From Flavobacterium circumlabens (lineage in GTDB: Bacteria > Bacteroidota > Bacteroidia > Flavobacteriales > Flavobacteriaceae): a stretch of DNA of 64,000 nucleotides. The notes below the pieces were generated by a model. The model saw nothing but the letters and a program-made list of their open reading frames with translations, was not told the DNA's origin and did no database searches. Within the stretch, counting starts at the first letter, position 1; each line of letters begins with the position of its first letter. Location: NCBI RefSeq assembly GCF_004345565.1, contig NZ_SLWA01000001.1:839892-903891 (forward strand), written 5' to 3'. Both the position numbers and the translations under genes were made by a program. This document shows, piece after piece, positions 1-64,000 of the stretch.

Positions 1-170
1 AAACCAATACCTTCAATAAGTGCAGCTGCGATAAGCATAGCTGTTTGGATTTTTCCTGAAGCTTCTGGCTGACGTGCAATAGCGTCCATTGCTGAACCAC
101 CAATTCTACCAATACCTAATGCAGCTCCGATTACAATTAATCCTGCTCCTATGAAATTTAAACCGTTCAT
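1..170 (-). CDS. atpE: ATP synthase F0 subunit c, partial
   Basis: Subunit c forms the membrane ring of F0 that rotates as ions cross the inner membrane. About 56 N-terminal residues are visible, starting at the ATG at 168-170; the 3' end is outside the window. Helix 1 is glycine-rich, the polar loop contains the ARQPE motif (residues 32-36), and helix 2 carries the ion-binding glutamate at about residue 53 in ALIEG. No obvious sodium-type glutamine is visible in helix 1, so proton use is more likely (inference). It follows atpB by 99 bases on the same strand, the usual a-c order. Confidence 0.95.
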   Translation of the reverse strand, partial: MNGLNFIGAGLIVIGAALGIGRIGGSAMDAIARQPEASGKIQTAMLIAAALIEGIG

Positions 171-269
171 ATGTATATATATTAAAAATTAAACATTCAA
201 ATTGATTTTAGATTTTGAGTGTAGATTTAGATTTGAATAATCTGAAATCTAAATTCCGAAATCTACGTT

Positions 270-1418
270 TTAATGATGAGCTTCCTCATGGTGATGCTCT
301 TCTACTGCTGAACCAAAGTAAAGCGCAGATAGCATGGTGAAAATATAAGCTTGTAAAAATGCTACTAAAATTTCAAGAATAGAAAGCACAAATGATAATC
401 CAAAAGATAAACTGCTTCCAATCCAGCTTTTAAAGATAAACATTAATCCGATGATACTCATTAAAACTATGTGACCTGCAAAGATATTTGCATACAAACG
501 AATCATTAATGAAAATGGCTTAATGAAAACTCCTAACAATTCAATCGGAGCTAAAATAATTCTCATTGGTTTTGGCACCCCTGGCATCCAGAAAATGTGA
601 CCCCAGTAATTTTTGTTTGCCGAAAGATTTGTAATTAAGAAAGTAACCAATGCCAAAGCAAATGTAATGGTTAAATTACCTGTAGCATTAATCCCCAGTG
701 GAGTTAAACCTAAAATATTTAAAAACAATACAAAGAAGAAAATAGTCAGTAAATAACTCATGTATTTCCTGTAATGTTTTTCACCAATATTTGGAATGGC
801 AACTTCGTCACGGATATAAACTACTAATGGTTCGAAGATTCTTCCAACACCTGAAGCAATTCCTCCGTTCTTAGCATACGATTTTGCTAAACTTGAAAAC
901 AATAAAAACATTAGGATAGCTGCTGAAAAAATGGCTACTACTGTTCTTGTAATTGAAAAGTCAATAGGACGCACATTTGTCGGGTGTCCTGTTTTTTCAT
1001 CTTCTTTGATTTCTCCGGTAGCATCTGTTTTATAGATTTTACCATCATGATGATTAATCGCGTAGAAATTACCATTTGATTCTGCTACAGCGTGACCATG
1101 ATTAAATTTTGAAGAAGAAAAAATTTGTAAACCATTATCCCAGATAATAACTGGTAATGGAAAACCATAATATTTTCCTGTCTCATCATCCTGAGTTACC
1201 GTAAAATCATGAGAATCTAAAACGTGGTGGCCAATAAAACCTTTAATTTTAGATTTTATATCTGTTGGCTCTGCATGATGGCCTTCCGGAGCAGCTTCGT
1301 GAGCTACTTCAGTTTGAGTATGTACAGCGTCTTTTTCGGAATTAGCAAAGCTTATTACCGGAAGACAAGCTACTAAAGCTACAAGAATAAATCTGAGTGG
1401 TTTGTTTGGAATCACCAT
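270..1418 (-). CDS. atpB: ATP synthase F0 subunit a
   Basis: Subunit a forms the ion half-channels next to the c ring. The protein has 382 residues, over 100 more than the E. coli subunit. The extra length is an N-terminal extension: a signal-peptide-like segment (about 1-26) and a polar, histidine-rich stretch to about residue 153. The membrane core begins near residue 155. The essential arginine is R307 in the SLMIRLYANIFAGH motif. The C-terminus is also histidine-rich. The ATG at 1418 lies about 40 bases after a TTG-N17-TACCTTTG promoter. The extension is common in this phylum as far as I know. Confidence 0.96.
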   Translation of the reverse strand: MVIPNKPLRFILVALVACLPVISFANSEKDAVHTQTEVAHEAAPEGHHAEPTDIKSKIKGFIGHHVLDSHDFTVTQDDETGKYYGFPLPVIIWDNGLQIFSSSKFNHGHAVAESNGNFYAINHHDGKIYKTDATGEIKEDEKTGHPTNVRPIDFSITRTVVAIFSAAILMFLLFSSLAKSYAKNGGIASGVGRIFEPLVVYIRDEVAIPNIGEKHYRKYMSYLLTIFFFVLFLNILGLTPLGINATGNLTITFALALVTFLITNLSANKNYWGHIFWMPGVPKPMRIILAPIELLGVFIKPFSLMIRLYANIFAGHIVLMSIIGLMFIFKSWIGSSLSFGLSFVLSILEILVAFLQAYIFTMLSALYFGSAVEEHHHEEAHH

Positions 1419-1460
1419 ATCTGTTAAAAATCTTATTTTTTACGTTTCTAAAATTTGGTG

Positions 1461-1488
1461 CAAAGGTACATTTTTTATTAATATTCAA
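1461..1488 (-). promoter_or_regulatory. Promoter of atpB-atpE
   Basis: On the minus strand a TTG (1486-1488) is followed after 17 bases by TACCTTTG (1461-1468), matching the Bacteroidota housekeeping consensus TTG-N17-21-TAnnTTTG. It lies about 40 bases upstream of the atpB start. Confidence 0.7.
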
Positions 1489-1536
1489 AAGGATATGAAA
1501 AATTATTTTTTAACCTTGTTTTACAGAATCGCTAAT

Positions 1537-1929
1537 TTAACGCTTTTCATTTAATAATCGGATAGTTAAAAGCGTTTCAAATAACAAAAATAAAATAAAT
1601 GTTATAAAAAAATTGATTTTTTCAATTGCCATGTTTTGCAGCTTGTCCACTAATATAGGTCTCAAAACAAAATACAAAAAAAACATTTGAATAAAAGTTC
1701 CTCCCATAAAAAGCATTCCGATATTATCAAAATGAGTTGTTTTAAACTTTAACAGTATCATGAATAAAACCGTTGCAAATGCAAAAAAAATCAAATACAA
1801 CAATTCTATTGTGTAATGAAAGTTTTGATCCTGAATTCCAAAAATTAAAAACACGGCTTTATGCACGATATAAGCCACTACAGTAAGAAAAAATAAATGT
1901 AGAATGGGTTTGTGATTTTTTAAAAGCAT
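1537..1929 (-). CDS. Small four-helix membrane protein of the atp region
   Basis: This 130-residue protein has four hydrophobic segments (roughly 10-30, 40-60, 70-92, 105-125) separated by short charged loops, and a basic C-terminus ending NEKR. I cannot assign a function. The size and topology fit the Flavobacteriia-only DUF6168-type membrane proteins that sit beside the F0 genes, but I am not certain of the family number. It lies between the AtpZ-like gene and atpB, in the place where AtpI/AtpR-type accessory proteins occur elsewhere, so a role in c-ring assembly or ion supply is possible. It starts at the ATG at 1929. A weak CATCTTTG element is at 1947-1954. Confidence 0.75.
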   Translation of the reverse strand: MLLKNHKPILHLFFLTVVAYIVHKAVFLIFGIQDQNFHYTIELLYLIFFAFATVLFMILLKFKTTHFDNIGMLFMGGTFIQMFFLYFVLRPILVDKLQNMAIEKINFFITFILFLLFETLLTIRLLNEKR

Positions 1930-1987
1930 TTTAAATAATTTTCATGCAAAGATGCAACATTTATTTAAAGCTGTTTTAAAAGATAAA

Positions 1988-2215
1988 TTACTTTGTTTTA
2001 TTGATTTCGTTAACCTGGCGAAATACATTGTATAAGGCTAACGCGACTCCTACCATGATAAGAATTTTGTTGTAATACACTTTAGGGCTAGGATGATTCT
2101 CATCTAACCAGTTTCCCAGATAGGAAAACAAGAAAATGATAGCTCCCATTTGAATAGGAATATTAATGAGTGCAATCCATTTATTCCTCGGGCTTCTGTT
2201 CGGCTCTTTTTCCAT
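1988..2215 (-). CDS. AtpZ/AtpI-type F0F1 accessory protein
   Basis: A 75-residue protein with two transmembrane hairpin helices (about 15-34 and 47-66), a central loop with GNWLDENHPSP, and charged ends. This is the layout of the AtpZ/AtpI family: small membrane proteins encoded ahead of the F0 genes that help c-ring assembly or magnesium/calcium supply to the ATPase. It starts at the ATG at 2215, inside the 3' end of the bactofilin gene (overlap 35 bases), which points to translational coupling. The neighbouring atp genes support the call. Confidence 0.85.
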   Translation of the reverse strand: MEKEPNRSPRNKWIALINIPIQMGAIIFLFSYLGNWLDENHPSPKVYYNKILIMVGVALALYNVFRQVNEINKTK

Positions 2216-2591
2216 CTTTTACGGTAACTTCTTTAGTATTGGTTAGCATGGTACAAGTAGCAGTAAAATCGGCTCCTGGTTCTATAGATAATTTTCCAAC
2301 AGCAACTTCTCCATGAATATGCGCTGTCGCTTTTATATTAAGGACTTCCAAAACTTTTATTTTTCCCTGAAAAACTCCTTCAATATCAGCATTATTACAA
2401 ACGATTTCTCCTTTTACAACACCCGATACCCCAATAACTAATTTTCCCTGCGACGTAAAATTTCCTATCAATTCTCCATCTAATCTAAAATCAGCTTTTG
2501 ATACTATATCACCAATAATTGATGTGCCTTCTACAATTCTATTGGTTTTTCCTAAAAGTTCGGTTCCGTTTTTTTTGGCTTTATCAAACAT
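2181..2591 (-). CDS. Bactofilin family protein (polymer-forming)
   Basis: Bactofilins are small right-handed beta-helix proteins that polymerise without nucleotide and act as membrane-associated scaffolds in cell shape, wall synthesis and envelope localisation. The 136-residue sequence has the hallmark pattern of short repeating strands with conserved glycines from about residue 20 to 115 (VEGTSIIGDI, LDGELIGNF, VKGEIVCNNADIEG), flanked by polar tails. It starts four bases after the sprE stop and overlaps the AtpZ-like gene downstream, so sprE, bactofilin and the AtpZ-like gene probably form one transcript. Confidence 0.9.
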   Translation of the reverse strand: MFDKAKKNGTELLGKTNRIVEGTSIIGDIVSKADFRLDGELIGNFTSQGKLVIGVSGVVKGEIVCNNADIEGVFQGKIKVLEVLNIKATAHIHGEVAVGKLSIEPGADFTATCTMLTNTKEVTVKDGKRAEQKPEE

Positions 2592-2595
2592 TATC

Positions 2596-5217
2596 TTATG
2601 GATTTTTAGGAGCTAAGTAAGCTTCAAGATTCTTTTTAATTTGAATTATTTTGTAGTTGTCACTTGAAATAATGATAGGAGGAGTTGTAATTTTGTACTT
2701 TTTATCATCTCTGAAAACACCTGCAAGATCATTAGCATAAGCTTCAGACTTCATACCATGAATAACTACAAATTTTTGGGTTTTATTGTATTTGTCGACA
2801 GAAGTTGTCAGTCTCTCATAATTTTCAACTAACAAAAATACCTTTAATGCTTCTTCAATTTTTTGAAGCGATTTCGAATCGTTATTAGAAATTAAATATA
2901 AAATTTTCCAGTTTTTACCATCAACTGCTGTAAAATCAAGTTTTTCTAATCCCGGAACCTGTTTCTCTAAAATTTCACGCGCATTTTTGCCTTCAACACT
3001 ATTCGGATAATTATCTGCAACTGATTCTAACCCTTTTTTGTAAGACGCCAAACCATTTACTTTCCCTAAGGTATTCGCTTTCAGTAATTCATACTTAGAA
3101 ACAATTTCGTCTCCGGAATATTGATTGATCAAATTATCTATATTATCCAGTATCACATCAAATTGTTCTTCCTGAAAAAGTTTATACCATTTATGATATT
3201 CTTTTTCCGGTGAGGCTAAATCTTCATTATTGGTATTATTTAAAATTTGGGCATATCTCGAATTCGGATATGTTGCTGTAATATTTGCTTTTATCGCTTG
3301 CGCTTTTGCCGGATCTGTAATTTCATAAATCTTATACAAATTATACATCGCCGGTAAAATTAATTTTTCCTCCGGATTGTTTTTTAACAATTGCTCCAGC
3401 TTGTCACTCGCTAATTTATTTTCTTTAAATTTTTCTTTATAAATAAGTCCTAACTGATAGTAGGCAAAATTGCGTTCTTTGCCAATACTGTCCATTGCAG
3501 GTTGAGTTGTTGGGAGCTGTTTTTCATAAAATGCTGTAGTATATTTTTCTATAATTATAGAATCTTTTTTTACTGCATTTATAGAATCTCCATTGATTTC
3601 CGCAGCTTCTTTTAATAGTGCATCATCATTTGCTGCTTTTGCCGAAGCCATCCTCCAATACCCTCCTAAAATTCTGTTTCCCCACGTTTTTTTAAATTGC
3701 AATTTACCGTAAGCCACTGTTGTTGGATTATAAAAATAAAAGGTACTTGTCGGCTCGTTCCCTGTTGGTGGATTAAAAGTTCCGACTCCGGGTGGCGTAA
3801 TTCCGGGTTGGGATTGAGGATTTACAGCCGTTGGACCGCTGTCTTCTTTGGTATTGCGTTCTATATTTGCAAGTTTTTCTTTTTCCTTTTCTTCGAGAAT
3901 GCGTTTGGCTTCGTCTTTTTTCTTAAGCTCGGCAATGTAATTTTCAAAATAAATTTTTCTGTCCGGAGCAGGCAAACCATACACCATTATGATACTATCA
4001 TTGCGTTTTGCAATTCCTTCGTATCTAATAACGTCGTCCAGGTTTTTTCTGTTTTTTTCTATAAAAGTATACTCCCTGCTTTTTGGATCTAACTTTACCA
4101 ATGTGCTGTCGTAGTATTTTGCAGCCATCGTGTAGTCTGTATTCTTAAAATACAGGTTCCCGATATTTCGATAAGCGGAAGCTACTAAATAAGGGTCTTT
4201 AGATTTTCTGGCCAATGATTTATTATAGAATTTCAGCGCATTTTCCTGTTCTTTCTTTTTATCATAAAAAACTCCCATTTCATAAAACAAGACATCGTAA
4301 TAAGGTCTGTTCTCCCGATCTGCCGTCAGTTTGTTGTAGGTTTTTAGGAATATGGTGTCATTACCGTTTTCATAATCATACAACTGCGCTTTTTTAGCGT
4401 AGGCATGCATCATGTATTTACGATCTGCTTTTCGGTTCATATCAATGACTCCGTCATAATAATAAATGGCACTGTCTTTTTTTCCTTGTTCCTGGTACAT
4501 TTGCCCCAAAATAAAACGGTAACGGGCTTTGTCTTCGTTTATCCTGCTAAAATCTTCCGCAATTTTAAGTTTGGTAACGGCACTGTCTTTTTCTTCTAAA
4601 TTTAAAAAAGCCTCGGCCAGCAAAGCATTGGCATCCGAAAAAGTCTGCTTGTCTAAGTCCGCATTTTTTAATAAGAGTTTAATGTTTTTAATTACAATTC
4701 CATCATTTCCCAGACGCATATTGGTTTTCTCGCGCCAGATTTTTGCGGTATAAATATTACTGCTGTTTGGATATTTGTATAAAATATAATTGAATGCTTC
4801 TAAAGCCGGAATAAAACGCTGATCATAATATCTGGCTTTTCCGAGCATCAGATAAGCTTCATCCATTTGTGAGTTTTTTTCCCTTCCGCCAATGTTCATG
4901 GAATGCTTCTGAATGGCTTTTGTTGCTTTTGTTTCCGCTTTTTCAAAATCAGGATTTTTAGCCTTGTTCTCATCCGCAAAACCTTCGTCAACCTGCATTT
5001 TTTCAATCGGCAGCATTTTCCAGAAATTATCCTGATTATTGCCCTGAATTGATTTTAAACCCTTGTCCAGACCAATACCGCCATTGTACAAAATATTATA
5101 TTTTGTACTTAAAGCATGTGAATTCCTCGATAAAAAAGTGTTTTTTTTGGTAGAACAAGCTATCAAAAAGAAGAAAAACACCAGGTAAAAACTATATTTA
5201 AGAGTATTCTTTTTCAA
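2596..5217 (-). CDS. sprE: T9SS/gliding-motility lipoprotein SprE (PorW)
   Basis: SprE (PorW in Porphyromonas) is a TPR lipoprotein required for type IX secretion and, in Flavobacterium, for gliding and adhesin delivery. The 873-residue protein begins with a lipoprotein signal, lipobox LIAC with lipidated Cys21. TPR-like helical repeats cover roughly residues 90-400 and resume at about 600-770, separated by a charged low-complexity and proline-rich linker (about 440-500). The small C-terminal domain resembles the tail of SprE homologues. The start is a TTG at 5215-5217; no in-frame ATG lies just upstream. The assignment rests on length, lipobox, TPR layout and recognised similarity. Confidence 0.85.
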   Translation of the reverse strand: MKKNTLKYSFYLVFFFFLIACSTKKNTFLSRNSHALSTKYNILYNGGIGLDKGLKSIQGNNQDNFWKMLPIEKMQVDEGFADENKAKNPDFEKAETKATKAIQKHSMNIGGREKNSQMDEAYLMLGKARYYDQRFIPALEAFNYILYKYPNSSNIYTAKIWREKTNMRLGNDGIVIKNIKLLLKNADLDKQTFSDANALLAEAFLNLEEKDSAVTKLKIAEDFSRINEDKARYRFILGQMYQEQGKKDSAIYYYDGVIDMNRKADRKYMMHAYAKKAQLYDYENGNDTIFLKTYNKLTADRENRPYYDVLFYEMGVFYDKKKEQENALKFYNKSLARKSKDPYLVASAYRNIGNLYFKNTDYTMAAKYYDSTLVKLDPKSREYTFIEKNRKNLDDVIRYEGIAKRNDSIIMVYGLPAPDRKIYFENYIAELKKKDEAKRILEEKEKEKLANIERNTKEDSGPTAVNPQSQPGITPPGVGTFNPPTGNEPTSTFYFYNPTTVAYGKLQFKKTWGNRILGGYWRMASAKAANDDALLKEAAEINGDSINAVKKDSIIIEKYTTAFYEKQLPTTQPAMDSIGKERNFAYYQLGLIYKEKFKENKLASDKLEQLLKNNPEEKLILPAMYNLYKIYEITDPAKAQAIKANITATYPNSRYAQILNNTNNEDLASPEKEYHKWYKLFQEEQFDVILDNIDNLINQYSGDEIVSKYELLKANTLGKVNGLASYKKGLESVADNYPNSVEGKNAREILEKQVPGLEKLDFTAVDGKNWKILYLISNNDSKSLQKIEEALKVFLLVENYERLTTSVDKYNKTQKFVVIHGMKSEAYANDLAGVFRDDKKYKITTPPIIISSDNYKIIQIKKNLEAYLAPKNP

Positions 5218-5305
5218 TAGAAAAGAGTTTAAATCATTTAACTTCTAAAAACGATTTTTAGTATAATGACTTGTAAAAATACGCTTCTTTTTGTAATATG
5301 GAAAC

Positions 5306-6001
5306 TTATACCGCAAAAAACAATTCCAGTTCCTGCAAGGTTTCTTTTGATGTCTGAATATCTTTTACAATTTCTCCTTTATTCAGTGCTACAATTCGAT
5401 CACAAACCTCTACTGTATGCTGTAAATCATGGCTTGAAACCAAAACGGTTACGTTTGGATCTTCAGCCAGTTCCTTGATGATTTTTTTTAATCTGCTTAC
5501 CGTAGTCGGATCTAAATTAGCAAAAGGCTCGTCCAGAATAATTACCTCGGGATGACCAATAAGGGTTGCAATTATACCTACTTTCTTTTGATTTCCTTTT
5601 GACAAATCACGCAAATATTTTTTGTTCTTCAGGATTTCTCCATTAAAAAACTCTTCGTGTCTGGCTAATAAAGCATCAACGTCCGCTTTATTCTGATGAC
5701 GTAAATCGCCAATAAAATAAAAATATTCTTCGGGAGTTAAATAGCCGATCAGAAAACTTTCATCTAAAAAAGAGCCTGTAAAAGATTTCCAGTTTTCATT
5801 TGTATTCACCTGAATATCGTTACTTCTAATATTTCCTGTTGAAGGCTGGATCAAGTCTAACAATAAACTGAAAAAAGTGGTTTTCCCGGCTCCGTTATTT
5901 CCGACTAATCCGAAACTCTGCCCTTTTGGGATTTCAAGATTATCTATATTTAAGACTGTTGTTCCGTTATATTTCTTTGAAAGTTGATTTACTTGTATCA
6001 T
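5306..6001 (-). CDS. ABC transporter ATP-binding protein
   Basis: A 231-residue nucleotide-binding subunit with all ABC motifs: Walker A GNNGAGKT (34-41), signature LSKGN (133-137), Walker B VIILDEP (153-159) and H-loop His191. It lacks the C-terminal extension of drug-type ATPases. It lies about 100 bases downstream of a DUF5687 membrane protein on the same strand. The two probably form an ABC-2-like exporter or a membrane-remodelling complex in the inner membrane; the substrate is unknown. Confidence 0.93.
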   Translation of the reverse strand: MIQVNQLSKKYNGTTVLNIDNLEIPKGQSFGLVGNNGAGKTTFFSLLLDLIQPSTGNIRSNDIQVNTNENWKSFTGSFLDESFLIGYLTPEEYFYFIGDLRHQNKADVDALLARHEEFFNGEILKNKKYLRDLSKGNQKKVGIIATLIGHPEVIILDEPFANLDPTTVSRLKKIIKELAEDPNVTVLVSSHDLQHTVEVCDRIVALNKGEIVKDIQTSKETLQELELFFAV

Positions 6002-6106
6002 GGTAATTTTAGATTTTAGATTGTTGATTTTAGATTAAAAAATCTGTTTTTTATTCTGTTTTTGGTAAAAAATTATCTCATTATCAAATTGGCAAATTCT
6101 CTAATT

Positions 6107-7567
6107 TTAACTCTTCTGTTTATAAGCACTTATCGTACTGTATTTCTCCATTTTGTATCTTTTTTCAATTAAGGAGAAGACCTTGTTTCTTAAGATAAAA
6201 CCTAAAAATCCGGCTCCTGCCACTAACAATAATCCGAGTGTTTTATCCCCCAGATAAAGTCCTAAACCATACAATGCTACGGGCAGTAACAATTTTGGTA
6301 AAGTCAGTAACATTGCATTAACGTTGAAAGCTTTTTTGTCACCAAAAGCGCCTCCGGCATTACTTAAATCAATTGGAGTTTTGGTAAATGCTCCTCCTAA
6401 AAGTACCAGATGTGAATTAACTCCAATATTATAAATCGCCCCGACAACAATCGTTAAATATATTTCCCATCCGTAAAAAAGATAAAATGAGGCTAAAATT
6501 GTCGAAATAAAAGTGGCAATAACAACCAGCCACCATTTTGAAGTAATGTAACCGCGATACGGTATATTCTGAGTCATCATTAATTGGTAATAAGAGCTAT
6601 CCCAGCTGGGTACAAATTGTCCGAAGACAAACAGAAATCCACCGGAAACAAATATTCCTGCAAAAATATGCATTACTGCAGGCTGGTGAGAATTTCCAAA
6701 GAATATCAAACCATAAAACAAAAAGAGGACACTCATCAGAATGGTTGTTTTCGATCTTTTGTTTCTTTTAATCAGTTTAATATCATTTTTAAGAAATGTT
6801 CCCAGGGTTCCAAATTGGTTTAGCCAGGAAAGGTTTTCGGTTGTCGCGATATCTTCTTTTTTAGAAAGTCCGGCATCCAGATATAAATTGTTTTTAAAAT
6901 ATTTAAAGGTAAAGGCGTACAATCCAATTAAGATTAAAACAGGAATAAAAACAAGCCATTTGATGTTGTAAAGTCCTTGAAAAAAAGGTGCAGTAAAAGT
7001 CGTTATATCAAATATCTTATAATATTGTGCGGCTCCTAAAGCCAGAATGATTCCGATAAAAACCACAAATAATTTGTCGATATTACTCAAAATAATATTC
7101 AGGAAATTGTTGATATAAATCAGGGATAAAATAGCGAAGTGCCAAACAATAATTCCCACTATATCATATCCTTCAATAGCCAGTACGATAGAAAAAGGGA
7201 GAAAGAAAAAAGCATGCACCCAATTGAAAAAAGATAAGGCTGTTTTTCCCAGCGAAAAATGAACGATTGTTGGTTTTTTGAAAGGCAGAACCAACAACGG
7301 TTTTATGTTCAGTACCGGAATAGCCTGCATCAGTAAGCGAATGACCAGATCGAACAGAAAATAATAAATCAGAAATTTATTGACTGTACTTAATGGTTCA
7401 AGATTCAATTTCTTTAGGATATAAAAGGCTCCAACCCCCATTCCGATAAAAATAATAGAAAAATAAATCATCAAAAACCCTATCAGAATTTTCATTGCCA
7501 GATTTGCGCCAAACGAGGCAGATCTGGTAAAGGCTTTCCATTCGAGGTAAATAAACTTTTTAATCAT
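6107..7567 (-). CDS. DUF5687 family membrane protein (ABC permease-like)
   Basis: About 486 residues with ten or more hydrophobic segments and an N-terminal cytoplasmic motif (KKFIYLEWKAFTRS) typical of DUF5687 proteins, which resemble ABC-2 permeases. It is likely the membrane partner of the ATPase encoded just downstream. I chose the ATG at 7565-7567. A longer reading frame reaches 7603, but it would begin on top of a TACATTTG promoter element (7601-7608), so those upstream codons are probably untranslated. Substrate unknown. Confidence 0.85.
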   Translation of the reverse strand: MIKKFIYLEWKAFTRSASFGANLAMKILIGFLMIYFSIIFIGMGVGAFYILKKLNLEPLSTVNKFLIYYFLFDLVIRLLMQAIPVLNIKPLLVLPFKKPTIVHFSLGKTALSFFNWVHAFFFLPFSIVLAIEGYDIVGIIVWHFAILSLIYINNFLNIILSNIDKLFVVFIGIILALGAAQYYKIFDITTFTAPFFQGLYNIKWLVFIPVLILIGLYAFTFKYFKNNLYLDAGLSKKEDIATTENLSWLNQFGTLGTFLKNDIKLIKRNKRSKTTILMSVLFLFYGLIFFGNSHQPAVMHIFAGIFVSGGFLFVFGQFVPSWDSSYYQLMMTQNIPYRGYITSKWWLVVIATFISTILASFYLFYGWEIYLTIVVGAIYNIGVNSHLVLLGGAFTKTPIDLSNAGGAFGDKKAFNVNAMLLTLPKLLLPVALYGLGLYLGDKTLGLLLVAGAGFLGFILRNKVFSLIEKRYKMEKYSTISAYKQKS

Positions 7568-7600
7568 GGTTCTTTGGTTTTCAGTTTTATAGTAAGAGAT

Positions 7601-7608
7601 CAAATGTA
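7601..7608 (-). promoter_or_regulatory. -7 element for the DUF5687/ABC operon
   Basis: TACATTTG on the minus strand matches TAnnTTTG and lies 33 bases before the chosen ATG. It helps decide the start of the DUF5687 gene. No well-spaced TTG is visible. Confidence 0.6.
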
Positions 7609-7671
7609 AGTAAACGTTACAAAAAAAGTTAAAAAAAATAATTAAGTAACCGTCAATTAGGTCTTCTTTGC

Positions 7672-7679
7672 TATTTTTG
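7672..7679 (+). promoter_or_regulatory. -7 element for the PaaE-like reductase
   Basis: TATTTTTG lies 17 bases before the ATG at 7696 and matches TAnnTTTG; the leader would be very short. Confidence 0.6.
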
Positions 7680-7695
7680 CAGAAAATATAACATC

Positions 7696-8748
7696 ATGCC
7701 TTCATTTTTAAAACTCATAATTAAAGAGGTAAAACGCGAAACTGCCGATGCGGTTTCTGTGCTTTTTAATGTTCCCGAAGAACTAAAACCGGATTATAAA
7801 TTTATTGCCGGACAGTATATAAACTTAAAACTAACTCTTGATAATCAAGAAATTAGACGTGCTTACTCTATTTGTTCCGCGCCAGAAAGCGGTGAATTAA
7901 GAATTGCCGTAAAAGCCGTTAAAAATGGTTTGTTCTCGCAATTTGCAAATACCAAATTAAAAGCCGGAGATGTTCTTGAAGTGGGCCATCCGGAAGGAAA
8001 ATTTACCTTTGAGCCGGATGCTGATAGACAAAAGAATTATGCTGCTTTTGTAGCAGGAAGCGGAATCACTCCTGTTCTTTCCATAATAAAATCGGTTTTG
8101 AAAAGTGAACCGAAAAGTTCATTTGTATTGGTTTACGGAAACAGAACTCCGGAAGAAACAATCTTTCACCAGGAATTACACGATCTGCAATTACAATATG
8201 TAGGACGTTTATTTGTACATTATGTCTTTAGTCAGGCCAAAGCCGAAAATGCATTGTTTGGCAGAATTGAGAAATCGGCTGTGAATTTTGTATTGAATAA
8301 CAAACACAAAGAATTACAGTTTGATAAATTCTTCTTATGTGGTCCGGAAGAAATGATCGATACTGTGTCGGGAATTCTTAAGGAGAAAAACATAAAAGAA
8401 TCAGCTATTAAATTTGAACTTTTTACGTCTTCTACTCAGGAAAATCAAATCAGTACTTCATTAGAAGGTCACACAAAAATTACCGTTTTAGTGGATGATG
8501 ATGAAGTTACTTTTGAAATGTCTCAAAAACAAACGATTCTTGATGCAGCCTTAAAACAAGGAATTGATGCTCCCTATTCTTGCCAGGGCGGAATTTGCAG
8601 CAGCTGTCTGGCCCGCGTCACCACCGGAACTGCCGAAATGACTAAAAACTCCATTTTAACCGACGGGGAAATCGCTTCGGGATTAGTTTTAACCTGTCAG
8701 GCGCATCCAACATCAGATACTATTTATGTAGATTTTGATGACGTGTAA
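7696..8748 (+). CDS. PaaE-like flavin/2Fe-2S oxidoreductase
   Basis: A 350-residue electron-transfer enzyme with three domains in order. The FAD-binding barrel carries RAYS (55-58). The NAD(P)-binding domain carries GSGITP (121-126). The C-terminal plant-type 2Fe-2S domain has Cys296, 301, 304 and 334 (C-x4-C-x2-C-x29-C). This is the layout of PaaE, the reductase of phenylacetyl-CoA epoxidase, and of related ferredoxin-NADP reductases. No paaABC genes are nearby, so it may serve another oxygenase or desaturase; pathway not assigned. It is a single gene followed by a strong terminator. Confidence 0.9.
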   Translation: MPSFLKLIIKEVKRETADAVSVLFNVPEELKPDYKFIAGQYINLKLTLDNQEIRRAYSICSAPESGELRIAVKAVKNGLFSQFANTKLKAGDVLEVGHPEGKFTFEPDADRQKNYAAFVAGSGITPVLSIIKSVLKSEPKSSFVLVYGNRTPEETIFHQELHDLQLQYVGRLFVHYVFSQAKAENALFGRIEKSAVNFVLNNKHKELQFDKFFLCGPEEMIDTVSGILKEKNIKESAIKFELFTSSTQENQISTSLEGHTKITVLVDDDEVTFEMSQKQTILDAALKQGIDAPYSCQGGICSSCLARVTTGTAEMTKNSILTDGEIASGLVLTCQAHPTSDTIYVDFDDV

Positions 8749-8785
8749 GAAAGTTTTCAGTTTACTGTTCTCAGTTTTCAGATAT

Positions 8786-8818
8786 AAAAAAAGAGTTTGC
8801 TAAGCAAACTCTTTTTTT
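8786..8818. terminator. Bidirectional intrinsic terminator
   Basis: The stem AAAAAGAGTTTGC / GCAAACTCTTTTT with a three-base loop has A and T runs on both sides. It sits between the convergent reductase and GT9 genes and can serve both. Confidence 0.9.
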
Positions 8819-8864
8819 ATTGTTATCATTTAGTGTAAATGTAAACTGAGACTGAGAACTGAGA

Positions 8865-9926
8865 CTAATTTATCTCCGCCAACTGGGATTGAATCTTCTT
8901 GACTATTTTCTTTGGAGAAATCGTTCTCATTGCTTCTTCATAACCTTCCACGATTTTATTTCCATAAACAGATGTTGGTAGTTTTGGATACGAACTTCGA
9001 TCTGAAACCAACGCATTTTCAGGACTTTGATTGAACGGTAAAAATCCCGCGTAAGGATGCGTGGCGCCCCAAAGTGTAATTACTTTAACGCCTAACATTG
9101 CAGCAATATGAGCATTTCCGGAATCCATTGAAAGCATGACATCGAGATTGCTGATCAATTTTAATTCCTGTTGGAATTTAATTTTTCCGGCAACATTTAT
9201 TACATTTTTAAAAGGTTCCGAAAGCGAATCCAGGATTTCAATTTCTTTTTTCCCTCCTCCGAAGAGCAAAACAGTCTGCTCTTTCGTTTCCGCCAATTTT
9301 GAAATGACTTCCTGCATTAAATCCAAAGGATATACTTTAGAATCGTATTGTGCAAACGGCGCAATTCCGATTAGTTTTTGATAATTTTCTCCAACTAAAT
9401 TTGTGATTTCTGCGCTTAAAACCGCTTTTTTTGGAAACTCGGGATGGGATAAATTTACAGGAAAACCAATTTCTTCAAACACTTTTACATGTCTTTCGAA
9501 CATGGTTGGCAGTTGTTTGAAAATTTTATTTTCTGCACGGGTTAATTCTTTTTTTCCGTCACGGCCTTTGTCAACTGTGGCTCTTTTTTTTCCGCTTAAA
9601 GCGAAAAGTAAACTCACTACTTTAGATCTCAGCACATTGTGTAAATCCGCAAAAGCATCGATTTTGAGTTTTTTGATGTCTTTAAATAATCTCAAAAGTC
9701 CTGGAAAACCTTTGTGACGCTCTTTTTCATCAAAAGCAAAAAATTCAAGATTTGGTATTCCCTCAAAAAAAGGTTTAAAAAACGGACGCGAAATTACAGT
9801 AAGTTTCACCGTTGGATACTGTCTTACAAAAGCGCGTAAAACAGGAACCGTCATGGCGACATCTCCCATTGCGGAAAGTCTCATGACGGCTATATGTTGA
9901 ATAGTCTTAGACAATTTTACGGTCAA
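8865..9926 (-). CDS. Glycosyltransferase family 9 (heptosyltransferase-like)
   Basis: A 353-residue GT-B enzyme of the heptosyltransferase family, which adds sugars to the LPS core at the inner face of the inner membrane. Visible marks are the N-terminal MRLSAMGDVAMTVPVLRA segment, a first Rossmann half with LHNVLRS, and the C-terminal nucleotide-sugar site with SMDSGNAHIAAMLGVKVITLWGATHP split across residues near 265-290. The longest frame uses a TTG at 9924-9926, one base after the upstream stop; an ATG 14 codons in (MRLSAMGD) is an alternative. It is the second gene of a pair with the DUF4254 gene. The acceptor sugar is unknown. Confidence 0.9.
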   Translation of the reverse strand: MTVKLSKTIQHIAVMRLSAMGDVAMTVPVLRAFVRQYPTVKLTVISRPFFKPFFEGIPNLEFFAFDEKERHKGFPGLLRLFKDIKKLKIDAFADLHNVLRSKVVSLLFALSGKKRATVDKGRDGKKELTRAENKIFKQLPTMFERHVKVFEEIGFPVNLSHPEFPKKAVLSAEITNLVGENYQKLIGIAPFAQYDSKVYPLDLMQEVISKLAETKEQTVLLFGGGKKEIEILDSLSEPFKNVINVAGKIKFQQELKLISNLDVMLSMDSGNAHIAAMLGVKVITLWGATHPYAGFLPFNQSPENALVSDRSSYPKLPTSVYGNKIVEGYEEAMRTISPKKIVKKIQSQLAEIN

Positions 9927-9927
9927 A

Positions 9928-10533
9928 CTATTTTTTGTTTTGATATAAAACAGGGTTTAATTCATCATCATTGTACATTTTCATTTGTTTGTACACTTTC
10001 ATAAATTTATCTCCATTTTCGATATCTGTCAACAAATCATCTATTGCCGTAGACAAATCGCTTCTTTGTTCCAAAAGAATATTTAATTTTTCCTGACATT
10101 TATCTCTGTGCTCTTGTGAAGCCTCTGCACGATTGGCTTCTTCATGCATATGATAAATTTTTAATGCCAAAATAGACAATCTGTCAAATGCCCAGGCCGG
10201 GCTTTCAGAATTGATTTTTGCACCATCTTTTACTTTTACATCACTGTATTTTTGAAGAAAGTAACTGTCGATATATTCTACCATATCTGTACGTTCCTGA
10301 TTAGAAGCATCAATTCTTCTTTTAAGCGTTAAAGCTGCTACCGGATCAATCTGCGGATCACGGATAATATCTTCAAAATGCCATTGAACAGTGTCAATCC
10401 AGTTTTTTAAATACAATAAATGTTCGAATTTATCTTTTGGAAAAGGATTGTTTACAGGTTGATCAACATTATCAAACTGGTGATAATCTTTGATGCTTTG
10501 TTCGAAAACCGAATATGCTAATTTTGAAAACAT
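9928..10533 (-). CDS. DUF4254 domain protein
   Basis: A 201-residue soluble, highly charged, helical protein. DUF4254 proteins are encoded beside family 9 glycosyltransferases in many Bacteroidota, as here, where the genes are one base apart. The sequence has conserved-looking aromatic and acidic positions (IDTVQWHFEDIIRDP near 45-60; AFDRLSILALKIYHM near 113-128) but no catalytic motif I can name. A role linked to LPS core or lipid A assembly is inferred only from the neighbour. Confidence 0.85.
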   Translation of the reverse strand: MFSKLAYSVFEQSIKDYHQFDNVDQPVNNPFPKDKFEHLLYLKNWIDTVQWHFEDIIRDPQIDPVAALTLKRRIDASNQERTDMVEYIDSYFLQKYSDVKVKDGAKINSESPAWAFDRLSILALKIYHMHEEANRAEASQEHRDKCQEKLNILLEQRSDLSTAIDDLLTDIENGDKFMKVYKQMKMYNDDELNPVLYQNKK

Positions 10534-10553
10534 GTCTTTATTTTTTAGAGATA

Positions 10554-10561
10554 CAAAGATA
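10554..10561 (-). promoter_or_regulatory. -7 element for the DUF4254-GT9 operon
   Basis: TATCTTTG on the minus strand matches TAnnTTTG and lies 20 bases before the ATG at 10533. Confidence 0.6.
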
Positions 10562-10646
10562 CTTTTTATACTTTTATAGTGCGAAAAAAACGTTTAATTT
10601 TTCGTTATTAATAAAGATTACTCCCTAACAATTCTAAAAATTCAAT

Positions 10647-11300
10647 ATGAAAATTCATTATATATCTGAAGAGAACAGTGTGCTGAACCATTTTTTAGGC
10701 CAAATTCGAAATATAAATGTTCAGAACGACAGTATGCGTTTCAGAAAAAATATAGAGCGAATTGGCGAAATAATGGCTTATGAACTGAGCAAAACTTTAT
10801 CGTATAAAGAGGTTGCGATTCAGACTCCGCTGGGTATAAAAAAAACAACTGAAATAAGTGAAGATTTGGTGTTGTGCTCTATTTTACGAGCCGGATTGCC
10901 GCTGCACAATGGGTTTTTAAATTATTTTGACCATGCTGAAAACAGCTTTGTTTCGGCCTGCAGACATCATCCGAATAATGATGATGCGTTCGAAATTTTA
11001 GTTGAATATCAGGCACTTTCGAACCTCAACAATAAAACCGTTTTGCTTCTGGATCCTATGCTCGCAACGGGTCAGTCTATTGTTGCCGTTCACGAAAAAC
11101 TGATTGAGAATGCAACTCCAAACGAAATTCATATAGTTGTCGTTATTGCTGCGCCGGAAGGAATTGCCTACCTCGAGAAAAACCTTCCTGAAAATTGTCA
11201 TTTATGGGTTGCTTCTTTAGACGAAAAACTCAATGAGAAAAATTATATTGTTCCAGGCCTTGGAGATGCAGGCGATCTTGCTTACGGAAGTAAATTATAG
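10647..11300 (+). CDS. upp: Uracil phosphoribosyltransferase
   Basis: Converts uracil and PRPP to UMP in pyrimidine salvage, in the cytosol. The 217-residue protein carries the conserved CSILRAGLPL segment, the PRPP-binding loop LLLDPMLATGQSI (about 133-145) and the C-terminal uracil-binding region GLGDAGDLAYG. Length is close to the family's usual 208-220. It is a single gene starting at the ATG at 10647. Its last six bases overlap the end of the convergent DUF6427 gene. Confidence 0.96.
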   Translation: MKIHYISEENSVLNHFLGQIRNINVQNDSMRFRKNIERIGEIMAYELSKTLSYKEVAIQTPLGIKKTTEISEDLVLCSILRAGLPLHNGFLNYFDHAENSFVSACRHHPNNDDAFEILVEYQALSNLNNKTVLLLDPMLATGQSIVAVHEKLIENATPNEIHIVVVIAAPEGIAYLEKNLPENCHLWVASLDEKLNEKNYIVPGLGDAGDLAYGSKL

Positions 11301-12224
11301 CTGCGAGAAAAAGGTAAACAAACTACACGCAATCAGTACATAAAATACAATTTCGTTGTTTAGTTTTTGCTGCATATATTCTACATGACTCGATGCCATA
11401 ATCGTTAATGGTGCAATACTAAACAACAATAAATCGTTGCTTTTATTCGGAGAAACAATAAAAACAATTATGGCTATGAAAAAGCAGGCAACGACTTTTT
11501 TGTAGGAGGAATGCACGATTTGCGGCCTGTTTGAAATGGTTGTTACGATTGAAAATACAAAAAACAAAGCGACTGCCGTGTATATCGAAAGTGCTCCGTT
11601 TTCGTAATTGTTCTTAAAATAATCAAGACTAAAATCAACGACTGCACGTTTCTCGAAAAATTCAATGGCATCAATATGAAAGATTAATGATATCAGTAAA
11701 AAAATTACAGCAACGGCCAAAAGTGCAATAAAAGGCAATACCCAATTTCTGTAATCACGTGAAACGTGAAAAATAATGGATATAAAAACCAATATCAGGA
11801 AAAGAATACACCAAAATTGAAATAAAGAAGCTACTAAAATCCAAAAAGAAGCATCGAATATTTTTTCTTTTGATGCTTTCAGAGATTGTAAAGAAATCAA
11901 TCGTCTGAGAGCTAATAAAATAAAAAAGTTCGAATATATTACGTTAGGATTATTGAATATAGTGGGGAAAAATAATAAAAACAATAAGTAGAAAAATATT
12001 GCGTAACCGTTGTCTTTACTGAGTCCGTTCTTTTTTACGATGAAATTAATCAGAAAAAAAGAAGCGAAAACAAAACACAAAAGACTCATTTTCTGAAACG
12101 CCAAAAATGAAGAACTCATCCATGATGGTTCCTGAATTTGAAAGAGAAAAAAGAAAACCAGTATTAAAATTACAACCAGGGAATAATTTAATGGTGTAGA
12201 TTTTTTAAAAACACTTGTTATCAT
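11295..12224 (-). CDS. DUF6427 family membrane protein
   Basis: A 309-residue polytopic protein with about eight hydrophobic segments, resembling DUF6427 membrane proteins of Flavobacteriia. No catalytic motif is visible. Its overall look (alternating helices, periplasmic loops, late SPNKSNDLLLFSIAPL segment) is loosely like O-antigen polymerases or mannosyltransferases, but this is not proof of function. It starts at the ATG at 12224, converges on upp and diverges from the small DUF6341-like gene. That set is a recurrent neighbourhood in the group, as far as I recall. Confidence 0.8.
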   Translation of the reverse strand: MITSVFKKSTPLNYSLVVILILVFFFLFQIQEPSWMSSSFLAFQKMSLLCFVFASFFLINFIVKKNGLSKDNGYAIFFYLLFLLFFPTIFNNPNVIYSNFFILLALRRLISLQSLKASKEKIFDASFWILVASLFQFWCILFLILVFISIIFHVSRDYRNWVLPFIALLAVAVIFLLISLIFHIDAIEFFEKRAVVDFSLDYFKNNYENGALSIYTAVALFFVFSIVTTISNRPQIVHSSYKKVVACFFIAIIVFIVSPNKSNDLLLFSIAPLTIMASSHVEYMQQKLNNEIVFYVLIACSLFTFFSQL

Positions 12225-12364
12225 AAGGATATTTTATACTTTTGTGATTGTAAATATAATACTTGTTTAAAAAGGAAAACCAACAAGTTGAAAAAAGATT
12301 CTATTAAATGGATTTTGTCTTCAATGCGTTACAAAACAATAAATAACATATAATTTTATAAATT

Positions 12365-12595
12365 ATGACAGCTTTTTTTGAAGGAATACAATACTTATTC
12401 GTTAACATTTTATTTGCTCCACTTGACTTTTTACGTCGTTTAGAACCAATTACATGGTTTGGTGCAAACACAATTAACTGGATTTTCATGATTATTTGTT
12501 CTGCAGCAATCGTATATTGGATTAAACAATTACGCATTTTTGATGCTGCAGGAACAGAAAACCAAGATACTACGGCTCACTCTTTCTTAAAGTAA
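12365..12595 (+). CDS. DUF6341-like small membrane protein
   Basis: A 76-residue protein with an amphipathic N-terminus (FFEGIQYLFVNILFAPLDFLRRL), one clear transmembrane helix (about 38-57, INWIFMIICSAAIVYWI) and a polar C-tail. It matches what I recall of the Flavobacteriia family DUF6341; function unknown. It starts at the ATG at 12365. A TACTTTTG element at 12237-12244 could drive it with a leader of about 110 bases. Its stop region overlaps the 3' end of purD by nine bases (convergent). Confidence 0.8.
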   Translation: MTAFFEGIQYLFVNILFAPLDFLRRLEPITWFGANTINWIFMIICSAAIVYWIKQLRIFDAAGTENQDTTAHSFLK

Positions 12596-13861
12596 GTCGA
12601 AACCGATATCTTTTCTAAAATACATCTTATCAAAATTTAGTTTATCTATGTTTTGGTAAGATTTTTTTATGGCTTGTTGAAAGTCGTCTCCATAAGAAGT
12701 TACGGTTAATACACGGCCTCCGTTACTTAAAACACTTCCGTCTTCTAATTTTGTCCCGGCGTGAAAAACAATAGAATCTGTAATTGTTTCTAAACCTGTA
12801 ATTACTTTTCCTTTTTCAAAATCTTCCGGATATCCGCCAGAAACCACCATAATTGTTGTTGCGCTTCTTGGATCAACCTCTAATTCAAGAGTATCTAATT
12901 TCTGATCTGCAACAGCCAAAAACAATTCTACTAAATCTGATTTTAACCTCGGTACAACAACTTCGGTTTCAGGATCACCCATTCTTACATTGTATTCAAT
13001 AACGATTGGTTCGTTTTTTACATTAATCAAACCAATAAATACAAATCCTTTATATTCGATTCCGTCTTTCTGAAAACCCTCAATTGTTGGTTTTACAATG
13101 CGTGTTTCGATTTTTTCCATTAAAACGGCATCAACATAAGGAACCGGAGAAACAGCACCCATTCCGCCTGTATTTAATCCGGTGTCACCTTCACCAATTC
13201 TTTTATAATCTTTTGCGGTTGGCAAAATTTTATAGCTTTTTCCATCCGTCAGAACAAAACAGCTTAATTCTATTCCGTCCAGAAACTCTTCGATTACTAC
13301 TTTTGAACTCGCTGCACCAAACTTTTGGTGTACCAGCATATTTCGTAATTCTGTTTTGGCTTCTTCAAGGTCCTGAATAATCAGCACTCCTTTTCCGGCC
13401 GCCAGACCATCTGCTTTTAAAACATACGGAGGCTGTAACGTTTCTAAAAATTCACATCCTTTTTCAACTGTTTCAGCAGTAAAACTGTCGTATGCAGCAG
13501 TTGGAATGTTATGTTTCATCAGGAATTCTTTTGCGAATTCTTTACTTCCTTCTAATTGTGCGCCTAATTTAGACGGGCCAATAACCGGAATATGTTTTAA
13601 ACTTTCGTCATTTTTAAAATAATCGTAAATACCTTTTACCAATGGATCTTCCGGCCCAACGACAACCATTTTTACATTTTCTTTTAATACAAATGCTTTT
13701 ATCGCATCAAAATCGGTTGGAGACATTGCAACATTGGTGGCAATGCCGGCAGTTCCCGCATTTCCTGGTGCAACAAAAAGTTTTTCGCAAAGCGGACTCT
13801 GAATCATTTTCCATGCAAATGCATGTTCTCTTCCGCCTGATCCCAATAATAAAATTGTCAT
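12587..13861 (-). CDS. purD: Phosphoribosylamine-glycine ligase
   Basis: GAR synthetase, the second step of de novo purine synthesis: phosphoribosylamine + glycine + ATP to GAR. The 424-residue protein has the N-terminal GSGGREHA motif (7-14), the ATP-grasp loop KADGLAAGKG (149-158) and the metal/substrate motif NVRMGDPETE (291-300). Full length for the family. It is a single gene with a TATTTTTG promoter element upstream and no other purine genes nearby. Confidence 0.97.
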   Translation of the reverse strand: MTILLLGSGGREHAFAWKMIQSPLCEKLFVAPGNAGTAGIATNVAMSPTDFDAIKAFVLKENVKMVVVGPEDPLVKGIYDYFKNDESLKHIPVIGPSKLGAQLEGSKEFAKEFLMKHNIPTAAYDSFTAETVEKGCEFLETLQPPYVLKADGLAAGKGVLIIQDLEEAKTELRNMLVHQKFGAASSKVVIEEFLDGIELSCFVLTDGKSYKILPTAKDYKRIGEGDTGLNTGGMGAVSPVPYVDAVLMEKIETRIVKPTIEGFQKDGIEYKGFVFIGLINVKNEPIVIEYNVRMGDPETEVVVPRLKSDLVELFLAVADQKLDTLELEVDPRSATTIMVVSGGYPEDFEKGKVITGLETITDSIVFHAGTKLEDGSVLSNGGRVLTVTSYGDDFQQAIKKSYQNIDKLNFDKMYFRKDIGFDLL

Positions 13862-13885
13862 GTGTTGTTGTATTTAGTTGTGGTG

Positions 13886-13893
13886 CAAAAATA
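13886..13893 (-). promoter_or_regulatory. -7 element for purD
   Basis: TATTTTTG on the minus strand matches TAnnTTTG, 24 bases before the purD ATG. Confidence 0.55.
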
Positions 13894-13975
13894 ATTGCTT
13901 TTGTATGTAAAAAATAATTAAATCTTAAAAAGTTCTCGATTCTTCCCCGATAGTAATTGTATAATATTATTTTTG

Positions 13976-15304
13976 ATGAAAATTATCCCTCAAATGATTT
14001 CTCTTTTCGACATTTCGCTTCAATTAAATGGTTTTCCGATCAGGAAAGCAAAAGCCGATTTGGATGCCATTACGCGTCTTTCGGAAGAAGAATTTTTAAA
14101 ATTTCTTGAAAGACAAAAACATGAAATTGTTTATTTCCATTTGCACAACAATCCATTTTATAACGAATTAACGGGAAATAAAATTGTTCAGCGATGGGAA
14201 GATTTACCTGTTTTAAACAAACAAAACCTTCAAAAATCACTGCAGGAAAGGCTTTCAAAAGGATACACCTCAAAAAATACCTACATCAATAAAACTTCCG
14301 GATCAAGCGGAACTCCCTTTGTTTTTGCGAAAGATAAATATTCCCATGCCTTAACCTGGGCTTCGAATAGTATGCGTTTTGGCTGGTTTGGAATTGATTT
14401 CAACCATTCATACCAGGCACGATTTTACGGTATTCCAATGGATTTTTTAGGGTATCGAAAAGAACGTTTTAAAGACTTTTTGAGTCGCCGTTTTCGATTC
14501 CCGGTTTTTGATTTATCGGATGAAGTTTTAGAAAAATTTCTTCGGAAATTCAGAACAAAAAAATTCGATTACCTCAATGGTTATACGAGTTCGATCGTTT
14601 TATTTGCTAAGTTTTTAGAACAAAAAAATATAGTTCTGAAAGAAATTTGCCCGAGCCTGAAAGCTTGTTTTGTTACATCGGAAATGCTTTTTGAATCGGA
14701 TAAAAAACTCCTGGAAAAACAATTCGGAATTCCGATTATCAATGAATACGGAGCTTCCGAACTGGATTTAATTGCTTTCGAAAATCCGAAAGGCGAATGG
14801 CAGGTAAATTCGGAAACTCTTTTTGTTGAAATTTTAGATGAAAACGATCAGGTACTGCCTTATGGAAAAGAAGGCCGAATTGTGATTACTTCCTTATTCA
14901 ACAAAGCAAATCCCTTTATAAGATATGACATTGGCGACATTGGAATTTTAGATGAAAAAAGTACGCTTCAGAAACCAATTCTGAAAAAACTTACCGGAAG
15001 AACCAACGATATTGCCATTTTACCAAGCGGAAAAAAATCGCCCGGACTGACTTTTTATTACGTTACCAAAAGTATTATTGAAGATGATGGGAATGTAAAA
15101 GAATTTATCATCAAACAAACTAAAATAGATACGTTTGAAATTGAATATGTAAGTATTAAAGAGCTGGATTCCAATCAGATTCAAAAAATAGAAGAAGCTA
15201 TTGCTTTGTATCTTGAACCTGAATTAAAGTTTACTTTTACCAGAAAAATGGTTTTAGAAAGAACCAATCGAGGAAAATTAAAGCAATTTAAATCTTATTT
15301 ATAA
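13976..15304 (+). CDS. CapK/PaaK-like adenylate-forming enzyme
   Basis: About 443 residues of the phenylacetate-CoA ligase/coenzyme F390 synthetase family, often called CapK in capsule loci. These enzymes activate a carboxylate with ATP. Visible motifs are the glycine/serine-rich phosphate loop TSGSSGTP (107-114), NEYGASE near residue 255, and the hinge region near 340. It lies at the edge of the polysaccharide locus, divergent from purD, so it may activate a substituent or amino acid for glycan decoration (inference). The ATG at 13976 is preferred over the in-frame TTG just before it. Confidence 0.85.
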   Translation: MKIIPQMISLFDISLQLNGFPIRKAKADLDAITRLSEEEFLKFLERQKHEIVYFHLHNNPFYNELTGNKIVQRWEDLPVLNKQNLQKSLQERLSKGYTSKNTYINKTSGSSGTPFVFAKDKYSHALTWASNSMRFGWFGIDFNHSYQARFYGIPMDFLGYRKERFKDFLSRRFRFPVFDLSDEVLEKFLRKFRTKKFDYLNGYTSSIVLFAKFLEQKNIVLKEICPSLKACFVTSEMLFESDKKLLEKQFGIPIINEYGASELDLIAFENPKGEWQVNSETLFVEILDENDQVLPYGKEGRIVITSLFNKANPFIRYDIGDIGILDEKSTLQKPILKKLTGRTNDIAILPSGKKSPGLTFYYVTKSIIEDDGNVKEFIIKQTKIDTFEIEYVSIKELDSNQIQKIEEAIALYLEPELKFTFTRKMVLERTNRGKLKQFKSYL

Positions 15305-15318
15305 TATAAATAAAATCT

Positions 15319-15326
15319 TACATTTG
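15319..15326 (+). promoter_or_regulatory. -7 element for the ORF6N gene
   Basis: TACATTTG matches TAnnTTTG, 18 bases before the ATG at 15344. It indicates the ORF6N gene has its own promoter. Confidence 0.55.
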
Positions 15327-15343
15327 TTTTTTAATTAAAACTT

Positions 15344-15874
15344 ATGGACAATCAATCTTTACTTTCAGAAGAAACTATTTCTGATAAAATATACTTTATC
15401 CGCAATCAAAAAGTAATGCTTGACAGTGATCTCGCCATGTTGTATGGTGTTGAAACTAAAGTATTAAAGCAAGCTGTTAAGAGAAATTTGTCACGATTTC
15501 CAGAAGATTTCATGTTTGAACTTACTAAAATAGAGTATGATTCTTCAAGGTCACAGTTTGTGACCTTGAAGAATGGGAGAGGATCAAACTTAAAATATCT
15601 TCCTTTTGCATTTACTGAACATGGAATTTTAATGCTCTCTAGTGTGTTGAAAAGTGATAAAGCCATTCAGACCAATATTCAGATTATGCGAATTTTTACG
15701 AAAGTGAGACAAATGCTTTTGGACACCACAGAAATCAAAGTTGATATTCTCCAGATTCAAAAGAAACTGGAAAATCACGATAAAAATATCGAATTGGTAT
15801 TTTCTTATTTAGATGAGCTGACAGAGAAAAAGGAAAACAAAATTGAAAGAGTCAAAATTGGATTTAAGAAATAA
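15344..15874 (+). CDS. ORF6N domain protein
   Basis: A 176-residue protein with a complete ORF6N domain at about 12-100: the typical IYFIRNQKVMLDSDLAMLYGV opening is seen in pieces, followed by RNLSRFPEDFMFEL and YLPFAFTEHGILMLS. The C-terminal third (about 115-170) is a charged helical, coiled-coil-like tail. ORF6N is a DNA-binding domain common in phage and mobile-element proteins and in standalone accessory genes of Bacteroidota. It sits alone with its own promoter between the CapK-like gene and the polysaccharide cluster, so it is a plausible acquired gene. Target unknown. Confidence 0.9.
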   Translation: MDNQSLLSEETISDKIYFIRNQKVMLDSDLAMLYGVETKVLKQAVKRNLSRFPEDFMFELTKIEYDSSRSQFVTLKNGRGSNLKYLPFAFTEHGILMLSSVLKSDKAIQTNIQIMRIFTKVRQMLLDTTEIKVDILQIQKKLENHDKNIELVFSYLDELTEKKENKIERVKIGFKK

Positions 15875-15879
15875 CTCCT

Positions 15880-16647
15880 TTAAATCTTTTTTATATATCG
15901 AGGTTTTATAACCAACTGCGTGATTAAAAAACGAATCATCAGGAAAACAGAAGACACAGAATTATAACCGTGAAATTGTCTGTAAACCTCAAAGTTGTGT
16001 TTAATCAACTTGAATTTTGAAGACGAAATGGAATCTTTTCTGATTCTGTAAAAGGCCAAAGGTTCGGGAACGGGTTTAGTCGTTTTAATTTGTTTTACAA
16101 TCGTAAGCCACAATCTCCAGTCCTGTCTCTTTTGAGACGCCGGTAAAGTAATTTTTCCGAAATATTCGGCATCGTAAATCGCGGTTAAGTTCCCCACATA
16201 ATTACAAAAAAACAGTTGTCTGTACGTTAGATTCAATGGTGCTTCTACTCTTCTGTGTAAGTTATTCCCCTCTTCATCAATGCAGTCATAAAAACTAAAG
16301 GTAAACGGTAAATTATTTGCTTTTAAAAAGTCTATTTGCTTTTCCAGTTTTTCAGGAAGCCATACATCATCGGCATCGAGATAGGCAATATATTTTCCTG
16401 TGGCTTTTTCTACAGCAACATTTCTTGCAAAACCATTTCCTGAATTTTTGGATAATTTAAATAGTTTTATCCGATCGTCTTTTTGAGCATATCTCTCAAT
16501 TATTGCAACGGTCTGATCTGTTGAAGCATCATCTACCAAAATCATTTCCCATATTTTATAGGTTTGTTTCTGAACAGATTGCAAAGTCGATTCGATGAAC
16601 TTTTCCGTATTATAGGTTGGGATTATAATTGAAACTAATTCGCTCAT
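15880..16647 (-). CDS. Family 2 glycosyltransferase
   Basis: A 255-residue inverting GT-A glycosyltransferase: IIIPTYNTEKFI at the N-terminus, VDDAS near 38-42, and the metal-binding DADD at 91-94. The basic C-terminal tail suggests peripheral membrane attachment. It is the last gene of the polysaccharide locus and is separated from the UDP-glucuronate decarboxylase gene by 87 bases that hold a perfect 13-bp inverted repeat. It may therefore be expressed at a lower level or separately. Donor and acceptor unknown. Confidence 0.9.
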   Translation of the reverse strand: MSELVSIIIPTYNTEKFIESTLQSVQKQTYKIWEMILVDDASTDQTVAIIERYAQKDDRIKLFKLSKNSGNGFARNVAVEKATGKYIAYLDADDVWLPEKLEKQIDFLKANNLPFTFSFYDCIDEEGNNLHRRVEAPLNLTYRQLFFCNYVGNLTAIYDAEYFGKITLPASQKRQDWRLWLTIVKQIKTTKPVPEPLAFYRIRKDSISSSKFKLIKHNFEVYRQFHGYNSVSSVFLMIRFLITQLVIKPRYIKKI

Positions 16648-16692
16648 TTGATGGTAACTGCTTTGAAAATTTATGCTTTAACTTAAAATAAT

Positions 16693-16723
16693 CAGCGTGG
16701 ATTTCAATACGAAATCCACGCTG
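16693..16723. terminator. Perfect 13-bp inverted repeat, probable terminator
   Basis: CAGCGTGGATTTC, a five-base loop and its exact complement lie between the UXS and last GT2 genes. The minus-strand side is followed by a poor T-rich run, so it may terminate only partly or protect the mRNA 3' end. Confidence 0.55.
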
Positions 16724-16734
16724 TATTAAGAGTA

Positions 16735-17718
16735 TTATTTTATATAACTTGAAAAATCTTTATGTTCTTCTTTGGAAAGTTCTTCTTTGGAAAGTGATCT
16801 GAAGTAATCGTAAGTGATTTTCATTCCTTCAGAACGATTTACTTTGGCTTCCCAGCCTAATAATTCTTTTGCTTTTGTAGTATCCGGCTGACGCTGTAAA
16901 GGATCGTTTACCGGTAAGGGATGATACACTACTTTCTGATTGGTTCCTGTCAGTTTTATAATTTCTTCGGCAAAATCTTTAATCGTAATCTCGTCCGGAT
17001 TTCCAATATTTACGGGATATACATAATCGGAATGCAACAATCTGAAAATACCTTCTACCTGATCATCAACATAACAAAAGGAACGTGTTTGCATTCCGTC
17101 ACCAAAAATAGTCAAATCTTCACCGCGTAGCGCCTGACCGATAAATGCCGGAATAACACGGCCGTCGTTTAATCGCATTCTTGGTCCGTACGTATTAAAA
17201 ATACGAACGATCCTGGTTTCTACTCCGTGAAAAGTATGATAGGCCATCGTAATCGATTCCTGAAAGCGTTTTGCTTCGTCATAAACACCACGTGGTCCAA
17301 TTGTATTTACATTTCCGTAATATTCTTCTGTCTGAGGATGAACCAACGGATCTCCGTAAACTTCAGAGGTAGATGCTATCAGGATTCTGGCATTTTTAAC
17401 ACGTGCCAAACCTAATAAATTATGTGTTCCCAATGATCCGACTTTTAAAGTCTGAATTGGTATCTTCAGATAATCAATAGGACTCGCCGGTGAAGCAAAA
17501 TGCAATATATAATCTAAGTCACCAGGGACATGTACAAATTTTGTAATATCATGATGGTAAAATTCGAAGTTTTCTAATTTGAATAAATGCTCAATATTTT
17601 TAAGATCTCCGGTAATCAGATTATCCATCCCAATAACATAGTAACCCTCCTTGATGAATCGGTCACACAAATGCGATCCCAAAAATCCTGCTGCTCCGGT
17701 AATAAGTATTCTTTTCAT
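16735..17718 (-). CDS. UDP-glucuronate decarboxylase (UDP-xylose synthase)
   Basis: An extended SDR enzyme of 327 residues that converts UDP-glucuronate to UDP-xylose. Visible marks are the NAD-binding GAAGFLGS (8-15), the serine/threonine-rich [10 protein letters not shown] (115-124), the catalytic pair Tyr146-x3-Lys150 in YDEAK, and the family's NTYGPRMR and [14 protein letters not shown] segments. Length and motifs fit UXS better than UDP-glucose epimerase or dehydratases. Its start overlaps the stop of the upstream GT4 gene (TAATG). It probably supplies UDP-xylose or the 4-keto intermediate to the locus. Confidence 0.9.
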
Positions 17719-18845
17719 TATCTCTTTATTTGCTCTCTATAAATAAATTCCAAATCATTTATTTTTTCTAAAATATTATGATTCATCTCAAATGTTTTTT
17801 TTGCATTTTTTGAAAACTCATGGTATGCATTTTCATCATTTAGCAACGTAATTATTTTTTCACAAAAGTTAATTGTGTTATTATCTTTTACGGTATAGCC
17901 GTTAAAATCATCTTTAATCAAGTCTTTGTTTCCATCGCAGTCAGAAACCACACCAGGTATTGACAAAGCTAAACTTTCAATTATAGCATAAGGTAATCCT
18001 TCATATCTCGCTGCAGACAAATATAATTTTGATTTACTAATTATATTTAAAACATCTTCACGTGAAGTCCAGTTTAAAAGTGTTACGTTCTCTATTAAAT
18101 CTAGTTTAGAAATTAATTCCTGAACTTCTTCTAACTGATCTGCATGGTGTCCGACTCCCAATAATACCAGATGCATTTTTTGCGTTTTGTTAATTTCATA
18201 TAAAATACGAATTAACTCCTCTATATTTTTCTGATAACAGGGTCTGCCAACCGTGCAAAGATACTCGTCCGGCCATGTTTTTGGTATCGAAAGTTCTGAT
18301 ATATTTTTAATTGGTTCAATTGCATTATTAAAAAGCAGTGTTTTTGCTACCGGAAAGCCAACATCTTGTGTAGCTCTGTTTAATTCTGACTCAGAAGAGG
18401 CCAGTAAAACTGAATTTCCTTTTGAAAGTATTTTTTCTACCGTTAGAAAAACAGATCTTTTTAATTTACTGTTTGCGCTCAAATAAGAAAATGCCTGCGG
18501 AGTATGGAGTACTTTTATTCCTGTTAAAAATCCAACAACTCTTCCGATCACTCCTCCTTTTGTACTATGGGAATGTATAAGATCCGGTTTCTCTTTTCTA
18601 ATTATCCTTAAAGCTCTTACAATGGCGAGATAATCATTTTTTAATGATATTGATCTGTATATTGGAAGCTTATAATCGATAATGCTTTTTGAGTTTTTAT
18701 CTCTGAATTGTTCTTTTATGTCCGTATCCCCATGAATCACAAAACATTCAAAATGTGAAGGGTCAAGATTTTGGAGTATTTGTCGTAATGAAACATCAAC
18801 ACCACCTACGGAATGAAGAATATGGGCAACCTTAATTTTATTCAT
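17718..18845 (-). CDS. Family 4 glycosyltransferase
   Basis: A 375-residue GT-B retaining glycosyltransferase. The N-terminal Rossmann half carries [14 protein letters not shown] and HSHSTKGG; the C-terminal nucleotide-sugar half carries the E-x7-E motif in [11 protein letters not shown] (near 287-297), followed by GVVSDCDGN. It acts on lipid-linked glycan at the cytoplasmic face of the membrane. It overlaps the upstream polymerase-like gene by eight bases and the downstream UXS gene by one, so it is firmly in the operon. Sugar specificity not predictable. Confidence 0.9.
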
Positions 18846-20031
18846 TACTAACTTTCTTTTGGGGAACCAAATTTAGAATAAATATCGCGAACAAATAACA
18901 TCCAAACTGTCTATAAAATATGTTTTCTACAAAAAAGAATAATAAAAATGATATTGCGATTGCAATTGCAAAAAAGTTTGATTTTGCCTCGTAAAACAAT
19001 TTTATAAAAAAGCTTATAAACAGTAGCAGCCCCAAAAGACCACCAATTAGATAAAAATCTATAAACTGATTGTGGGAGTTAAATTTCTCAGAAAGAAAAT
19101 ATTCTTTTTTCGATTGGTTTTCTATTGTTGTGGTATAACAATCCAGGAAATTATTTGTGATGGTCTCGTATCCACTGAATCCGGATAATAAAAGAAAATC
19201 CTTTTTTAATGTCATATTATTGGCACAATTCCAAATCACAATTCTTGGTTCATAATCTGATGCTACTTTTAAAGATTCTTCTATATTGTTTTTGATAAAA
19301 AATCTTTCGGATATGTTTTTGTTCGTCACCACAATAATTCCAAATAAAACGATGATCGACGCTGTAAATAGTATTTTCTTATACCATTGAACTTTGTAGT
19401 AAAAAAGAAAATAAACAACAGCAATGCAAAATATTGTAATAATGGAAATTCTGGCAGAAATTAATATAATAAACAGCAGTAGTACTATGGCGTTTAGTAT
19501 GTAAATCCATTTTTGTTTTATGCTCACAACTGCTTTTTCTACTGACAATAAAAATCCTAAAACGGCAACAAAACCAATATAGGGGCGCTCCAGAAGTAAT
19601 AAATTATTAACCTCAGCGGTATTTGCAAATGGTAATGTATGGTTTTTATAAAAAAACATCCCGATTAAAAACAAGGAGCTCACGATGCAGGCGTTTATTC
19701 CCAAAAGGATGAAAAGTTTAAACCTTTCAATATCTGTAATTTTACGTAGTATAAGTGAAAACCAAAAAAGCAACAGCATACCCTTGTAAACTTTCAAATC
19801 GTAGACGATAGTACCATAAAAAAGAGATTTGATAAATAGATATAACAGTAATAAAAATAAAACAGTTCCGGCAGAAAATGTCTTTTTATATTCTTTTAGG
19901 TTGAGATCCTTAAGATATAAAAGTGATAAAAGTACCAATAGGATATTGGGCAGCGCTTTTGAAAAAAAAAGCGTCAAAATCAATATATAAATAAGATAGT
20001 CGAAAGCATTCTGTTTAATTACATTCTTCAT
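18838..20031 (-). CDS. Wzy/O-antigen ligase-like membrane protein
   Basis: A 397-residue protein with about 11 hydrophobic helices and a large periplasmic loop near residues 235-330, the layout of O-antigen polymerases and ligases. The loop contains WNCANNMTLKKDFLLLSGFSGYE and a late NSHNQFIDFYLIGGLLGLLLF segment, which resembles the conserved H-N-x6-G region of the ligase/Wzy superfamily. It is one of two such proteins in this locus. It overlaps both neighbours by four to eight bases. It is probably either the polymerase or the ligase of the surface glycan. Confidence 0.8.
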   Translation of the reverse strand: MKNVIKQNAFDYLIYILILTLFFSKALPNILLVLLSLLYLKDLNLKEYKKTFSAGTVLFLLLLYLFIKSLFYGTIVYDLKVYKGMLLLFWFSLILRKITDIERFKLFILLGINACIVSSLFLIGMFFYKNHTLPFANTAEVNNLLLLERPYIGFVAVLGFLLSVEKAVVSIKQKWIYILNAIVLLLFIILISARISIITIFCIAVVYFLFYYKVQWYKKILFTASIIVLFGIIVVTNKNISERFFIKNNIEESLKVASDYEPRIVIWNCANNMTLKKDFLLLSGFSGYETITNNFLDCYTTTIENQSKKEYFLSEKFNSHNQFIDFYLIGGLLGLLLFISFFIKLFYEAKSNFFAIAIAISFLLFFFVENIFYRQFGCYLFAIFILNLVPQKKVSNE

Positions 20032-20825
20032 TTTCTAATTTTTTTTATAGACAAAATCAAATTATAAGGAAGAAACAAGAGTACATAATTTCTAAGCAAT
20101 CCGTAAATTGGATAGAAACCAAAATAGAAATGTTTTTTTATAATTGTAATTCTGCTTTTAACCTGCTGTTTCCTTTTTTTTAATGAAATTCCGTTGGCAT
20201 TGATTTCAATTTGTGTAAGATATTCTTCCATATTTGCCATTTTGTATTTCCGGGAAATAGTAAAGAAAAAAGCATAATCTTCTGCGAATTTATGGTCTAA
20301 AGGATATAAACTGACGCTATCTAAAATTTCAGAACAAAACATCACGGCAGGATGAATCAGCATCGAATTCAAATACATTTTCTTTTTTATATTCCTGTCT
20401 TCCAGTGGTAAATTGATCGAATATAGAAAATGACCATTTGTGTCGACAGCCAACACATTTGATCCTACAATTTTTACCTCCGGATTTTCTTCCAGAAATG
20501 CTTTTTGAACAGCGAATCTCTTTCCAAGACAGCTATCTCCGCAATCTAATCTTGCGATGTATTTATATTTTTTTTCAATACTAATTTTTAATCCTGAATT
20601 TAAAGCTGTTTCAATTCCTTTATTACTTTTCAAATATTCGAATAGTATAATTCCTCTTGCTTTAAAATTAGACCGGACAACAGCTTCATCAAATTTATCT
20701 GTAACACTTCCGTCATCAACAATTATGACATCAATTTCCTCGTCTGGATCAATAGAACGCAATGATCGAAGTAATCCTTCAGAATTATTAAAATATGGGA
20801 TTAGAAGGACAGCACTATTGTTCAT
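20028..20825 (-). CDS. Family 2 glycosyltransferase
   Basis: A 265-residue GT-A enzyme: LLIPYFNNSEGLLRSL, VDDGS near 36-40, and RLDCGDS near 92-98 as the DxD-like metal site (DCGD). The C-terminal part is basic and hydrophobic. Its 3' end overlaps the next gene by four bases, while its 5' end overlaps the upstream polymerase-like gene by eleven. Part of the polysaccharide operon; linkage formed unknown. Confidence 0.88.
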   Translation of the reverse strand: MNNSAVLLIPYFNNSEGLLRSLRSIDPDEEIDVIIVDDGSVTDKFDEAVVRSNFKARGIILFEYLKSNKGIETALNSGLKISIEKKYKYIARLDCGDSCLGKRFAVQKAFLEENPEVKIVGSNVLAVDTNGHFLYSINLPLEDRNIKKKMYLNSMLIHPAVMFCSEILDSVSLYPLDHKFAEDYAFFFTISRKYKMANMEEYLTQIEINANGISLKKRKQQVKSRITIIKKHFYFGFYPIYGLLRNYVLLFLPYNLILSIKKIRK

Positions 20826-22200
20826 TTTTCAATGCTTTTAGTTTATATCTTAATTGAATTAAAATAGCAATACTTAGCCAGACAACATACATTCGAAATG
20901 TATCAATCTGAAGCCAGTTTATGTATAATCCTATCAGTGTAATTAGAATAATTACGGTTAATGTTTTTTCTTCATTCTGAGTACTTTTCATTATGCTTAT
21001 CGTTTCTCTTAAAGAAAAATATAGCAACATAATAAACAAAAGAAAGCCTAATAATCCTGTTTCTGCCAATAATCTTGTATATAAATTATATCCCGGAGGA
21101 AAAGTTTTTTCTTTCTTGTTTTTGTAATACAATTTAAACTCGTAATTGTTTTTTGTTGCCCAACCCGGATAATGGGTTCTGTTATGATAGGCTTGCTGCC
21201 CAAATCCAACTCCTGCGATTGGGTTTTCCTTAAAAACCTGTATCGACGCATATTGGATTCCAAATCTTGACTGGTTAGAAATGCTTTTAGTCAAATTATT
21301 TTTAAAATCTAATGATTCCATTTTAGTTGCAACGGACTTCATTACTTTTTCTCCATTAAAAGCTAACAGAACAGCAAAAATTACAGCAAAACCAATCAAT
21401 GCTTTTTTTATATAGGTCTTAAATCGAATGTCTTTGTATAAAAAAATTGCAAAAATCAGCAACTGAAAAAATATTACAATTAATCCTGTTCTTGATCCCG
21501 AAAAGTACGTCAGGAGTAATACTGCAATGGCCGGTAAAAATTTGGTTGGTTTTTTGTTTGTCAAAATATAGCTAAACATCCAGCCGGCAATACTTATTAA
21601 GTAAATGGCAAGAAAGGGAGGCTCGTAAGAAACAGAAGAAATCCTTCCTTCAGGATGAAGATGTACTTCTGAAAAAGGAAAATAATCAAACAGATTTAAG
21701 ACCGGATAAAAGATTCTAAACCCAAAAACAATTACCAAAGTTTCGAGAAAACCATATACGGAAGCAATAATTAAAGAGTATAAAAAAACTTTTCTGATCT
21801 TGAAAAGCATTTCCTTTACTTCCATTTTTGCTAAAACATTTATGTATAAAATCAGGAATATGAAACTTGAAGTAATTAGTGCAAAATACTGTCTTATAAA
21901 TCTGTTTATTCCGGTGGTGTGTTTAAAATAATTAGTAGTAATTGTATCCAGGTTTACTATAAATGTTATGATGCACCAAGCCAAAAACAATATTACACAC
22001 TGAAAAAGTATGTTTTTATAAGGGATCATAATTTTTTTAGAATAAAAGGTATCTGCCACTAAAAATAAAAATCCACCAAATAAAAAGAGCGCTCCGGATT
22101 CGCTTTTAAATTCACCCAGGGCAGAAATACCCTCGTATTCATTAAAAGGAAAGAAGAACAAACCTAAAAAAAATAAAACTGTATAAATTTTTTGAAGCAC
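20815..22200 (-). CDS. O-antigen ligase/polymerase family protein
   Basis: A 461-residue polytopic protein with about 12 hydrophobic segments. It has the family hallmarks: FSGSRTGLIVI near residue 230 and the large periplasmic loop with PIAGVGFGQQAYHNR (about 325-340) followed by YNLYTRLLAETGLLGFLLF. This is the Wzy_C/O-antigen ligase pattern. The start is a GTG (22198-22200) placed directly after the stop of the upstream gene, which suggests reinitiation. With the second polymerase-like gene in the locus, one may polymerise and the other ligate. Confidence 0.85.
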   Translation of the reverse strand: MLQKIYTVLFFLGLFFFPFNEYEGISALGEFKSESGALFLFGGFLFLVADTFYSKKIMIPYKNILFQCVILFLAWCIITFIVNLDTITTNYFKHTTGINRFIRQYFALITSSFIFLILYINVLAKMEVKEMLFKIRKVFLYSLIIASVYGFLETLVIVFGFRIFYPVLNLFDYFPFSEVHLHPEGRISSVSYEPPFLAIYLISIAGWMFSYILTNKKPTKFLPAIAVLLLTYFSGSRTGLIVIFFQLLIFAIFLYKDIRFKTYIKKALIGFAVIFAVLLAFNGEKVMKSVATKMESLDFKNNLTKSISNQSRFGIQYASIQVFKENPIAGVGFGQQAYHNRTHYPGWATKNNYEFKLYYKNKKEKTFPPGYNLYTRLLAETGLLGFLLFIMLLYFSLRETISIMKSTQNEEKTLTVIILITLIGLYINWLQIDTFRMYVVWLSIAILIQLRYKLKALKNEQ

Positions 22201-23280
22201 TTAATTGTTTTTGGTTAATTTATTTAATTTTCTAATCGTTTCAGAAATAACGGGATGATACCCTATTTGAATCATCAGTATTAAAAAAAACAGCAGAATC
22301 GAAGATTTTTTAGTAATTACCTTTAAAACTATTCTCTCATATATTCCTTTATCAGCAATTACTTCCTGATTGTATTTTTTTGCTATTTCGTAAACTTTCG
22401 CATGAAATACCATTCGCTTTATATAATTATATTTTATCTTCAACGAAGTTTTAGTTACAGCACACTTATATAACAGATAAAAGACTCTCTGAATAAATCG
22501 TACCGCTTTTAATTCCTCTATTTCGCTATCCGGAAGGGTAAGATTATATTCTTTTTTATAATCGAAATAATATTTTTCAAGCGCTTTAGAAAAATAATCG
22601 TTTTCTATCGTTAATCTGGATTTACTGGTAGCAACTTCCCGATAATAATACCCCGCGTAATCAATAAATACTATTTTTTCAGCTTTATTGAAAGCTTGTA
22701 TATTAAACATATTATCTTCTTCAATTACTCTGTTTTTAGGAAAATGTATGTTATTCAAATCAACAAAACTTCTTTTATAAATTTTATTCCAAACTGCAAA
22801 TAAATCCTCTGTCTTCAATAGATTAGGAATTATTTCAGCTTGAATAAAGGGCTGTGCGTAAAGAATACCTACATCAAAAACCGGATCTTTAATAATATAT
22901 TTACCATCTCTTCCTAAAATAGTTTTAGAAACTACAATGTCTAAATTATCATGTTGAGCAGTTTCATACAAATGTTCAAACATATCGTCTTTTACAAAAT
23001 CATCATTGTCTAAAAAGCCGATATATTCTCCTTTAGCAACTGCAATTCCAGTATTTCTTGCCTCGCTGATCCCTTTATTAATTTGGCTGATTACTATAAT
23101 TCTACTGTCCTTTTTTTGGTATCCCTGAATAATGCCAATACTATTGTCTGTAGATCCATCATTAACAAAAATAAATTCGCATGCAATTAACGTCTGATTT
23201 ATGAGCGATTTTATACAATCCTGCAAAAACGCTTCCCCATTATAAACGGGAATGATTATACTGACTTTAATTGAATTCAT
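22201..23280 (-). CDS. Family 2 glycosyltransferase
   Basis: A 359-residue GT-A enzyme with VSIIIPVYNGEAFL, VNDGSTDNS (39-47), ARNTG and FLDNDDF (near 90-96) as the nucleotide and metal site, a C-terminal helical domain and a hydrophobic segment near residue 330 that may anchor it. Its start overlaps the end of the flippase gene by 14 bases. Donor and acceptor unknown. Confidence 0.9.
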   Translation of the reverse strand: MNSIKVSIIIPVYNGEAFLQDCIKSLINQTLIACEFIFVNDGSTDNSIGIIQGYQKKDSRIIVISQINKGISEARNTGIAVAKGEYIGFLDNDDFVKDDMFEHLYETAQHDNLDIVVSKTILGRDGKYIIKDPVFDVGILYAQPFIQAEIIPNLLKTEDLFAVWNKIYKRSFVDLNNIHFPKNRVIEEDNMFNIQAFNKAEKIVFIDYAGYYYREVATSKSRLTIENDYFSKALEKYYFDYKKEYNLTLPDSEIEELKAVRFIQRVFYLLYKCAVTKTSLKIKYNYIKRMVFHAKVYEIAKKYNQEVIADKGIYERIVLKVITKKSSILLFFLILMIQIGYHPVISETIRKLNKLTKNN

Positions 23281-24571
23281 TCTTTCCCCCTTTTTGAGCT
23301 ATCATATCAATCTCTCTTTTTGCAAAATACCACATCCCTAAAGCAATTAAAACCTGAGTGATAATGAGTGTAATAGCTGTTCCTAACTCTTTATAATAAT
23401 AAGTAAGCAATAAATTAATACCCAAATTTAGAATTGTAGCGTACAATATAACCCGGAAATATAAATTATCTTTTCCCAAATTTAAAAGGATTTGTTTTCC
23501 GTACATGGAGTCTAAAAAGGAAAGCAATGGTATAAGTATTAAAATTTTAAAGAGAATTACAGCCGAAACCATTTCAGCTCCGTAGATTATTTTTATAATT
23601 TGTTCTGCAAAACAAAAGCATATCACAATAATGACAGAAAATATAAAAGCACCATACATCGTGATTTTTTTTATTTTTTGAATCGTACTATATTTATCCA
23701 GACTCATCTCTTTGGAGAGGTATGGAAAAAGTGTATTTGAAATTGGTGTCTGCAAATTTCCTATTGCCCTCGCCAGTTTTTCTGCTGCTGAAAAAAATCC
23801 TACCGCATGATTTCCTGCAATAATTCCCAAAATTAAAGTATTGGTATTGGTAAATAAAGAGATTTTTAATTCTGATAAAAAAACATATTTACCCTTATTT
23901 AATTGTTCCTTGATTTTTTTAAATGATTGAACCCGAAACCTGATATTGAAATCTTTCCGGAGATAAAATAAAGAAAAAATTCCTGCAGAAATAAAACCTA
24001 ATGCATTAAAAACAGGAACAAGATAATAATCGGATTTGTGTTTTATAAAAATAAAAAGCGCAATTGTAAAAATGATCTTCGTTACTAAATTCAGATACGT
24101 AATATATTTCATTTTTTGAATTCCCTGAAAATACCACACCGGAAAAATCGCCTGACCAAGAATAGATCCAAATGAAAATAAATAGACCATCCAATAGGTT
24201 CTGAAAATTTCAAAAGCAAAAACAATTCCTGTCATCAGGATAAAACTCAATACTACCAAAAGCAATTTGGTTGACATAATCTGGTTGAAAATTTCATTTT
24301 GCTTTTCCACATTATCCATTACCATTGAAACATCTCTTGTGCCTGTAGCATTAAAGCCGTAGTCGGTAATAATTTGAAAATAAGTAATAAAGGCAAATGA
24401 AAAAGATAATAAACCAAAATATTCAACTCCGAGGACTCTTATTAGATAAGGAAGTGTAATTAATGGCAGAATTAAATTGAGACCTTGCAGTACGGAGAGA
24501 TAAACAAAATTTGAAGCTAAAATTTTGTGTTTTTTATATTGTCGAAATATATCAAAAAGTTTTAGCTTCAA
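23267..24571 (-). CDS. Polysaccharide flippase (Wzx-like)
   Basis: A 434-residue MOP-superfamily transporter with 12 or so hydrophobic segments and the Polysacc_synt opening ASNFVYLSVLQGLNLILPLI. The motif YLIRVLGVEYFGLLSFSFAF is typical of Wzx O-unit flippases. It moves lipid-linked repeat units across the inner membrane. The start is a TTG at 24569-24571; no in-frame ATG lies close upstream. The gene begins only about 20 bases beyond a strong terminator, so transcription of the glycan genes may depend on read-through. Confidence 0.9.
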   Translation of the reverse strand: MKLKLFDIFRQYKKHKILASNFVYLSVLQGLNLILPLITLPYLIRVLGVEYFGLLSFSFAFITYFQIITDYGFNATGTRDVSMVMDNVEKQNEIFNQIMSTKLLLVVLSFILMTGIVFAFEIFRTYWMVYLFSFGSILGQAIFPVWYFQGIQKMKYITYLNLVTKIIFTIALFIFIKHKSDYYLVPVFNALGFISAGIFSLFYLRKDFNIRFRVQSFKKIKEQLNKGKYVFLSELKISLFTNTNTLILGIIAGNHAVGFFSAAEKLARAIGNLQTPISNTLFPYLSKEMSLDKYSTIQKIKKITMYGAFIFSVIIVICFCFAEQIIKIIYGAEMVSAVILFKILILIPLLSFLDSMYGKQILLNLGKDNLYFRVILYATILNLGINLLLTYYYKELGTAITLIITQVLIALGMWYFAKREIDMIAQKGGKNEFN

Positions 24572-24589
24572 AATTTTAATTTAGGTTAT

Positions 24590-24621
24590 AAAAAAAGGCT
24601 ATGATCAGATGAAATAGCCTT
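24590..24621 (-). terminator. Intrinsic terminator at the head of the glycan genes
   Basis: On the minus strand, AAGGCTAT, a loop of 11 bases and ATAGCC are followed by a run of seven T. It lies after the lipoprotein gene and immediately before the flippase gene. Confidence 0.8.
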
Positions 24622-24641
24622 AATAATTTATTAGGAAGAAT

Positions 24642-25178
24642 TTACATTTTAGCACCTCTGACTTTTTCCAGTTCAGGATAAATTGCGGGCTTAGTTAAGA
24701 AATAAGGATCATAGTTTTCCCCTTCCTTAACAAATGTTGCTGTCCCTGATGCGTCATCAAACTTTATAAATTCGTTTGGTGTGAAATATTTGGATAAATC
24801 TTTTTGCTCTATTTTAAAAGTTCTTCCTTCAAAACTTAATGTTACAGAATTGATTTTAACAGGCTCCTGATCTTTTTTAGAACTGATATCAAAACGAATA
24901 TCATTTGGTAAAATTCCCTCAGGAACACTAAATGTTATCGTTTGCGGTTCATCTTTTCCTTTTACTCCGTAATAAACGGTGTTTTTATCATCAAAAAAAG
25001 AAATGGAAGGGTCTTTATAAAAAAGAATTAATTCATCATCTTTTTTGATGTCTAAATCTACAATTACATCAAATGTATTTGCTTTAACTTCTTCTACAGG
25101 TTTCTCTTCCTCTTTGTTTTTACAGGATATTAAAGAAACTATAACTAATAAATTTAAAAGAATTAATTTTGTTTTCAT
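24642..25178 (-). CDS. Hypothetical lipoprotein
   Basis: About 178 residues. The N-terminus is a lipoprotein signal with lipobox LISC and Cys19, followed by an acidic/basic linker (KNKEEEKPVEEVK). The rest is predicted beta-rich, with repeated strands such as FDVIVDLDIKKDDELILFY. It resembles small secreted beta-sandwich domains but I do not recognise a family. The start is the ATG at 25178; an upstream TTG lies inside the promoter element. Its position between the chain-length-like gene and the flippase suggests a role in surface glycan export, unproven. Confidence 0.8.
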   Translation of the reverse strand: MKTKLILLNLLVIVSLISCKNKEEEKPVEEVKANTFDVIVDLDIKKDDELILFYKDPSISFFDDKNTVYYGVKGKDEPQTITFSVPEGILPNDIRFDISSKKDQEPVKINSVTLSFEGRTFKIEQKDLSKYFTPNEFIKFDDASGTATFVKEGENYDPYFLTKPAIYPELEKVRGAKM

Positions 25179-25193
25179 TTGTAATTTTTTTGG

Positions 25194-25201
25194 CAAAAAT
25201 A
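25194..25201 (-). promoter_or_regulatory. -7 element for the lipoprotein gene
   Basis: TATTTTTG on the minus strand, 15 bases before the ATG at 25178, matches TAnnTTTG and supports that start. Confidence 0.6.
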
Positions 25202-25327
25202 TATTTTTTTTAATATTAAATTATAAAAATGTTTATATAATTCATTGTTATTATACTTCAGAAACAACTATTGCTTCTTTTATTAAATAATTATCTGTTT
25301 TTCAACTCCTTATAGTTTATAAATAAT

Positions 25328-26314
25328 TTAAAGTGTTGGAGAAATTTTAAGTTTCTGTCTTTTATAAAAAGAATTAAAAACAGTCAAAAGTACAAATACG
25401 AAAATAAATACCAGCGGTAATAAAAGTTTTAAATTTCCATTAATAAATTTAGGTGCTTCAATGTTCATCGTTACACTGCTTTCTTTAATAATTTTATCAA
25501 ATCCAATTAATTCAATTTTATGAGTTCCCTGCTCACTCAATAGCAGGTCTTTCGTTTTTATTATATCGTTTAGCTGTGTATTCTCGTTGTTATACAATAA
25601 CTTATCACTTCTGTTCGAATATTTAGTTGCGCTTGAGAAATTACTCAAAACACCATCGATCTGCTTAATTATAGAGTCGTTTTGTCTAATTTTTGAATTT
25701 GTATTCGTACAAACCTGTTTTTGAATTTTTTTGAAATAATCCGATTTATTCAAATAAGCGAACAATGGTTCTATAAGTTTTTCTTCAGATGCTTTTTTCT
25801 TCGTATAAATAATTATTTTTTGAAAAGGATAGTTTTTACTTGTTGTACTTTCTTCAATAACTTTGTTGACATCTCCATCTTCCGCTAATAACTTGAGTAG
25901 TTCGAAATTTTCTGGTTTATTCTTAACAAAATTATAGACGTCCGTAATTGGTTTTATTTTAATTTCATTCAGATTTTTAGGCTCTTTAATACCTACAATT
26001 TCTTTAAGAAAAACAGTATCCCCGGATATAATTTTTGATTCTAATAAATCAATTTTCGAATATAAATAATCAACACTTCCGAAATTTGGCGTTACGATGA
26101 TTTCATTACTATACGCTTTTTTAGCGTCGAAATATAACCCTATAGCAAACCCGGCCACTATTAAAATTAAAACAATAATCCAGTTTCGGACAAAAAACTG
26201 GATTCCATTAAAAATAGAAGCATTAACCGATTCAAAAAAGCTGCCGATTTTTTTAGAAATCTGTGCTAAATCAATTTCCTGATCTTCTTGATTTTGGGGT
26301 ACTTTTGTACTCAT
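25328..26314 (-). CDS. Chain-length-determinant-like membrane protein
   Basis: A 328-residue protein with a transmembrane helix at about 46-65, a mostly helical periplasmic region (70-290) and a second transmembrane helix near 298-316 with a short cytoplasmic tail. This two-helix layout is that of Wzz-type polysaccharide co-polymerases, and the location beside the flippase and polymerases fits. No Wzz proline-rich motif is clear, so the call is by topology and context. It lies nine bases after the DUF6909 gene. Confidence 0.7.
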   Translation of the reverse strand: MSTKVPQNQEDQEIDLAQISKKIGSFFESVNASIFNGIQFFVRNWIIVLILIVAGFAIGLYFDAKKAYSNEIIVTPNFGSVDYLYSKIDLLESKIISGDTVFLKEIVGIKEPKNLNEIKIKPITDVYNFVKNKPENFELLKLLAEDGDVNKVIEESTTSKNYPFQKIIIYTKKKASEEKLIEPLFAYLNKSDYFKKIQKQVCTNTNSKIRQNDSIIKQIDGVLSNFSSATKYSNRSDKLLYNNENTQLNDIIKTKDLLLSEQGTHKIELIGFDKIIKESSVTMNIEAPKFINGNLKLLLPLVFIFVFVLLTVFNSFYKRQKLKISPTL

Positions 26315-26323
26315 TTATTAGGG

Positions 26324-28003
26324 CTATTTGAGGTTGAATATTTGTTCTAAAATTTTAATGGTAATCAAGTACGTTGGTTTTACACCTGTTGTACCTAATC
26401 CCCCGGAAGCCAGCGTACTTCCTGTTTCCAATGGATTATCTGATGCATAATAGGCGTATCGAACCTTCACGTCATGCGGCACACTTTTTCTGATTTTTGA
26501 TGCTGACTGTATGGCCTTCTGATAATACGAACCTTCCATTTCAAGGCCAATTACACCCCAGGTCGATTCGTGAAAGAATTTTAATAAATCCCTATTTTGT
26601 AATGATGTTCCTAAAACGGTAACCATAGCGCCCTCAAAAACCGCGATATCATTTCCTTCAAACATAGCTCCTGTCAATTCATTTTCGAAGAAATAATTAT
26701 CGGCTGTTCCTTCATTTATATGAGCTGTCGGGATCATGATATCTCCTTTTCCTCCTTCTAAAATTCCGGCTTTACCCATTATCGAGACCGATTTTACTTC
26801 CAGTAAAGTATCTTTTTTATACGGCTTCAACAGTTCATCAATGGTTTCATACGCCTGCTCTCCAAAAGCATAATCCATTACAATAATAACCGGTTTTTGT
26901 TCGTCTAATTTTGCTTTGGGAAAAGCTGTTTTTGCCCAGTCAATTTTAGCGGTATCAAAAATCTGAACGTCAATATTTGTCCCTGATGTATCCGGTAAAG
27001 AAATCATTCCGTTTTTCAGGGCAAGTTCTTCTACCAGATTTCTGGTTTCTTTTGCGCCTGACTTACTTAATTCCTCATAAATGAAAAAATCGGATTTCTC
27101 TTTGAATTTTGTTTTTAGCAACGGAGTTGCAAAAATAGAATTCATCACACTATGCATATTGGCACTGATCACATGAATCGGTCTTTTTAAAAGACTGTTC
27201 GCTTTTAAAACTTCCTTGATGTTTGTCGCCCAGATTTCTCCATGAATATGGTGTCCTAAGCGTTCTCTCAAAACCGGACTAAAAGTAATCGTACGTTTAT
27301 TGTTATCAATTACTTCCTCGATCGCTAATTTTCCTAACCAGTAAATTACATGCAGGAAACGATCCGGTGCATCATCAGACCCAAAAGTGTCATAAATGTC
27401 TAAAACTTCTTCGAAGGTTCTTGCCAAAATATTCGCAACGTGAGAAATTGCTTTTTCTTTTTCTATCAAAGACAATTTCTTGGTTTGCATAACTGCCTGC
27501 TCCAGCTTCATCCAGTCACGGGAAACTTCACCTCCGTCGTCTAATAAAACCCTGTTTTTTATTTTGTGGGATTCGATGAAGATAAAAGTCAAATGTGTCA
27601 AAATATCGTAAATGTCTGATCGTCCTCTGGTGATTTCAACATTCATTTGTTCCTCATCTATTCGGTAACAATTTCGTCGTCTTTTCGGAGGAACGATTGC
27701 CTGAAAATGTGATTTGGAATATCCTTCGTCTGACGTCAGATTAATAAATCGACATTGCTCAATTCCAATCGGAAGGCGCTCTATAACATACAGAAGTCCA
27801 TTCAGTTCTACTTTTTCTTCTCCAATGTTTCCATAAATCTCAGGACGCAATGCCAATAAAGATTCACGTAAACTATCGCCCGAAACTCCCATTGGTTTGT
27901 AAAAACCACGGTTGAATAAATGGCGCATAGTGATGTACATTTTTTCTATCGCCGCAGATGATTCCTGTGCTCTTGATCTTGATATATGTTTGGTTTCTTT
28001 CAT
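26324..28003 (-). CDS. DUF6909 family protein, nucleosidase-like C-terminus
   Basis: A 559-residue soluble protein that I recognise as DUF6909 (Flavobacteriia and relatives), without known function. The C-terminal third looks like the nucleoside phosphorylase/nucleosidase fold: GLEMEG (486-491) resembles the ribose-binding Met-Glu motif, and YASDNPL (Asp522) the base-binding Ser-Asp motif, as in AMP nucleosidase. The N-terminal two thirds are helical. It leads a cluster with the chain-length-like gene, driven by a TTG-N16-TACATTTG promoter. Enzymatic activity is my inference. Confidence 0.75.
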   Translation of the reverse strand: MKETKHISRSRAQESSAAIEKMYITMRHLFNRGFYKPMGVSGDSLRESLLALRPEIYGNIGEEKVELNGLLYVIERLPIGIEQCRFINLTSDEGYSKSHFQAIVPPKRRRNCYRIDEEQMNVEITRGRSDIYDILTHLTFIFIESHKIKNRVLLDDGGEVSRDWMKLEQAVMQTKKLSLIEKEKAISHVANILARTFEEVLDIYDTFGSDDAPDRFLHVIYWLGKLAIEEVIDNNKRTITFSPVLRERLGHHIHGEIWATNIKEVLKANSLLKRPIHVISANMHSVMNSIFATPLLKTKFKEKSDFFIYEELSKSGAKETRNLVEELALKNGMISLPDTSGTNIDVQIFDTAKIDWAKTAFPKAKLDEQKPVIIVMDYAFGEQAYETIDELLKPYKKDTLLEVKSVSIMGKAGILEGGKGDIMIPTAHINEGTADNYFFENELTGAMFEGNDIAVFEGAMVTVLGTSLQNRDLLKFFHESTWGVIGLEMEGSYYQKAIQSASKIRKSVPHDVKVRYAYYASDNPLETGSTLASGGLGTTGVKPTYLITIKILEQIFNLK

Positions 28004-28024
28004 GTATTTTTATTTTCGAACTTA

Positions 28025-28051
28025 CAAATGTAAGTTGTTTTTCTATTTCAA
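28025..28051 (-). promoter_or_regulatory. Promoter of the DUF6909 gene
   Basis: On the minus strand TTG (28049-28051), 16 bases, then TACATTTG (28025-28032), 21 bases before the ATG. A good match to the Bacteroidota consensus, though it lies within the last codons of the upstream GH3 region's flank. Confidence 0.65.
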
Positions 28052-29527
28052 ATTATCTGCAATATCCCTATTATTCGACAATCTCGGAATTTTATTTTGT
28101 CCGCCTAATTTTCCCTGTGATTTCATGTATTCCTGAAAACCATATTTGGAAACTTTGGTAACAACTACTTTTCGCAACACATTCCCTGTTATTAAATCGT
28201 CATAATAAATATTCTGTTTTCGCATGGCGGTGTCTATCGCTTCCGCAAAAACGTCCATGTCTTCAGGTTCTTTTTCAAATTCTACCAACCATTCGTGGTA
28301 AGGCAATCCGACCGATGGCGTAATCTGAGGTGCTACGGTAAATTCGTTAATTACAATCGTGGTTCCCTGTGTTGCTTCTTTCATCGCATTTTCTACTTCA
28401 CTTGCAATAACATGCTCGCCAAAAGCGGAAATATAGTGTTTGATTCGCCCCGAAACAATTACCCGATGTGGAAATAACGACGTAAACTGAACAGTATCAC
28501 CAATATTATATCCCCAGAGCCCGGCATTTGTTGATATTATTAAGGCATAATTTACGCCAACCTCAACTTCTCCAATTGTAAGCCTGTTTGGGTTTTCTGT
28601 AAAGAATTCATCTGCTTTTATGAACTCATAAAAAATTCCGGAATTCAATAACAAAAGCATTCCTTTTGATTTTTGAGAATCCTGATAGGCAAAAAATCCT
28701 TCCGAAGCCGGAAACAACTCAATACTGTCTACTTTTCTGCCAATCATGCTTTCGAACTTCGCGCGATAAGGCTCATAATTAACTCCTCCGTAAATGAACA
28801 AGTTAAAATTTTTGAATAGCTCCCCTATTTTTTTTCCCCCGCTTTTTTCCTGCAAACGCTCAAAATACATTTGTACCCACGAAGGAATTCCCGAAATAAT
28901 GGTCATATTCTGCTCGATTGTTTCCTCAACGATGGCATTGACTTTCGTATCCCAATCTTCAATACAATTGGTTTCTAAAGACGGCATTCGGTTTTTTTGC
29001 AGGTATTTCGGAACAAAATGCGCTGCTATTCCGGATAATCTTCCAAATTTAATTCCGTATTTTTCAGTTAAAATTGGGCTTCCCTGCAGGAAAATCATTT
29101 TTCCGTCAACAAAATCGGCATTTCCGGTTTCATGTATATAATGCAAAATCGCATTTCTCGAAGCTTCAATATGATACGGCATTGACTCTTTGGTCAGCGG
29201 AATATATTTTGCCCCCGAAGTGGTTCCGGAAGTTTTCGCAAAATAAAGTGGTTTGCCTTTCCATAGAATATCTTTTTCGCCCATTCTCACCTTGTCTATA
29301 TAAGGTTTCAGGTCTTCATAATCTCTTACAGGAACCTGTTTTCTAAAATCCTGAAACGTTTTTATTGTATCAAAATGATGATCTGTACCAAAAACAGTGT
29401 CTTTTGCGCCACTGATCAAACTTTTAAATACGGCAAGCTGGGTTTCAACCGGCTTATTGGCCCAGGCTTGGGTTTGGTAGTATATTTTGGTTGCAAATAA
29501 TTTTGCCGCTACTGATTTAATTGACAT
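28043..29527 (-). CDS. GH3-family adenylate-forming enzyme
   Basis: A 494-residue member of the GH3 (auxin-responsive promoter) family of acyl-adenylating enzymes, which in plants conjugate acids to amino acids. Bacterial members are of unknown substrate. Visible motifs are the phosphate loop KTSGTTSGAKYIPLT (near 92-106), the adenine-contact YGGVNYEPY near residue 245, and the GYNIGDTVQFTS hinge segment near 340. It is transcribed just downstream of the truncated M23-like gene. It could load an acyl or amino acid for envelope modification (inference). Confidence 0.88.
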   Translation of the reverse strand: MSIKSVAAKLFATKIYYQTQAWANKPVETQLAVFKSLISGAKDTVFGTDHHFDTIKTFQDFRKQVPVRDYEDLKPYIDKVRMGEKDILWKGKPLYFAKTSGTTSGAKYIPLTKESMPYHIEASRNAILHYIHETGNADFVDGKMIFLQGSPILTEKYGIKFGRLSGIAAHFVPKYLQKNRMPSLETNCIEDWDTKVNAIVEETIEQNMTIISGIPSWVQMYFERLQEKSGGKKIGELFKNFNLFIYGGVNYEPYRAKFESMIGRKVDSIELFPASEGFFAYQDSQKSKGMLLLLNSGIFYEFIKADEFFTENPNRLTIGEVEVGVNYALIISTNAGLWGYNIGDTVQFTSLFPHRVIVSGRIKHYISAFGEHVIASEVENAMKEATQGTTIVINEFTVAPQITPSVGLPYHEWLVEFEKEPEDMDVFAEAIDTAMRKQNIYYDDLITGNVLRKVVVTKVSKYGFQEYMKSQGKLGGQNKIPRLSNNRDIADNLK

Positions 29528-29538
29528 TTTTCTGAATC

Positions 29539-30039
29539 TTATTTTTTGTCACTTTTGTTTTTATTTTGGCCTTTTTCTCCCGACTCCTTCTCCACTTTTG
29601 CCACTTCTTCTCTAAGTTTGATTTCTTCTTCAGAAGCTTTCATATCAAGATCAGGAGTTTCTTCTGTTTCGGATAGAATAGAATCTTTATTAAACTTCGC
29701 ATATTCCAGCTCTCCTCTTAAAACTTTTTGGATTCCTTTTATATAGAGTTCATTTTTCTTTAAAGCCCTTTCCAGTGAATCCGATTTTATAGCCAGTTCG
29801 GTTGCATTTTTCTTCAGTCCAGAAGAAGAATAGCCGGGGATAAATTCTCGTAAAGAGGTAAAAGCAATGATGAAAGTAGTGATTAAAATTAAAAATATTC
29901 CTCCAAGTGAAAAAACAACAAAGACGTTCATTAACGTCAGTTTGAACGAAAAAATCTCTTCAAAAGTGTCTTCATTCAAAATTACCAATCGGTTTTTGAT
30001 GAATAATTTTTTCCTGAAATTAAATTTCTTTTTAGCCAT
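29539..30039 (-). CDS. Membrane-anchored protein resembling an M23-peptidase N-terminus
   Basis: About 166 residues from the ATG at 30037-30039. A basic cytoplasmic stretch (AKKKFNFRKKLFIKNR) is followed by a transmembrane helix (about 35-58) and a periplasmic coiled-coil-like region. This is the N-terminal half typical of membrane-bound LytM/M23 peptidases in Bacteroidota, but the frame stops in a lysine/glutamate-rich tail with no peptidase domain. It may be a scaffold such as an amidase-activator relative, or a shortened gene. Its stop is 12 bases before the GH3 start, so they are probably co-transcribed. Confidence 0.7.
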   Translation of the reverse strand: MAKKKFNFRKKLFIKNRLVILNEDTFEEIFSFKLTLMNVFVVFSLGGIFLILITTFIIAFTSLREFIPGYSSSGLKKNATELAIKSDSLERALKKNELYIKGIQKVLRGELEYAKFNKDSILSETEETPDLDMKASEEEIKLREEVAKVEKESGEKGQNKNKSDKK

Positions 30040-30196
30040 TTTAGGTTGTTTACACGAGCAAATATAAGAATTAATCACTGTCTTGGTGCGTATCAAAATT
30101 AAGGGAATGTTCTTAAATTATAATTTTAAAGAATATTTAACGCTATTAAAAACAAATATTTTGATCCAAATACTCTTCTTCTTCGTATATTCTATA

Positions 30197-30204
30197 TACA
30201 TTTG
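30197..30204 (+). promoter_or_regulatory. -7 element for tatA
   Basis: TACATTTG matches TAnnTTTG and lies 46 bases before the tatA ATG. Confidence 0.6.
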
Positions 30205-30249
30205 CGTTACAATTAGAAAACAATTTGCTTAGGCATTAAATATACAATC

Positions 30250-30429
30250 ATGGGAAGATTAGGTCTTACAGAAATCCTCGTAATAGTTGGTATCATATTA
30301 TTACTTTTTGGAGGTAAAAAAATTCCGGAATTAATGAAAGGTTTAGGAAGCGGTATTAAGGAATTTAAGAACGCTGCTAAAGACGATCAGACCGCAAATG
30401 CTGTCAAAAAAGAGGAAGAAGCAAAATAA
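30250..30429 (+). CDS. tatA: Sec-independent translocase subunit TatA
   Basis: A 59-residue protein: one N-terminal transmembrane helix (about 5-20, [14 protein letters not shown]), the conserved [14 protein letters not shown] hinge and amphipathic helix (20-34), and a charged tail with EFKNA. This is the TatA/TatE family, the pore-forming part of the twin-arginine translocase that exports folded proteins. It has its own promoter and terminator and is monocistronic; tatC is not in the window. It diverges from the GH3/M23-like pair. Confidence 0.95.
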
Positions 30430-30449
30430 GGAGTTATTTCTTATTACAT

Positions 30450-30484
30450 ATCCCAAGTTACAATTGTAGCTTGGGATTTTTTTT
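30450..30484 (+). terminator. Intrinsic terminator after tatA
   Basis: ATCCCAAG with its complement CTTGGGAT around a self-complementary inner part, followed by a run of eight T, 21 bases after the tatA stop. Confidence 0.85.
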
Positions 30485-30534
30485 ATGCCTAAAAATTCTT
30501 ACTTTTAGAGTCCCAAATTTAATCAATAATAATT

Positions 30535-31929
30535 ATGAAAAATCTACTTCTGATTAGTATTGCTTTCTTGTGTCTCAAAAGTCATTCACAAAAGCAATCT
30601 TTTCCTGCCAATGTTGTATTCAACAATGGTATTATGGCTTCGTCTAAAAATAGCCAGGACGCTTTAAACAATTACACCATCTGGAAAACCAATTTTGTAG
30701 AAGCCTGCTCTAATGGGCGATACAGAATAAAATTTGACAATCCTTCTGAAACGGTCTCCGAAGGTATTGGATACGGAATGCTGCTTTCTGTTTATGCAGC
30801 CGACAAAACACTGTTTGATGGTCTTTGGCTTTATTATAAAGACAACGTTAATTCTAATGGTGTGATGAATTGGAAAATCAACGGCTGTTCCGGAATTAAT
30901 GGTCCCAACGGTGCGACCGATGCCGAACTGGATGCCGCTTTTGCTCTTATTGTAGCTGATTTCCAATGGGCAAGTACCGGAACGATTAATTATAAAAATG
31001 ATGCCAAAACGCTAATTGCCGTTATTAAAACTCATGAAGTTGAAGCTAATACTTTTGTGCTAAAACCTGGCGATCAGTTCGGCGGAAGCCAGATCACAAA
31101 TCCTTCTTATTTCTCCCCTGCCTATTACAGGGCTTTTGGGAATTTTACGAATGACAGCACTTTTTGGAATGCCGTTGCAGCAAAATCATACACGGTTATC
31201 AACAATAATTTAACTCAAAACAATGCCGCTGGTGGTTTAGTTTCTGATTGGTGTCAGGGTTCAGGAGCTTATTCGCCAGATGCAGGCGGGTATAAAAATG
31301 CCGGTAAAACCTATAACTATGATGCTGCCAGAACGCCCTGGCGTATTGCGGTTGATTATCTCTGGTATGGAAATGCAGACGCAAAAACCTATGCCAAAAA
31401 ATCATCCGATTTTGTGCGGGTAAATCTTGGAGGTTCTGCCAATATAAAAGATGGCTATAATCAGGACGGAACTTTGAACGGACAATGGCATAATGCAACG
31501 TTTGTCGGCGCTTTTGCCTGCGCTGCAATGGCGGGAGAAAATCAGGCACATTTAGATGCTTCCTACAACGACTTAAATGGGTTAAACGAGCCTAAGAGTT
31601 ATTTTAATCAAACATTGAAAACGCTCTATATGTTCCTGTTAACGGGTAATTTCTATTTGCCTCAAAATGCTACTTTGGCTAACAGTGATTTCGAATTAGA
31701 AAAAGCAACGGTTACTTTATATCCGAATCCAAGTGCCGATCGATTTACGGTTTTCGCGCCCGAAAAATCAACAATATCGGTAATTTCTCCACAAGGAAAA
31801 ATTATTTCAGAGCTGAAAACAACTTCAGAAAACACGGAGATAAATTTAGCCAGTTATTCCTCCGGTTTGTATTTGATCAAAATAACAGACGGAAATAAAA
31901 GCATTACAAAAAAGGTTATTTTAAAGTAA
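30535..31929 (+). CDS. Secreted glycoside hydrolase family 8 with T9SS sorting domain
   Basis: A 464-residue exported enzyme. Signal peptide at 1-19. The GH8 (alpha/alpha)6-barrel covers about 25-385: the proton-donor motif SEGIGYGM (Glu76) and the conserved ATDAELD (Asp129) are present. GH8 enzymes cleave beta-1,4 glucans, chitosan or xylan; the exact substrate cannot be read here. Residues about 392-464 form a type A T9SS sorting domain (LYPNPSADRFTV, then SGLYLIKI and KKVILK), so it is exported by the SprE-dependent system and released or attached to the surface. Single gene with its own terminator. Confidence 0.93.
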   Translation: MKNLLLISIAFLCLKSHSQKQSFPANVVFNNGIMASSKNSQDALNNYTIWKTNFVEACSNGRYRIKFDNPSETVSEGIGYGMLLSVYAADKTLFDGLWLYYKDNVNSNGVMNWKINGCSGINGPNGATDAELDAAFALIVADFQWASTGTINYKNDAKTLIAVIKTHEVEANTFVLKPGDQFGGSQITNPSYFSPAYYRAFGNFTNDSTFWNAVAAKSYTVINNNLTQNNAAGGLVSDWCQGSGAYSPDAGGYKNAGKTYNYDAARTPWRIAVDYLWYGNADAKTYAKKSSDFVRVNLGGSANIKDGYNQDGTLNGQWHNATFVGAFACAAMAGENQAHLDASYNDLNGLNEPKSYFNQTLKTLYMFLLTGNFYLPQNATLANSDFELEKATVTLYPNPSADRFTVFAPEKSTISVISPQGKIISELKTTSENTEINLASYSSGLYLIKITDGNKSITKKVILK

Positions 31930-31942
31930 TTTATAAAAATAG

Positions 31943-31978
31943 AAATCCCAAATTACGATTGGTAATTTGGGATTTTTT
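31943..31978 (+). terminator. Intrinsic terminator after the GH8 gene
   Basis: AAATCCCAAATTAC, a five-base loop and GTAATTTGGGATTT followed by T residues. The same hairpin recurs after the next gene. Confidence 0.9.
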
Positions 31979-32017
31979 ATAATATTCCACTTCACAATAT
32001 TTGTTAGGGAATCTTTA

Positions 32018-32025
32018 TATATTTG
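32018..32025 (+). promoter_or_regulatory. -7 element for the delta-60 gene
   Basis: TATATTTG matches TAnnTTTG, 15 bases before the ATG at 32041. It excludes the longer in-frame start at 32023. Confidence 0.6.
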
Positions 32026-32040
32026 TTGAAATTTATTTTT

Positions 32041-34575
32041 ATGAAAAAAACTCTACTTTTTTTAATTCTCTTTTTACCGTCTTTAATATCTTTTTCACAA
32101 ACTATTGGTGATATAACACAACCATTTGGTGTAAGTCCTGCCTTTAATACAGGAGGTACTGTTTATACTAGTATTATCCAACCAGATGGAAAAATACTTG
32201 TTGCGGGACACTTTTTAACTTATTTAGGCCTTAAACAAAATTATTTGATTCGTTTAAATGCAGACGGAAGTAAGGATAAATTATTTGAAATAGGAACAGG
32301 ACTTAATAATAGTATTCAGTGTATAGCACTTCAAAGCGATGGAAAAATAATTATAGGAGGTGCATTTACTTCTTATCAAGGATTTGACTGCAATCGCTTA
32401 ATCCGTTTAAATATCGATGGAAGTAAAGATAATTCTTTTGATATCGGAACTGGATTTGATAATATTGTCAATTCGATAGCTATTCAGACAGATGGTAAAA
32501 TTCTTGTCGGCGGTAATTTTAATTCTTACCAGGATAAAAGTCAGAGAAAAATAATTCGATTAAATAGTGATGGAACCAATGACACATCCTTTAATATTGA
32601 AACAGGATTTAATGTCGGAGTTAGTGCAATTTTTTTGCAAAATGATGGTAAAATAATTCTGGGTGGAGGTTTTTCTAAATATAAAGATATTACTTCAAAT
32701 AAGATCATTCGATTAGATGCTGATGGAAATTATGACTCTTCATTTGTTACAGGAGAAGGATTTAACGGAAGTGTCCTTTCAATAGCAGCACAAACAGATG
32801 GAAAAATAGTTGTTGGTGGAAGCTTTACCACCTACAAAAGAAATACCTACAATCGTTTAGTTCGTCTGGATAATAAAGGAACTGTATCTAGTGGCAGCTT
32901 AAACACAGCTTCTGGATTTGATGGCACCGTATTTACTATAGCAATTCAAAATGATGGTAAAATATTGGTCGGTGGCGATTTTTCAAAAAAAATTCGTCGT
33001 TTTAATTCTAACCTAACTATTGACAATTCTTTTAATGTTGGCGAAAGCTTTGTTTCTGAAAAACTTCCCAATATTGTTTATGGATGTACAGTATATTCGA
33101 TCATAATACAAGAAAATAAAAATATTCTTGTAGGTGGTCTTTATACCAGCTATAATGCATTTACTCAAAATAGTTTTACTTGCCTGAATCCGGATGGTAA
33201 TCGAAACACAGATTTTGGAATAAAAATCGGATTCAATCACAATATATATGCTATAACGAAACAAGCTGATGGGAAAATTCTTTTAGGAGGAGAATTTACA
33301 TCCTATAATGGAATTGCTCAAAAATATTTAGTTCGATTAAATCCGGATGGTAGTAAAGATTCATCTTTTAATATTGGCACCGGATTTAATAATATTGTTA
33401 CCACAATAGCGGTACAAGCTGATGGAAAAATTCTTGTAGGTGGGAAATTTTCTGAATATCAGGGAATAGAAGGTTTTTGGTATTTAACTCGTTTAAATTC
33501 AGACGGAAGCGCAGATAGTTCTTTTAAGTTACCCCCTAGATTTGGTGGTGCAAGTACTTATAATACTGTCAATAGTATTGTAGTACAGCCTGACGGTAAA
33601 ATAATTTTAGGCCGCAGTTATGGAGATACAGATTCAAATTATTATTTAATGCGTTTGAATACAGATGGTTCCTATGATAAATCTTTTGCAACAAATTTTA
33701 GAGTCGACCTTTATACAGTTGGTATAAAATCTGTCGTTTTGCAACCAGATGGAAAAATACTTGCCGGTGGAGACTTTTTCGCTTACAATGGAATCAAAAA
33801 TAAATATTTAATTCGTTTAAATTCAGATGGAAGCGTAGATAATTCTTTTAACATAGGAACGGGATTTGATGCTCAAATTTTATCCCTAGCCTTACAAAGT
33901 GATGGAAAAATAATTGTAGGCGGTGAATTCACTACTTATCAGGGAATCTCGCAAAGAAATTTAGTTCGTTTAAATAATGATGGGACCAGAGATAATTCCT
34001 TTGATGTTGCAAGTGGTTTTAATTATAGTGATTCCAAAACCCCTAGTAAAGTTATTACTGCATCAATTCAACCTGATGGAAAAATACTTCTGGGAGGCTT
34101 TTTTTCTTCCTATCAGGGTAATAATCAAAATAATTTTGTCTGTTTAAATTCTGACGGTACCAAAGATAATTCCTTTGCTATTGGAACAGGATTTAATTAC
34201 AGTGTAAATTCTATACTTCAGCAAGTTAATGGAGAACTTCTGCTAGGAGGAAATTTTACCACTTATAAAGAAGATCATCGTTCTGCTCATTTAATTGGCA
34301 TAAAAGGAAATACATATAACTTATCGAATGAAGAATTCATTAAAGAAAATAAACAATTTTCTCTATGGCCAAATCCGGCAAACAACATCTTAAATATAAA
34401 TTCTTTAAACGAAAATAATTACGCTGTCAAAGTTTATGATTTACGTGGAAAATTAATTTATTCAAAAGAAAATGTAAATAACTCTATAGATGTAAGTTCA
34501 TTTACTTCTGGTATGTATTTAATTAAAATTGAAACACAAAATGGAGAAACCTCTCAAAAATTTATAAAAATTTAG
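32041..34575 (+). CDS. Delta-60 repeat surface protein with T9SS sorting domain
   Basis: About 844 residues. A signal peptide (1-19, ending ISFSQ) is followed by about fourteen repeats of roughly 50 residues with the core DGKILVGG-F-TSY and RLN-DGS-D-SF, the delta-60 repeat that folds as a beta-propeller-like array. The last 75 residues or so are a type A T9SS sorting domain (LWPNPANNILNI, then SGMYLIKIETQNG). It is probably a surface or secreted binding protein; ligand unknown. The repeats differ in sequence, so they are old. Start chosen at ATG 32041 because of signal peptide and promoter. Confidence 0.9.
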   Translation: MKKTLLFLILFLPSLISFSQTIGDITQPFGVSPAFNTGGTVYTSIIQPDGKILVAGHFLTYLGLKQNYLIRLNADGSKDKLFEIGTGLNNSIQCIALQSDGKIIIGGAFTSYQGFDCNRLIRLNIDGSKDNSFDIGTGFDNIVNSIAIQTDGKILVGGNFNSYQDKSQRKIIRLNSDGTNDTSFNIETGFNVGVSAIFLQNDGKIILGGGFSKYKDITSNKIIRLDADGNYDSSFVTGEGFNGSVLSIAAQTDGKIVVGGSFTTYKRNTYNRLVRLDNKGTVSSGSLNTASGFDGTVFTIAIQNDGKILVGGDFSKKIRRFNSNLTIDNSFNVGESFVSEKLPNIVYGCTVYSIIIQENKNILVGGLYTSYNAFTQNSFTCLNPDGNRNTDFGIKIGFNHNIYAITKQADGKILLGGEFTSYNGIAQKYLVRLNPDGSKDSSFNIGTGFNNIVTTIAVQADGKILVGGKFSEYQGIEGFWYLTRLNSDGSADSSFKLPPRFGGASTYNTVNSIVVQPDGKIILGRSYGDTDSNYYLMRLNTDGSYDKSFATNFRVDLYTVGIKSVVLQPDGKILAGGDFFAYNGIKNKYLIRLNSDGSVDNSFNIGTGFDAQILSLALQSDGKIIVGGEFTTYQGISQRNLVRLNNDGTRDNSFDVASGFNYSDSKTPSKVITASIQPDGKILLGGFFSSYQGNNQNNFVCLNSDGTKDNSFAIGTGFNYSVNSILQQVNGELLLGGNFTTYKEDHRSAHLIGIKGNTYNLSNEEFIKENKQFSLWPNPANNILNINSLNENNYAVKVYDLRGKLIYSKENVNNSIDVSSFTSGMYLIKIETQNGETSQKFIKI

Positions 34576-34597
34576 TTCTCTAAATTCATAAAAATAG

Positions 34598-34631
34598 AAA
34601 TCCCAAATTACGATTGGTAATTTGGGATTTT
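34598..34631 (+). terminator. Intrinsic terminator after the delta-60 gene
   Basis: The same hairpin as at 31943-31978; 44 bases (34588-34631 and 31933-31976) are identical between the two sites. Confidence 0.88.
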
Positions 34632-34685
34632 CTATTTAATCTATTCTGTTATTTTGAATTTGGAATTTCAAAAATTTAGGATTTT

Positions 34686-36809
34686 CTACAAAACCATCGT
34701 CAACTGAATTCTCTTTCTGTCTTCATCAACTTCAGTAACCTTTACATCAACGTGCTGGTGTAATTTAACCACTTCATTTACGTCACTCACAAAGCCGGCT
34801 TTTAGCTGTGAAATGTGAACCAATCCGCTTTCTTTGATTCCGATATCAACAAAACAGCCAAAATTGGTAATGTTGTTCACGATTCCGGGTAAAATCATTC
34901 CGGTTCTCAGATCCTTGATCGATTTTACATTCGCATCAAATTCAAAAACCTTTGCGGACTTTCTTGGGTCCAGTCCGGGCTTTTCAAGCTCTTTTATGAT
35001 GTCTTTTAAGGTTAACAGACCAATTTCAGGTGTAATATAGTTTTCGGGCTTAATCAGGGCTGTTTTCTCTTTGTTGGCGATGAGATCGTTTACCGAAAGT
35101 TTTAAATCTTTTGCCATTTTCTCTACCACGGGATATGCTTCAGGATGCACGGCAGAATTGTCTAACGGATTCTTTGCGTTCGAAATTCGAATAAAAGCCG
35201 CGCCCTGCTGATAAGCCTTATCACCTAAGCGGGGAACTTTTTTCAATTGTTTCCTGTCCTCGAAAGGGCCATTTTCAGAACGGTACTGTACAATGTTTTC
35301 GGCCAGTTTCTCTCCTATTCCACTCACATAACTTAGTAAATGTTTACTTGCTGTGTTAATATTAATTCCCACCGAGTTCACGCAGCGAATTACGGTGTTA
35401 TCTAATTCTTCTTTTAGTTTGGTCTGATCAACATCATGCTGGTACTGTCCTACTCCAATGGCTTTTGGGTCAATTTTTACCAATTCGGCCAAAGGATCTG
35501 AAAGTCTTCTTCCAATCGAAACCGAACCACGAACCGTAACGTCATAATTCGGAAATTCTTCACGCGCAATTTTTGATGCCGAATACACCGAAGCTCCTGC
35601 CTCAGAAACGATGAAAACCTGCAGTGGTTTATCGAATGCGATTTTTTTGATGAAAAATTCGGTTTCACGGGAAGCCGTTCCGTTTCCGATAGAAATGGCA
35701 TCAATCTGATACGCATTGACCATCGAACGGATTTTCTTGATTGCCATCGCTTCCTCGTTTTGAGGGGCATGCGGGTAAATGGTTTCGTTGTATAACAGAT
35801 CTCCTTTTTCGTCCAGGCAAACTACTTTACAGCCACTTCTAAATCCTGGATCAATAGCCAGAATACGTTTTTCTCCCAAAGGCGGTGCCAATAATAACTG
35901 TCCTAAATTGTTCGCAAAAACCTGAATCGAATTAGCATCGGCTTTGGCTTTGGCTTCCTGCAGCGTTTCATTTCCAATCGCCGGATTCAGCAATCGTTTG
36001 TAACTGTCTTCAATTGCTAATTGCAAATGTGCCGTGGTGCTGTTTTGTTTTTTAATGATTATTTCATCAATAATATCATAGGCTTCATCAATATCAACAT
36101 CTACTTTCATCTTAACAAAACCTTCATTTTCTGCACGAAGCATGGCTAATAATCGGTGTGAAGGTGCTTTTGTCAACGATTCTTCCCAATCGAAATACTG
36201 ACTGAATTTTTGCGCTCCTTCTTCTTCGCTTTTCTTTTTTACGACTTTGGTTCCAATAGTTGCTTTTCGCTGAAACAATCTTCTCAATTGTTTACGAACA
36301 TAAATATTTTCGTTAATCCATTCGGCAACAATATCACGGGCTCCTTGCATTGCCGCTTCTTCGTTAATCACATTTTCATTGATATATTGCGTGGAAATAA
36401 AGTCAATATCAACATCATTTTCAGACATTATAATTTTGGCCAATGGTTCTAGACCAAATTCGCGGGCAACATCTGCCTTTGTTTTTTTCTTCTTTTTATA
36501 GGGCAGATAAAAATCTTCGATTTCCTGTAAATCAAAACTTTGTTCGATTTTTTGTTTTAATTCAGGCGTAAGTGCTTTCTGTTCTTCTATTGATTTCAGA
36601 ACGGCTTCTTTACGTTTTACAATCGTTTCATACTCTTTCTGAAGTTTGGCAATCTGTTCGATCTGCACTTCGTCAAGATTTCCGGTGGTATCTTTTCGGT
36701 AACGGGAAATAAACGGAATGGTACAGTCTTCCTCTAATAATTTTACCGTATTTTGAATGTTGACCGCTGCTGTCTGAACAGTTCTGGCAATGAATTGAAT
36801 ATTAGTCAT
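34686..36809 (-). CDS. tex: Tex family RNA-binding protein
   Basis: A 707-residue protein with the Tex layout. A helical N-terminal domain (about 1-310) comes first, then a YqgF/RNase H-like domain (ILAIDPGFRSGCKVV near 320-335), a helix-hairpin-helix domain (about 480-560, with VNINTASKHLLSYVSGIG) and a C-terminal S1 RNA-binding domain (about 635-705, GMILPGIVNNITNFGCFVDIG). Tex binds nucleic acids and interacts with transcribing RNA polymerase; the cellular role in this group is not settled. It follows the DUF3857 pair on the same strand, one base after the stop of the preceding gene. Confidence 0.95.
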   Translation of the reverse strand: MTNIQFIARTVQTAAVNIQNTVKLLEEDCTIPFISRYRKDTTGNLDEVQIEQIAKLQKEYETIVKRKEAVLKSIEEQKALTPELKQKIEQSFDLQEIEDFYLPYKKKKKTKADVAREFGLEPLAKIIMSENDVDIDFISTQYINENVINEEAAMQGARDIVAEWINENIYVRKQLRRLFQRKATIGTKVVKKKSEEEGAQKFSQYFDWEESLTKAPSHRLLAMLRAENEGFVKMKVDVDIDEAYDIIDEIIIKKQNSTTAHLQLAIEDSYKRLLNPAIGNETLQEAKAKADANSIQVFANNLGQLLLAPPLGEKRILAIDPGFRSGCKVVCLDEKGDLLYNETIYPHAPQNEEAMAIKKIRSMVNAYQIDAISIGNGTASRETEFFIKKIAFDKPLQVFIVSEAGASVYSASKIAREEFPNYDVTVRGSVSIGRRLSDPLAELVKIDPKAIGVGQYQHDVDQTKLKEELDNTVIRCVNSVGININTASKHLLSYVSGIGEKLAENIVQYRSENGPFEDRKQLKKVPRLGDKAYQQGAAFIRISNAKNPLDNSAVHPEAYPVVEKMAKDLKLSVNDLIANKEKTALIKPENYITPEIGLLTLKDIIKELEKPGLDPRKSAKVFEFDANVKSIKDLRTGMILPGIVNNITNFGCFVDIGIKESGLVHISQLKAGFVSDVNEVVKLHQHVDVKVTEVDEDRKRIQLTMVL

Positions 36810-36810
36810 T

Positions 36811-38730
36811 TTATTTTTTCTTTATTGGCTTTAACACAATGCTTCCTTTATTAAAATCTGCTGAGGCATTAAAAACTTTTCTGTATTCCTGATAAACTTC
36901 TTTTGGATAATTTATCGCTTTGTATTTTTCATCTATTGTAATGATGACCTGATTGTCAACTATTTTTACTGTGGATTTAAAGGAACAGTTTTTAGTTTCA
37001 TCGTACTTCATTGTTTTATCGATCACTAAATCGTCGTAATGATCCACCTGATATCCTTTAGGAATATTAAAGATTATCTTGTTGTGAAACTCTCTCGCAT
37101 ATTTCAGATCGACATCTGTTTTTCTGGTGTTTTCCTGATAAAGATTATTCTGGCTTCCTAATACTTTCCCGAGGTTAACCATAAGCAAATTACCCGCTTT
37201 TTCAGTAAACGATTCTACAGATTCTAATTTCGAGTTAATAATAAACGGTGTATTTGTAAAATTATTTTTAAACTCCAGATTCTCGGCTGTATGTTCCAGT
37301 AAATTAACCTCAACATCATCCATTGCGAGACTTTTAACCAAATCGGTAAGATCCTTTTTTTCTTCGTTATTGGCTACGTCATTATAAGCATATCTTATTA
37401 ATTCGGCTGTATAACCTGTATTGGAAATCTTTTTTTCTATGGTTACTTTCGATAAATCAGCATTCAAAGTTACAATAGATTCTGTTTCGTTTTTTGTAAA
37501 ATCTGATGCAATTACAGGTATAAAAATAGTCGTATTTTCCTTTTTCTTCGCATCATATCCTTTTGCTTTAGTATCCTGGAACTCATACGACGGATTTCCG
37601 TACGGGCTGTATCCTGTATTTGGAAAAATATATTTATTGGTTTCCCTGATGTAAAAATTAAAATCGGTAAACTCATAAAATGTCATCATTTCGTCGTCGA
37701 GTTCTCCCATAAACCGATCTTCAGTGGCAATGATTTCGTAGGGTATTTTTAGTGTCTCCAACGAATATTTATACAAATACATAAAATCATCATGTCTCAG
37801 TTTACCTTTTCCATCCAGAAGCTTGACATCGCGTCTCAGAGATTCTCCTTGTGAATAAGACTCGTAATGTGATTTGATATAATCATCAAGGATTATTAAT
37901 TTCTCGTCTGTCGTTTTATTTTTTAAATCTAATTTTTCAAGAAGTTTTTTAACCTCACTATTTGAAAAGGCATAAGGCTTAAATTTTATGTATTCCTTAA
38001 AAAAGATACCCCATTGTTTATCTCTCATCGCCTGAGGCGTTCCGGTAATTAAATAAAGTACCTTAACGAGGTTTTTAAACTTTTTTGAATTCTTTTCATT
38101 AACCAGCGGTGCTATATTATCGGCGGTAAAAAATTCCTTGTTCTTAATGTGATTGTCTTTGAATTCGGAAGAAGCAAAAACTCTTGATGCAGCTGTTCCT
38201 GAATCTGTCAGTGTAAATTCGGCGTGAAGGACCGGAGCATCTTTCTGATAAATCTCGATACCGTTTGATGTTGGATTTTCTTTTACAATAAAATAATATT
38301 CTAAAATATCTCCTTTTTCCACTCCTTCAAAAACCGTTGATTTTACGTTTTTTATATCTGAATTTACAATCTGACTTTCTGATAAAACGCGTACTTCTCC
38401 ATTGGGCTTGATTACACGTGCATGGAAATCTTTTGTGTCACGGATATCTGTATTATCATCGGCTGTAACTTTATTGTATTTGCTAATTTCTGATGCTTCG
38501 TTTATTTTAACGGCAAAATGTTCCATTTTAAATTTTGCAAATCCATACATATTGGTGTTAATTCTGGTATGAACCCATCTTTTGTCAAACAAAACAATAG
38601 CCGGCAGTTTTTTATATTCTTGGGGAATATTCTGAAAAGAGGGAACGGCATCCCACGTGTAACTTTTTATTTCCTGCGCCTGCACTTTTATAAAAAAGGA
38701 AAAGAGTAAAATCAATAATATTTTTTTCAT
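36811..38730 (-). CDS. DUF3857 protein with inactive transglutaminase-like domain
   Basis: A 639-residue exported protein: signal peptide (1-18), a DUF3857 beta-domain (about 50-220) and a transglutaminase-like domain (about 240-420). It is a paralogue of the next gene upstream. Where that protein has its catalytic Cys-His-Asp, this one reads KGKLRHDDF, FTDFNFYI and YIFPNTGYS, so all three residues are absent and it should have no thiol activity. It may work as a binding partner. Its ATG overlaps the stop of the active paralogue by one base (TAATG). Confidence 0.87.
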   Translation of the reverse strand: MKKILLILLFSFFIKVQAQEIKSYTWDAVPSFQNIPQEYKKLPAIVLFDKRWVHTRINTNMYGFAKFKMEHFAVKINEASEISKYNKVTADDNTDIRDTKDFHARVIKPNGEVRVLSESQIVNSDIKNVKSTVFEGVEKGDILEYYFIVKENPTSNGIEIYQKDAPVLHAEFTLTDSGTAASRVFASSEFKDNHIKNKEFFTADNIAPLVNEKNSKKFKNLVKVLYLITGTPQAMRDKQWGIFFKEYIKFKPYAFSNSEVKKLLEKLDLKNKTTDEKLIILDDYIKSHYESYSQGESLRRDVKLLDGKGKLRHDDFMYLYKYSLETLKIPYEIIATEDRFMGELDDEMMTFYEFTDFNFYIRETNKYIFPNTGYSPYGNPSYEFQDTKAKGYDAKKKENTTIFIPVIASDFTKNETESIVTLNADLSKVTIEKKISNTGYTAELIRYAYNDVANNEEKKDLTDLVKSLAMDDVEVNLLEHTAENLEFKNNFTNTPFIINSKLESVESFTEKAGNLLMVNLGKVLGSQNNLYQENTRKTDVDLKYAREFHNKIIFNIPKGYQVDHYDDLVIDKTMKYDETKNCSFKSTVKIVDNQVIITIDEKYKAINYPKEVYQEYRKVFNASADFNKGSIVLKPIKKK

Positions 38731-40598
38731 TATTTTTTGGATAAGATTATAGATTGGTTGTATTGTTGGGTCAGTTCGTTTATTACCGTGTTCCAGCTTT
38801 CAAACTCGCTGGTTTCAATACGTAATTTTTTTAAGGCAATTTTTTGAGATACGATCAGGTTCTTTTTATCTTTTTTATAAGCGATCTCATAACTTAAATT
38901 TTCGTTTTCTTTTTTACTGTTTTCGGGCACAAATTCCAGTTGATAATTTTCCGGGATTTCATATACATATGTGAATTCATTTAGAAACGCAATATCATTT
39001 TCTATCGGCAGTTTTCTTTCTTTTAAATCAATTATATATTCTTTAAAAGGCGCCAATAAAATAGGCTTCATGATGATTTTATCTCCTATTTTCTTAACCC
39101 ATCCGTCCAGTTTAAGGCTGTATGAAAGCTCTGTGTCTTTATTTTCGTATTCGTTTTTCTTTACTTCAGTGGTTTCTATTTCCAGTTTCTCATTATATCT
39201 TGCCATTCCGTTTTTCAAAATTTCATCTTCCTCGGGTTTATTCGCAGATAAAATATTCAGAAAATTACTTTTCTCATAACCGGTCAAAAACAATTTTGAT
39301 GTTCCCGAAACAGCATTGTCTGCTATTTTCAGCTTCATTTCCATTTTCAGTCGATTGTCTTTTTTATCAACTACAGGAACTTTTTCAATAACAAATTCAT
39401 CTTCCGATATTCCGATAAGACCCTCTTTTCCCTGCGTCATGGACGACGGAAAACCGAAAGGACAAAAAGAATCTGTTCCGTCTACAAAATATCGTTGTTT
39501 GTCAATTTTTACCGACGCAATCATATGATTGCTTACTAACGGCGTAGGAACATCTTCAAAACGATAGGGTTTATCCCTTGTGCCGATCCAAACCAAATTG
39601 GACTCTATGCCTGCATGTTTAAACATTTCATTCAATAAGTTGGAAATGTCCTTACAATCACCATACTTTTTGTCAAAAACAGACGCTGCGTCACGCGGAA
39701 TAAAACCGCCCATCTCGTATTCAAATGCTACGTAATGAATGTTTTGCTGTACCCAATTGTAAATTTCTTTCGCTTGATCTTTAGGGTTTGTTTTGTCTTT
39801 TATTAATTCTAACGTTTTGCTTTTTAAAGCAGCCTGATCCAGTTTATTTACATCTTTCACCAAAGAATAATACCATTTGTACAAATGTTTAACATCGGGA
39901 AGCAATTCTTCCTTTTTGTTTTCTTTGGTATAACTTTTAATGTAATACACAATATGCGGTAAAAAATAAGTGTAGTTTGGCGCTCTGTTTTCTTCTTCAA
40001 AAGCGGGCATATCTGCTACTTTCCAGGTGTAAACATCTATATTGCCTTCTTTCGTTTTTTCGAAAACAATTTTATCCTGATTCTCTCCAAACAGTTTGTA
40101 ACCAACTTCAATTGACGGATCGGATTTTATTTCAAACTTAGAAGCAACTGTCTGAAGTTCCTGCTGGAAAGCAAAATAGGAGAGGAGTCGTGGTTCATTT
40201 TGCTTTACTTTATACGAAAATTCTATTCTTGATTTATCTACGACGTAGCTAAAATCAAAATGCTTGTATTTATTATCACTGTAAAAAACATCCCTGCTTT
40301 TCAGTTCATTCGTACTGATATCATATTGTGATAATTTGTTTTTTTTGTTGGTTAAAGGATTAATTGCCATTCCTTTTATATTCGAAATCTCACTAAAATT
40401 GTCATACGGTATGTTGATAGAATATTCCCTGACATTTTTACTTTTGGCAATTTCTCTTTGTTCTTCAATAAAAGACTCAATCTCTAATTTGCTTTTATTG
40501 GTTAAGTACACTACTTCATTCCGGTAAAGTACTTTTGATTTTTCCTGAGCAGTTAAAAAATGAAACGAGAAAAATGCCAGATAAAATATTTTCTTCAT
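38730..40598 (-). CDS. DUF3857 transglutaminase-like protein, active-site intact
   Basis: A 622-residue exported protein with a signal peptide (1-17), a DUF3857 domain (about 40-220) and a transglutaminase core (about 265-385). The Cys-His-Asp triad is present: YGDCKD (Cys315), SNHMI (His358) and YFVDG (Asp373). Such proteins may act as peptidases or cross-linking enzymes in the periplasm; substrate unknown. It has its own TATTTTTG promoter and is co-transcribed with the triad-less paralogue and tex. Confidence 0.88.
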   Translation of the reverse strand: MKKIFYLAFFSFHFLTAQEKSKVLYRNEVVYLTNKSKLEIESFIEEQREIAKSKNVREYSINIPYDNFSEISNIKGMAINPLTNKKNKLSQYDISTNELKSRDVFYSDNKYKHFDFSYVVDKSRIEFSYKVKQNEPRLLSYFAFQQELQTVASKFEIKSDPSIEVGYKLFGENQDKIVFEKTKEGNIDVYTWKVADMPAFEEENRAPNYTYFLPHIVYYIKSYTKENKKEELLPDVKHLYKWYYSLVKDVNKLDQAALKSKTLELIKDKTNPKDQAKEIYNWVQQNIHYVAFEYEMGGFIPRDAASVFDKKYGDCKDISNLLNEMFKHAGIESNLVWIGTRDKPYRFEDVPTPLVSNHMIASVKIDKQRYFVDGTDSFCPFGFPSSMTQGKEGLIGISEDEFVIEKVPVVDKKDNRLKMEMKLKIADNAVSGTSKLFLTGYEKSNFLNILSANKPEEDEILKNGMARYNEKLEIETTEVKKNEYENKDTELSYSLKLDGWVKKIGDKIIMKPILLAPFKEYIIDLKERKLPIENDIAFLNEFTYVYEIPENYQLEFVPENSKKENENLSYEIAYKKDKKNLIVSQKIALKKLRIETSEFESWNTVINELTQQYNQSIILSKK

Positions 40599-40636
40599 GT
40601 AGTTTTATTCTATAAAAATTGACGTGTTAATTGTGA

Positions 40637-40644
40637 CAAAAATA
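40637..40644 (-). promoter_or_regulatory. -7 element for the DUF3857 pair
   Basis: TATTTTTG on the minus strand, 38 bases before the ATG at 40598, matches TAnnTTTG. Confidence 0.6.
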
Positions 40645-40790
40645 GACTTTTCAGGAAATAAATGACCATAAATTTTAAGCCAAAAAGAAGCTCGTTATTT
40701 ATTAGCTATGATGGATGTAACAGAATGAATTTACACCGGTTCTTATTAGCATATGACGAAAATAATATCTTTGTTTCTAATTTTAAGCTA

Positions 40791-41057
40791 ATGAAAATTG
40801 TACTGCTTTACTTTTTACTTATAAATACTACCGCTTTTATCCTCGCCGGATATGATAAATATCTGGCAATCAAAAGTAAAAGCAGAATTTCTGAAAATAC
40901 ACTGTTTCTAAGTGCTGCCCTTGGTGGTTCAGCGGGATTAGTATTGGCGATGCTGCTTTTTAGACACAAAATCAGTAAAACGTCTTTTATTCTAAAATTT
41001 GCAATAATTATCCTGATTCAGCTTTTGATATTCCTTAAATGGAAGAATAAAATCTAG
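40791..41057 (+). CDS. DUF1294-like small membrane protein
   Basis: An 88-residue membrane protein with a first helix at about 2-19, the YDKYLAIKSKSRISENTLFLSAALGGS motif (seen in part) typical of DUF1294 proteins, and two further helices (about 40-56 and 63-83). Function unknown. The ATG at 40791 is preferred; the frame extends upstream to 40662 but that part looks non-coding and would overlap the divergent promoter at 40637. Confidence 0.85.
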   Translation: MKIVLLYFLLINTTAFILAGYDKYLAIKSKSRISENTLFLSAALGGSAGLVLAMLLFRHKISKTSFILKFAIIILIQLLIFLKWKNKI

Positions 41058-41120
41058 TTATTAACATTGTTGATAAGTGTAAAAATTATTTTTAATTTAC
41101 TGTATTTAAACTATTTACAT

Positions 41121-41155
41121 AAAAAAACCGGATGAATTTAAAAATCCGCCCGGTT
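41121..41155 (-). terminator. Terminator of rpiB
   Basis: On the minus strand AACCGG...GGAT, loop, ATCCGGTT, then seven T. A second small hairpin GGTGC-GAA-GCACC (41168-41180) followed by eight T after three bases could end the plus-strand DUF1294 transcript. Confidence 0.65.
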
Positions 41156-41197
41156 GTTATACTACTTGGTGCGAAGCACCCGATTTTTTTTGATTTT

Positions 41198-41629
41198 TTA
41201 CTGACAGGCGATTTTATTCACTCTGTTTTGGTGTCTTCCACCTTCAAATGCGGTATTTAAAAAGGTTTCCACTATTTCTACAGCCTGTGGTATCGAGGTA
41301 AAACGTGCCGGAATACTTACAATGTTAGCATCATTATGCAAACGGGTTAAATACGCAATTTCTTTGGTCCAGCATAAACCTGCTCTTACTTTCGGGTGTT
41401 TGTTAACCGTCATCGCAATTCCGTTTCCGCTTCCGCAGATCACAATTCCAAAATCAGCTTTTCCTTCCGTAATATCATTCGCAACCGGATGTCCATAATC
41501 AGGATAATCAACAGAATCTTCAGAATCTGTTCCATAATTAGTTACTTCATAGCCTTTTGCTTTGAGCATCGCAACGATTGCTTTTTTATAATCTGGTCCT
41601 GCGTGGTCGTTTCCTATTGAAATTTTCAT
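41198..41629 (-). CDS. rpiB: Ribose 5-phosphate isomerase B
   Basis: Interconverts ribose 5-phosphate and ribulose 5-phosphate in the pentose phosphate pathway. The 143-residue protein has GNDHAGPDYK (Asp8-His9), the active-site cysteine in VICGSGNGIAM (Cys65) and the phosphate-binding ARFTS segment. Length is standard. It starts at the ATG at 41629 with a TAAATTTG promoter element at 41656-41663. It is the first gene left of the candidate replication origin. Confidence 0.96.
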   Translation of the reverse strand: MKISIGNDHAGPDYKKAIVAMLKAKGYEVTNYGTDSEDSVDYPDYGHPVANDITEGKADFGIVICGSGNGIAMTVNKHPKVRAGLCWTKEIAYLTRLHNDANIVSIPARFTSIPQAVEIVETFLNTAFEGGRHQNRVNKIACQ

Positions 41630-41655
41630 TTTAAATACTATTAAGTTGTGCTTTG

Positions 41656-41663
41656 CAAATTTA
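41656..41663 (-). promoter_or_regulatory. -7 element for rpiB
   Basis: TAAATTTG on the minus strand, 26 bases before the rpiB ATG, matches TAnnTTTG. Confidence 0.55.
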
Positions 41664-41682
41664 CTTAATTAATAAATGTTGG

Positions 41683-41772
41683 CCACGAATTAGACTAATT
41701 TTCACAAATTTTATTCTGTAGACTTTAAAATTATGTTGTACTTTATCCAATATTAATTCGTGAAATTCGTGG
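41683..41772. repeat. Imperfect inverted repeat with CCACGAATT ends
   Basis: The ends CCACGAATT (41683-41691) and AATTCGTGG (41764-41772) are exact complements about 70 bases apart, with further partial complementarity next to them. It resembles interspersed CCACGAATT-type intergenic repeats that I recall from Flavobacterium genomes. Confidence 0.5.
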
Positions 41773-42402
41773 TAAAACATATCAATATATAACTTACATC
41801 ATATCAAAACCTTATCACTTATCAACAATCTTAACATCTCTATAATAACCTGATAATCAATAAGAAATAAATAATCTTTTTGTTAAAATTTTAGAATGTT
41901 AATACCAAAACCTAATTCGTTGATATTCAGTTAACTTTAAATTAACATTATTTGTTAATAAGTTCGGATAGAATATTAGAAGTTTTTTTTGGTTGTGTCG
42001 AAAAAAAACCTAATCCAAAACCGGGATGAAATAACCTAATAAAGTTTGATGAATTTTTAGAAAAGTTATCAATATCAAAAATGCTATTTTCAACAAAAGT
42101 CAACCTATGAACTTATCTACAAATTGAATGTGTTTTTGGTTGTCAACCATTGTTAATTAAAATTGAAAAACGCTTAAAAATTAATCCTTTAACCCAATAT
42201 AAGCATGTTGATAACTCTATATAAGTAAGTAAAACTTCATTTCAATACATTTAAAAATAAATTTATATCACATATTAACACACTATAATAACCATCAAAA
42301 ATTAATTAAATTTAAAATTTCTTTTTTGTTGTATTTAATATATGTTGACAACTTTGAAAGTTTAAAAGAGAAAATTTTTTTTTGAGATTGAAAAAAAACT
42401 GT
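41730..42402. other. Candidate replication origin (oriC)
   Basis: A gene-free, very AT-rich stretch (the gap is 41630-42402). It holds DnaA-box-like nonamers related to TTATCCACA: TTATCAACA at 41819-41827, TTATCTACA at 42113-42121, and on the other strand TTATCAACA at 42206-42214. Weaker ones are TTATCCAAT (41743-41751), TTATCAATA (42066-42074) and TTGTCAACA (reverse of 42343-42351). A further TTATCAACA lies at 41068-41076 (minus). The TTAAC/GTTAA motif recurs around 41880-41960. Gene orientation switches here from mainly minus to mainly plus, and parS sites lie 18 kb away. The boxes are not perfect consensus, hence the moderate confidence. Confidence 0.5.
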
Positions 42403-42636
42403 TTAAACGATTTTAAGCGGGTTATTAAGATTGTCCAGAATTTCCTGTACCTGTTCGAAATCATTGGGATGGATTTTTAGTTTGATTCCGCCAAGCGCAG
42501 CAGAATAAAAAGGAACAACAGATAATGTCATTTCATTTTCAAAAAAATAGGGAATTCCTTCTTGCTCTAATAAATGTTTCAGGATAACCGTTTCGTGGTC
42601 ATAATTGAATATGGCAATCGTTTTAAAGCTTTCCAT
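42403..42636 (-). CDS. DUF2007 small protein
   Basis: A 77-residue protein fitting the DUF2007 (putative signal-transducing) family: KTIAIFNYDHETVILKHLLEQEGIPYFF, then a small ferredoxin-like fold ending LKIHPNDFEQVQEILDNL. Such domains bind or sense unknown ligands and resemble PII-like folds. It has a near-consensus TATCTTTA element 14 bases upstream (42651-42658) and is a single gene between the candidate origin and rnr. Confidence 0.85.
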   Translation of the reverse strand: MESFKTIAIFNYDHETVILKHLLEQEGIPYFFENEMTLSVVPFYSAALGGIKLKIHPNDFEQVQEILDNLNNPLKIV

Positions 42637-42809
42637 AAAAGGTCTTTTTATAAAGATACGAAATGAGCATTACTAAAAATTTGTTGTTTGCAGTAACTAA
42701 ATATACACATTACAAATGACCTTTGAAAGTTATAATTTTAATAATTCTATTTGTTAAAATCTATAATCTGGTATCTTATTTGTAATTTTAACTTTTTAAG
42801 AAAAGATAT

Positions 42810-44990
42810 ATGAATAAGAAAATTCGAAAGCCGATAAAAAATGAGACCGATCTCTCTAGTAAAATAATAAAAATTTTATCGCAAAGCCCTAATAAAGCAT
42901 TTAATTACAAACAGATAGGAGCAAAGCTTGAACTTGATGATACAAAAAGCAGAAATCAGATTATAAAAGATTTAAAAATTCTGGCTGCTTCAAAGAAAAT
43001 TACAGAATCTGAACCTGGTAAATATTTGGTAAAAGCCGAAAGTCAGGATTATTACGAAGGAACAATTGATATGACAAGCCGTAAAACAGCTTATTTTGTT
43101 TGTCCTGATTTTACAGAAGATGTTTTTATCCCGACCAATAATCTGAACCGTGCGCTGGATAAGGACAAAGTAAAAGTGTATGTTTATAACAGAAGAAAAG
43201 GTAAAAGACCTGAAGGAGAAGTAATTGAAGTTGTAGAAAGAAATAAAACTGACTTTGTCGGAGTTATCGATATTCAGGCCAATTTTGCTTTTGTATCTAC
43301 AGCAAATCCTAAAATGTATACCGATATTTTTATCCCAAAAGATAAAATTGGAGAAGCAGAAAACGGTGATGTTGTTTTGGTTACGATAGAAGACTGGCCA
43401 AAAAGAGCCGATAGTCCGTTTGGATCTGTTGTTAAAGTTTTAGGAAAACCAGGAGAACACAACACGGAGATTCATGCCATTTTAGCCGAATATGGTTTAC
43501 CATCAGATTTTCCGGTAGAAGTAGAGGTTTATGCACAAAAGATAGATACCTCAATTCAGGAAGCTGAAATTGCAAAACGTCGTGATATGCGTGATACACT
43601 TACGTTTACGATAGATCCAAAAGATGCAAAAGATTTTGATGATGCCTTATCTTTCAAAAAGTTAGAAAATGGAAATTACGAAATCGGAATTCATATTGCC
43701 GATGTTTCCTATTATCTCGAAGAAGGAACAATTTTAGATGATGAAGCGTATCAACGCGCAACATCGGTTTATTTAGTCGATAGAGTTGTGCCAATGCTTC
43801 CGGAAGTTTTGTCTAATTTTGCATGTTCGTTACGTCCGAATGAAGAAAAATATACGTTCTCTGCTATTTTTGAAGTTTCAGAAAATGCACAGGTGATTAA
43901 CCAGTGGTTTGGCAGAACAGTAATTTATTCCGATCAGCGATTTGCCTATGAGGAAGCACAATATATCATTGAAACCAAAGACAATACAATTCCGGTTGAT
44001 ATTTCAATCACTGGGGAATCTTATGTAGTTTCAGATGAAATTACGAATGCAACTTTAAAATTAGATGAATTAGCTAAGATTTTAAGAAAGAAAAGAATGG
44101 CCAATGGTGCTATTTCTTTTGATAAAGTCGAAGTAAAATTCAACTTAGACGAACAAGGGGAACCGGAAGGCGTTTATTTTAAAGTTTCTAAAGATGCCAA
44201 TCATCTGATTGAAGAATTTATGCTTTTAGCCAACAGAAAAGTGGCAGAATACATTGGTAAACAAAAGAAAACCTTTATTTACAGGATTCACGATGAACCA
44301 AATGAAGATAAATTAATTGCGATGCAAAGCGTAATTGCCAAATTTGGATATAAAATAGATTTCCGTAATAAAGGCGATATTTCGAAATCACTAAATGCTT
44401 TGATGGAAGAAGTAAACGGTAAAAAAGAGCAAAACTTAATTGATACTCTTGCGATTAGAAGTATGAGTAAAGCCAAATATTCGACAGAAAACATTGGTCA
44501 CTACGGTTTAGCTTTTGATTATTACAGTCATTTTACTTCACCAATTCGTCGTTATCCTGACGTGATGGTACACCGTTTGCTGCAATATTATTTAGATAAA
44601 GGAGCATCTGTAAACGAAGAAGTTTATGAAACGAAGTGTTTACACTGTTCGAATATGGAAAGTTTAGCGACTAACGCAGAACGTGACAGTATTAAATATA
44701 TGCAGGTGAAATACATGCAGGATCATCAGGATGAAGAATTCCTTGGCGTTATTTCCGGTGTTACCGAATGGGGGATTTATGTTGAAATCGTCTCTAACAA
44801 ATGCGAGGGAATGGTAAGAATCAGAGAAATAAAAGATGATTATTATACTTTCGATGAAAAGCAGTATGCCCTGGTTGGAGCAACTTCAGATAGTATTTTA
44901 CAACTGGGAGATGAAATATATGTAAAAGTTAAAAATGCTGATTTAGTTAAAAAACAATTGGATTTTCATTTTTTAAGAAGAGCAGAATAG
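42810..44990 (+). CDS. rnr: Ribonuclease R
   Basis: A 3'-5' exoribonuclease that degrades structured RNA in the cytosol. The 726-residue protein has a winged-helix N-terminus (about 15-75), cold-shock domains (about 80-240), the RNB catalytic domain with IDPKDAKDFDDA (268-279; metal-binding Asp269, 275, 277, 278) and a C-terminal S1 domain (about 640-720). HFTSPIRRYPDVMVHR is the conserved RNB end motif. It is the first gene right of the candidate origin, co-directional with fork movement. It is followed 24 bases later by the DUF2807 gene. Confidence 0.97.
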   Translation: MNKKIRKPIKNETDLSSKIIKILSQSPNKAFNYKQIGAKLELDDTKSRNQIIKDLKILAASKKITESEPGKYLVKAESQDYYEGTIDMTSRKTAYFVCPDFTEDVFIPTNNLNRALDKDKVKVYVYNRRKGKRPEGEVIEVVERNKTDFVGVIDIQANFAFVSTANPKMYTDIFIPKDKIGEAENGDVVLVTIEDWPKRADSPFGSVVKVLGKPGEHNTEIHAILAEYGLPSDFPVEVEVYAQKIDTSIQEAEIAKRRDMRDTLTFTIDPKDAKDFDDALSFKKLENGNYEIGIHIADVSYYLEEGTILDDEAYQRATSVYLVDRVVPMLPEVLSNFACSLRPNEEKYTFSAIFEVSENAQVINQWFGRTVIYSDQRFAYEEAQYIIETKDNTIPVDISITGESYVVSDEITNATLKLDELAKILRKKRMANGAISFDKVEVKFNLDEQGEPEGVYFKVSKDANHLIEEFMLLANRKVAEYIGKQKKTFIYRIHDEPNEDKLIAMQSVIAKFGYKIDFRNKGDISKSLNALMEEVNGKKEQNLIDTLAIRSMSKAKYSTENIGHYGLAFDYYSHFTSPIRRYPDVMVHRLLQYYLDKGASVNEEVYETKCLHCSNMESLATNAERDSIKYMQVKYMQDHQDEEFLGVISGVTEWGIYVEIVSNKCEGMVRIREIKDDYYTFDEKQYALVGATSDSILQLGDEIYVKVKNADLVKKQLDFHFLRRAE

Positions 44991-45014
44991 AAGTTTAATT
45001 TAAAAAATAAAAGT

Positions 45015-45683
45015 ATGAAAAAGTTAATTATAGGAGCTGCAATTTTATTTGTTCAGATGTCTTTTGGTCAGGTTACCAAAGATTTAGGTGATTTTGATTC
45101 GCTAAAAGTATTCGATAAACTAAGTGTAAAATTAGTACAGTCTTCAGAAAATAAGATTGTGATCAAAGGAGCACGTGAGTCAGAAGTTGAAGTTGTTAAT
45201 AAGAAAGGGTTATTAAAACTAAGAATGCCTTTTCCTAAATTATTATCAGGAGATGATTTGGATATTACCGTATATTACAAACATTTAGAACTTATAGACG
45301 TAAATGAAGGTGCCTCTGTTTCCAGTACCGAAGCTATTAAAGCAACTGCTTTTAAAGTTAGCGCTCAGGAAGGCGGTAAAATTAATGTTGAATTAGATGT
45401 TAATAAGCTAAAAGTGAGTTCTGTTTCCGGAGGAGAAATTACCTTAAACGGAAAAGCCGATAACCAGGATGCAAGTTTAGGAGCTGGCGGATATCTTCTG
45501 GCAAGTAAATTAAGCACCGCACAAACTACAGTAAGCGTTTCTGCGGGAGGAAAAGCAGATGTGAATGCTTCTACGCTTGTGGATGCAAAAGTGAGCGCAG
45601 GAGGCTCTATTTACATTTATGGAAAACCGAAACAAATTAATCAAAAAACGGTTTTTGGAGGAAAAATTGAAGAAGTAAAATAA
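45015..45683 (+). CDS. Exported GIN-domain (DUF2807) protein
   Basis: A 222-residue protein with a signal peptide (1-19, SFGQ) and a DUF2807 (putative auto-transporter adhesin head, GIN) beta-helix domain: repeated strands with DVNEGASVSS, SVSGGEITLNGKAD and VSAGGKADVNAS. These are widespread envelope proteins of Bacteroidota with no assigned biochemical role. It lies between rnr and the LysE-type gene, 14 bases before the latter, so it may share their transcript. Confidence 0.88.
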   Translation: MKKLIIGAAILFVQMSFGQVTKDLGDFDSLKVFDKLSVKLVQSSENKIVIKGARESEVEVVNKKGLLKLRMPFPKLLSGDDLDITVYYKHLELIDVNEGASVSSTEAIKATAFKVSAQEGGKINVELDVNKLKVSSVSGGEITLNGKADNQDASLGAGGYLLASKLSTAQTTVSVSAGGKADVNASTLVDAKVSAGGSIYIYGKPKQINQKTVFGGKIEEVK

Positions 45684-45697
45684 GAAATTGTATTTGA

Positions 45698-46378
45698 ATG
45701 ATAAATGATATTTTAGCTGGACTGCCATGGGGACTTTTCCTAAGCTTCATGGTAGGACCGGTATTTTTTATACTACTGGAAACCAGTATTACAAAAGGAT
45801 TCAGAGCCGCAATGGTCTTTGATCTGGGTGTAGTATTAGGTGATATTTTTTTTATAGGAATTGCTTATCTGGGAAGCTATAGATTAATTCAAAGCTTAAA
45901 AGATAAACCGGCACTTTTTGTTTTTGGAGGTATTATTATGCTTGCTTATGGTATAATTTCGTTTGTAAAATTAAAAAACGACGAAAAAATAAACGACGAA
46001 GAAATAGATCGTGATATTATAAAAAGAAACTATGGCAGTTTGTTTATAAAAGGCTTTTTACTTAACGTTATTAATATTGGTGTACTGGGTTTCTGGCTGG
46101 CAGTTATCATTTCTGTAGGACCAAAATTAGATATGCAAAATTCAAGAATGATTACTTTTTTCACATCAGTAATTATTACTTATTTACTGGTTGATTGTAT
46201 TAAAATAATGTTAGCCAAACAGTTAAAATCAAAAATGACTCCAACTAATATTCTTAAAATCAAAAAAGCAATTAGTATTGTCCTAATGATTTTTGGAGTG
46301 GTGTTAATAACTCAGGGTTGGTTTCCAAAAGAAAAAGAAATGGTCAGGAATGCCTTTGAGAAGATTGAGAAGAAGTAG
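45698..46378 (+). CDS. LysE family exporter
   Basis: A 226-residue inner-membrane protein of the LysE/RhtB superfamily: N-terminal LPWGLFLSFMVGPVFFILLETSITKGFRAA is typical of the family's first helices, followed by about five more helices. Members export amino acids or related small molecules; the substrate here is not predictable. A strong terminator follows at 46404-46431, closing the rnr group. Confidence 0.88.
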   Translation: MINDILAGLPWGLFLSFMVGPVFFILLETSITKGFRAAMVFDLGVVLGDIFFIGIAYLGSYRLIQSLKDKPALFVFGGIIMLAYGIISFVKLKNDEKINDEEIDRDIIKRNYGSLFIKGFLLNVINIGVLGFWLAVIISVGPKLDMQNSRMITFFTSVIITYLLVDCIKIMLAKQLKSKMTPTNILKIKKAISIVLMIFGVVLITQGWFPKEKEMVRNAFEKIEKK

Positions 46379-46403
46379 TTTTTAACAACTGAAAATATAA
46401 ATT

Positions 46404-46431
46404 AAAACCTCTGAATTTCAGAGGTTTTTTT
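46404..46431 (+). terminator. Intrinsic terminator after the LysE-type gene
   Basis: AAAACCTCTGA, loop ATT, TCAGAGGTTTT followed by a T run. Confidence 0.9.
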
Positions 46432-46457
46432 GTTTAATCACCGTTCTTAGAATTTAT

Positions 46458-46490
46458 AAACCCGACAGGTTTTTAAAACCTGTCGGGTTT
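46458..46490. repeat. Inverted repeat with CCCGACAGG arms
   Basis: AAACCCGACAGGTTTT and its complement AAAACCTGTCGGGTTT form a near-perfect palindrome of 33 bases. I recall similar CCCGACAGG palindromes scattered in Flavobacterium genomes as small intergenic repeats; a terminator role is also possible. Confidence 0.75.
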
Positions 46491-46500
46491 GTTATTAAGT

Positions 46501-46769
46501 CATCTTCCGGATTCGAAAATAAATCTATATCTAATTTTTTCTAAAAATTAGCCACAATAAAACTCCTGGTTTCCTTAAGGTTTTAGATTCATCGTCCGGA
46601 TTCGAAAATAAATCTATATCTAATTTTTTCTAAAAATTAGCCACAAAAAAACTCCTGGTTTCCTTAAGGTTTTAGATTCATCTTCCGGATTCGAAAATAA
46701 ATCTATATCTAATTTTTTCTAAAAATTAGCCACAAAAAAACCTCCAGGTTTCCCTGAAGGTTTTAGAGG
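46501..46769. repeat. Tandem array derived from the tRNA-Cys 3' end
   Basis: Three units of 89, 89 and 91 bases (starting at 46501, 46590 and 46679) run into the tRNA gene at 46770. Each begins with CATC(G/T)TCCGGATTCGAA, the 17 bases that end tRNA-Cys. Each then carries AATAAATCTATATC, the inverted repeat CTAATTTTT-TCT-AAAAATTAG and a version of the tRNA terminator hairpin. The unit next to the tRNA has the intact terminator; in the others the stem has decayed. Unequal recombination or repeated tRNA-targeted integration could produce this. Confidence 0.9.
46734..46762 (-). terminator. Intrinsic terminator of tRNA-Cys
   Basis: On the minus strand AACCTTCAGG, loop GAAA, CCTGGAGGTT, then seven T, placed just after the tRNA 3' end. 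Confidence 0.92.
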
Positions 46770-46837
46770 CATCGTCCGGATTCGAACCGGAGTAGGAGCT
46801 TTTGCAGAGCCCAGCCTAGCCGCTCGGCCACGACGCC
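46767..46837 (-). tRNA. tRNA-Cys (anticodon GCA)
   Basis: A 71-base cloverleaf on the minus strand. Acceptor stem GGCGTCG pairs with CGATGCC (one G-T pair), D stem GCC/GGC, anticodon stem GGGCT/AGCTC with loop CTGCAAA (anticodon GCA, reading cysteine codons), and T arm TCCGG-TTCGAAT-CCGGA. The discriminator base is U, as expected for tRNA-Cys. CCA is not encoded. Confidence 0.96.
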
Positions 46838-46930
46838 GTAGTTGAACGGATGGCAAAAGTAACTAAAATCTTTAAAATTCAAAACTTTAAAAGTAACTAT
46901 TTTAAAAAATTAGTATTTTATCACCGGAAA

Positions 46931-47290
46931 TTACTCCCTGTTTTCCGTCATTTTTATAGTAACTGATTCAACATCACCACCAATAGGAGGATTTATTTTA
47001 GAAACCCAAACCGTAGTTTTTTCTATTGAATTGATTTCGGCTAAAACACGAATATTGATTCTTTTGGCTACATGTTCCAATAAATGCGAACGAATAGCCA
47101 TTTCTTCGGTAACAATTTTATTCAGATGCACGTAATCAACAGTGTCAGCCAGGTGATCTGTTTGTGCTGATTTTTGCAAATTGGTTTTAATTTTTAGATC
47201 AACAGTATAATCAGATCCTATTTTTCCTTCTTCAATTAGACATCCGTGGTACGAAAAAGTGCGAATGTTTTTTAGTTTTATAACTCCCAT
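46931..47290 (-). CDS. folB: Dihydroneopterin aldolase
   Basis: Converts dihydroneopterin to 6-hydroxymethyl-dihydropterin in folate synthesis. The 119-residue protein has the FolB opening (LKNIRTFSYHGCLIEEG, with the conserved His-Gly), the central DTVDYVHLNKIV segment with its conserved tyrosine, and the catalytic-lysine region near KINPPIGGDVESVTI. Standard length. It stands alone, downstream of nothing co-directional but the tRNA, and its upstream flank overlaps the promoter region of glnS. Confidence 0.93.
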   Translation of the reverse strand: MGVIKLKNIRTFSYHGCLIEEGKIGSDYTVDLKIKTNLQKSAQTDHLADTVDYVHLNKIVTEEMAIRSHLLEHVAKRINIRVLAEINSIEKTTVWVSKINPPIGGDVESVTIKMTENRE

Positions 47291-47382
47291 TTTAAATTTA
47301 GTTTCAGGTTCTAAGTTTCAGGTTTACTGAGAAGTTTCTAAAGAAAACGGTAAACTGTAAACCGAAAACTGTAAACTTTTTT

Positions 47383-47390
47383 ATCTTTGC
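47383..47390 (+). promoter_or_regulatory. -7 element for glnS
   Basis: TATCTTTG, a full match to TAnnTTTG, lies 19 bases before the glnS ATG. It is preceded by a GTAAACTGTAAACCGAAAAC-type short-word repeat. Confidence 0.65.
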
Positions 47391-47408
47391 TAAAATTACT
47401 ATAAAATA

Positions 47409-49526
47409 ATGGCATCAGAAGAGAAATCACTCAATTTTATTGAACAAATCATAGAAGAAGATCTAAAATCAGGTCTGTCAAATAACAAACTTCATTTTCG
47501 TTTTCCACCGGAACCAAATGGTTATTTACACATTGGACATGCAAGTTCTATTGCATTAAATTTTGGTTTAGGAATTGATTATCAGTCTCCTGTGAATTTA
47601 CGTTTTGATGATACCAATCCTGAAAAAGAAGAACAGGAATTTGTGGACGCCATAAAAAAAGATGTGGAATGGTTAGGATATACCTGGTCAGAAGAACGAT
47701 ATGCTTCCGATTATTTTCAGCAGTTATATGACTGGGCAGTTTTATTAATTAAAAAAGATAAAGCCTATGTTGACAGTCAGTCTTCTGAAGATATGGCAAC
47801 TCAAAAAGGAACTCCCTCTACAGAAGGAGTTGATAGTCCGTACAGAAATCGTTCTGTTGAAGAAAATTTAGATTTATTCGAAAGAATGAAAAATGGTGAA
47901 TTTGAGGCTGGTACTCATATTCTCCGTGCAAAAATAGACATGAAATCTACCAATATGCTGATGCGTGATCCAATCATGTACAGGATTTTGCACAAGCATC
48001 ATCATAGAACCGGAGATACCTGGAAAATTTATCCCATGTACGACTGGGCACACGGACAAAGTGATTATTTAGAGCAAATTTCACACTCCTTTTGTACACT
48101 TGAATTTTTGCCGCACCGCGAATTATACGATTGGTTTTTAGATCAGATTTTAGAAGAAAACAAACTGCGTCCAAAGCAAAGAGAATTTGCAAGACGTAAT
48201 CTTTCGCATACGGTTGTTAGTAAAAGAAAATTACAGCAACTGGTTAAGGAAAAGCATGTTAACGGTTGGGATGATCCAAGAATGTCAACCATTTCAGGAT
48301 TAAGAAGACGTGGTTACACCGCTGCTTCCTTACGTAATTTTGCCAATACAATCGGAATTGCGAAACGTGATAATTTAATCAATGTATCTGTTTTAGAATT
48401 CTGTATTCGGGAAGATCTGAACAAAATTGCCCCTCGTGTAATGGCCGTCTTAGATCCTGTAAAACTGATCATTGCCAATTATCCGGAAGGAAAAGAGGAG
48501 TGGCTGGAAGCCGAAAATAATCAGGAAGATGAAAGTGCCGGATTCAGAAAAGTGCCTTTTTCCCGTGAATTATATATTGAAAGAGAAGACTTTTTAGAAG
48601 AAGCACCGGCGAAATATTTCCGTCTGACTTTAGGAAAAGAAGTACGTCTGAAGAATGCCTATATTATTAAAGGTGAAAGTGTTATAAAAGATGCAGAAGG
48701 AAATATTACAGAAATTCACGTAACGTATGATACGGATTCTTTAAGCGGAAGCGGAACAGAAGCAAGTCAAAGAAAAGTATCCGGTACATTGCATTGGGTT
48801 TCTATTTCACATGCAGTTGAAGCCGAAGTTCGTATGTACGATCGTTTGTTTACAGATGAAGCTCCGGACAGTTATAAAGATAAAAATTTCCTTGATTTTG
48901 TGAATCCAAATTCATTAGAAGTGATTACCGGATTTGTGGAACCAAGTTTGGCAACCGCTCAGAATGAAGATAAATTTCAGTTTCAGCGTTTGGGTTATTT
49001 TACTGTTGATAAAGACTCAACTCCTTCAAAATTAGTATTTAATAAAACGGTTGGATTGAAAGATGCCTGGGAAGAAAAAGGTAAAAAGGAAGAAAACAGT
49101 ATCAATAATTCTTTAAAAGAAATCAATAAATATTTTAAAGTTGAGACGAAACCGGAACGCATTGCAATTGAAAGTGCAATAGGGGAGAGCATCAAGAATG
49201 TTTCCAGTTTTTCTCTACTGCAAAATTCATTAAAAAAGAATATTAACAATAATAAGGGTTCGTTACTATTTGCTCAGTTTATTTTAAAATATTCAATTTT
49301 GAAATCAGCCGACTTTGAAGAAGAAGATATCAAAAAATTGTACACGATGTCGTTTAGAAGTGAATCAACTTATGTTCGTTCAAAAGCACTTTTAAATTTA
49401 CGGGATATTGAAAGTGTAAGTTTGAAAAATCAATTTGATGATGAAATTTTGAAATTATATTCTAATCCTCCAAAAAATGCATCTGAAAGAGAAATTGAAA
49501 TTCTTGCAGAAATGGTGAAGAAATAA
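47409..49526 (+). CDS. glnS: Glutamine-tRNA ligase fused to a YqeY-like domain
   Basis: Charges tRNA-Gln with glutamine. The 705-residue protein contains the class I HIGH motif in PPEPNGYLHIGH (33-44), a KMSKS equivalent VVSKRKL near residue 270, and the GlnRS anticodon-binding beta-barrels to about residue 550. The last 145 residues form a YqeY/GatB-tail-like helical domain (about 560-705), known in several bacterial GlnRS fusions, that helps tRNA binding. A dedicated terminator follows. With gltX in the same window, the cell can charge tRNA-Gln directly. Confidence 0.96.
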   Translation: MASEEKSLNFIEQIIEEDLKSGLSNNKLHFRFPPEPNGYLHIGHASSIALNFGLGIDYQSPVNLRFDDTNPEKEEQEFVDAIKKDVEWLGYTWSEERYASDYFQQLYDWAVLLIKKDKAYVDSQSSEDMATQKGTPSTEGVDSPYRNRSVEENLDLFERMKNGEFEAGTHILRAKIDMKSTNMLMRDPIMYRILHKHHHRTGDTWKIYPMYDWAHGQSDYLEQISHSFCTLEFLPHRELYDWFLDQILEENKLRPKQREFARRNLSHTVVSKRKLQQLVKEKHVNGWDDPRMSTISGLRRRGYTAASLRNFANTIGIAKRDNLINVSVLEFCIREDLNKIAPRVMAVLDPVKLIIANYPEGKEEWLEAENNQEDESAGFRKVPFSRELYIEREDFLEEAPAKYFRLTLGKEVRLKNAYIIKGESVIKDAEGNITEIHVTYDTDSLSGSGTEASQRKVSGTLHWVSISHAVEAEVRMYDRLFTDEAPDSYKDKNFLDFVNPNSLEVITGFVEPSLATAQNEDKFQFQRLGYFTVDKDSTPSKLVFNKTVGLKDAWEEKGKKEENSINNSLKEINKYFKVETKPERIAIESAIGESIKNVSSFSLLQNSLKKNINNNKGSLLFAQFILKYSILKSADFEEEDIKKLYTMSFRSESTYVRSKALLNLRDIESVSLKNQFDDEILKLYSNPPKNASEREIEILAEMVKK

Positions 49527-49543
49527 CATCATTAAAATCTATT

Positions 49544-49573
49544 AAAAAGCGCTTATCATAAGCGCTTTTTTTA
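49544..49573 (+). terminator. Intrinsic terminator after glnS
   Basis: AAAAAGCGCTTA, loop TCA, TAAGCGCTTTTT plus further T. Confidence 0.92.
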
Positions 49574-49618
49574 TTATTTAAAATTTCTATTAAAAATTAT
49601 AAAATTATAAATTTTTTA

Positions 49619-50290
49619 GATTAAAATTGACCTTCATAAATTAATTTTAAGCTGTTTTTTTATTTCTTCCACCTCGTTAATCCTCTTTTAAAAAATCATT
49701 AAACAGAACGCTTTATTTTAGTTTTAGATGTCATTTTTGCTTGTTTTTCGGGTTATTAACATATGATTGTTTATAACGTTAAATCAAGATGGATTTGTTA
49801 TAAAATTTAAAATTTTACTTTTTACCTGAGCAATTTTTTAAAATTCTAAATTTTAGTATAATCAATTTTAACTATCGTATTTGTATATGTAATGTTTTTA
49901 ATTATTATTTAGTAAAACTATCATTATTATAATTTTGATAATATAATTCGATTAAAAGTGACCTTCATAAATTGATTTTAAGACGCTTTTTTATTTCTTC
50001 CATAACATTAATCATCTTTTGAATTATTGTTTATTTTTAAGCTTTATTTAAGCTTTAGACCTTATTTTTCTTAGTTTAACGGGTTATTAACATACAATTG
50101 TTTATAAAGTTGCTACTTTTATCCAAGGTCAAATCTAAAGTGTCAAATTTCTGAAAAACACTTAGAATCGAATCTGAGTTTTTCTAAAATTTAAAAATGA
50201 ATAATTTTTTGTTTTTGGAGGGAATTCAAAATCTGAATTCAAAATTAGTTTTATGGTCAATTGTAATTATGATCGTATTTTGATAATACT
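49619..50290. repeat. Diverged tandem duplication of a ~331-base non-coding unit
   Basis: In the long gene gap 49527-50420, the stretch starting at 49619 is repeated from 49950. The best-conserved 160 bases of each copy (49619-49780 and 49950-50111) share GACCTTCATAAATT, TTTATTTCTTCC and GGGTTATTAACATA. The later parts also align (CAATTTTAACTATCGTATTTG against CAATTGTAATTATGATCGTATTTTG in pieces). The second copy ends in a small ORF and a hairpin terminator. No large ORF exists in either copy. Confidence 0.75.
50197..50283 (+). CDS. Possible 28-residue hydrophobic small protein
   Basis: An ATG-initiated frame within the second copy of the duplicated unit encodes 28 residues: a polar start (MNNFLFLEGIQNLNSK) and a hydrophobic end (LVLWSIVIMIVF) that could span a membrane. 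Its stop lies one base before a terminator hairpin. The matching part of the first copy has lost the ATG and has deletions. A near-promoter TACTTTTA lies at 50114-50121. It may be a small membrane protein, a type I toxin-like peptide or chance; the size alone cannot decide. Confidence 0.3.
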   Translation: MNNFLFLEGIQNLNSKLVLWSIVIMIVF

Positions 50291-50312
50291 TATAGCGTAA
50301 AAGTATTTTTTT
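50285..50312 (+). terminator. Terminator-like hairpin
   Basis: AATACTT, nine-base loop, AAGTATT and then T residues, directly after the small ORF. It marks the end of a transcript from within the duplicated unit. Confidence 0.6.
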
Positions 50313-50420
50313 AGAAGATGTTTCATAATTTAAAAATTTCATGGAATTAATTTTACGGGTTATTTGAAATTTTGTCTTTCGCTTTGGCATCAACAATTTT
50401 AATCCTTAAATTTTAATATT

Positions 50421-50900
50421 ATGAAAATTCTATTTTTTACGCTGTCTATTTTATTTGCGAACATCGCCATTTCTCAAACACACCAAATTATCAAACACAA
50501 CGGTGAACAACTTGACGTTAATTTTATAAAAGTCGAAAACGATTTGGTTTATTATACTTTCGACGGAAGTTCTGAAGAACATAAAATTAGCAAATATGCT
50601 GTTTCCAAGATTACCAACAAACAATCTAATCAAACTCAAAAAGTATCCGATAAAGTAATAGTAGATTCAAAATCCGATTATAAATTCGTTACCGTTTTAT
50701 CTCAGGAGAAGACAATAGGATTAAAACAAGCGGCTAATTTTTCGGGAGTTTCGACGAAGACAAAAGGGGAGCCGCCAATTGCAAACCAGAATCATACGGC
50801 TATGAGAATCAAAACCCAATCGGCTTCTAAGGGATATCCGTTTGTAAGTATTGTTCAAAAAGCAGATGGAAAGTATGAGGCTGTTGCTTATGCGTATTAA
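50421..50900 (+). CDS. Hypothetical exported protein
   Basis: A 159-residue protein with a signal peptide (1-19, ending AISQ). Residues 20-70 read as beta strands with a pattern (IIKHNGEQLDVNFIKVENDLVYYTF, seen in parts) found in several small secreted Bacteroidota proteins that pair an N-terminal beta-hairpin with a variable tail. The middle is lysine- and serine-rich; the C-terminus (SKGYPFVSIVQKADGKYEAVAYAY) is a further small sheet. I do not recognise a family. It is the first gene of a plus-strand run with ytxH-like and holin-like genes. Confidence 0.75.
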   Translation: MKILFFTLSILFANIAISQTHQIIKHNGEQLDVNFIKVENDLVYYTFDGSSEEHKISKYAVSKITNKQSNQTQKVSDKVIVDSKSDYKFVTVLSQEKTIGLKQAANFSGVSTKTKGEPPIANQNHTAMRIKTQSASKGYPFVSIVQKADGKYEAVAYAY

Positions 50901-50990
50901 ATTTAGTACTAATAGCTATTAAATTACAATTAATCAATAATTTATAATTCAAAAAAAGAGTACCTTTAGTAATCATTTAAATTTAATATT

Positions 50991-51317
50991 ATGTCAAAAA
51001 ACGTAAATACAGTTGCAGTAATTTTGGCCGGCGCTGCAGTAGGAGCAGCGATCGGAATTTTATTTGCTCCGGATAAAGGATCAAAAACCCGTGCTAAACT
51101 TAAAGAAGGTTTGGACGATGCGAAACATAATTTGCAAGATTCCCTTTCAGCAGGTTCTGAAGTTTTGCGTGAAAAATTTGTTCATGCAAAAGAAAATCTT
51201 GATGGAACTTATGGAGAGTTACTTTCGAATATGAGTTATAAAACAGAAGAAGTAATCAGTTTTTTAGAATCTAAACTAGCTGACTTAAAAGCGCAAAACG
51301 CTAAACTTCAAAAATAA
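50991..51317 (+). CDS. YtxH domain protein
   Basis: A 108-residue protein with an N-terminal hydrophobic helix rich in glycine and alanine (VAVILAGAAVGAAIGILFAPDKGSKTR; YtxH motif) and a charged helical remainder. YtxH proteins are small envelope proteins induced in stress and stationary phase in other bacteria. A near-consensus TACCTTTA lies 23 bases upstream. It forms a unit with the next two genes. Confidence 0.9.
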   Translation: MSKNVNTVAVILAGAAVGAAIGILFAPDKGSKTRAKLKEGLDDAKHNLQDSLSAGSEVLREKFVHAKENLDGTYGELLSNMSYKTEEVISFLESKLADLKAQNAKLQK

Positions 51318-51441
51318 TAATCCGGAAAGCACAAAGCTCAACTTGATTTTGATGATTGTTCTTGTTATTTTAATTTTAGAATAATTAGAAAACAATTTTT
51401 GAATCATGAGTTTTGTGCTTTTTTTAATTCAAATTATAAAT

Positions 51442-51792
51442 ATGGCTTTTGAAGAATTAAAAGAAAACACTGAAAATATTCAGGATCAGGCTAAAGTTTA
51501 TCTCGACAGTCATTTAGCGTATTATAAACTTTGGGGTTTTAAAGTGGCCATGAAATCTACCACTTTAATTTTTAAGTTTACTTTGATTTTATTGTGTTTT
51601 AGTATGGTTATGATTTTTGGATCTTTTGCGGCAGCGTATGCTTTTGGATCTTTGTTTGAAAGTACCGCGCTTGGTTTTTTAACAGTAGGAGGGATCTACC
51701 TGGTTTTTACAGTTTTACTTTTCTTCCTGAAAGACAAGTTTGTAGAAGGTCCGATATTGGAGAAATTTTCAGAAATCTTTTTTAATGACTAA
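51442..51792 (+). CDS. Holin-like/phage-holin superfamily membrane protein
   Basis: About 116 residues with an N-terminal amphipathic stretch (EELKENTENIQDQAKVYLDSHL) and two transmembrane helices (about 42-68 and 75-98), resembling the putative Actinobacteriophage-holin-III/YqjE-like superfamily (often annotated competence or holin-like). Such proteins accompany YtxH and DUF883-like proteins in envelope-stress clusters. I start it at the ATG at 51442; a longer frame begins at 51406. It ends three bases before the next gene's ATG. Confidence 0.75.
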   Translation: MAFEELKENTENIQDQAKVYLDSHLAYYKLWGFKVAMKSTTLIFKFTLILLCFSMVMIFGSFAAAYAFGSLFESTALGFLTVGGIYLVFTVLLFFLKDKFVEGPILEKFSEIFFND

Positions 51793-51794
51793 TT

Positions 51795-52049
51795 ATGGAA
51801 ACAAAAAAATACTCGTCATACGCAGAAATCGAAAGAGATTTGGAAATTTTGAAACTCGAAAAAGAGATTAATTATCAGAAATTGGTTTTAAATTTTCAAA
51901 GAACAAAAGAATCTATTACACCACAATATATCGTAAATGGATTTTTTTCTTCCTATAAAGAATATTTTTCCAATTCCTATCCACAGATTTTGCAATCCAT
52001 TTTGCCTTCTGTAATCAGTTGGTTTATCAATAAAAAAAGAGGCAATTAA
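51795..52049 (+). CDS. DUF6327-like small protein
   Basis: An 84-residue charged protein: helix 1 (about 5-40, SYAEIERDLEILKLEKEINYQ) and a C-terminal hydrophobic segment (about 55-78, ILQSILPSVISWFI) that could insert in a membrane. It matches what I recall of DUF6327 in Flavobacteriia, next to YtxH and holin-like genes. It may form a small complex with them. Its stop lies in the loop of the shared terminator. Confidence 0.75.
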   Translation: METKKYSSYAEIERDLEILKLEKEINYQKLVLNFQRTKESITPQYIVNGFFSSYKEYFSNSYPQILQSILPSVISWFINKKRGN

Positions 52050-52059
52050 GCCTCTTTTT
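52033..52059. terminator. Bidirectional terminator between DUF6327-like and paraslipin genes
   Basis: AAAAAGAGGC, loop AATTAA, GCCTCTTTTT with A and T runs on both sides; it contains the stop codon of the plus-strand gene. Confidence 0.85.
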
Positions 52060-52071
52060 CGTTTTTGATAT

Positions 52072-53061
52072 TTATTTAATTTCTGGAGTAGCAGTGTCAT
52101 CTTCGTAACCTGATTGTGGTTCAATTGGTTTTGGTTTCGGTTTTTCGATTTTTTTATTGTTTTTCTTCATCATTTCACCAACCTGATTGGATGCAGAGAA
52201 TGAAGCGACCATATTATTTAGCATATCACTTCCGGCTTGTGGTGAATTTGGAAGTAATATTAGGTTGGAATTCGCATCAGCTCCAATCGCCTGCAAAGTA
52301 TCATAATGTTGCGTAACCACGATAAGGGCAGAAGCTTCCTGGGAATTAATTCCAACATTGTTCAAAACTTCAACACTTTCCACCAAACCTCTTGCAATTT
52401 CACGACGCTGATCTGCAATACCCTGACCCTGCAAACGTTTACTTTCAGCTTCGGCTTTTGCTTTTGCAACGATTCTGATTCTTGAACTTTCCGCTTCAAA
52501 TTCTGCTGCCGTTTTTTCTCTGTCCGCAGCATTGATTCTGTTCATGGCATTTTTTACCTGGATGTCCGGGTCGATATCAGTAACCAAAGTATTGATAATG
52601 TCATAACCGTAAGTAGTCATGGCTTCATTCAATTCTCTTTTTACAGCAATTGCGATATCATCTTTTCTTTCAAAAACATCATCCAGTTTTAATTTTGGAA
52701 CTTCAGCACGAACCACGTCAAAAACATAAGCCGTAATCTGATCGTGTGGATATTCCAGTTTATAAAAAGCATCGTATACTTTTTCCTGAATTACTTTAAA
52801 CTGAACCGAAACTTTCATTTTGATAAAAACGTTGTCTTTGGTTTTGGTTTCGATGATAACATCTAACTGTTGAATTTTAAGATTTACGCGTCCGGCAATT
52901 CTGTCAACGATCGGAATTTTAAGCTGTAAACCCGAATTTCTTACGCTTAAAAATTTACCAAATCTTTCGATTACAACAGAAGATTGTTGTTTTACAGTAA
53001 AAAAGGAAGACATAAAAATGAAGAATCCAAAGACTAAAAGGATAATTAATGCTGTGTTCAT
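52072..53061 (-). CDS. Paraslipin (SPFH/stomatin-like)
   Basis: A 329-residue SPFH-domain protein: one N-terminal membrane helix (about 4-22), then the SPFH core (about 25-185, with VVIERFGKFL and VQFKVIQEKVYDAFYKLEYP), a coiled-coil (about 185-260, AAEFEAESSRIRIVAKAKAEAESKR in parts) and a proline/lysine-rich tail. Paraslipins form large membrane-bound assemblies. NfeD partners often accompany them, but none is seen here. It is a single gene convergent with the ytxH-like cluster. Confidence 0.93.
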   Translation of the reverse strand: MNTALIILLVFGFFIFMSSFFTVKQQSSVVIERFGKFLSVRNSGLQLKIPIVDRIAGRVNLKIQQLDVIIETKTKDNVFIKMKVSVQFKVIQEKVYDAFYKLEYPHDQITAYVFDVVRAEVPKLKLDDVFERKDDIAIAVKRELNEAMTTYGYDIINTLVTDIDPDIQVKNAMNRINAADREKTAAEFEAESSRIRIVAKAKAEAESKRLQGQGIADQRREIARGLVESVEVLNNVGINSQEASALIVVTQHYDTLQAIGADANSNLILLPNSPQAGSDMLNNMVASFSASNQVGEMMKKNNKKIEKPKPKPIEPQSGYEDDTATPEIK

Positions 53062-53167
53062 GATGATATTAATTTTAGATTTATTAATTTTTTAAAAATA
53101 CGAATAATATAATGACATTGGTTACTTATTAATTTCTTTAGAAGATTTTAATTGTTAAAATTTATTC

Positions 53168-53175
53168 TACATTTG
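53168..53175 (+). promoter_or_regulatory. -7 element for the 53205 gene
   Basis: TACATTTG matches TAnnTTTG, 29 bases before the ATG at 53205. Confidence 0.6.
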
Positions 53176-53204
53176 GTTCAAATTTTAAACCAAAAACAAA
53201 ATTT

Positions 53205-54716
53205 ATGAAAAGAATACTACTTAGTATTGCCTTATTTTCTTCTGTTTATTTATCCGCTCAAACTGTTATAGTTGAGGAAAAATTTGAAGACAAAAATGAA
53301 CCTATTACTTTTGAATACCTTCCAAATTCAAAGAAATTAGTTGTGTATAAAGGTTTTGGAATTACTATGACACTTTCTTACATCACCACAAATGCTTTAA
53401 GTTTTGATGTAGACGGAAAAAAAACAACTTTATTTGAAAACGAAAAATTAGTTAGCCCAACATTTTCCGTAACTGAGAACACTTATAAAGCATACGATGC
53501 TACAAAATTTATGCAGGCTAATTATAAATTTTTTCAGGATAAAAATGTTTTCCCTGTTAATCATGATGCACTTGAAGATTTAAATTCTAATTTCTTTGGG
53601 CGTTTTGATTTTTACCATGTTTTGAATAATGTTACTAATAGATGGCCAAATGATTTTTTTAATGCTTCATTTAATGATGTTTATGATTTTGGATTTACTA
53701 ATCAGAAACAAAAAGAAAGGATTGACTTCGAGAAAGATGATATATATCTTGAAACAATAGAAATTAAAACTAAATTGAGGAAGAGAATTAAGATTGATAA
53801 ACCTGATTTAGCTTTACTAAAAGGTGATATGTATGCAAAAGCTGATCTTAAAACTTCTTTTAGTGCTAAACTGAATGGAAACGAAAATTTTGATATTATT
53901 ACAAAATCTGTTTCAGCTGATTTTCAAACTTCAATATTGTATAAAACGACTTATGATTTTGAAGGAAAAAAAGTAAAGGAATTACCTCTTATTTTAAAGC
54001 TTAGTGATAAATTTTTTGTTACTTCAGACAATTATGGAGGACCTAAAGATTTTAATACTACTCCAGCAAACCCAGGATATCCTTTTTCTATAGTTAGAGT
54101 TACTCTAGGTACAATGTCTGTAAATCATTATTTCATAGATAGAACAACTGAGGATATTTATGTCTATGGAATTTATAGTGAAAAAGCACCAAAAGAAATT
54201 AATGGGGGAGTTTATCCTAGAGGATTTTATGTATTTAAGTTTGATAAAAACGGAACAAAACTATGGGAATCTGTTAATAAGATTGACGGAAAAGAATTTT
54301 TTGAAAGAATAAATATGACCTCTAGACTTCAGGTGAATTTATTCGAGTATAATAAAAATTTGAGTTTTTCAGTTTCAGTTAATGATTTTACGGAGTTTTC
54401 ATATTCTACAACTGTTGATAAATCGACCGGATCTATTTCAAAAATCAATTTTATAGAATACAATAACAATACAAGTAATTTAAAAAGTAAAGCTTTTGTA
54501 AACAATAGTTATGTAAGCGATGAATTTAAAAATAAGGTTTTTTCTCAAATGACTTTTGTCGCTATGATTTTAAATCCAAACGTTATGAGTTATTTGAAAA
54601 CTGTATCAAAAGAAGGAAAGAAATTATATTATGAAAGTGTAATTTCTGATCAGGGAATTTGGTTAGTTCAAACGGATAATAAAGAAAATTATAAAATCCT
54701 TTTATTTAAGGAATAA
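53205..54716 (+). CDS. Hypothetical exported protein
   Basis: A 503-residue protein with a signal peptide (1-18, ending LSAQ) and a beta-rich body, with conserved-looking stretches such as FDFYHVLNNVTNRWPNDFF. No transmembrane helix after the signal and no T9SS sorting domain are visible, so it is probably periplasmic or outer-membrane associated. I do not recognise a family. It has its own promoter and a terminator shared with the convergent gltX. Confidence 0.75.
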   Translation: MKRILLSIALFSSVYLSAQTVIVEEKFEDKNEPITFEYLPNSKKLVVYKGFGITMTLSYITTNALSFDVDGKKTTLFENEKLVSPTFSVTENTYKAYDATKFMQANYKFFQDKNVFPVNHDALEDLNSNFFGRFDFYHVLNNVTNRWPNDFFNASFNDVYDFGFTNQKQKERIDFEKDDIYLETIEIKTKLRKRIKIDKPDLALLKGDMYAKADLKTSFSAKLNGNENFDIITKSVSADFQTSILYKTTYDFEGKKVKELPLILKLSDKFFVTSDNYGGPKDFNTTPANPGYPFSIVRVTLGTMSVNHYFIDRTTEDIYVYGIYSEKAPKEINGGVYPRGFYVFKFDKNGTKLWESVNKIDGKEFFERINMTSRLQVNLFEYNKNLSFSVSVNDFTEFSYSTTVDKSTGSISKINFIEYNNNTSNLKSKAFVNNSYVSDEFKNKVFSQMTFVAMILNPNVMSYLKTVSKEGKKLYYESVISDQGIWLVQTDNKENYKILLFKE

Positions 54717-54746
54717 AAAAAAGCTCCCAATTTGGGAGCTTTTTTG
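54715..54746. terminator. Bidirectional terminator between the 53205 gene and gltX
   Basis: AAAAAAAGCTCCCAA, two-base loop, TGGGAGCTTTTTT. Confidence 0.9.
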
Positions 54747-54749
54747 TTT

Positions 54750-56255
54750 TTATAAAGTTGCAATTGCTTTCTGTATTCTCGAAATAGTTTCTTCCTTTCC
54801 GATGATTTCAACAATGTCAAATAGGTGAGGACCTTTCAAAGCTCCAACTAAACTCAAACGGAAAGGCTGCATAACTTTCCCCATACCAATTTCGTTTTTC
54901 GTTAGCCAGTCTTTTACGATCGCTTCAATATTTGCGGAATCAAATCCGTCAATATATTCAAGAGTTGAAATCAGTTCCTGCATTAAAGCCGGAGTTTCCT
55001 CTTTCCAGTTTTTGCTTGCTTTTTCATCATAAGAGGTTGGAGCCTGGAAAAAGAAATCAGTCAAATCCCAAAATTCAGAAACGAAATGAGCTCTTTCTTT
55101 AATCAATGAAACGATTTTTGTTGTCACTTCAAACGGAATAGAGAAGCCTTTTTCTTCTAAAATAGGAGTGAAGTCCTTCGCTAAATCTACATCATTTTGT
55201 TTGATCAGATATTGATGGTTGAACCATTTATTTTTTTCCGGATCAAATTTTGCTCCCGATTTATGAACTCGGTTCAGGTCAAAAGCTTCTACCAATTCTT
55301 CTAAAGAAAACAATTCCTTATCCGTTCCGTCATTCCAGCCTAACAAAGCAAGGAAATTTACAACTGCTTCCGGGAAGAATCCTTTCTCCCTGTAACCGGA
55401 TGAAACGCCTTCTTCCGTTTTCCATTCTAAAGGAAACACAGGAAATCCCAATTTGTCACCATCTCTTTTTGATAATTTACCATTTCCAACAGGTTTTAAA
55501 ATCAAAGGTAAATGTGCAAATTCCGGCGCATCCCAACCAAAAGCTCTGTACAATAAAACGTGAAGCGGCATCGATGGCAGCCATTCTTCACCACGAATTA
55601 CATGTGACGTTTCCATCAAATGATCATCGACAATATTGGCCAGGTGATACGTTGGCATTCCATCACTTTTGAATAATACTTTATCATCAAGAAGATTTGT
55701 TTCGAACTTAACATCACCGCGAATGATATCTTTCAAATGTAGCGTTTCGTCAACCGGAGTTTTAAAACGGATTACATAATGTTCTCCATTTGCAATTCTT
55801 TTAGCAACTTCTTCAGGAGAAGTAACCAGGGAAGTATCTAACTTTTCACGATTGTGATGATTGTAAATAAAAGTTTTTCCTTCTGATTCTTGTTCTTTTC
55901 TAAGGGCATCTAAGGCTTCAGGAGTGTCAAAAGCATAATACGCCCAACCCGAATTGATCAGTTGATCGGCATATTTTTGGTATATTTCTTTACGGTCACT
56001 TTGTCTGTACGGACCAAATTTTTCGTTTTTTCCAACAGTTTCTTCAGGAGCAATTCCCAGCCATTCTAATGCTTCCATAATATAAGCTTCAGCTCCCGGA
56101 ACAAAACGGGTCTGATCGGTATCTTCAATTCTAAGATAAAAAACACCATTATTTTTTTTGGCAAATAAATAATTAAATAGGGCAGTACGAACACCACCAA
56201 TATGTAATGGCCCAGTTGGACTTGGTGCAAAACGCACTCTGACTTGCTTTGACAT
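54750..56255 (-). CDS. gltX: Glutamate-tRNA ligase
   Basis: Charges tRNA-Glu. The 501-residue class I enzyme has the HIGH-type motif PSPTGPLHIGG (11-21) with the family's RTALFNYL, and KMSKS as KLSKRDGD (near 262-269). The C-terminal anticodon-binding helical domain is complete. It starts at the ATG at 56255, with a clear TATCTTTG promoter just upstream. It diverges from the DUF4175 gene. Confidence 0.96.
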   Translation of the reverse strand: MSKQVRVRFAPSPTGPLHIGGVRTALFNYLFAKKNNGVFYLRIEDTDQTRFVPGAEAYIMEALEWLGIAPEETVGKNEKFGPYRQSDRKEIYQKYADQLINSGWAYYAFDTPEALDALRKEQESEGKTFIYNHHNREKLDTSLVTSPEEVAKRIANGEHYVIRFKTPVDETLHLKDIIRGDVKFETNLLDDKVLFKSDGMPTYHLANIVDDHLMETSHVIRGEEWLPSMPLHVLLYRAFGWDAPEFAHLPLILKPVGNGKLSKRDGDKLGFPVFPLEWKTEEGVSSGYREKGFFPEAVVNFLALLGWNDGTDKELFSLEELVEAFDLNRVHKSGAKFDPEKNKWFNHQYLIKQNDVDLAKDFTPILEEKGFSIPFEVTTKIVSLIKERAHFVSEFWDLTDFFFQAPTSYDEKASKNWKEETPALMQELISTLEYIDGFDSANIEAIVKDWLTKNEIGMGKVMQPFRLSLVGALKGPHLFDIVEIIGKEETISRIQKAIATL

Positions 56256-56272
56256 TTGTTTAAATTTTGATG

Positions 56273-56280
56273 CAAAGATA
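56273..56280 (-). promoter_or_regulatory. -7 element for gltX
   Basis: TATCTTTG on the minus strand, 17 bases before the gltX ATG, matches TAnnTTTG. Confidence 0.65.
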
Positions 56281-56416
56281 CGATTCTAATTAGAAAATTA
56301 GAGAATGAGTTTAATGAGATAATGTGTTGCTTATGGCTGAATTGGCTAATTTTCTCATTGAGAATTATCTAATTAAAATTACTACTTTTATAGGTTATAA
56401 ATCAAACAGATTCATT

Positions 56417-59400
56417 TTGAAAACAACGTCTGCCATATATCTGAAGCTTGAAGCTTTCATTAAAAAATATTATACCAATGAACTCATAAAAGGAATTCTT
56501 CTTTTTACCGGTTTTGGACTTTTGTATTTTTTATTTACGCTTTTTATTGAGTATTTCCTTTGGTTAAAACCAGCGGGAAGAACACTTTTATTCTGGCTTT
56601 TTATAGGAGTAGAAGTTTTCCTTTTGTTTCGTTTTATTTTGTTTCCTGTTTTTAAGTTATTCAAGCTTCAAAAAGGGATCGATTATAATCAGGCCTCTAC
56701 TATTATTGGAAATCATTTCACGGAAGTAAGTGATAAACTAACGAACTTTTTGCAGTTGTCTGCTTCTGAAAATTCATCTGAAAGTTCAGAGTTGATGTTG
56801 GCTTCTATAGAACAAAAAGCAAATTCGCTGCAGCCAATTCCATTTGGAAACGCTATCAATTTTAATTCAAACAAAAAGTATTTGCCATTAGCACTTATTC
56901 CAGTGCTGCTTTTTGCGGTGTTTTATATTTCAGGAAATAGCAATATCATTTCTCAAAGTTTAAACAGAGTAGTGCATTTCAATGCAACATTTTTGCCTCC
57001 GGCACCTTTTAGATTTGTAGTGCTGAATCAGAATTTGCAAACGGAACAGAATAAAGATTTTATTGTAAAAATGGAATCCGTTGGTAAAATCGTTCCTGAG
57101 AATGTGATGATTCATATTGGTGATGAAAGCTATTTCATGGAATCTTCTCAACCTGGAAAGTTTGAATTTAAGATTGAAAAGCCAACAGAAAATGTCTCTT
57201 TTACTTTTGAAGGAAATTCGATTTCGTCTGAAGAATACGAATTGAAGGTAATCACAGTTCCGTCAATTGCCAACTTCGAAATGGTGTTGAATTTTCCATC
57301 CTACTTAAAAAAGAAATCCGAAACCATTCAGGGAACTGGAAACGCTATCGTTCCGGAGGGAACTTTAGTAACCTGGAAAATGAATACACAGGCTACTCAG
57401 GAGATCGTTTGGAAGGACAATAATGCAACTTTTAAGTTTAATAAAGCCGAAAACGAGTTTAAATTAAGTAAAAATATTGGTCAAAATACAGAATATCAAA
57501 TTCTTACTTCCAATAATAAAGTCAAAAATTACGAAAAACTGGACTATCAGCTGTCCGTTATCAAAGATCAGCATCCAACAATAACGGTTGCCCCTGCGCC
57601 GGATAGTTTAAAGTTAGATAAAAATTATGTCTTGGGAAGAGTAGGAGATGATTATGGATTATCAAAATTACAGATTGTTTACTACGAACGTAACAAACCA
57701 CAAACAGCAAAGCGTGGAACTATTCCGGTAAAGCAAGCCGTGTTCGATCAGTTTGTTTTTTCGTTTCCAAGTAATCTGGCAGTTGAAGAAGGAGTGTCTT
57801 ATGAATACTATTTTGAGGTTTTTGATAACGATGCCCCACACCATCTTAAGAGTACAAAGTCTTCTGTTTTTTCAGACAGAGTTGCTACAACAGATGAAGT
57901 TCATGATTTGGAATTGCAACAACAAAACCAGAACATAAATAGTTTGGAGAAATCTTTAAAGAACCAGAACAAGCAATTTTCTGAAATGGATAAGATTCAA
58001 AATTCCGGAAAAGAAAAAGATAATTTAGAGTTTAAAGATCAGCAGAAAATTAATGATTTTATCAAACGTCAAAAGCAACAGGACGAATTGATGAAACAGT
58101 TTGCAGAAAAAATGAATAAGAATCTGGATAAATTCAAAGAAGATAAAAAGGATAAAACAGCTGAAGATTTGCAAAAACGTTTAGAGAATGCGGATAAAGA
58201 TCTGGAGAAAAATCAGAAACTATTAGACGAATTAAAGAATCTAAATGATAAATTAAATAGCGAAGACTTGTTTGATAAGATGGAAAAGTTCAAACAGATC
58301 AGTAAAAACCAATCTAAAAATTTAGAGCAGTTAGTAGAACTGACGAAACGTTTTTATGTTTCTAAGAAAGCAGAACAGGTTGCCGATAAATTACAGAAAC
58401 TTGCCGAAAAGCAGGAACAGCTTTCTAATAAAGAAAAAGAAAATACGGCTGAGAAACAAGATGAGATTAATAAATCTTTTGATAAAATTCAGGAAGATTT
58501 AAAAGAATTGAAAGAGGAGAATAAAACGTTGAAAGCTCCTTTAGACATTCCTTCAGATGCTTCAAAAGAGAAAGAAGTAGAAGATGATTTGAAAAAAGCA
58601 TCTGATGAACTGGATAAAAAGAATACTTCTTCGGCTAAGCCAAAACAAAAAAGTGCTGCCAAGAAAATGAAAAGTATGGCTGAACAAATGGATGCTGGTA
58701 TGGAAGGCGGAGAACAGGAGCAATTAGAAGAAGATGTGGCAATGCTTCGTCAGGTTCTGGATAATCTTCTGGCGTATTCATTATCGCAGGAAGATGTAAT
58801 GAAACAATTCAAAAGTATGAGATTAGGTTCTTCTGCCTATACGAAGAATATAAAAGTGCAGCAAAATCTAAAACAGCAATTCAAACATATCGATGATAGT
58901 TTGTTTGCCTTGTCTTTACGCAACCCAAAAGTAGGTGAAGATGTAACAAAGGAAATTGGAAATGTACAATATAATATAGATAAAGCTATTGAATCCTTAA
59001 CCGATGTTCAGGTTCCAAAAGGAGTTTCTCACCAGCAATATGCAGTGTCATCTTCTAATAAATTGGCTGACTTTTTAAGTGATTTATTAAACAACATGCA
59101 AATGGCTATGTCTAAGCCGGGGGCAGGAAAACCAAAACCAGGTGACGGACAAGGAATGCAGTTGCCGGATATTATTCAAAAACAAAAAAGTTTGGCCGAT
59201 AAGATTAAAGAGGGAATGAAGCAAGGAGATAAACCCGGTGATAAAAGTGGAGATAAGCCAGGACAAGGTCAGGGTGAAAAGCCGGGACAGGGAAAAAGTG
59301 GTAACGGTAAAGATGGTCAGGGTAAAGACGGACCGGGAAATAAAAGTGGTGATAAAAGTTCTTCCGGTAAAGATGGCAAAAATGGTAAGGGAGAGAAGAG

Positions 59401-59833
59401 CGGAAAAGAAGGAGATGATGGAGAAGGAGATGCTGAAGCAATAATGCAGATTTACAAAGAACAGGTCAAACTTCGTGAAGCATTACAAAAAGAGTTAGCC
59501 AAACAAGGATTAGATTCTCAGGGGAAATCGGTTATAGATCAGATGAAACAATCTGAAAAGCAACTTTTGAATAAAGGATTTAAAAATGAGAACTTGCAGA
59601 GAATCTTAAATATTCAGCAGGAATTATTAAAATTAAACAATGCAGTTCAACAACAAGGTCAGGATACAAAGCGTCAATCCGAAACCAATAAGGGTGAATT
59701 TACAAATCGTTCCAATACATTACCAAGTTCACTTTTGGATTATTTAAACAGTGTAGAGATTTTAAATAGACAATCACTACCTTTGCGCTCAAATTTTAAC
59801 CAAAAGGTTCAAGAATATTTTAATACAAAATGA
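56417..59833 (+). CDS. DUF4175 giant membrane-anchored coiled-coil protein
   Basis: About 1,138 residues. Two or three transmembrane helices lie near the N-terminus (about 28-45, 52-75, 130-150), then beta-rich domains (about 180-530), then a very long coiled-coil (about 540-900) and a glycine/lysine/aspartate-rich low-complexity stretch (about 935-1010). A helical end follows. DUF4175 proteins occur throughout Bacteroidota, with unknown role. The start is uncertain: the long frame begins at a GTG at 56324, but that part looks like A/T-rich intergenic DNA, and homologues as I recall begin near the in-frame TTG at 56417. The stop overlaps the ybeY ATG (ATGA). Confidence 0.85.
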   Translation: MKTTSAIYLKLEAFIKKYYTNELIKGILLFTGFGLLYFLFTLFIEYFLWLKPAGRTLLFWLFIGVEVFLLFRFILFPVFKLFKLQKGIDYNQASTIIGNHFTEVSDKLTNFLQLSASENSSESSELMLASIEQKANSLQPIPFGNAINFNSNKKYLPLALIPVLLFAVFYISGNSNIISQSLNRVVHFNATFLPPAPFRFVVLNQNLQTEQNKDFIVKMESVGKIVPENVMIHIGDESYFMESSQPGKFEFKIEKPTENVSFTFEGNSISSEEYELKVITVPSIANFEMVLNFPSYLKKKSETIQGTGNAIVPEGTLVTWKMNTQATQEIVWKDNNATFKFNKAENEFKLSKNIGQNTEYQILTSNNKVKNYEKLDYQLSVIKDQHPTITVAPAPDSLKLDKNYVLGRVGDDYGLSKLQIVYYERNKPQTAKRGTIPVKQAVFDQFVFSFPSNLAVEEGVSYEYYFEVFDNDAPHHLKSTKSSVFSDRVATTDEVHDLELQQQNQNINSLEKSLKNQNKQFSEMDKIQNSGKEKDNLEFKDQQKINDFIKRQKQQDELMKQFAEKMNKNLDKFKEDKKDKTAEDLQKRLENADKDLEKNQKLLDELKNLNDKLNSEDLFDKMEKFKQISKNQSKNLEQLVELTKRFYVSKKAEQVADKLQKLAEKQEQLSNKEKENTAEKQDEINKSFDKIQEDLKELKEENKTLKAPLDIPSDASKEKEVEDDLKKASDELDKKNTSSAKPKQKSAAKKMKSMAEQMDAGMEGGEQEQLEEDVAMLRQVLDNLLAYSLSQEDVMKQFKSMRLGSSAYTKNIKVQQNLKQQFKHIDDSLFALSLRNPKVGEDVTKEIGNVQYNIDKAIESLTDVQVPKGVSHQQYAVSSSNKLADFLSDLLNNMQMAMSKPGAGKPKPGDGQGMQLPDIIQKQKSLADKIKEGMKQGDKPGDKSGDKPGQGQGEKPGQGKSGNGKDGQGKDGPGNKSGDKSSSGKDGKNGKGEKSGKEGDDGEGDAEAIMQIYKEQVKLREALQKELAKQGLDSQGKSVIDQMKQSEKQLLNKGFKNENLQRILNIQQELLKLNNAVQQQGQDTKRQSETNKGEFTNRSNTLPSSLLDYLNSVEILNRQSLPLRSNFNQKVQEYFNTK

Positions 59834-60249
59834 TCAATTTTAATTACGAAACAGAATTTAATTTAGATAACGAAGAAGCCTTTTCTAATTGGTTGAGTGC
59901 TGTAATTGTTTCTGAAAATAAAAACGAAGGAGAGATAAATTATATATTTTGTGATGATGAGTATCTTCATAAAATCAATGTTGAATATCTGAATCACGAT
60001 ACACTTACAGATATTATCAGTTTTGATTATACAGTGGGTAATGAATTAAACGGAGATATTTTTGTTTCTGTCGAAAGAGTGGAAGACAATGCGAAAGATT
60101 TTAAGGTTTCTTTTGAAGAGGAATTGAAACGCGTTTTAGCTCACGGTATATTACATTACTGTGGATACAAAGATAAAACTGAAGCAGACGCAGATTTAAT
60201 GCGTTCAAAGGAAGATGAAAAAATTGCCATGTTCCACGTGGAACTATAA
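59830..60249 (+). CDS. ybeY: Endoribonuclease YbeY
   Basis: A metal-dependent endoRNase for 16S rRNA 3' maturation and ribosome quality control. The 139-residue protein has the C-terminal zinc motif HGILHYCGYKD (105-115). The first two ligands, His105 and His109, are in place, but the third position of H-G-x-L-H-x5-H is Asp115, not His. The ATG overlaps the DUF4175 stop by four bases, so translation is coupled. The last codons (MFHVEL) lie inside a parS palindrome at 60230-60245. Confidence 0.93.
   Translation: MINFNYETEFNLDNEEAFSNWLSAVIVSENKNEGEINYIFCDDEYLHKINVEYLNHDTLTDIISFDYTVGNELNGDIFVSVERVEDNAKDFKVSFEEELKRVLAHGILHYCGYKDKTEADADLMRSKEDEKIAMFHVEL
60230..60245. promoter_or_regulatory. parS site 1 (ParB-binding)
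   Basis: TGTTCCACGTGGAACT, one base off the TGTTCCACGTGGAACA palindrome. It covers the last sense codons of ybeY (encoding MFHVEL), so sequence here is under both protein and DNA constraint. Confidence 0.8.
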
Positions 60250-60279
60250 CTTAAATTACTAATAATTTCTAGAAAAATA

Positions 60280-60295
60280 CGTTCCACGTGAAACA
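60280..60295. promoter_or_regulatory. parS site 2
   Basis: CGTTCCACGTGAAACA, 15 of 16 to the B. subtilis consensus TGTTNCACGTGAAACA. Confidence 0.88.
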
Positions 60296-60318
60296 TTTTA
60301 AATTTAATCTTATTCAGA

Positions 60319-60334
60319 TGTTCCACGTGAAACA
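60319..60334. promoter_or_regulatory. parS site 3
   Basis: TGTTCCACGTGAAACA, an exact match to the consensus TGTTNCACGTGAAACA. Confidence 0.93.
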
Positions 60335-60362
60335 TTAAAATCTTAGAAATTAACTCTTAACA

Positions 60363-60378
60363 TGTTTCACGTGGAACA
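60363..60378. promoter_or_regulatory. parS site 4
   Basis: TGTTTCACGTGGAACA, whose reverse complement TGTTCCACGTGAAACA is an exact consensus match. Confidence 0.93.
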
Positions 60379-60433
60379 TGTGCGAAAGGTTTTTTGGTTG
60401 TAAGGTTTGTTAAATTTTTAATAGGTTTTAATC

Positions 60434-60449
60434 TGTTCCACGTGGAACA
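60434..60449. promoter_or_regulatory. parS site 5
   Basis: TGTTCCACGTGGAACA, a perfect 16-base palindrome, one base from the consensus half-site. Confidence 0.88.
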
Positions 60450-60522
60450 GATTGTGTTGTGTGGTTTGGAATTTGGTATTTTATGCTTGAAAATTTAAAG
60501 ATTGATTTTTGCGCGTAAGCGC

Positions 60523-60538
60523 CGTTCCACGTGGAACA
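60523..60538. promoter_or_regulatory. parS site 6
   Basis: CGTTCCACGTGGAACA, 15 of 16 to the palindromic form. It closes the cluster 62 bases before mnmG. The gap 60250-60600 holds only these sites and AT-rich filler. Confidence 0.85.
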
Positions 60539-60600
60539 AAAGTTTATAAAGTTAATTCTGAGAACCAACTTAACCGGTTTTCAGAGAATAGTAAAACAAA

Positions 60601-62472
60601 ATGTTTTTAGAAGAATACGATGTTATTGTGGTGGGTGCTGGCCATGCTGGTTCTGAAGCCGCGGCAGCGGCCGCAAATTTAGGATCAAAAACTTTATTGG
60701 TAACAATGAGTTTGCAAAACATTGCACAGATGTCCTGCAATCCTGCGATGGGTGGAATTGCGAAAGGACAGATAGTTCGGGAGATTGATGCACTTGGAGG
60801 ATACTCCGGAATTGTTTCAGATAAAACTGCTATCCAGTTCAAAATGTTGAACAAATCGAAAGGGCCTGCGATGTGGTCGCCAAGAGTTCAAAGTGACCGA
60901 ATGCGTTTTGCTGAAGAATGGAGAATGATGCTGGAGGGAACTCCCGATCTTGATTTTTACCAGGAGATGGTAAAAGGTTTGATTATCGAAAACGGAAAAA
61001 TAAAGGGAATCAAAACTTCGCTTGGAATTGAAATCCGTTCTAAGTCGGTAGTCCTTACAAATGGAACTTTTTTAAATGGTTTGATTCATATTGGAGATAA
61101 ACAATTCGGAGGAGGAAGAGCAGGTGAGAGTGCTGCGTATGGGATCACGGAAGATTTGGTTGCTGTGGGTTTTGAATCCGGAAGAATGAAAACAGGAACT
61201 CCGCCACGTGTTGATGGACGCTCTTTGGATTATTCTAAAATGAACGAAGAAAAAGGAGATGCGAAACCGGATAAGTTTTCATACTCAGATGTGACGTCAC
61301 CTTTGGTTCACCAGAGATCTTGTCACATGACGTACACGTCTTTGGATGTTCATGATATTTTGAGATCGGGTTTTGATCGTTCGCCAATGTTCAACGGACG
61401 TATCAAAAGTATCGGTCCAAGATATTGCCCATCGATAGAAGATAAAATAAATCGCTTTGCTGATAAAGAGCGCCACCAATTATTTGTAGAACCGGAAGGA
61501 TGGAATACCTGTGAGGTTTACGTAAACGGATTTTCAACTTCACTGCCCGAAGATATTCAATTTAAAGCATTGCGTTCTGTAGCCGGTTTTGAGAAGGTGA
61601 AGTTTTTTCGTCCGGGTTATGCGATCGAATATGACTATTTTCCACCAACACAATTGAAACATACTTTGGAAACAAAACTGGTGGAAGGTTTGTATTTTGC
61701 CGGACAAATAAATGGAACGACAGGATATGAAGAAGCTGCATCGCAAGGATTGATGGCGGGAATTAATGCGCATTTAAAAGTGCATGAAAAAGCGCCGTTG
61801 ATTTTGAAACGTGATGAAGCATACATCGGAGTTTTAATAGACGACTTAATTACGAAAGGAACAGAAGAACCGTATCGAATGTTTACCTCTCGTGCAGAGT
61901 ACAGAACATTGTTGCGTCAGGATAATGCCGATTTCAGATTAACGCCAATGTCACATGAAATTGGTTTGGCTTCTGAAAAACGTTTACGCAGAATGGAACA
62001 TAAATTAAATGAGTCTGAAAAAATGGTTGCCTTTTTCAAAGAAACAAGTGTTTCTGTTGGAGAGGCAAATCCGATTTTAGAATCTAAAGATACCGCGCTG
62101 ATTACGCAAGGGGATAAAATGTTTAAGGTTTTCTCTCGTCCTCAGATTGACTTGGAAGATATCATGAAGTTTGAGAAAGTAGCAGCTTACATAACGGAGA
62201 ACGATCTGGATCAGGAAATTTTAGAGCAAGCCGAAATTCAGGTGAAATATTCCGGCTACATAGAAAAGGAAAGAAATAACGCAGACAAGTTGACAAGACT
62301 TGAAGAAGTGAAAATCCCGGAAAATTTCGATTACAATAAAATCAAATCGATGTCTATTGAAGCAAAACAGAAACTAAGTAAAATCCGTCCTGTTACCATT
62401 TCGCAAGCTTCAAGAATTAGTGGTGTTTCTCCAAGTGATATTTCTGTCTTGTTAATCTATATGGGAAGGTAG
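60601..62472 (+). CDS. mnmG: tRNA uridine-5-carboxymethylaminomethyl modification enzyme MnmG (GidA)
   Basis: With MnmE, MnmG (GidA) makes the cmnm5 modification of wobble uridine in tRNAs. The 623-residue protein has the FAD-binding GAGHAGSEA (12-20), the family's SCNPAMGGIAKG segment (near 43-54) and the GNMGxG-like and C-terminal helical domain, seen as KIRPVTISQASRISGVSPSDISVLLIYMGR. It starts at the ATG at 60601. mnmG is typically close to the replication origin in many bacteria. It sits between parS sites, and the region after its stop holds one more. Confidence 0.96.
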   Translation: MFLEEYDVIVVGAGHAGSEAAAAAANLGSKTLLVTMSLQNIAQMSCNPAMGGIAKGQIVREIDALGGYSGIVSDKTAIQFKMLNKSKGPAMWSPRVQSDRMRFAEEWRMMLEGTPDLDFYQEMVKGLIIENGKIKGIKTSLGIEIRSKSVVLTNGTFLNGLIHIGDKQFGGGRAGESAAYGITEDLVAVGFESGRMKTGTPPRVDGRSLDYSKMNEEKGDAKPDKFSYSDVTSPLVHQRSCHMTYTSLDVHDILRSGFDRSPMFNGRIKSIGPRYCPSIEDKINRFADKERHQLFVEPEGWNTCEVYVNGFSTSLPEDIQFKALRSVAGFEKVKFFRPGYAIEYDYFPPTQLKHTLETKLVEGLYFAGQINGTTGYEEAASQGLMAGINAHLKVHEKAPLILKRDEAYIGVLIDDLITKGTEEPYRMFTSRAEYRTLLRQDNADFRLTPMSHEIGLASEKRLRRMEHKLNESEKMVAFFKETSVSVGEANPILESKDTALITQGDKMFKVFSRPQIDLEDIMKFEKVAAYITENDLDQEILEQAEIQVKYSGYIEKERNNADKLTRLEEVKIPENFDYNKIKSMSIEAKQKLSKIRPVTISQASRISGVSPSDISVLLIYMGR

Positions 62473-62544
62473 TTTTTTAGTTTACAGTCGCAGTCTCAGT
62501 TCACATACAGCGGCAAACGGAGACTGTAAACCGAGACTAAAAAT

Positions 62545-62560
62545 TGTTCCACGTGAAACT
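62545..62560. promoter_or_regulatory. parS site 7
   Basis: TGTTCCACGTGAAACT, 15 of 16 to the consensus, located after mnmG and about 2 kb from the main cluster. Confidence 0.85.
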
Positions 62561-62606
62561 ATTTGTAAAGATTCTGAAATAAGTAATTATTTTTTATCAT
62601 CTACTC

Positions 62607-63071
62607 ATGAAGATAATTGAGAAAGAAGTTTTATCATTGCAGGATAAAGAAGTGTTATTGCAACTTTGGAATAATGAATATCCGGAACAATTAAATTATC
62701 AGACAATGGATGATTTTGATTCGTATCTGGACGCTCTGTCTGATAAGAATCATTATTTGTTAATCGATGGTGAAGATAAAATAAAAGGTTGGGCATTCAC
62801 GTTTTTAAGAAATGATGAAGACTGGTTTGCTATAATTTTAAATCAGGATGTTCAGGGAAAAGGAAAAGGTTCGCTTCTTATTAATCAATTAAAAAAGAAC
62901 AAAGACAGTTTGAATGGTTGGGTTATTGATCATGAAAATGATGTGAAGCAAAATCAAGAGCAGTATAAATCTCCGCTGTTGTTTTATAGCAAAAATGGAT
63001 TTGTAGTTTGCAAAGAAACCAGAATTGAAAATGAGAAAATGTCTGCTGTCAAAATAAATTGGAAACGATAA
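62607..63071 (+). CDS. GNAT family N-acetyltransferase
   Basis: A 154-residue acyltransferase of the GNAT fold. The acetyl-CoA pyrophosphate-binding loop is QGKGKGSLLI (near 92-101), preceded by a beta strand (WFAIILNQDVQGKGKG) and followed by a late strand pattern (LLFYSKNGFVVCKETRIE) usual for GNAT. Substrate unknown. It starts at the ATG at 62607, 134 bases after mnmG with a parS site between. Confidence 0.88.
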   Translation: MKIIEKEVLSLQDKEVLLQLWNNEYPEQLNYQTMDDFDSYLDALSDKNHYLLIDGEDKIKGWAFTFLRNDEDWFAIILNQDVQGKGKGSLLINQLKKNKDSLNGWVIDHENDVKQNQEQYKSPLLFYSKNGFVVCKETRIENEKMSAVKINWKR

Positions 63072-63089
63072 AAAAATATAAAGGAAGAG

Positions 63090-63121
63090 GCCCTAAAAGT
63101 GAAATTTCATTTTTAGGGTTT
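63090..63121 (+). terminator. Terminator-like hairpin after the GNAT gene
   Basis: CCCTAAAAGTGAAA pairs with TTTCATTTTTAGGG (one G-T pair), followed by a short T run. It separates the GNAT gene from the methyltransferase gene. Confidence 0.6.
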
Positions 63122-63157
63122 GCTGTGAAATTAAACCAAAATACCTATAATTAAAAA

Positions 63158-64000
63158 ATGGACGTTTTAAATAAAAAACATTTTCTTACTGTAAAAGATC
63201 ACTCGGTTTCTAAAGAAACTTTCGAATTGTATCATGATGAAAATCTGGACATGCTGATTACATCTCCGCAACCCGATTTAGAAAATTTAGGAAGATATTA
63301 CGAAAGCGAAGATTATATTTCGCACACAGACAACAAACGTTCGGTATTTGAAAAGGCCTATCATTTTGTAAAAAATATAGCATTGAAAAATAAACTGGAT
63401 TTAATTAATTCGGAACAATCTCAAAAAGGTAAAATTTTAGACATTGGAGCCGGAACTGGAGATTTTTTACTGACCGCAAAAAATGATGGTTGGGAAACGG
63501 TTGGAGTAGAGCCGAGCGAAAGAGCAAAAGAAATTGCAATTAAAAAAGGGATTTCATTTGTGGAAGAAATTAGTGTCCTCGAAAATAATTCTTTTGACGT
63601 CATTACCATGTGGCACGTTTTGGAACACGTTCCAAATTTAGAATTGCAGATTCAGGAATTGAAGCGTTTATTAAAACCAACTGGAACATTAATTGTTGCG
63701 GTTCCAAACTTCAAATCGTACGACGCAAAATATTATAAGGAATTTTGGGCAGCCTATGATGTGCCCATTCACTTTTGGCATTTTTCGAAAAAAGCGATTC
63801 AGTCTCTTTTTGCAAAAGTTGATATGAACCTGGAAAAAGTCCTTCCGATGAAATTTGATTCTTTTTATGTGAGCTTATTATCCGAAAAATATAAAACCGG
63901 AAAAATGAATTACATTAGTGCATTTTTTGTTGGCTTAAGGTCAAATCTGAAAGCCAAACGAACATTAGAATATTCTTCGCACATTTACGTGCTAAAAAAC
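63158..64000 (+). CDS. Class I SAM-dependent methyltransferase, partial
   Basis: An open frame from the ATG at 63158 to the window end (281 codons, no stop). The AdoMet-binding motif I LDIGAGTGDF lies near residues 93-102, motif II-like WETVGVEPS follows, and a later FDVITMWHVLEHV (near 147-159) is the motif common to type 11 methyltransferases. The N-terminus resembles that of methyltransferases acting on lipid or glycan substrates, but the acceptor is unknown. The 3' end is outside the window. Confidence 0.9.
   Translation, partial: MDVLNKKHFLTVKDHSVSKETFELYHDENLDMLITSPQPDLENLGRYYESEDYISHTDNKRSVFEKAYHFVKNIALKNKLDLINSEQSQKGKILDIGAGTGDFLLTAKNDGWETVGVEPSERAKEIAIKKGISFVEEISVLENNSFDVITMWHVLEHVPNLELQIQELKRLLKPTGTLIVAVPNFKSYDAKYYKEFWAAYDVPIHFWHFSKKAIQSLFAKVDMNLEKVLPMKFDSFYVSLLSEKYKTGKMNYISAFFVGLRSNLKAKRTLEYSSHIYVLKN

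Follow-up and report, generated by a model that had tools for sequence, protein, structure and literature searches.

The intergenic gap at positions 41630-42402 of a 64,000-nucleotide window from Flavobacterium circumlabens is, judged from its sequence, very probably the chromosomal replication origin (oriC) of a Flavobacterium. The evidence consists of a cluster of DnaA-box-like sites, a switch in GC skew, a cluster of parS sites and a conserved non-coding core (42274-42297), and it supports the candidate origin that a first-pass annotation of the same DNA had placed in this gap. A DnaA-dependent origin usually has an array of boxes, a stretch rich in A+T, forks that diverge from it and parS sites close by. 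Of the features by which such origins are recognized, an intergenic box cluster, a GC-skew switch and nearby parS were all found here. Linkage to dnaA was not found, as the gap is distant from this gene, which lies on another contig of the F. circumlabens genome.

In the proposed mechanism, DnaA made from the gene on the other contig would bind about ten TTATYAACA-like boxes spread over 530 bp, and would open the A+T-rich 45 bp beside the conserved core (42274-42342). Helicase loading and initiation would take place at the gap, two forks would depart in opposite directions, and segregation of the new origins would rely on ParB bound to the parS sites at a distance of 18-20 kb.

The gap and its neighbouring genes

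The gap comprises 773 bp with a GC content of 0.22, and its longest internal open reading frame encodes 51 amino acids, which confirms the earlier description of a gene-free, AT-rich stretch. Its left neighbour is rpiB (41198-41629, minus strand; PF02502, E 2.3e-57). The gap had been described as lying between rpiB and rnr. Both genes do flank it, but a small DUF2007-like open reading frame of 77 amino acids (42403-42636, minus strand; PF09413, 24.5 bits, just below the cut-off of 25.7) intervenes before rnr, the gene for ribonuclease R (42810-44990, plus strand; RNB domain, E 8.7e-111). Among the matches listed, the nearest named loci are those of F. frigidimaris (L191), with 97% identity for rpiB and rnr. 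A change in gene orientation at the gap had also been noted, with 30 of 39 genes on the minus strand to the left and 14 of 17 on the plus strand to the right. Our count of non-nested open reading frames of at least 90 amino acids, picked by eye, gave the same picture (27 of 34 minus to the left, 12 of 15 plus to the right).

DnaA-box-like sites

The gap contains ten sites with at most one mismatch to TTATNMACA, located between 41819 and 42351. They include the three nonamers named in the first-pass annotation, namely TTATCAACA at 41819-41827 (plus strand), TTATCTACA at 42113-42121 (plus strand) and TTATCAACA at 42206-42214 (minus strand). As that annotation had conceded, these boxes are imperfect: all are TTATCAACA or TTATCTACA, and none equals the Escherichia coli consensus TTATCCACA. 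Further sites are TTATTAACA at 41953-41961 (minus strand), and the weaker TTATCAATA at 42066-42074 (plus strand) and TTGTCAACA at 42343-42351 (minus strand), each with one mismatch.

Across the whole window the motif TTATCNACA is only mildly enriched, since it occurs seven times against 3.14 expected and four of 100 shuffles reached seven copies. Three of these seven copies are inside the 773-bp gap. As a background for the gap itself, we used 14,364 overlapping windows of 772 bp from 38 sampled stretches of the F. circumlabens genome. Exact TTATYHACA occurs four times in the gap, compared with a background mean of 0.08 and a maximum of 2, and the three exact copies of TTATNMACA were reached by a fraction of only 0.00007 of the background windows. 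With one mismatch allowed, the gap holds ten boxes against background means of 2.16-2.54. For TTATNMACA (mean 2.54) this number was reached by 0.00014 of the windows. The corresponding fractions for TTATYHACA were 0.00042 overall and 0.00244 among the 410 A+T-rich windows. These background counts indicate that the exact boxes are clearly clustered, and the weak copies less strikingly so.

Related loci carry similar boxes. In gaps selected by their position next to rpiB, TTATC[ACT]ACA was found at least once in 21 of 29 and at least twice in 12 of 29, where about 0.05 copies were expected in each; it was missing from the other eight. Among the loci listed that share the conserved core, windows adjacent to the core had a mean of 3.38 TTATYHACA boxes and 67 of 72 had two or more, although the core itself contributes one such box in some of them. 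Control windows of these loci had a mean of 0.297, and only 19 of 444 had two or more. Several boxes also keep their distance to the core in the 78 loci listed, which belong to related species and are thus not independent. The offset of -455 (41819-41827) was kept in 18 loci, -321 (41953-41961) in 27, and both -161 (42113-42121) and -68 (42206-42214) in 29. On the other side of the core, boxes at +69/70 were found in 27 loci, and TGTTGANAAY, the pattern of the inverted box at 42343-42351, was found at +68 to +70 in 44. The weak box at 42066-42074 is conserved in the alignment described below.

GC skew, parS sites and the position of dnaA

Within the window, cumulative GC skew reaches its minimum at 42321, inside the gap and 27 bp from the core. 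The purine minimum is also inside the gap (41956), and the cumulative keto minimum is outside it (24522). Elsewhere on the same 1.09-Mb contig, 12 of 14 sampled stretches to the left of the window had negative skew (the exceptions were +0.008 and +0.057), and all four sampled stretches to the right were positive.

Because the F. circumlabens assembly consists of 33 unordered contigs, from which a global minimum is not computable, skew along the chromosome was sampled in relatives assembled as a single contig. The first-pass annotation had taken a skew minimum elsewhere on the chromosome as a sign against an origin here. In two relatives of the same genus (G010 and G036), skew changed from negative to positive beside rpiB and not at dnaA. 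In G010, seven of the eight stretches sampled between 1 bp and 1.02 Mb were negative (one left stretch was +0.014), 4-kb pieces across rpiB had values of -0.125, -0.100, -0.056, +0.106 and +0.167, and all six stretches from 1.06 to 1.92 Mb were positive. Farther round this chromosome, skew was negative at 2.2 Mb, positive at 2.5 Mb and negative from 2.8 to 3.4 Mb. In G036, six of seven stretches up to 0.86 Mb were negative, the switch fell inside the rpiB stretch, and all eight stretches from 0.88 to 2.2 Mb were positive, followed by values near zero at 2.5 and 2.8 Mb and negative values thereafter. The change was also found at rpiB in G038, from another family of the same order, where five stretches were sampled: adjacent 2-kb pieces at rpiB changed from -0.137 to +0.254. 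The gap of G038 has a GC content of 0.195 and four TTATNNACA sites, and lacks the core. A fourth relative, G022 of the same genus, had patchy skew in which no clear global switch was visible, only a rise confined to the vicinity of rpiB at 1,077 kb.

The skew minima also bear on how precisely the origin can be placed. Skew locates origins only roughly, the parS sites lie to one side, and the window has other intergenic sequences just as rich in A+T, so that an origin some kilobases away and outside the gap could be envisaged. Yet the minima are 27 bp from the core in F. circumlabens, 34 bp in G010 (1,040,057) and 244 bp in G036 (871,230), and the cluster of exact boxes sits in the gap itself, which makes a nearby position outside the gap highly improbable.

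A parS cluster had been reported 18 kb from the gap. Seven parS-like sites occur at 60230-62560 (plus strand), at distances of 18-20 kb. Three of them match TGTTYCACGTGRAACA perfectly and four have one mismatch, and no other site in the 5.76-Mb genome comes as close to this sequence. At two mismatches, three further places in the genome matched. Six of the seven sites form an unusually dense array within 309 bp (60230-60538), from the end of ybeY to the gap before mnmG (gidA), and the seventh (62545-62560) lies past mnmG. The parB gene is on contig C5, which leaves it without a defined position with respect to the gap.

As the first-pass annotation had stated, dnaA is absent from the window; contig C12 carries the genome's sole PF00308 match. 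In many bacteria the origin lies beside dnaA, and GC skew is coupled to gene orientation, so the gap could be a mere change in gene orientation that drags the skew along. Around dnaA of F. circumlabens the skew indeed climbs from about -0.1 to about zero, without lasting positive values. In G010 and G036, however, where the dnaA domain starts at position 415, dnaA lies inside the minus arm and both of its neighbours on the circle are negative or near zero. The switch on the rpiB side is 1.04 Mb from dnaA in G010 and 0.87 Mb in G036, and the distance from dnaA to the rpiB gap is 1.18 Mb in G038. Moreover, of the dnaA loci retrieved, L121 and L122 contain no TTATNMACA site, L001 one and L120 three, and the parS sites are on the side of the gap, away from dnaA. 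With the switch and parS on the side of the gap, and dnaA in the minus arm of both relatives, we rejected an origin beside dnaA as exceedingly unlikely.

Sequence records of this group often open at dnaA, as in four of the seven single-contig relatives. In the two relatives tested, this opening point and the proposed true start are about 0.9-1.0 Mb apart. Once an origin is located, growth rate, replication timing and gene dosage can be derived from read depth.

A conserved core in the gap

We aligned gaps of related loci that were anchored on rpiB alone, without selection by motif. Of 30 loci, 24 were used; L061 and L068 were too short, L054 and L067 had no rnr match, and in L076 and L077 rnr was near rpiB. 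Positions 41670-41789 were poorly conserved (mean majority 0.24-0.36) and positions 41870-42349 well conserved (0.71-0.85). The best-conserved block was the core at 42274-42297 (plus strand), ATTAACAnnCTATAATAACMAnnA, which was recovered in a scan of public genomes as well. It consists of a box-like half (ATTAACA), two variable bases, a C, and five triplets whose middle A is conserved. These middle positions (42285, 42288, 42291, 42294 and 42297) were A in 24, 24, 23, 24 and 24 of the 24 rows, and columns 42293, 42295 and 42296 were variable. Most of the period-three signal comes from the last two triplets, with 42294 and 42297 fixed, since in the first three almost every position is conserved.

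A conserved gap could alternatively be a promoter or regulatory region, or an RNA gene, serving rpiB, the small open reading frame or rnr. Since rpiB and rnr diverge, promoters must lie in the gap, and the 40 bp adjoining rpiB are conserved (0.71). However, conservation peaks at 41870-42350, off rpiB and behind the stop of the small open reading frame, and a search of Rfam across 41000-43000 gave no match. In two of the 24 same-genus genomes with the core, G009 (C1:561796) and G011 (C1:550938), the core is 15-17 kb from rpiB; hence, origin and rpiB can be parted. A regulatory region or RNA gene would also leave the skew switch and the parS sites unexplained. With its conservation off rpiB, no Rfam match, and skew and parS unaccounted for, this reading was rejected as very unlikely, in favour of an origin in the gap.

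The core sequence ATTAACAnnCTATAATAACMA (42274-42294) is single-copy in the F. circumlabens genome at up to two mismatches. The same search was applied to 46 of 60 genomes, of which 28 were from the same genus (F. circumlabens included) and 18 from other families; G003, G014, G021, G023, G026, G028, G031, G034, G035, G039, G041, G043, G051 and G054 were left out. The core was present in 24 of the 28 same-genus genomes, and in 22 it was within 2 kb of an rpiB match (a partial match in G002). At up to two mismatches it was not found in G018, G020, G022 and G027. In G022 (L077, L273-L287) and G027 (L076), rnr starts about 0.2 kb from rpiB and the core is absent, and the skew of G022 is patchy; in these two genomes the origin may have moved or changed. 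Six of the 18 genomes from other families matched, five on a contig other than that of rpiB and one 0.59 Mb away from it. We take these matches as chance, because a backward control pattern matched about as often.

A scan of public genomes with the core, using one genome per species, returned at least 117 stretches, of which no fewer than 80 were loci. Among the 80 loci listed, 78 adjoin rpiB and/or rnr (63 both genes, 8 rpiB and 7 rnr). The two loci with neither gene were titled Bacilli and Mucilaginibacter MAG; the titles of the rest listed were mostly Flavobacterium, Winogradskyella, Tenacibaculum, Zobellia, Maribacter and other Flavobacteriaceae. From the matches obtained, the exact core looks like a feature of Flavobacteriaceae, and a location beside rpiB was seen once beyond this family, in G038. 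A core profile was built from 74 of the 80 loci, leaving out the two without rpiB or rnr (L143 and L204) and four that were too short. The unbiased count of conservation is that of the rpiB-anchored alignment, because the search word itself fixes most of the core in the fetched loci.

The A+T-rich stretch and the proposed opening of the origin

Between the core and the inverted box lies an A+T-rich stretch at 42298-42342, a putative unwinding element at which the DNA would melt. Nearly no column of this stretch prefers G or C in the 74 loci listed, and only five 100-bp stretches of the window are less stable than positions 42243-42342. The layout is suggestive of an opening module shared by the origins of Flavobacteriaceae, composed of ATTAACA, two variable bases, C, five middle-A triplets (TAT AAT AAC MAN YAN), about 45 bp of A+T and the inverted box, but we consider such a module rather unlikely. 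The core offers a short, defined target for testing origin opening in these bacteria.

Unwinding elements of the E. coli type contain T-rich single-strand DnaA sites. The other strand of the core, GTTATTATAG, with TTATT, looks similar to these sites; this is a resemblance only. The basal unwinding system (BUS) is described as a DnaA box, a spacer and DnaA-trios, with the trios on the 5' tail leading away from the box; its recognition requires three or more NAN trios that run in the 3' to 5' direction from a box within 16 bp (PMC8287927). Like the BUS described there, the core has a box-like ATTAACA, a short spacer and middle-A triplets beside A+T-rich DNA (PMC8287927). In contrast to the BUS, its five NAN triplets have reversed polarity, since they sit on the strand that has its 5' side toward the box, and the far-side box is 45 bp from the core, beyond the 16-bp limit (PMC8287927). 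If the shared module outlined above exists, its polarity would thus be opposite to that of the BUS, and DnaA or another initiator would load on the single-stranded triplets in a different geometry.

Comparison with known origins

Blattabacterium belongs to the same order as Flavobacterium. For a Blattabacterium endosymbiont, the cited passage reports that neither dnaA nor boxes were found (PMC2768785). The oriC of Bacteroidetes is commonly far from dnaA, according to a passage that cites DoriC and concerns, for example, Prevotella intermedia OMA14 (PMC4755523). In Elizabethkingia meningoseptica, the predicted oriC is given at 740,720-741,368 and dnaA at 2,613,273-2,614,727 (PMC8994065). Like the present gap, these origins were predicted from a GC-skew switch and DnaA boxes, with dnaA elsewhere (PMC4755523, PMC8994065). 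The respective passages name neither rpiB nor rnr. As the separation of oriC and dnaA in Bacteroidetes is in print (PMC4755523), the locus is a further example of a known, dnaA-distant type. The new detail is the conserved core, which can also serve as a DNA word to find the locus in draft genomes. Among the papers listed, none designates the gap between rpiB and rnr, or the core, as an origin; this negative is weak, and DoriC may list the locus.

Other features of the gap and the window

The gap is not unique in its A+T richness, and the window has several intergenic sequences of lower stability. The two least stable 500-bp stretches are 49568-50067 and 25012-25511, both less stable than the proposed origin. 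On the rpiB side of the gap, outside its conserved part, positions 41677-41770 contain a dispersed repeat of about 30-40 bp (beginning CCACGAATTA), of which similar copies with 84-91% identity occur on contigs C1, C2, C4 and C10.
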